Positions 1 to 20,279 of a DNA stretch of 20,279 bases are shown here, piece by piece. Position 1 is the first letter of the stretch. Every line of letters starts with the position of its first letter. The notes beneath the pieces were generated by a model. It was not told where the DNA came from. It saw only the letters and a list, made by a program, of their open reading frames with translations, and searched no databases. A program made the position numbers and the translations under genes. The stretch lies in IMG/VR virus record IMGVR_UViG_3300044613_001936, positions 1-20,279 of that record; one strand, given 5' to 3'. Source of the stretch: a virus.

Positions 1-1321
1 GACCAATACTCTGTAGCAATCGAATTATAGACTTAGTAGGCGAGGCAAAAATAATATTGTCGATATTAACAATGTTGATACCAGCGCTAGTAGTACCATA
101 ACTCGCAACCAGTATAGCATCTCTTTCCGTATCAACGACTTTTCTAATATATTCTCTTGTGTCTGCTTCTGTTTTTCCAGAGATGAAATATATTGGTCTA
201 CCGCTTTTTGCTGACTCCAAGAGAGCGGCGAGAGGCTTGCCGTGATCTTCGACGTAATTGAAGAGGACGAGCGTGTTGCCTTTTGTTTTGAGTGCGAGTT
301 CTTTGACAAATTCGTTCCTCTTTTGATTAGTTATAATCCACTTTAATTCGTCAGGATATTTTTGCTTTTTGATGAGTTGTTTCTCCTCATCAGTGTACTG
401 CAACAGAATACAGTCTATTCCAATAGTGGCAAGCAAACCTTTGTTCATTAGGTTTTTTGTTTGAATAAACTGAATGGCGGGACCAAGGATACCTTCGATG
501 CTCAGTCGATGTGCCTGTGCTTGATCTAGTGTTCCTGTTGTACCAATGCGAAACCAAGCCTTGGCAAGCTTCTGACCAATCATGTTGATTGATTCTGCCT
601 TGGCCTGATGGCACTCGTCAAAGAAGATGGCATCAAATTGATCAAACCACTCTCTTGGTAATTTGTATATTGACTGCCATGTGGAGACTACTATCTGTTT
701 ATTAGTATCTTTATCTACTCCTGCAGAGATTTTATGAAGATACTTCTTGCAAGACCATGATGAATCTTGAGAAGAGTAATCAAAAAAATCAGAATCCATC
801 TGATTCACGAGACCAACTGTTGGTACGAGAATCAAAATCTTTCGATTTGGCGATAAGACGGATTGTAGAAAACGGACCAAGACGTAAATTATCAAACTTT
901 TGCCCGAACCAGTAGGAGAAATCAATACGCATCTGTGATGGTTCAAAGCATGAATAATTGCTTGCTGTTGATGTGCATGCATTTGCACGGGTTTTTTCTT
1001 CACCGACACCGCTAGGGTATCGTAGAATTGTGCAAGCTGTGTTTCCTTTATACATAAAGGATTCCTACTCTCTTTAATATTTAATGAGTATTTACGATCT
1101 TGAGAAAACTTATCAAGATAAGTTTTTAAGCCACGTGGAAGAGTGGATGTAAGGATATCATATAACCGGATCTTCCCATCCCATATACGCCGTTTGAACA
1201 TAGGCATATACTGGGCACCGGGTACCATGAACGAGAAATAATCTCGTAACTCTTGCTTGATTCCTTTTTCTGCTTTGATGTAGTAACGAACTTCATCTAC
1301 AGATTCAACTTCAATATCCAC
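1..1321 (-). CDS. uvsW: UvsW-type RNA-DNA / recombination helicase, 3' end outside the window
   Basis: Superfamily 2 helicase. In T4, UvsW unwinds R-loops and branched DNA, shutting off origin-dependent replication and favouring recombination-dependent replication. Reading the minus strand from 1321 gives 440 uninterrupted residues before the window edge; T4 UvsW has about 500. Visible motifs are Walker A SPTGSGKS (135-142), DECH (235-238), GTTGTLD (260-266) and the start of motif VI, QSIG (437-440), at the edge. The N-terminal segment (LRDYFSF, IWDGKIRLYD) matches the T4 UvsW N-terminal domain. The start is taken as GTG at 1321: it gives Met-Asp-Ile as in T4 UvsW, and a stop lies a few codons upstream in frame. 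It begins 7 bp after the uvsY stop. Family assignment is very secure; the GTG start is probable. Confidence 0.95.
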   Translation of the reverse strand, partial: MDIEVESVDEVRYYIKAEKGIKQELRDYFSFMVPGAQYMPMFKRRIWDGKIRLYDILTSTLPRGLKTYLDKFSQDRKYSLNIKESRNPLCIKETQLAQFYDTLAVSVKKKPVQMHAHQQQAIIHALNHHRCVLISPTGSGKSLIIYVLVRFLQSVLSPNRKILILVPTVGLVNQMDSDFFDYSSQDSSWSCKKYLHKISAGVDKDTNKQIVVSTWQSIYKLPREWFDQFDAIFFDECHQAKAESINMIGQKLAKAWFRIGTTGTLDQAQAHRLSIEGILGPAIQFIQTKNLMNKGLLATIGIDCILLQYTDEEKQLIKKQKYPDELKWIITNQKRNEFVKELALKTKGNTLVLFNYVEDHGKPLAALLESAKSGRPIYFISGKTEADTREYIRKVVDTERDAILVASYGTTSAGINIVNIDNIIFASPTKSIIRLLQSIG

Positions 1322-1325
1322 ATAA

Positions 1326-1333
1326 TATTTATA
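1326..1333 (-). promoter_or_regulatory. T4-late-like TATAAATA box at the uvsY/uvsW junction
   Basis: On the minus strand an exact TATAAATA overlaps the uvsY stop codon and ends 4 bp before the uvsW GTG. T4 uvsW is a late gene, so a late promoter here fits. Against it, a T4-like start site would fall inside the GTG codon, and AT-rich DNA produces this octamer by chance (it also occurs inside coding sequence at 4590 and 8382). The flanks AGTATAAATATT are shared with the box at 15978. Confidence 0.35.
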
Positions 1334-1766
1334 CTATGCCGTTCATCATTTTTTGCCAATCAATAGCAGACTTGATGTTGAAGTTTCTATTGTTGATGGC
1401 TTTTAAAAATTCTTCGACCATCTTTACCTTAATTTCGTTGACAGCCACCTTGGACTTCAATTCAACAATCTTAGGATCACCATCAATGAACTTTTCTACA
1501 TCGGTCTTAAGTAGATCCAAGTCAAAGGGTTCTTCTCCCCATGCTTCCAGCTCTTCTTTGGATGCTTTACCAGTCAAGATTTTCCACTTACGCAGTCTCT
1601 GAATTGCATATTCATTCTGGTGTTTGGTCAAAAGCAATTTAAAGTCTGTAAGCATATTAAGATACTTGGCGTGTACTTGAGGTACCTTAAGAGCCTCTAC
1701 ACCTAATTCAGTAGAGTCTATTTGGGAATCTTTAGTAATATTATTCTTGAGGTCTTCTAGATTCAT
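1329..1766 (-). CDS. uvsY: UvsY recombination mediator
   Basis: Recombination mediator that loads the UvsX recombinase onto gp32-coated single-stranded DNA. The 145-residue product is close to the 137 of T4 UvsY and shares its landmarks: an M-x-LEDL start, IDST around residue 17, an EA pair after it, a helical lysine-rich middle, and a C-terminal segment with NFNIKSAIDWQ, comparable to the T4 GFAIKHIQDM region. It is highly charged with no membrane segment. It lies just upstream of uvsW on the same strand, as expected for a T4-type genome. No good ribosome-binding site precedes the ATG, which lies only 9 bp after a sigma70-like -10 box, so the mRNA leader may be very short. Confidence 0.92.
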   Translation of the reverse strand: MNLEDLKNNITKDSQIDSTELGVEALKVPQVHAKYLNMLTDFKLLLTKHQNEYAIQRLRKWKILTGKASKEELEAWGEEPFDLDLLKTDVEKFIDGDPKIVELKSKVAVNEIKVKMVEEFLKAINNRNFNIKSAIDWQKMMNGIV

Positions 1767-1775
1767 TTGGTTTGT

Positions 1776-1803
1776 AGTATAAAGTACCTTAGGAAAAAGT
1801 CAA
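1776..1803 (-). promoter_or_regulatory. sigma70-like promoter for uvsY-uvsW
   Basis: On the minus strand TTGACT (1803-1798), a 16-bp spacer and TATACT (1781-1776) form a near-consensus host-type promoter, followed 9 bp later by the uvsY ATG. It points away from the cassette promoter at 1813-1840; the two -35 boxes are separated by only 9 bp. Confidence 0.6.
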
Positions 1804-1811
1804 CTAAATAA
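1804..1811 (+). promoter_or_regulatory. CTAAATAA late-type box before the cassette
   Basis: CTAAATAA lies between the two divergent -35 boxes. The identical octamer occurs at 20190-20197 before the last gene of the window. It resembles variants of the T4-type late box (TATAAATA). If active, it would give a transcript with a leader of roughly 40 nt carrying the GAGG ribosome-binding site at 1847-1850. Confidence 0.3.
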
Positions 1812-1812
1812 C

Positions 1813-1840
1813 TTGACATCTTTATATGATGTATTATATT
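1813..1840 (+). promoter_or_regulatory. sigma70-like promoter for the glycan cassette
   Basis: TTGACA (1813-1818), a 16-bp spacer and TATATT (1835-1840) form a strong host-type promoter. The first cassette gene begins at 1855, with GAGG at 1847-1850 as a possible ribosome-binding site, so the leader would be under 10 nt. Confidence 0.65.
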
Positions 1841-1854
1841 TAATATGAGGTCTT

Positions 1855-2490
1855 ATGATTATTGATTTACGAGAAATTCCTGTTGTCTGGATTAATTTAG
1901 ATTCTGCTACAAAAAATGCAGAAACGATGAAATCACGATTTGAAAAATATGGGTTTAAAAATACCCATAGAAAACCTGGTTTAATTATTCCACCACCACC
2001 AAATACAAATCCAAGTATAGCACATTTTAGAGGTTGTGGCCAAGCTCATGTAGATATTTTGGAAGATGAAAGATACTCAACTCCTCTTTTAATTTTAGAA
2101 GATGATATTGAGTTTGTTGAAAATTTTAATCCAGTAATTGAGATCCCAGATGACTCAGATGGAGTATATCTGGGCATTTCTCATGGTAATGTTCATTATC
2201 AAACATGCAAAAAAGACGACAATCATTTAAGAATTGCTGGTATTCTTGGTGCTCATGCTATTTTGTATGTCACTGATGTTTATCGTAAAAATATGGCAAA
2301 TGCGGGAAAACATTGTTTATATAGAATGGATATGCCATGGGATCTTGGTACAGCCGGCATTCAACAACAATTTAAAGTATATACTCCAAATAATCCGCTG
2401 ATGTACCAATCCAATGACAGAGAAAATGCAAATAAATGGCAAACTTTGACCGATAGGCCTTTGGAAAATAGAAACAATTTAAATTTATGA
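1855..2490 (+). CDS. GT25-like glycosyltransferase
   Basis: A 211-residue soluble protein of the LPS-type GT25 glycosyltransferase family, which transfers sugars from nucleotide-sugar donors in lipooligosaccharide synthesis. It opens with VWINLDSATKNAETM (11-25), matching the N-terminal strand-loop of GT25 enzymes. GCGQAHVDILE (60-70) corresponds to their conserved helix before the active site, and LILEDDIEF (79-87) carries the acidic ED(D) cluster taken to bind the metal and donor. It is somewhat shorter than many GT25 enzymes and has no signal peptide or membrane segment. It is the first gene of the cassette, 14 bp after a TATATT -10 box, and its stop overlaps the next start (ATGA). Donor and acceptor cannot be read from the sequence. 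Confidence 0.85.
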   Translation: MIIDLREIPVVWINLDSATKNAETMKSRFEKYGFKNTHRKPGLIIPPPPNTNPSIAHFRGCGQAHVDILEDERYSTPLLILEDDIEFVENFNPVIEIPDDSDGVYLGISHGNVHYQTCKKDDNHLRIAGILGAHAILYVTDVYRKNMANAGKHCLYRMDMPWDLGTAGIQQQFKVYTPNNPLMYQSNDRENANKWQTLTDRPLENRNNLNL

Positions 2491-3275
2491 TTACATATAA
2501 TAATCTAGGTGCATATGGCCGAATGGGAAACCAAATGTTTCAATATGCAACATTGTTTGCTATTGCTAAAACAAGAAAATACAAATTTGGTATTCCACTT
2601 AAAAATAAATCTGATAACCCTTATTTAAATCTTTGTCTAGATAAAGCCTTCCCACATTTAAGTGCAGAAGATAGTAGCACAGTTATTAATCTTCATAGAG
2701 CACAAGAAAGAAATTTTGAGTATAATGCTGGGATATTTGGTATTCCAGATAATACAGATATCCTTGGTTATTTTCAAAGTGAAAAATACTTTGTAGATTA
2801 TAGAAATAATCTTTTAAAAGAGTTTACTTTTAATGAAGAAGTATATAGAAAAGCATTGGACATTAGAAGCATTACAAAAGAACCTGTAATATCTGTTCAT
2901 CTTAGACTAGGTGATTATAAAAAATTATCTGATAAGCACCCAGTTTGCACACTAGAGTACTATAAAGAAGCTTTAAGCAAACTTCCAGAAGATTTACTTA
3001 TTGTTGCATTTAGCGATGAGCCAGATTTAGCAAAAAGTTTATTTGATTCATTAGAAAGAAAGTATTTTATTACTGAATCAAATGATCAAAATGTTGATAT
3101 GTGCGCCATGACTTTGTGTGATTATCATATTATAGCAAATAGCAGTTTTAGTTGGTGGGGAGCATGGCTTGGAGAAAGTAAAAAAGTAATCGCTCCAAGC
3201 AAATGGTTTGGAGATGCCCCAGGAATGCCCAGAAATTGGTCAGATATTTATTGTAAAAATTGGATGATTATATAA
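2487..3275 (+). CDS. GT11-family glycosyltransferase (alpha-1,2-fucosyltransferase-like)
   Basis: The 262-residue protein has the full GT11 signature: GRMGNQMFQYA (11-21), GYFQSEKYF (94-102), the donor-binding SVHLRLGDY (136-144) and ANSSFSWWGAWLG (217-229). Family members transfer L-fucose from GDP-fucose to form alpha-1,2 links. The usual HxRRxD donor motif reads HLRLGD here: the first Arg is kept and the second is Leu, which may alter donor preference. The start overlaps the upstream stop by 4 bp (ATGA), implying translational coupling. No membrane segment is seen. A GDP-mannose 3,5-epimerase is encoded two genes downstream, so GDP-L-galactose is a possible donor; this is inference. Confidence 0.92.
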   Translation: MITYNNLGAYGRMGNQMFQYATLFAIAKTRKYKFGIPLKNKSDNPYLNLCLDKAFPHLSAEDSSTVINLHRAQERNFEYNAGIFGIPDNTDILGYFQSEKYFVDYRNNLLKEFTFNEEVYRKALDIRSITKEPVISVHLRLGDYKKLSDKHPVCTLEYYKEALSKLPEDLLIVAFSDEPDLAKSLFDSLERKYFITESNDQNVDMCAMTLCDYHIIANSSFSWWGAWLGESKKVIAPSKWFGDAPGMPRNWSDIYCKNWMII

Positions 3276-3895
3276 TGTTATTTGATATTACCACATATAT
3301 TAAGAAACCTATAACTGGAATTATTCAAATCGGTGCACACCACGGAAATGAATATGATACATTAAAAAAAATGTCTGAAAACATTTTAATGTTTGAACCA
3401 CAAAAACAAGTATATGAAAAACTTTTTAATAAATTGGGTTCTATTCCTACCCTTATTATTGAAAATAAAGCACTAGGTTCGTCTAGTGGAATTATGAAAA
3501 TGTATACCGAACAAGCAAATGGAGGACAATCCAGTTCTCTTTTAATTCCTCAGTTGCATTGTATACAATATCCAGGTATAAAATTTAATGGAATTGAAGA
3601 AGTTGAAGTTATAACATTAAATGAATATTTTACGAATAAATCATTTAATTACAATCTAATAACATTAGATGTTCAAGGTTATGAATTAGAAGTATTAAAA
3701 GGTTCCTCTAACTTATTATTAAATGTTGATTACATTTTATGTGAAGTTAATAGAGCAGAGTTGTACAAAGATTGCCCAATGGTAGAAGAGATTGATAACT
3801 TTTTAAATCAATACGGATTTGTAAGAGAAGTTACATCATGGGATGGACAAACATGGGGTGATGCTCTATATGTGCGTGCATTTATAAAAACATGA
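3275..3895 (+). CDS. FkbM-family SAM-dependent methyltransferase
   Basis: FkbM-type O-methyltransferases commonly methylate hydroxyls of sugars or polyketides. The SAM-binding loop GIIQIGAHHG (15-24), MFEPQKQVY (39-47) and the family signature LDVQGYELEVLKG (131-143) are all visible. I choose ATG at 3275, which overlaps the preceding TAA by one base (TAATG), giving 206 residues. A longer reading from TTG at 3260 adds only five residues that overlap the fucosyltransferase gene. No transmembrane segment is seen. Lying between GT11 and GT10 genes, it probably O-methylates a sugar of the glycan made by the cassette; the position methylated is unknown. Confidence 0.88.
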   Translation: MLFDITTYIKKPITGIIQIGAHHGNEYDTLKKMSENILMFEPQKQVYEKLFNKLGSIPTLIIENKALGSSSGIMKMYTEQANGGQSSSLLIPQLHCIQYPGIKFNGIEEVEVITLNEYFTNKSFNYNLITLDVQGYELEVLKGSSNLLLNVDYILCEVNRAELYKDCPMVEEIDNFLNQYGFVREVTSWDGQTWGDALYVRAFIKT

Positions 3896-4716
3896 CTATA
3901 AAATATATTTCAGCTTTTGGAAGTCCATTTTCTCATGACGTTTCATCATGTCATAATATACCACCTAAAAATTTTAAATGGATATTTAACGAGAAATCTT
4001 TATCTGATATAGAGGTCTATATGGATTATGATGTTTTAGGTGGCTGCAATAGTAATAGTAAAAATAAATTTTTATGGTTATGTGAATCTAGAGGTATAAC
4101 TCCAGAACAAACTAATTTTTTAAAAAACAATTATAATTTTTTAAAACAAGTTTATAAAAAAATATTTGTGCATGATTATGATCTTTTAAAATTAGGTGAT
4201 TCTTGTGTTTATTGTCCACCAGCTGCAAATTCAACGTGGGTAGTTGATAGGCAAATATATAAAAAATCAAAAATGATTTCTATGGTATCGTCTGGTAAAA
4301 CTTTTTGCTCTGGACATAAATACCGCAATAAAAAGATGAATGATTTTAAGCAAACAAATTATCCTATTGATTATTATGGAAGATCTTTTAATCCATTTAA
4401 AGTAAAAGAAGATGTTTTGCGTGATTATTATTTTTCTATAACAATAGAAAATGAAAGTTATTCAAACTATTATACTGAAAAATTAATGGATTGTTTTGCT
4501 ACTGGTACTATACCAATTTATCATGGTACACCGGAAATCGATACTATGTTTAATATGGATGGTATCATTGTATTGAATGACACATTCGATATAAATACAT
4601 TGTCTAGTGATTTATATTTTTCAAAGATGGACGCAATAAAAGACAATTTTGAAAGATGCATAAATCACCAGAGTGCTGATGATTTTATTTTTGATCGTAT
4701 AAAGGAATTAATATGA
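3892..4716 (+). CDS. GT10-family glycosyltransferase (alpha-1,3-fucosyltransferase-like)
   Basis: The 274-residue protein has the diagnostic GT10 block around residues 180-213: YFSITIENESY, then YYTEKLMDCFATG and TIPIYHGTPEI. This is the GDP-fucose-binding motif of alpha-1,3/1,4-fucosyltransferases. Upstream, KMISMVSSGKTFCSGHKYRN (127-146) fits the conserved Ser-Lys...Gly-His...Arg region. No N-terminal membrane anchor is present, unlike the eukaryotic enzymes. The start overlaps the FkbM stop (ATGA), and the stop overlaps the next start in the same way. GT10 enzymes use GDP-L-fucose but can tolerate GDP-L-galactose, the predicted product of the adjacent epimerase. Family is secure; donor and acceptor are not. 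Confidence 0.92.
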   Translation: MTIKYISAFGSPFSHDVSSCHNIPPKNFKWIFNEKSLSDIEVYMDYDVLGGCNSNSKNKFLWLCESRGITPEQTNFLKNNYNFLKQVYKKIFVHDYDLLKLGDSCVYCPPAANSTWVVDRQIYKKSKMISMVSSGKTFCSGHKYRNKKMNDFKQTNYPIDYYGRSFNPFKVKEDVLRDYYFSITIENESYSNYYTEKLMDCFATGTIPIYHGTPEIDTMFNMDGIIVLNDTFDINTLSSDLYFSKMDAIKDNFERCINHQSADDFIFDRIKELI

Positions 4717-5699
4717 AAAAAGCTTTAGTATTAGGTGCAGGTGGATTTATTGGCGGACATTTAGTAACACGTTTAAAATCTGAAGGATATTGGGTTCGTG
4801 GTGTTGATATTAAAGAACATGAATACAAAAAAACAGATGCTGATGAATTTTTTGTAATGGATTTGCGTGATCCATTAAATGTACATAAAGCTTTAGAAAC
4901 GGATGATGTTCTCAAAACATTTGATGAAATATATCAATTGGCTGCGGACATGGGTGGAGCAGGATATATTTTTACTGGTGAGCACGATGCCGATGTCATG
5001 CATAATTCTGCATTAATTAATTTGAATGTTGCACACGAAGCAGTAAAATATTTAAATATGCCTAAAATTTTCTATTCTTCATCGGCATGCATGTATCCAG
5101 AATACAATCAAATGGATCCAGATAATCCAAAATGTTCTGAGGATTCGGCATATCCTGCTGCCCCAGATAGTGAGTATGGATGGGAAAAACTTTTTAGTGA
5201 AAGACTTTATCTTTCTTATTACAGGAATTATGGTTTAGAAGTTAGAATTGGTAGATTCCATAACATTTATGGACCATATGGTTCATGGAATAATGGAAAA
5301 GAAAAAGCGCCAGCAGCGATCTGCAGAAAAGTTGCAGAATGTTCTGAGGGTGGTGTGATTGATATATGGGGTGATGGCAAGCAAACCAGATCATTTCTCT
5401 ATATTGATGAATGTTTAACCGCTGTTAGAAAATTAATGGAATCAGACTTTACTGGGCCAGTTAACATTGGCTCCGAAGAAATGATTAGCATCAATGGGTT
5501 AGCTAATATGGTTATTCAAATTTCTGAAAAAAACATTTCAATAAACAATATACCGGGTCCAATTGGAGTACGTGGAAGAAATTCTGACAATACTTTGATA
5601 CAAGAAAAGCTTAATTGGAAACCTTCTGAACCTCTACATGATGGTATAACAAAAACATATTTATGGATAACAAATCAAGTATGCGGAATGAACGTATAA
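4713..5699 (+). CDS. GDP-mannose 3,5-epimerase-like NAD-dependent sugar epimerase
   Basis: A 328-residue extended short-chain dehydrogenase/epimerase that closely resembles plant GDP-mannose 3,5-epimerase, which converts GDP-D-mannose to GDP-L-galactose. The NAD-binding GAGGFIG is at 8-14. LAADMGGAGYI (77-87), SSACMYPE (123-130, with the Cys taken as the acid/base), YGWEK (155-159, the Tyr/Lys pair), RIGRFHNIYGPYG (178-190), GKEKAPAA (195-202, second catalytic Lys), WGDGKQTRSF (219-228) and GVRGRNSDN (285-293) all match positions characteristic of that enzyme rather than of generic UDP-sugar epimerases. AAAGGA at 4701-4706 is a good ribosome-binding site, and the start overlaps the GT10 stop (ATGA). 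No gmd or fcl gene for GDP-fucose is present in the window. Confidence 0.9.
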   Translation: MKKALVLGAGGFIGGHLVTRLKSEGYWVRGVDIKEHEYKKTDADEFFVMDLRDPLNVHKALETDDVLKTFDEIYQLAADMGGAGYIFTGEHDADVMHNSALINLNVAHEAVKYLNMPKIFYSSSACMYPEYNQMDPDNPKCSEDSAYPAAPDSEYGWEKLFSERLYLSYYRNYGLEVRIGRFHNIYGPYGSWNNGKEKAPAAICRKVAECSEGGVIDIWGDGKQTRSFLYIDECLTAVRKLMESDFTGPVNIGSEEMISINGLANMVIQISEKNISINNIPGPIGVRGRNSDNTLIQEKLNWKPSEPLHDGITKTYLWITNQVCGMNV

Positions 5700-6445
5700 T
5701 ATTTGCATGTGCGGTAAGAAATTGTGAACAATATTTGGATGCTGTTTGTTCAAATATTTTTAATTTGGGATCACTATTTAAAGAATACAAAATTATTTTT
5801 GTAGAATCCGATTCTTCAGATAGAACTATTGAAATTTTAAAATATTTTCAAAGTTTAAATTCAAATATTGAAATTATTTCTTTAGGTAATTTAGAAAAAG
5901 ATTACCCAGCCCGAACTGACAGAATTTCAATAGCACGAAATTGCTATCTCGATTTAGTTGAATTTAAATATGCAGATTATGATTTGCTTTGTATGTTTGA
6001 TGCAGATGATAGGTCTTCATATAAAATAGATCCAGAATGTTTTTTATCAAATTTTAATTATAGTGAATGGGACATGATGTGTGCAAATCAAGAACAAAGA
6101 TATTACGATTTGTGGGCACTTCGTCACGAATACTGGATGCCATTTGATCTTATAAAACATATAAATCTAGATAGGCCGGCTTTTATCACTCATAGTGATG
6201 CAAATAATATGTTCTCACATGCAAGAAGAATTCATATTGCCAAATATCATTTACCAATAAAAGTCGAATCAGCATTTGGTGGTATGGGTATTGTAAAAAT
6301 CAAATCAATAAAAAATGCGAGACACACTGGAAGAGATGAAACTGGTCTTCCTTGGTGTGAATGGGTTCCGTTTTGCAGGAAGTTAAATAATGGTGAAGCT
6401 AGTATTTTTATCAATCCAAATTTTATAAATGGAATCGGTGACTAA
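5681..6445 (+). CDS. CAP59/GT69-like glycosyltransferase
   Basis: From ATG at 5681 this gives 254 residues; an upstream in-frame ATG at 5663 adds six and overlaps the epimerase further. FACAVRNCEQYL (8-19), FVESDSSDRTIEIL (40-53), ARTDRISIARN (77-87) and the DXD-like FDADDR (106-111) resemble the CAP59/GT69 group of GT-A alpha-mannosyltransferase-like proteins (the 'ESxSxDxT...R..R.A..RN' pattern). Later conserved-looking elements include HSDANNMFSH and ESAFGGMGI, typical of sugar-binding loops in this group. The protein is soluble. It lies directly after the epimerase and could supply a mannose-type or L-galactose linkage; the donor is not established. Confidence 0.72.
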   Translation: MRNERIIFACAVRNCEQYLDAVCSNIFNLGSLFKEYKIIFVESDSSDRTIEILKYFQSLNSNIEIISLGNLEKDYPARTDRISIARNCYLDLVEFKYADYDLLCMFDADDRSSYKIDPECFLSNFNYSEWDMMCANQEQRYYDLWALRHEYWMPFDLIKHINLDRPAFITHSDANNMFSHARRIHIAKYHLPIKVESAFGGMGIVKIKSIKNARHTGRDETGLPWCEWVPFCRKLNNGEASIFINPNFINGIGD

Positions 6446-7242
6446 TGGAAAATAAGATACCAAGAGTGGCATTTACAATTATATTAAATGGTTTACACCA
6501 TTTGATTCATAAAGATTATTACAAATTTATAATTGATAACTTTGACTTATGGGTCATAGCAGAAGGTGCTGTTCATAGTAATGGCAGCACTTCTTGGTGC
6601 AAACCTATGCCGGATGAATACCATAATAATGGTAGAAGCAAAGACGGCACATATGAATTTTTGTTAAATCTTGCAAACAATCCAAAAGTAAAAGTCTTAA
6701 CACATAATGGATTGTGGCATTCCAAAGATCATCAAGTAAATGCTTGTATTGATACAATAAAAAAACAATATAATGAAGCATTTTTATGGCAAATAGATTG
6801 TGATGAACAATGGCAACTTGTAGACATACAAGAAGCTGAGAAAATAATGATTCAGCATGATCTAGACTGTGCTTCATTTCCATGCAAATCTTGGATAGGA
6901 AAAAATATATTAGCTACTGGTGAGTGGGGTGAATGCATCAATAGTGGATATACACGGTTGTGGAAATGGAAAGGACAATCCTTTCAAAAGCACGAACCAC
7001 CATTATTAGAAGGTGGAAATGGAAAACAAGCTGTAGTATCCATATATTTTGATCATTACAATTATTACTTTGAGCAAGATGTTGAATTTAAAGAAAAATG
7101 GTACAACCATCATCTGGGAATTCATAAAAATTGGAAACTATTGCAAAACAAACCAAAAGAAGAATTTCCAGTCGGTATAGATCATCTATTTGATTTTGGT
7201 TGGAATAGAATGACAAAAACAAAACTTTTTTATGTGGGTTAA
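6445..7242 (+). CDS. GT-A-fold glycosyltransferase, family uncertain
   Basis: A 265-residue soluble protein. VAFTIILNG (8-16) is followed by DLWVIAEGA (34-42), SKDGTYEFLLN (65-75), a WHSKDHQVNAC segment (91-101) and LWQIDCDEQW (114-123). The order (N-terminal beta strand, a short acidic turn, a 'DGT' loop, then a DXD motif as D-C-D) is that of GT-A glycosyltransferases acting on nucleotide sugars. The later part is rich in Trp, Tyr and His, as in acceptor-binding loops. The start overlaps the previous TAA by one base (TAATG). I do not recognise a specific CAZy family. A role in the same glycan pathway is inferred from position. Confidence 0.65.
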   Translation: MENKIPRVAFTIILNGLHHLIHKDYYKFIIDNFDLWVIAEGAVHSNGSTSWCKPMPDEYHNNGRSKDGTYEFLLNLANNPKVKVLTHNGLWHSKDHQVNACIDTIKKQYNEAFLWQIDCDEQWQLVDIQEAEKIMIQHDLDCASFPCKSWIGKNILATGEWGECINSGYTRLWKWKGQSFQKHEPPLLEGGNGKQAVVSIYFDHYNYYFEQDVEFKEKWYNHHLGIHKNWKLLQNKPKEEFPVGIDHLFDFGWNRMTKTKLFYVG

Positions 7243-7244
7243 AC

Positions 7245-7853
7245 ATGTTAAATACTGATAAAATATTTTTATTAAATTATAAACCTCTTACAAAACGCCT
7301 AGATCATTTAATTAAAGAATTTGAAAAAAATAAATTAATAAATCAAGTGGAAATTATACAAGATGAGCCAGATTACGATACAATAAATGATTTATTTTAT
7401 ACGAAATACATGACCCCACAAGAAATTTCATTGGCTTATAAACACTATATTGCTCTAAACAAAGCTAAAAATTTAAATTCTTGTGTTATATTTGAAGATG
7501 ATGTTATTTTTAATGATAATTGGATTAATAATTTTAATAATTGGATAGATGATACTCCAAAAGATTGGGATTGTATTTTTTTTGGTTCTGGTTTAGATAT
7601 GACTATTAAAAACTACAGCCATGGAATTCATGTTTATAAAAAAGAACACCCATCCACACGTTGTACAGATTCCATAATTTTTTCAAATAAAGGAATAAAT
7701 AAAATATTATCCAATCTAATACCAATTAAAAAACCAATAGATCATCACTTTAATGACAATTTTTATTTAAATAATTTGAATGTTTATTGGTGGGAACCTG
7801 GATTGTGTAAACAAGGATCTCAAAAAGGAATATATGAGTCAGCAATCAGATAA
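7245..7853 (+). CDS. GT25-like glycosyltransferase, second copy
   Basis: A 202-residue GT25-type protein, only distantly similar to the one at 1855. It starts with IFLLNYKPLTKRLDHL (7-22), the usual 'INL...R...' strand. ISLAYKHYIALNKAKN (61-76) is the conserved helix before the acidic motif, and VIFEDDVIF (81-89) carries the catalytic acidic cluster. CIFFGSGLD follows where GT25 enzymes have their next strand, and an IDHHFND segment resembles the distal 'D..L' site. No membrane segment is seen. Two bases separate it from the preceding stop, and its 3' end overlaps the next gene by 20 bp. Sugar specificity is unknown. Confidence 0.78.
   Translation: MLNTDKIFLLNYKPLTKRLDHLIKEFEKNKLINQVEIIQDEPDYDTINDLFYTKYMTPQEISLAYKHYIALNKAKNLNSCVIFEDDVIFNDNWINNFNNWIDDTPKDWDCIFFGSGLDMTIKNYSHGIHVYKKEHPSTRCTDSIIFSNKGINKILSNLIPIKKPIDHHFNDNFYLNNLNVYWWEPGLCKQGSQKGIYESAIR
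7825..7829 (+). promoter_or_regulatory. ribosome-binding site that decides the start at 7834
   Basis: AAGGA lies 4 bp upstream of ATG 7834, inside the end of the preceding gene. The longer reading from ATG 7780 has no comparable site and would overlap the upstream gene by over 70 bp. Confidence 0.7.
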
Positions 7854-8667
7854 AAAAGATATTATTGTTAGTGGATTTAGTAATTTTGGAATTAAACAGT
7901 TGACACCTTGGTTAAACAGTATTGATCAGTGTGGTTTTACAGGAGATATTTTATGTGTAATGTACGGTTCTAACCCGGATATGGTAGAAGCTAAAAAATA
8001 TTTAAAAACTAAATCAAATTTTATAATAATTGATGGTATTTTAACAAAAACAGTTGTATGCGATAGATTTAAAGATATATATTTGTTTTTAAAAGATAAA
8101 AAAGAACAGTATAGATATGTTTTTAGTACAGATGCATCGGACGTAATCTTTCAATTAAATCCAAGTCATTTTGCAGAAATTAAATTAGTAAATGGCTTTA
8201 AATTATTATGTGGATCTGAATCAATTTTATACAAAAATGAAACTTGGGGAAACCAAAATATGAAAAATAGTTTTCCCAGTTTTTATGATTTTATGATGGA
8301 CAAGCTTGTATACAATGCAGGTACAATAACTGGAAACGTAGAAGCAATATGTGACCTATTTAAAAACATTTATGAAATGTCTATAAATACAATAGTAGAA
8401 AATCCAGATCAAGCTGCATATAATATATTAATACAAACAAAATATAAAGATATTTGTTATTTTTCAGGAATAGAAGATTGTTATGCAACTCAATGTAATA
8501 CAACTGGTAATCCAAGATTGTTGTCCCAATATGGACATTTATTAACAGAACGCCCTATTTTTAAAAATGGCATTGCATATAATTCAAAGATGGAAAAAAC
8601 TTGTTTATTGCACCAATACCAAAATATACCTGGTTTTTATGAAGAGGTTTTAAAATTATATGCGTAA
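7834..8667 (+). CDS. probable GT-A glycosyltransferase with a DxxDV motif
   Basis: The 277-residue reading from ATG 7834 is preferred because of its AAGGA ribosome-binding site. It begins MSQQSDKKDIIVSGFSNF. The block YVFSTDASDVIFQLNP (95-110) has the D-x-x-D-V-x-F-Q-x-x-P pattern seen in several families of nucleotide-sugar transferases, where the Asp residues bind the metal and sugar nucleotide. VYNAGTITGN and NPDQAAYNIL further on resemble the 'NAG..G' and 'D Q' acceptor/donor motifs of the same enzymes. No membrane segment is present. It overlaps the upstream gene by 20 bp and the next by 8 bp, so translation is likely coupled. Exact family, donor and acceptor are not identifiable by eye. 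Confidence 0.68.
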   Translation: MSQQSDKKDIIVSGFSNFGIKQLTPWLNSIDQCGFTGDILCVMYGSNPDMVEAKKYLKTKSNFIIIDGILTKTVVCDRFKDIYLFLKDKKEQYRYVFSTDASDVIFQLNPSHFAEIKLVNGFKLLCGSESILYKNETWGNQNMKNSFPSFYDFMMDKLVYNAGTITGNVEAICDLFKNIYEMSINTIVENPDQAAYNILIQTKYKDICYFSGIEDCYATQCNTTGNPRLLSQYGHLLTERPIFKNGIAYNSKMEKTCLLHQYQNIPGFYEEVLKLYA

Positions 8668-9271
8668 TGTTATTTTTTATACAAGTCACAGACAATTGGA
8701 AGAAATTTATTATTCTGCGCAATTTTTTAATAAAAGTGATTATTTAAAAAATAATTTTGAAGTTATATTGCATTGCAATAATCCAAATCATTCTATGCAG
8801 CAATTAAAAGAAAAAGCAATATTTGAAACAAAAACAAATATAATTTTAACTTCTAAAAATTCTGGATATAATTTTGGAGCATTTGAAGCATTATCAGATA
8901 ATTTTGAACTTTTTAAAAATTATGATAATGTTATACATACACACCCAGATTGTCAAATTGTAGATTCAAATAAACTAGAATTGCTTTTGCCAAGTATAAA
9001 TGATATTGCTGTTTCTACTTTTTATCATTTACAAAAAAATTGTTATAATTGTGATTTTTTTATATTTAAACCAAAATTTAATTATTTTAAAGATTGGAAC
9101 CTAGCATCTACACATGTTGCAGAACATTGGTTTTATGATTTGGTGACTAATTTAAATTTACATGTTTGTTATTTGGATAGATATTCAGATAATATTGCAC
9201 ACAATAATATTGATAATTTTGGTATATGGCACAATCATAATATTTCTCAATTGGCACACTATTTAAAATAA
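8660..9271 (+). CDS. small GT-A-like glycosyltransferase, family uncertain
   Basis: A 203-residue soluble protein. FEVILHCNNPN (33-43) and SKNSGYNFGAFEAL (65-78) match the 'N.G.n.Ga..al' loop of GT2-like enzymes, and NVIHTHPDCQI (90-100) sits where the DXD motif should be, with HPD as the acidic position. The second half has many His and Trp residues but no known motif I can name. It overlaps the previous gene by 8 bp (the start ATG precedes the upstream TAA). It is the last gene before a 44-bp gap with its own promoter, so it may end the first transcriptional block of the cassette. Function is inferred from fold-level motifs and context. Confidence 0.6.
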   Translation: MRNVIFYTSHRQLEEIYYSAQFFNKSDYLKNNFEVILHCNNPNHSMQQLKEKAIFETKTNIILTSKNSGYNFGAFEALSDNFELFKNYDNVIHTHPDCQIVDSNKLELLLPSINDIAVSTFYHLQKNCYNCDFFIFKPKFNYFKDWNLASTHVAEHWFYDLVTNLNLHVCYLDRYSDNIAHNNIDNFGIWHNHNISQLAHYLK

Positions 9272-9281
9272 CATTTTTTGA

Positions 9282-9309
9282 TTGCTTATTTTAATTATTA
9301 ATACATAAT
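9282..9309 (+). promoter_or_regulatory. promoter-like element before the radical SAM gene
   Basis: TTGCTT (9282-9287), 16 bp, then CATAAT (9304-9309), with the ATG 6 bp later. The boxes are weaker than at genes 55 and the 50-residue ORF, but spacer and distance to the start codon are identical. It occupies the only sizeable gap within the cassette (9272-9315). Confidence 0.45.
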
Positions 9310-9315
9310 ATAACC

Positions 9316-10452
9316 ATGAATTTAGTAAACATAACACACCAAAACATACCACTTACTTCTTTAATACAAGAAGAGGCAACACCAAACGATAAAGTTGAAG
9401 GAAAAAGTTTTAGTAGCAATACAACAAAACTTTTAAAACATTTGGATAAATTGCAAAGAATCCAAGATGGTAAATCACCATCCCCAGTAATGGCCCACAT
9501 TTCATTAATAAATGCGTGCAATTTAACTTGTTCCTTTTGCTGTTTTGCTAATAGAGATATGGGTGACATGATACCCACTAATAAAGTAAAACAAGCATTA
9601 GATTCATTTAAAAAAATAGGTGTTACAGGTATTGAATTTACCGGTGGTGGCGAACCAACACTGCACCCTGATTTTGAAGAAATAGTCAATTATGCATATT
9701 CTTTAGGATTTAAACTGGGAATCTGCACAAATGGTGCCAGACTTGGAAAAGATAGAAAAATAAAACAAGATGTAATTAAACTATTTTCTTGGGTTAGACT
9801 CGGCATGTATGGTTTTTATGAAGGATATGATTATGATCTCTCAGTATATGAGAACATAGAGACTAAGCCTTCTGCAGCTTATGTATGGGATGAAAACCTA
9901 GAAACATCTGAAAATCCAAATATTACTGGAAAATGGTCAGACCCAAGTAAAAAAAGATTAAGTAAAAAATTTCAAAATAGAGAAAATTTTATACGAATGT
10001 TGGATTGGGTAGAGGAAAACAAAATACCTTGCAGAATTGCTTTTAATGCAATTAAAAATGTAAAGGAAACTGAAAAAGATATTGAAACCATTCGTGGTAT
10101 AATAAAAGAATATGAAGACAATAGAGGAAAGCCTTTAAAATATGCTTTCTTGTCAGATTTTAACTTTAAAGGAGTTAGAAAAAATAATCATTGTTATATG
10201 CACATGGTAAAACCATTTCTTTTTACTGATGGTTATATATATGTTTGTCCATCAGCTGAATTGTCTTTAGAAAATAATTATAATTATGTTCCAGAATCAC
10301 AATTTAAAGTATGTGATATTGATGGAATTGAAGAGTTTTACAGCAAGCCTGCCACAGTTAGACACCATGCATGTCATTATTGCAAATATGCAATGCAAAA
10401 TGAATTGATAGATGATATTTTAACACAAACAGAACACAATGAATTTGCATAA
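9316..10452 (+). CDS. radical SAM enzyme with C-terminal Cys-rich (SPASM/twitch-like) region
   Basis: A 378-residue radical SAM protein. Residues 68-75 hold the Cys-x3-Cys-x2-Cys motif (C68, C72, C75) that ligates the 4Fe-4S cluster and S-adenosylmethionine. FTGGGEPTLHPDF (108-120) is the conserved GGEP SAM-binding segment, and ICTNGARLG corresponds to the strand that follows. The C-terminal part has further cysteines (HCYMHM, YVCPSAE, VCDIDG, ACHYCKYAM) typical of SPASM or twitch domains binding auxiliary clusters. Such enzymes modify peptides or small molecules, including sugars (epimerisation, dehydration, methylthiolation); the substrate here is unknown. There is no obvious precursor peptide next to it. 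It has its own promoter-like element and no clear ribosome-binding site. Confidence 0.88.
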   Translation: MNLVNITHQNIPLTSLIQEEATPNDKVEGKSFSSNTTKLLKHLDKLQRIQDGKSPSPVMAHISLINACNLTCSFCCFANRDMGDMIPTNKVKQALDSFKKIGVTGIEFTGGGEPTLHPDFEEIVNYAYSLGFKLGICTNGARLGKDRKIKQDVIKLFSWVRLGMYGFYEGYDYDLSVYENIETKPSAAYVWDENLETSENPNITGKWSDPSKKRLSKKFQNRENFIRMLDWVEENKIPCRIAFNAIKNVKETEKDIETIRGIIKEYEDNRGKPLKYAFLSDFNFKGVRKNNHCYMHMVKPFLFTDGYIYVCPSAELSLENNYNYVPESQFKVCDIDGIEEFYSKPATVRHHACHYCKYAMQNELIDDILTQTEHNEFA

Positions 10453-10461
10453 GAATAAATT

Positions 10462-11049
10462 ATGAAGAATATATTTTTAGATTGCGGAACACACTTTGGT
10501 CAAGGATTGAATCATTTTTTTAAAAAATTTAATATGAATAATTCTTGGCACATTGAATCATATGAAGCCAATCCAATAACATATAAAATTCATGAACCTA
10601 ATAGAGAATATGAATTTGTACAATATAAAAACATTGCTTTAAATACATATGATGGTATAGTAGAATTTAATATAGAAGATCCCGCACACCCACACGAACC
10701 TGATACGGGTATGGGATCTTCTATAATTACATTAGATAAGTGGAATCCACAAGAAGGAAGATTAAAATTTAAAAAACAAATTAAAGTAGATTGTATTAAT
10801 TTTTCAAATTATATAAAAACAAATTTTAATAAAAATGATTATATTGTTTGTAAAATGGATATAGAAGGTGCTGAATATAATATTTTAAAACAAATGATAG
10901 ATGACAATACACTAGATTATATCGATGAGCTTTTTGTAGAATTTCATGCATCGTATTTTAATAATAAACAAGAAATGTTACAAATAGAAAATAATATTAA
11001 AAATAAAATTTATAATAACACTAAAACAATATTACACAATTGGGGATAA
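10462..11049 (+). CDS. FkbM-family SAM-dependent methyltransferase, second copy
   Basis: The 195-residue product starts with the SAM-binding loop IFLDCGTHFGQGL (4-16). SYEANP (33-38) corresponds to the acidic residue binding the SAM ribose, and YIVCKMDIEGAEYNIL (127-142) is the FkbM signature. It differs clearly from the FkbM protein at 3275, so the two probably methylate different positions. No membrane segment is seen. It starts 9 bp after the radical SAM gene; the short spacer AAGAATAAATT resembles that before the gene at 11661 and lacks a strong ribosome-binding site. A sugar hydroxyl as substrate is inferred from context. Confidence 0.85.
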   Translation: MKNIFLDCGTHFGQGLNHFFKKFNMNNSWHIESYEANPITYKIHEPNREYEFVQYKNIALNTYDGIVEFNIEDPAHPHEPDTGMGSSIITLDKWNPQEGRLKFKKQIKVDCINFSNYIKTNFNKNDYIVCKMDIEGAEYNILKQMIDDNTLDYIDELFVEFHASYFNNKQEMLQIENNIKNKIYNNTKTILHNWG

Positions 11050-11051
11050 TT

Positions 11052-11657
11052 ATGATTGAAACTAAATTTAATAAAGACTATTATGAAGACGGTGTTAGAA
11101 AACACATATCTGGATATGAAAATTATAGATGGATGCCAGAAAGATCTATACCAGAAGCATTAGATATAAAAAATAATTTTAAATTTAATACTTGTGTAGA
11201 TTACGGGTGCGCCAAAGGATTTTTAGTTAGCGCTCTCAGGCTAATGGGGTGTGAAGCATATGGGGAAGACATTAGCGAATATGCACTGACAAACTGTAAA
11301 GAAGATGTTAAAAATTATCTTGGATATCCAAATGATAAAAAATATGATCTTTTAATATGCAAAGATGTTTTGGAACATGTAATAGAATCCGATTTACCAA
11401 AATTATTAGATAATTTATATCAAAAAGCCGATGAATTTTTTTTTGTAATTCCACTTGGAGATGAAAATAGATTCAGAATTAGAGAATATGAAATCGATGT
11501 AACACATGTAACAAAAAAAGATGAAGAATGGTGGATTAAATTATTTAATGCACATGGATTTAAATTAATTAATTTTTCTTATTCTTTTGGTGCTGTTAAA
11601 GAAAAGTGGATAATACAGTATCCTTATGGTAATGGATTTTTTAAATTTAAAAAATAA
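11052..11657 (+). CDS. class I SAM-dependent methyltransferase
   Basis: From ATG 11052 the product has 201 residues; GGGGA at 11042-11046 gives a plausible ribosome-binding site, and an upstream TTG at 11040 would only add four residues overlapping the previous gene. CVDYGCAKGFLVSALRLMG (48-66) is SAM motif I, AYGEDISEYAL (69-79) supplies the acidic motif II residue, and YDLLICKDVLEHV (98-110) is the 'DvlEH' motif of Methyltransf_11/23-type enzymes. These act on small molecules, quinones or sugars. The product is soluble. It sits between a FkbM methyltransferase and a GT-B glycosyltransferase, so sugar methylation is likely but not shown. Confidence 0.85.
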   Translation: MIETKFNKDYYEDGVRKHISGYENYRWMPERSIPEALDIKNNFKFNTCVDYGCAKGFLVSALRLMGCEAYGEDISEYALTNCKEDVKNYLGYPNDKKYDLLICKDVLEHVIESDLPKLLDNLYQKADEFFFVIPLGDENRFRIREYEIDVTHVTKKDEEWWIKLFNAHGFKLINFSYSFGAVKEKWIIQYPYGNGFFKFKK

Positions 11658-11660
11658 ATT

Positions 11661-12536
11661 ATGAAAATTGCTTTTGTATATCCATATAAAGTTGAAACCG
11701 AATGGGGTACCCCATCATCAATAAAAAGTGCTTTTAAAAAATTGGGACATGAAACAGTTTTATATAAATTAGATCCTCATAATTGCAATTTATCAGAATT
11801 GATAGATCATTCTGCAAATTATGATTTTGTTGTGGCTTTTTATGCCGGTCATTCACCATCATTCGATAATGAATTAAAAAAATTATTTGATTGTAATAAA
11901 ACTAAAATATTATTAGAACTTGGAGATGAACCCCAGACTATGATGGGTGGGTGCAATAAAAATAGAATAAATGCAGCTCATCTTATTTTTACTCCAGATT
12001 ATAGATGTCATGAATATTATAAACAGAATAATTACAATTCAGTATGGTTGACACATTGGTGTGATGAAGATGTATTTTATTATGACCCAACTATATTAAC
12101 TTGTAATAAAATAATAACAACTTGTGGTCACCGACCTTGTGTACCAGAATTAGAAAATACATTTAAACATAATTTTGTAAATAAAAGAATTGAAGAACAT
12201 GACAACACTAGTTTTTACAATTCTGGTTCTGTGGTGTTTCAATTTGCAAGATTTGATGAAATAACCAGAAGAATAATGGAAGGTGGTGGCTGCAAAAAAG
12301 CAGTTCTAGTAAATAGAATATCACCTGAAACAAAAATGTATGATTTATTTGTAGAAGATGAAGATATTTGTTATTATTCTTCGGTAGAAGAATGTATTGA
12401 AAAAGCTCAAAAACTATTAAATGATGATGAGTACCGAAATAAATTAGCAAATAATATTTACAAAAAAGTCACTGAAAATCATTTAGCAATACATAGAGCA
12501 AAAAGTTTAATTGAAGAATACAATAAACTATTATGA
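11661..12536 (+). CDS. GT-B glycosyltransferase, CgeB / group 1-like
   Basis: A 291-residue protein. KIAFVYPYKVETEWGTPSSI (2-21) is the N-terminal Rossmann start, and ILLELGDEPQ (83-92) and HLIFTPDYRCHEYY (107-120) follow as in CgeB-type proteins. The C-terminal half has EITRRIMEGGGCKKAVLV (200-217) and EDICYYSSVEECIEKAQKLL, the typical Glyco_trans_1_2 / CgeB nucleotide-sugar-binding pattern (a conserved Glu, small residues, then the 'y.s..el..k...ll.d...r..ia' tail). It is shorter than classic GT4 enzymes. It begins 3 bp after the methyltransferase, and its TGA overlaps the ATG of a truncated ORF. It is the last intact gene of the cassette. Confidence 0.78.
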   Translation: MKIAFVYPYKVETEWGTPSSIKSAFKKLGHETVLYKLDPHNCNLSELIDHSANYDFVVAFYAGHSPSFDNELKKLFDCNKTKILLELGDEPQTMMGGCNKNRINAAHLIFTPDYRCHEYYKQNNYNSVWLTHWCDEDVFYYDPTILTCNKIITTCGHRPCVPELENTFKHNFVNKRIEEHDNTSFYNSGSVVFQFARFDEITRRIMEGGGCKKAVLVNRISPETKMYDLFVEDEDICYYSSVEECIEKAQKLLNDDEYRNKLANNIYKKVTENHLAIHRAKSLIEEYNKLL

Positions 12537-12634
12537 TAATAGTACATCATAGCGGTAGATTAGGCAATACACTGCTACAAGATATTGGAGCAAGCATTTT
12601 ATCCAAATATTATGTTTTATTAGTTGACAATTGA
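12533..12634 (+). pseudogene. truncated GT11-like glycosyltransferase remnant
   Basis: A 33-residue ORF overlaps the previous stop (ATGA) and starts like a GT11 enzyme: MIIVHHSGRLGNTLLQDIGA, compare GRMGNQMFQYA in the intact GT11 at 2487. It ends in a stop after LLVDN, within the promoter of gene 55, whereas GT11 enzymes run to about 260-300 residues. I read it as the 5' stump of a cassette gene whose remainder was lost when the cassette was joined to gene 55. A functional micro-peptide is possible but less likely. Confidence 0.6.
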
Positions 12635-12651
12635 TATATTAGTATTATAAT
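12624..12651 (+). promoter_or_regulatory. consensus sigma70-type promoter of gene 55
   Basis: TTGACA (12624-12629), a 16-bp spacer and TATAAT (12646-12651) are both perfect consensus boxes. The GTG start of gene 55 follows 6 bp later, so the predicted start site falls on or next to the initiation codon and the mRNA would be leaderless. Confidence 0.85.
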
Positions 12652-12657
12652 AATAAA

Positions 12658-13221
12658 GTGAAAAAGAAAAGAAAAAAGAAAGCAGCATCGGATGCCGATT
12701 ACGTAAGTAACCAAGATCTCTTAGATGCATTAATAGAATATAAAAAGAAAAAAGATGATTCAGAAAATGCTGGTCGTAAAAAACCAAAACTTCCTGATTT
12801 TATTGGCGAGTGCATTCTTAAGATTGCATCTCGCCTTTCTTATCGTCCAAATTTTGCCAATTATCCATACAGAGAAGAAATGGTATCTGATGCGGTATTA
12901 AACTGCATAACATATATTGATAACTTTGATCCAGCAAAGTCCAGCAGCCCTTTCGGTTATCTAACCCAAATCTGCTGGTTTTCTTTTGTACGTATAATCA
13001 ATAAAGAAAAGCGGGAAAAGTACACGCAATACAAGTACGCAGAACAGCAAAATGATAAAGACTTTCATAATTGGTTTAATGAAACGTATGCGGGCATTGA
13101 TATAGGTCGTAGAGATTTTTTTGGCCTTACTGATCTTGATATGCAAAGATTTGACGAGATGCTTACACCAAAGAAAGGCAAAAGAACTCGTAAATCTAAA
13201 AAGACAGGATTGGATGTATGA
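12658..13221 (+). CDS. 55: gp55-type sigma factor for late transcription
   Basis: The T4-type late sigma factor directs host RNA polymerase to TATAAATA-like late promoters. The 187-residue product matches T4 gp55 (185) in order: YVSNQDLLDALIEYK (15-29) near the N terminus, a LKIASRLSYRPNFANY segment (54-69), EEMVSDAVLNCITYIDNFDP (73-92, sigma region 2-like) and FGYLTQICWFSFVRIINKEKRE (99-120). The start is GTG; the frame is closed by a TAG five codons upstream of it and no ATG is nearby, so the N terminus is a run of Lys/Arg. The T4 C-terminal clamp-binding tail (DFLYE type) is not evident; the protein ends in a basic segment instead. Its stop overlaps gene 47 (ATGA). Confidence 0.92.
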   Translation: MKKKRKKKAASDADYVSNQDLLDALIEYKKKKDDSENAGRKKPKLPDFIGECILKIASRLSYRPNFANYPYREEMVSDAVLNCITYIDNFDPAKSSSPFGYLTQICWFSFVRIINKEKREKYTQYKYAEQQNDKDFHNWFNETYAGIDIGRRDFFGLTDLDMQRFDEMLTPKKGKRTRKSKKTGLDV

Positions 13222-14264
13222 AAGCAGTAATTCTTAACGACACTCATTTCGGCTATAAAGCCGATTCGCCTATCGTACTTGAATACTTTTTATCGTTCTT
13301 TGAAGAACAATTGTTTCCTTATTTGAAGGAAAATAATATCAAGACCATCTTTCATCTGGGAGATGTTTTTGATCGTAGAAAGTATATAAACTTCAAGACA
13401 CTTTATCAAGTTCGAACTAGGTTCTTTGAACCTCTTAGAGACATGGGAGTAAAGTGCATTGCCATTTGTGGTAATCATGATACTTATTACCGTAACAATA
13501 ATAATGTAAATTCATTACATGAGTTGGTTGCTCAATACCAAAATTGGGAAATCTATTCAGAACCAACCGAGATTCAAACGTCAGCAGGATGTGTGGCTCT
13601 TCTTCCTTGGATCAATCCAGAAAACGAAGGACAGGCAGCAAAATTTATTACCAACACCACATGTTCTCTTTTAATGGGTCATTTGGAATTATTTGGCTTT
13701 CAGAGTATTCGTGGTATCTTTATAGAGCAAGGATATGATCCCAAACACTTCGACAAGTTTGAATACGTACTTACTGGACATTATCATATTAAGTCCACTC
13801 GTGATAATATCCATTATCTGGGTACGCAATACCAGATGGCTTTCTCAGATGTTTGGGAACCAAAAGGATTCCACGCATTTGACTTTTTGGCTAGAGAACT
13901 GGTATTTGTCGAAAATAACAAAAAGTTATTCTATACGTTTGATTATAATGAAGACGAACCAGAAAAAATTGACTACTCAAAGTTCAAGGACTGCTATGTC
14001 AAAATTTTTATCAAGAAGCGCACTAAGGCTGCGAGTTTTGAAAAATACATGGATAAGTTCTATGAAGCAGGCGTGGCAGAACTGGCAGTAACTGAAGAGG
14101 TATCTGCAAACCCTGAATTGGTAGCCGTAGATGTTCATAAGGATACTCTTCAACTTCTACACGAAGAACTTGAGACTATTCAGGAAAAGTCTATTGACAA
14201 GAAGTTCCTTGCACGGATCATAGATGAAGCGTATAATAGTGCACTATCAAAGGATGAAGAGTGA
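13218..14264 (+). CDS. 47: gp47 recombination nuclease subunit (SbcD/Mre11-like)
   Basis: Metallophosphoesterase subunit of the gp46/gp47 complex, which resects DNA ends for recombination-dependent replication and degrades host DNA. The 348-residue length fits T4 gp47 (339). All calcineurin-type metal motifs are present: NDTHFG (7-12), LGDVFDRR (47-54), GNHD (85-88), GHLEL (154-158) and GHYH (187-190). The C-terminal third is the DNA-binding/capping region. ATG overlaps the gene 55 stop and GTG of gene 46 overlaps its own stop, so 55-47-46 are probably translationally coupled from the consensus promoter at 12624. Confidence 0.95.
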   Translation: MKAVILNDTHFGYKADSPIVLEYFLSFFEEQLFPYLKENNIKTIFHLGDVFDRRKYINFKTLYQVRTRFFEPLRDMGVKCIAICGNHDTYYRNNNNVNSLHELVAQYQNWEIYSEPTEIQTSAGCVALLPWINPENEGQAAKFITNTTCSLLMGHLELFGFQSIRGIFIEQGYDPKHFDKFEYVLTGHYHIKSTRDNIHYLGTQYQMAFSDVWEPKGFHAFDFLARELVFVENNKKLFYTFDYNEDEPEKIDYSKFKDCYVKIFIKKRTKAASFEKYMDKFYEAGVAELAVTEEVSANPELVAVDVHKDTLQLLHEELETIQEKSIDKKFLARIIDEAYNSALSKDEE

Positions 14265-15982
14265 TTGAATTTTTAACAGTTCGGTTTAAAAATTTTGGAT
14301 CGTTTGGCACAAATTTTTCAGAGATTAAACTAGATAACCATAAGACTACGCTAGTCACTGGTACCAACGGACATGGCAAGTCGTTTGCGCTATTGGACTC
14401 CCTGTGCTTTGGATTGTTTGGAAAGCCCTTCCGACCCATTAATATACCGCAGCTTGTAAACACCGTTAATGGCAAGAATTGCCTAGTTGAGATAGAATTT
14501 AATAAGGCAGGATCGCATTATTTGATTCGTCGTGGTCTATCCCCAAAGATCTTTGAAATCATCAAAGATGGAGATATGATTGACCAGAATGCCAAATCAA
14601 AAGATTATCAAGAAATGTTTGAAGAACATATTCTTGGATTTGATTATGCGGCCTTCAAGCAGGTTGTTATTCTTGGTAAATCAAACTTCATACCATTCAT
14701 GCAGTTGACTCCTTCAGAGCGCCGTAAGATCATTGAAGGTCTTTTGGATCTTGATATCTTGGCAGACATGAACCAGCATGTAAAAGGACAACTTAGTTCG
14801 TTGAAGGTGTCTATCGGAGAGCATGAAAGTTTGGTTAAGATTGCTCATGAAAAGATCAAATCTCAAAAAGAATTTATTGATCAAGTAAAGACTAGCAATG
14901 CAGATGATATCAATATTCTTGTAAATCGCATTAAAGAATATCAAGATCAAATAGATCAAGATAAAGTTCTAGTTAAGACTGAACTTGATGATCACAAAAA
15001 GCTTGGAGAACAAATAACAAAGATTAATAAAAAGATTGAATCTTTAAAAGATGTTCCATCTATGTTAGTCAAGACAGAAACTCTTCATGCTACCCTACTT
15101 GACGACATCAAGGCATTAGAAGAAAATGCAACCTGCAAGTGTTGCTTACAAATTCTTCCCAAAGATCAAAAAGAAAAGCATCTGGAAGAAAAGCGCAAGA
15201 AAGCCAAAGATTGTTCTGAGGCACTTAAAGTTGCGGAAAAGAAAAATATTGAATTAGAAGCGTCTAAGAAAGAATATGAAAAACTCATGGTCTTGTCTAG
15301 AGCAAAAGTTCAAGAGATAAATGCTTTGAATTACAGAATTGGAAATGCAGAATCAAACATCAAAGTAATTGAAAAAGATAAGAAAGATAAAGAAGCTTCA
15401 AGCAATATTTCTATACTGGAAAATAGCCTGAATGAATCGGAAAATAAAAAAAATGATATCGCCAAAAAACTTGAATCTTTTATCTCTCAACAAATTCACT
15501 ATGATGTTGTTTATGATATCCTCAAGGATGGGGGGCTTAAGAGCCGCATTATCAAACATTATGTTCCCATCATCAATGGACTCGTCAATAAGTTCCTCGG
15601 AAAGCTTAATCTATATGTTGACTTCACAATCGATGAGGAATTCAAGGAGACCATCAAATCACGATACAGAGATGCATTCTCATATTCCTCTTTCTCTGAG
15701 GGAGAGAAACAACGCATCGACTTGGCGATCCTGCTGACTTGGCGTGAAGTTGCCAAAATGAAGAATAGCCTCAACTGTAATCTATTGATCTTTGACGAAA
15801 TTCTAGATTCATCCTTGGATGCAGCAGGTACAGAGGCATTCATGAAAGTATTGAATAAGATGAAGAATAAATGTTCCATATATATCATTAGCCACAAGGC
15901 TGATGCATTGGTTGATAAATTTGATCAGACTTTACAGTTTGAAAAGAAAAATAATTTCTCTCGCATTAAAGCCACAGTATAA
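14261..15982 (+). CDS. 46: gp46 recombination nuclease ATPase subunit (SbcC/Rad50-like)
   Basis: SMC-like ATPase partner of gp47. The 573-residue product compares with 560 in T4. Walker A GTNGHGKS is at 34-41, a Q-loop region near 134-145, long Lys/Glu-rich coiled coils at about 165-285 and 300-410, the ABC signature SFSEGEKQR at 477-485, Walker B LLIFDEILDSSLD at 508-520 and the switch His in ISHK at 544-547. The coiled coils meet at CKCC (292-295), a Cys-x-x-Cys zinc hook with an extra Cys inside. The start is GTG overlapping the gene 47 stop (GTGA). The last codons, GTA TAA, contribute to the TATAAATA box of the next gene. Confidence 0.95.
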   Translation: MIEFLTVRFKNFGSFGTNFSEIKLDNHKTTLVTGTNGHGKSFALLDSLCFGLFGKPFRPINIPQLVNTVNGKNCLVEIEFNKAGSHYLIRRGLSPKIFEIIKDGDMIDQNAKSKDYQEMFEEHILGFDYAAFKQVVILGKSNFIPFMQLTPSERRKIIEGLLDLDILADMNQHVKGQLSSLKVSIGEHESLVKIAHEKIKSQKEFIDQVKTSNADDINILVNRIKEYQDQIDQDKVLVKTELDDHKKLGEQITKINKKIESLKDVPSMLVKTETLHATLLDDIKALEENATCKCCLQILPKDQKEKHLEEKRKKAKDCSEALKVAEKKNIELEASKKEYEKLMVLSRAKVQEINALNYRIGNAESNIKVIEKDKKDKEASSNISILENSLNESENKKNDIAKKLESFISQQIHYDVVYDILKDGGLKSRIIKHYVPIINGLVNKFLGKLNLYVDFTIDEEFKETIKSRYRDAFSYSSFSEGEKQRIDLAILLTWREVAKMKNSLNCNLLIFDEILDSSLDAAGTEAFMKVLNKMKNKCSIYIISHKADALVDKFDQTLQFEKKNNFSRIKATV

Positions 15983-15985
15983 ATA
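15978..15985 (+). promoter_or_regulatory. T4-late-like TATAAATA promoter box
   Basis: Exact T4 late consensus TATAAATA overlapping the gene 46 stop, 7 bp before the ATG of the small virion-type gene. With T4 spacing the transcript would start about two bases before the ATG. It shares the flanks AGTATAAATATT with the box before uvsW. Confidence 0.55.
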
Positions 15986-15992
15986 TTTGTAA

Positions 15993-16277
15993 ATGTTCAA
16001 AGGTCAGTTTAAATTTAAAAATTCAAATGGCACTTCTTTAATTTATAAAAAAGGAGATGTTGTAGTCGATCAGGGACGAATGTACCAATGTTCGCGCACT
16101 ACACAAAAAAGCCCACAACAAGATAAATATAGTTGGTTTAATACTGGGCTATCCGAACCTTATAAGGGAACGAATCCCCCAATCAATCCAGTGGAAAATC
16201 AACTCTGGATTAATGATTCAGGAGTCATGTATGTATGGTTTAAAGATTCAAATGGATATCAATGGATTTCTACTTGA
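15993..16277 (+). CDS. small virion-type protein with carbohydrate-binding-like module
   Basis: A 94-residue protein. YKKGDVVVDQGRMYQCSRTT (18-37) then KYSWFNTGL (45-53) resembles the short Trp-containing repeat of CBM5/12-type carbohydrate-binding modules ('y..GdvV.y.gk.Y.c......W'). NQLWINDSGVMYVWFKD (69-85) ending in QWIST resembles the 'GdlWwn..tg.lYiyy.D....qWv' motif common in phage tail fibre and neck proteins. Both point to a virion or receptor-contact protein rather than a replication protein, although it lies between genes 46 and 45. It is preceded by TATAAATA and has no ribosome-binding site. The assignment is by motif resemblance only. Confidence 0.7.
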   Translation: MFKGQFKFKNSNGTSLIYKKGDVVVDQGRMYQCSRTTQKSPQQDKYSWFNTGLSEPYKGTNPPINPVENQLWINDSGVMYVWFKDSNGYQWIST

Positions 16278-16301
16278 TTTTATGTTTTTAGGAGTTATAA
16301 T
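16274..16301 (+). promoter_or_regulatory. sigma70-type promoter before the 50-residue ORF
   Basis: TTGATT (16274-16279), 16 bp, then TATAAT (16296-16301), with the ATG at 16308 exactly 6 bp later. This repeats the geometry of the gene 55 promoter. It may also drive genes 45-44-62-regA. A GGAG at 16291-16294 lies in the spacer and would not be in the mRNA. Confidence 0.7.
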
Positions 16302-16307
16302 GTAATT

Positions 16308-16460
16308 ATGAACGAAGAAAGTTTTGAGAAGTTTAAGAATCGTCGCAAGAACAAGCCTACTGGTTTGAGCAAGAAGCAACAGAAGAGAAACGTTCGCGGC
16401 AATAGGCACGAGCAAAAGCAGCAACTTAACGATAGCGTTTATCGTAAAGACTTTGATTAA
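16308..16460 (+). CDS. 50-residue basic protein, unknown function
   Basis: ATG at 16308 to TAA at 16458-16460 encodes 50 residues. About a third are Lys or Arg, with many Gln and Asn (KFKNRRKNKPTGLSKKQQ is typical), and the protein ends in the acidic-aromatic YRKDFD. Its composition suggests nucleic-acid binding or a disordered adaptor. There are no cysteines and no membrane segment. The reading frame has codon use like neighbouring core genes (AAG, CGT, CGC) and its own consensus-like promoter, which supports a real gene. T4 has small ORFs and rpbA near gene 45, but I cannot equate this with any of them. Confidence 0.7.
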   Translation: MNEESFEKFKNRRKNKPTGLSKKQQKRNVRGNRHEQKQQLNDSVYRKDFD

Positions 16461-16477
16461 TTTACAGAAAGATTTAT

Positions 16478-17149
16478 ATGAGTACTGTGACAAAAATGCG
16501 TCTGAGCAAAGAAACCTATAACATTCTAAAGAATTTTGCAGCCATCAACTCCAATATTCTTATTCAACCCGGAAACATCCTAAAGACGGTTTCGGCTGGT
16601 AAGAACATCTATGTTGAGGCAAAGGTAACTGAGGACTTTGATATTGATGTTCCTATTTGGGATCTTAACAAGTTCCTTGGTATCATTAGCATGTTTAACA
16701 ATCCTGATCTTGAGTTTCATGACACCCATGTCGTGATTACCAATGGTCGGTCTAGCGTTACATATTATTATTCCGAACCAAGCCTGCTCACGGTTCCTAC
16801 CCGAGAAATCAAGATGCCTGCGACTGTTACACGCTTTGAGCTCGATGAAAAGGATCTTAATGAGATTCTTAAGGCTTCAAGTGTGCTTCAGGTAAGTGAT
16901 CTCCGTATGGTTGGTGGTGACGGTAAGTTCACCATTAGCGTAGACGACTCTGGTCAGAGCACAAGCAATAGTTTTGAAATTGTCATTGATGAAAACTATA
17001 CTGGCAAGGACTTTGAAGGAACGGTCAATGTTTCCGAAATGAAGTTCATTCCCGGTTCATATAGTGTAGAATTGACTGACACTATTATTTCTAAGTTTAC
17101 GCACAAGAGTCTGGATCTTTCTTACTACATCGCTATCAAGCGGGGTTAA
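16478..17149 (+). CDS. 45: gp45 sliding clamp
   Basis: Processivity factor for the phage DNA polymerase, and in T4 also the mobile activator of late transcription. The 223 residues compare with 228 in T4. The N-terminal RLSKETYNILKNFAAINSNI (6-25) aligns closely with T4 KLSKDTTALLKNFATINSGI. DIDVPIWDLNKFLGIISMFN follows as in T4 (DFDVAIYDLNGFLGILSLVN), and the C-terminal domain keeps the clamp repeat pattern, ending in LSYYIAIKRG (T4: NYVVALEAD). There is a 17-bp gap after the 50-residue ORF with only a weak AGAAAGA ribosome-binding site. Gene 44 begins two bases after its stop. Confidence 0.94.
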   Translation: MSTVTKMRLSKETYNILKNFAAINSNILIQPGNILKTVSAGKNIYVEAKVTEDFDIDVPIWDLNKFLGIISMFNNPDLEFHDTHVVITNGRSSVTYYYSEPSLLTVPTREIKMPATVTRFELDEKDLNEILKASSVLQVSDLRMVGGDGKFTISVDDSGQSTSNSFEIVIDENYTGKDFEGTVNVSEMKFIPGSYSVELTDTIISKFTHKSLDLSYYIAIKRG

Positions 17150-17151
17150 TC

Positions 17152-18096
17152 GTGTCTGATGTGACTAATCTACTTTGGGTCGAAAAGTATCGCCCCAAAA
17201 CACTGTCTGATTGTATTCTTCCTATTGATCTTGCCACTGTGTTCAATGGCATGATCAAGGAAGGTACGATTCCAAACATGATGCTATACGGCAAGGCAGG
17301 CACGGGCAAAACTACGGTTGCCCGTGCCTTGGCGAATGATTTGGGTGCCGATAGCATTATAATCAACTGCTCCGAAGAGAATGGTATTGATACTCTTCGG
17401 ACAAAGATTCGTAATTATTGTTCTACAGTCTCTCTCAACGGTGGGCTGAAGATCGTAATTCTGGACGAGTTTGACTATTCTAATGCACAGTCTATTCAGC
17501 CAGCATTGCGTGGAGCCATAGAGGAATTTGCAAATAACTGCAGATTCGTCATGACTTGCAACTATAAAAATCGGATCATTGATGCTCTGCATTCTCGTTG
17601 CACAGGAATTGACTTTACCGTTCCAAGTGCTGAGAAGGCTCAGGTTGCAGTAGGAATCCTTAAGCGTATTGAGTACATTCTCAATAATGAAAAGATTCCA
17701 TATGATACTCAAGTTCTTTCAAATCTGGTAAAGAAGCATTTTCCAGACATTCGTAGAATTCTTAATGAGTTGCAGAAATATGCATCTTCTGGAAAAATTG
17801 ATGTTGGTATTCTGGCTCAGGGAAGCAGCGAGTCCTATAAGGAACTTCTTGGCTTTATGAAAGCAAAGGATTTCACATCTTGCCGCAAGTGGGTGATTCA
17901 AAACTTGGATCTGAATACTGCAGACTTCTATAAGCGTCTGTACACAGAACTATATACATCATTGAAGCCCAATTCTATTCCACAGGCTATTCTGATTATT
18001 GCAGAGTACCAATATAAATCTGGCTTTGCGGCAGATCAAGAAATTAATACTATGGCTCTTATCGTGCAACTTATGATGGACTGTGAGTTTAACTAA
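17152..18096 (+). CDS. 44: gp44 clamp-loader ATPase subunit
   Basis: AAA+ subunit of the gp44/62 complex that loads the gp45 clamp onto primer-template junctions. The 314-residue product compares with 319 in T4. LLWVEKYRPKTLSDCILP (7-24) is the clamp-loader N-terminal box. Walker A YGKAGTGKTT is at 46-55, Walker B IVILDEFD at 101-108, and SRC, carrying the arginine finger, at 148-150. The C-terminal collar domain follows. The start is GTG, two bases after the gene 45 stop, with GGGG upstream as a weak ribosome-binding site. The stop overlaps gene 62 by one base (TAATG), coupling the two loader subunits. Confidence 0.96.
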   Translation: MSDVTNLLWVEKYRPKTLSDCILPIDLATVFNGMIKEGTIPNMMLYGKAGTGKTTVARALANDLGADSIIINCSEENGIDTLRTKIRNYCSTVSLNGGLKIVILDEFDYSNAQSIQPALRGAIEEFANNCRFVMTCNYKNRIIDALHSRCTGIDFTVPSAEKAQVAVGILKRIEYILNNEKIPYDTQVLSNLVKKHFPDIRRILNELQKYASSGKIDVGILAQGSSESYKELLGFMKAKDFTSCRKWVIQNLDLNTADFYKRLYTELYTSLKPNSIPQAILIIAEYQYKSGFAADQEINTMALIVQLMMDCEFN

Positions 18097-18494
18097 TGAA
18101 GCCTGAAGAGCTAAAACTTAAAGACTTTCTTGCAAGCATTAATCACGACAAAAAAGCCCTACTTGACAAGGACGATGCTGATGTTCGCCTTTATAAACCA
18201 TTTGTTGTAAATCGATGTTTATCGTATTTCCCTGATACAATCTTTCACGCCAATGAAATGAATTGTACACCATGGTTAGACAACAAGATTCAGTTTGATT
18301 TTTATAGACTTGGCATTCGTAAAAAGAAGCGTTTTTCTCCTTGGCTTAAAAAAGAAGTAGAAAACAATATTGATCTCATCCGTACTGCCTATGGTTACAC
18401 AGAATCCAAGGCTAGAGAAGTACTAAATATCCTTGGACCCGAAGACTTAGAAAAAATAAAGAAGTCTTTGGATACTGGTGGTCCAAAATCTTAA
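18096..18494 (+). CDS. 62: gp62 clamp-loader small subunit
   Basis: Non-ATPase subunit of the clamp loader. At 132 residues it is much shorter than T4 gp62 (187), as in other environmental T4-like phages. LYKPFVVNRCLSYFPD (32-47) matches the T4 stretch YSKFMVENALSQFPE, and RLGIRKKKRFSPWLKK (71-86) matches the T4 region PRGKRYGKWAK. The C terminus (YGYTESKAREVLNIL) fits the helix before the end. Identity rests on these short matches and on its place between genes 44 and regA. The start overlaps the gene 44 stop. Confidence 0.85.
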   Translation: MKPEELKLKDFLASINHDKKALLDKDDADVRLYKPFVVNRCLSYFPDTIFHANEMNCTPWLDNKIQFDFYRLGIRKKKRFSPWLKKEVENNIDLIRTAYGYTESKAREVLNILGPEDLEKIKKSLDTGGPKS

Positions 18495-18506
18495 TAAGGA
18501 TGAGTT

Positions 18507-18932
18507 ATGTCTGAAGTTTCGAAGCGTGTATTTAATGATGTTGGTGTACATATAAAGTTATTTGATGATGAAGATTTTATGGTTGTTCGTGAAACTTTGT
18601 CTAGAATAGGCGTATCACCAAAAGGTAAAAATGTTCTGTATCAATCATGCCACCTTATCCATAAGGATAAAGTGTATATAATTGCTCATTTTAAAGAACT
18701 GTTTGCACTGGATGGACTGCCATCAAATACAACTGAGGAAGATCTAAAAAGAAGAAATACAATAGTAAAACTTCTTGAAGACTGGGAGTTGTTGGAAGTA
18801 GTTGATAAAGATAAGATAAAAGATCAAATGCCAATCAATGGTATAAAGATTATAAAGCACACCGAAAGAAATAATTGGGAACTGGTACCAAAATTTAATC
18901 CAGGAACTTTACGTAAATTTTTTAATTCATAA
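18507..18932 (+). CDS. regA: RegA translational repressor
   Basis: RNA-binding protein that in T4 represses translation of early mRNAs by competing at initiation sites. The 141-residue product carries VRETLSRIGVSPKG (27-40), VLYQSCHLIHKDKVYIIAHF (43-62), TEEDLKRRNTIVKLLEDWEL (75-94) and NWELVPKFNPG near the end, all nearly superimposable on T4 RegA (KETLTRMGI, VLYQSCHILQKKGLYYIVHF, LLEDWGLIEI, EWKLVPKY). It has about 13 extra N-terminal residues relative to T4. AAGGA at 18493-18497 is a good ribosome-binding site. In T4 gene 43 follows; here a glycosyltransferase does. Confidence 0.95.
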   Translation: MSEVSKRVFNDVGVHIKLFDDEDFMVVRETLSRIGVSPKGKNVLYQSCHLIHKDKVYIIAHFKELFALDGLPSNTTEEDLKRRNTIVKLLEDWELLEVVDKDKIKDQMPINGIKIIKHTERNNWELVPKFNPGTLRKFFNS

Positions 18933-18935
18933 GGA
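18932..18935 (+). promoter_or_regulatory. ribosome-binding site that favours the start at 18941
   Basis: AGGA overlaps the regA stop and lies 5 bp before ATG 18941. An in-frame ATG at 18935 overlaps this site and has none of its own, so the downstream ATG is preferred. The same TAAGGATGA arrangement precedes regA. Confidence 0.6.
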
Positions 18936-18940
18936 TGACT

Positions 18941-20176
18941 ATGCATAAACTTACATTAGCAATGATTGTTAAAAACGAAGCACCAAATATCCAAGAGTGC
19001 TTGGAATCTGTCGCACCATATATTGATTATTATGTTATTGCCGATACTGGATCTATCGACAATACCAAAGAAATTATTAAAAATTTCTTTGATTCAAAGA
19101 ACATTCCCGGTGAGATCTTGGATCATGCTTGGGAAGACTTTGGAACCAATCGTTCCAAGGTATTGGCTCACTGCCACGGTAAAACCAAATGGGCGCTCAT
19201 GATTGACGCTGACGACTATATCAAGGGAACTTTACCATCTGTAGATACTTTTGATGATACTCTTGATGGCTATGTCGTTAAGATTGTTCGTGAACCACTA
19301 GTATGGTATCGGGCACAACTTTTTAATCTTGGAAAAAAGCTTTGGAGATACGAAGAACCTCTACATGAATACGCTTGCTGTGAGGCTCCAATGGATGTCC
19401 AGAAGCTTGAGGGCGACTATAGTTGGTGCGTAAGAACTCAAGGTTGTCGTTCCAGATCTTCAGGAAGCGACAGAGAGAAGTATTGCAAGGATTATTTCTT
19501 GCTCAAGCAATACTTGGAAAAAGACCCAAATCAAGCCCGAAAGCAATTTTATGCAGCACAGTCTGCTTTTGATGCTCAACTATATGAAGTTGCAGAAAAA
19601 GAATATATTATCCGAGCCAACATGCAAAATTGGCCAGAAGAAATTTTTTATTCTTGGATGCGTGTAGGTATTTGCCGAGCAATTCAAGGAAAGCCAGTTG
19701 AAGAAGTTGCAGATGCCTTCCTAAAAGCGTATGATACTCGTCCAAATCGTGCAGAAGCTTTATATCAACTTTCTTGTACCTATCGCCAGCATGGTAGACC
19801 ACAGACAGCATTTTTAATGGCTTCTCAGGGTTTGACATTAAATCCCGATAGCAATGACATCCTATTCGTTGATCATTCAGTATATCAATGGGGTATTTTG
19901 GATGAAGTTGGTACAACAGCATATTATGTTGGAAAGTACCATATGGGATTGGCCGCATGTGAAAAGCTTCTTTCTGAACCATATCTACCAGAAATTCATA
20001 GAGAAAGAGTTCAAAAGAATAGAGACGCATATATAAAAGTTCTTGAACAGACTCATATGCAAAATGCACAACCTATTATTGAAAAACAAAAGCAGATTGA
20101 AGAAAGCATTAAAAATAATGCAAACAAAACAACTTTTTCAAAGAGTCTGGATGCATTACAAGCAGTAAAACTTTAA
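18941..20176 (+). CDS. GT2 glycosyltransferase with C-terminal TPR-like repeats
   Basis: The 411-residue protein (413 from ATG 18935) starts with an N-terminal GT2 domain: TLAMIVKNEAPNIQECLESV (5-24), VIADTGSIDNTKEI (32-45), ALMIDADDY (85-93, DXD motif) and WRYEEPLHEY further on, the usual catalytic His/Glu region. From about residue 185 to 340 it becomes helical with degenerate TPR-like units (KQFYAAQSAFDAQLYEVAEK; AEALYQLSCTYRQHGRP), then a Gln/Lys-rich tail. This architecture recurs in T4-like phages of aquatic bacteria. Unlike the AT-rich cassette, its codons resemble the core genes. It occupies the position of T4 gene 43, just after regA, and is followed by a terminator. Confidence 0.9.
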   Translation: MHKLTLAMIVKNEAPNIQECLESVAPYIDYYVIADTGSIDNTKEIIKNFFDSKNIPGEILDHAWEDFGTNRSKVLAHCHGKTKWALMIDADDYIKGTLPSVDTFDDTLDGYVVKIVREPLVWYRAQLFNLGKKLWRYEEPLHEYACCEAPMDVQKLEGDYSWCVRTQGCRSRSSGSDREKYCKDYFLLKQYLEKDPNQARKQFYAAQSAFDAQLYEVAEKEYIIRANMQNWPEEIFYSWMRVGICRAIQGKPVEEVADAFLKAYDTRPNRAEALYQLSCTYRQHGRPQTAFLMASQGLTLNPDSNDILFVDHSVYQWGILDEVGTTAYYVGKYHMGLAACEKLLSEPYLPEIHRERVQKNRDAYIKVLEQTHMQNAQPIIEKQKQIEESIKNNANKTTFSKSLDALQAVKL

Positions 20177-20189
20177 TGCTTAAAAACAT

Positions 20190-20197
20190 CTAAATAA
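20190..20197 (+). promoter_or_regulatory. CTAAATAA late-type box
   Basis: The same octamer as at 1804-1811, in the gap before a probable structural gene. A transcript from it would begin just upstream of, or within, the terminator hairpin at 20200-20226, which is an awkward position. Support is by resemblance only. Confidence 0.35.
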
Positions 20198-20199
20198 TT

Positions 20200-20230
20200 A
20201 ATAATAGCCTAGTATAGGCTATTATTTTTT
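20200..20230 (+). terminator. intrinsic terminator after the GT2-TPR gene
   Basis: AATAATAGCCT (20200-20210) and AGGCTATTATT (20216-20226) form a perfect 11-bp stem around a 5-nt loop (one more A-T pair is possible), followed by a run of six T (20225-20230). It is the only convincing Rho-independent terminator in the window and closes the 55-to-GT2 transcription block. Confidence 0.85.
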
Positions 20231-20240
20231 GGAGAATACT

Positions 20241-20279
20241 ATGGCCAGTAACTTTGACGTAAATGTAGTCCAAGGTGAC
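20241..20279 (+). CDS. start of a probable structural gene, 3' end outside the window
   Basis: ATG at 20241 with GGAG at 20231-20234 opens 13 codons to the window edge, MASNFDVNVVQGD. The 'NF-x-V-x-x-x-QGD' opening resembles that of several phage virion proteins that begin with a short beta-strand domain, and a CTAAATAA late-type box lies upstream. Too little is visible to name it. Confidence 0.6.
   Translation, partial: MASNFDVNVVQGD

Follow-up and report, generated by a model that had tools for sequence, protein, structure and literature searches.

A predicted twitch-type radical SAM enzyme and its methyltransferase partner in the sugar cassette of a T4-like phage

What is a radical SAM enzyme doing among the sugar genes of a phage? 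The DNA analysed here, positions 1 to 20,279 of the virus record IMGVR_UViG_3300044613_001936 (20,279 nucleotides, henceforth the window), belongs to a T4-like phage, as seen from a UvsW-like helicase and a late sigma factor; recombination, clamp and clamp-loader genes were also recognised from their translations, the clamp loader being nearest, at about 52%, to those of pelagi-, methylophilales- and cyanophages. The original prediction placed the enzyme in a phage sugar cassette, and a glycosyltransferase cassette does enclose its gene. Besides glycosyltransferases, this cassette holds an NAD-dependent epimerase/dehydratase and methyltransferases of the FkbM type and of class I. The features discussed here are:

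1813-1840, plus strand: sigma-70-like promoter at the cassette head (11/12 match)
1855-12536, plus strand: tightly packed sugar cassette with GT11, GT10, GT25, GT2 and other glycosyltransferases
8660-9271, plus strand: upstream gene of 203 aa without a match in Pfam; resembles a glycosyltransferase, by eye only
9316-10452, plus strand: twitch-type radical SAM enzyme gene, open reading frame from ATG, 378 aa (PF04055; AlphaFold2)
9517-9540, plus strand: CX3CX2C motif (C68/C72/C75) for the radical SAM [4Fe-4S] cluster, invariant in 65 of 65 relatives
10192-10383, plus strand: twitch ligands C293-x12-G306-x4-C311 ... C353-x2-C356 for one predicted auxiliary Fe-S cluster, from conservation in 65 relatives
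10462-11049, plus strand: FkbM-type methyltransferase between the pair (PF05050, 4.7e-15)
11052-11657, plus strand: class I SAM-dependent methyltransferase, the constant partner (Methyltransf_23), from ATG 11052; the mechanical open frame starts at TTG 11040
12624-12651, plus strand: perfect sigma-70 consensus promoter after the cassette, TTGACA-16-TATAAT (12/12)

A promoter of its own, dividing the cassette into two blocks, had also been attributed to the gene, and this view had to be given up. The only gap of more than 10 nt inside the cassette, the 44 nt before 9316, contains no promoter-like site matching at 9 or more of 12 positions, and the only plus-strand sites with at least 11 of 12 flank the cassette, ahead of it at 1813-1840 and behind it at 12624-12651 (two seen, 0.755 expected per strand). 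The latter directly precedes the late sigma factor gene at 12658, with 0.02 sites of 12/12 expected per strand. Promoter-like sites in the region number 75 against 80.9 expected, and the T4 late promoter TATAAATA is found at chance frequency (4 against 4.1 expected).

The radical SAM core and the twitch domain

Pfam matches residues 62-147 to the radical SAM core (PF04055, E=4.4e-13, 50.2 bits against a cut-off of 29.5). With a CX3CX2C motif inside a core scoring above the family cut-off, the product of 9316-10452 is a member of the radical SAM superfamily, as originally predicted, and core and cysteines together predict the reductive cleavage of SAM by a [4Fe-4S] cluster. Comparison with the nearest relative gives a dN of 0.12 and a dS of about 2.4, the latter near saturation, so the gene is conserved far beyond chance.

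The full SPASM motif comprises seven cysteines, CX9-15GX4C-gap-CX2CX5CX3C-gap-C (PMC6231123). The C-x12-G-x4-C ... C-x2-C spacing of the window enzyme matches its first part, and the CX5CX3C...C part is absent. Thus, we assign to the enzyme not a seven-cysteine SPASM but a twitch domain, a shortened SPASM whose cysteines suffice for only one auxiliary cluster, the cluster itself being predicted. C293, C311, C353 and C356 are invariant in all 65 aligned relatives, even as identity among these drops to about 20%, and G306 is found in 64 of them. The cysteine-rich C-terminus of the original prediction is thereby borne out, its plural auxiliary clusters are not, as four ligands fit one. C333, present in 63/65, is not strictly required; speculatively, its role might be to donate a hydrogen, or no more than a structural one.

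An AlphaFold2 model built on 36 aligned relatives (pLDDT 84.4, pTM 0.85), in which residues 1-28 are disordered, led Foldseek to the twitch/SPASM enzymes SuiB, DesII, SkfB, CteB, BlsE, SpeY and BtrN. The superpositions are poor, with TM-scores no higher than the 0.58 of DesII, and the E-values of the peptide maturases SuiB, SkfB and CteB equal or surpass those of the sugar and aminocyclitol enzymes; Foldseek backs the general class of the enzyme only. BtrN and SpeY share the combination of radical SAM core and twitch domain, and the auxiliary cluster of BtrN is ligated by four cysteines (PMC6231123, PMC9012708), as predicted here. However, the window enzyme is only 11-13% identical to these two, superposes poorly on them, stands in no antibiotic pathway and has a constant methyltransferase partner. 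DesII, BlsE and NeoN conduct radical chemistry on sugars, which we propose likewise for the window enzyme from its context and fold similarity, BlsE matching in the core; their gene neighbourhoods are different, though, and NeoN was compared via the literature only. SuiB, SkfB and CteB also carry a C-terminal auxiliary-cluster domain behind the radical SAM core, but the window enzyme has four instead of seven motif cysteines, no RRE-like domain and no precursor.

A constant methyltransferase partner

The product of 11052-11657 is a class I methyltransferase by its Rossmann-type domain (Methyltransf_23, 4.8e-11, 43.1 bits against a Pfam cut-off of 27) and its SAM-binding glycine motif, GCAKG, which is invariant in 65/65 apart from neighbours. 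In each of the 43 viral loci analysed, the same family lies 3' of the radical SAM gene, in direct succession except for one intervening open reading frame in the window and in loci L015 and L026. The FkbM methyltransferase is interposed in the window and L015 only, which places it outside the core module. In bacterial and archaeal genomes, a scan with the radical SAM protein alone as query, and hence without the pairing built in, yielded 80 loci, 22 of them with a radical SAM gene above 150 bits and 58 below 125 bits. When an evident phage contig (L059) and two loci at contig ends (L080, L092) are set aside, 19 assessable bacterial loci remain in the former group, and in all of them the methyltransferase lies no more than 1.3 kb from the radical SAM gene; in the distant group the count is 0 of 58. 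L059 is binned as a Saprospiraceae bacterium and carries the phage-type cassette at 78% identity, and is almost certainly a misbinned phage contig.

In the reverse search, 25 of 25 viral methyltransferase matches adjoin a radical SAM gene, that of L155 sitting on another piece of the same contig (L024). The distance matrices of the two families correlate with r=0.876, the largest permuted value being 0.14; with distant pairs alone the correlation is weaker (r=0.44). The open frames of the pair commonly overlap, by about 6-40 nt, and overlapping gene starts, such as the 17 nt in L065, suggest coupled translation. L065, a Selenomonadaceae locus, is also the smallest case, in which a GT2 gene, the radical SAM gene and the methyltransferase gene stand between recJ-like and relA-like genes, the last two assigned by eye. 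The central result is a two-gene module reaching beyond 9316-10452; the original prediction, made for that gene, missed the partner. As all close relatives examined, from viruses and bacteria alike, carry the two together, they probably catalyse consecutive steps of an unusual sugar modification.

How widely is this pair distributed? Among 50,697 phage records, tblastn found relatives aligning across 80% or more of the length in two isolated phages only, Synechococcus phage SynMITS9220M01 (80% identity to the window enzyme) and Pelagibacter phage HTVC008M (23%, two records), and a search with the methyltransferase returned the same two at full length. Both loci contain the same pair as the window, with the radical SAM gene annotated as 'hypothetical protein'. 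IMG/VR adds 31 loci of the SynMITS9220M01 type and 24 of the HTVC008M type. The 19 bacterial loci are labelled Elusimicrobiota, Nealsonbacteria, Wolfebacteria, KSB1, Planctomycetota, Pseudomonadota, Myxococcota, Actinomycetota and Bacillota. One of the labels looks wrong: L082 is called Leptolyngbya sp. PLA1 and groups tightly in the tree with L081 of the Phycisphaerales (Planctomycetota). The tree has two deep clades, that of the window with Nealsonbacteria and an Elusimicrobiales genome, that of HTVC008M with Planctomycetota, Bacillota and others. Since both include phages, phages acquired the pair at least twice. Around L065 and L088 the centre genome was the sole carrier among the whole genomes sampled (1/300 and 1/398), so the module is rare in bacteria; such patchy, rare carriage is typical of accessory surface-polysaccharide genes.

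The HTVC008M form differs from the window enzyme by an additional domain at its N-terminus. This beta-rich domain makes up the first ~100 residues of such long forms, occurs in pelagiphages as well as bacteria (L003, other HTVC008M-type loci, L085, L086, L088, L089 and L064) and gave no significant PDB match with Foldseek or phmmer.

Both clades show a glycan context, the neighbours including a carbamoyltransferase, a DegT aminotransferase, an NAD-dependent epimerase/dehydratase, a cytidylyltransferase, GT2 and, in pelagiphages and in L086 of the Planctomycetota, a UDP-glucose dehydrogenase. Heptose enzymes are also among the neighbours; no single sugar-nucleotide enzyme is constant beside the pair. 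Directly upstream of the radical SAM gene stands, depending on the locus, a GT2, a DUF3431 or a gene of no assigned family; the upstream gene of the window, 8660-9271, has a homologue at the same place in L004. In L060, a 735-kb Elusimicrobiales contig, the neighbour families are those of the phage cassettes (DUF3431, radical SAM, methyltransferase, glycosyltransferases), and its genome has 18 radical SAM matches. In SynMITS9220M01 (L002, 11714-14233), a 'hypothetical protein' of 839 aa appears to fuse a glycosyltransferase, with weak Glyco_transf_4 and Glycos_transf_1 matches, to a carbamoyltransferase.

Substrate, competing readings and a possible mechanism

The best-supported reading of 9316-10452 is a sugar-acting twitch radical SAM enzyme, given the recurrent glycan neighbourhoods in phages and bacteria, the lack of a peptide precursor and the non-RRE N-terminal domain of the long forms. 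That it forms with the methyltransferase at 11052-11657 a two-step module acting on a surface-glycan sugar is a proposal to which we give about even credence. As the original prediction did with its unusual sugar or modified acceptor, we infer the sugar substrate, the type of reaction, the order of the steps and the biological role, a change of the host surface during infection.

Could the substrate be a peptide instead? Many SPASM/twitch enzymes act on peptides (PMC9012708), and the peptide maturase SuiB has the best Foldseek E-values, followed by SkfB and CteB, so the enzyme might mature a surface protein, or a peptide encoded at a distance or missed in annotation, with the methyltransferase capping the product. 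We consider this unlikely, as the partners of the radical SAM gene are glycan genes and as neither of the hallmarks of a RiPP maturase, a nearby precursor and an RRE (RiPP recognition element) or equivalent, was found in 33 representative loci and the long-form domain. Near the radical SAM gene these loci have no conserved small open reading frame, only frames overlapping known genes, and the gaps flanking 9316-10452 measure 44 and 9 nt, in agreement with the original observation that no precursor peptide is adjacent. The extra domain is missing from the window protein, and its beta-rich form in the long relatives is unlike the RRE fold (described in PMC6231123).

Neighbouring glycan genes are no proof that the sugar itself is the target of the pair. 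The variety of glycosyltransferases beside it suggests a common substrate or decoration, and instead of a sugar ring this may be the lipid carrier or a non-sugar group on the glycan, such as phosphoglycerol or a choline-like substituent. In L070, a nucleotidyltransferase adjoins kinase-like and EamA-like genes (both by eye) in a resemblance to a phosphocholine locus, and L062 carries a cytidylyltransferase. However, other loci do not share these neighbours, and the cytidylyltransferase may equally be a heptose enzyme, making a non-sugar target improbable as well.

We see a rather small chance that the two enzymes have separate jobs and are linked only since cassettes move as blocks. Sequence does separate them in L062, L026, L015, L076 and the window, and their order is reversed in L085, but other cassette genes turn over freely, whereas the pair persists across both deep clades and roughly nine bacterial phyla, with reciprocal linkage complete in viruses.

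That the enzyme is a viperin-like antiviral or nucleotide-modifying enzyme is hardly credible: prokaryotic viperin is the top NCBIfam match (4.8e-14) and the PADLOC pVip models match at 1.1e-16, but the former reaches 52.2 bits against a cut-off of 180 over residues 64-161 only, the latter stops at residue 162, and beyond this part lies an invariant auxiliary-cluster domain, which viperins are not known to possess, in addition to the methyltransferase partner. A pVip score of 1e-16 obtained via the core alone means that automated defence annotation could miscall such non-viperin radical SAM genes.

Searches of Pfam, NCBIfam, PHROGs and PDB sequences recognised the radical core alone, with no equivalog at its cut-off, and Pfam, NCBIfam, PHROGs and PADLOC hold no specific model for the family. 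The NCBIfam matches cover just this common core. The anaerobic ribonucleotide reductase activases, clustering with which was originally named as counting against the prediction, score 36.4 bits (NrdG2; curated cut-off 131.15), so that this objection falls away; MoaA scores 44 bits (cut-off 284) and the BlsE family 35.5 bits (cut-off 400); the curated cut-offs of known peptide maturase families are not reached either, and a QueE-like reading was dropped on the score and extent of the match. Within this radical SAM subfamily, function cannot be predicted from similarity networks (PMC6231123), so the network initially proposed as a check would not settle the reaction.

How might a sugar-modifying pair operate? 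The radical SAM cluster would cleave SAM, and the resulting 5'-deoxyadenosyl radical would abstract a hydrogen from a carbon of the sugar, which may be nucleotide-linked or already part of the glycan. The auxiliary cluster, with its predicted four-cysteine ligation, would then probably accept the substrate electron in a dehydrogenation, as proposed for that of BtrN (PMC9012708); alternatively, the substrate radical could be re-reduced, resulting in epimerisation. By analogy with BtrN, the enzyme thus probably oxidises or inverts a sugar carbon, although a BtrN-like two-electron oxidation of a hydroxyl-bearing carbon is suggested by similarity in fold and cysteines only. The partner methyltransferase would methylate the product, and neighbouring glycosyltransferases would insert the modified residue into the surface glycan of the infected cell.

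Antibiotic pathways supply most of the radical SAM enzymes whose sugar substrates have been characterised. In the literature searched, radical SAM genes of phage or O-antigen cassettes receive only passing mention, for example in a paper on pelagimyophages (PMC7029224), whose host-recognition cluster has such cassettes beside LPS genes. That paper assigns them to no family and names neither a partner nor a function, and we liken these cassettes to the window pair by description only. Nowhere in the papers searched did we find this family described, nor the twitch type of its enzyme, nor the pairing with a methyltransferase. Tentatively, and with somewhat less than even confidence, we propose an unrecognised module that makes a radical-derived, methylated surface-glycan sugar by chemistry new to O-antigens and capsules, that is carried patchily by bacteria, and that marine T4-like phages captured at least twice for remodelling the surface of the infected cell. 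A methyltransferase-tied module in surface-glycan loci, common to phages and distant bacteria, points to undescribed carbohydrate chemistry and is relevant to the question of what marine phages need sugar cassettes for in the first place.
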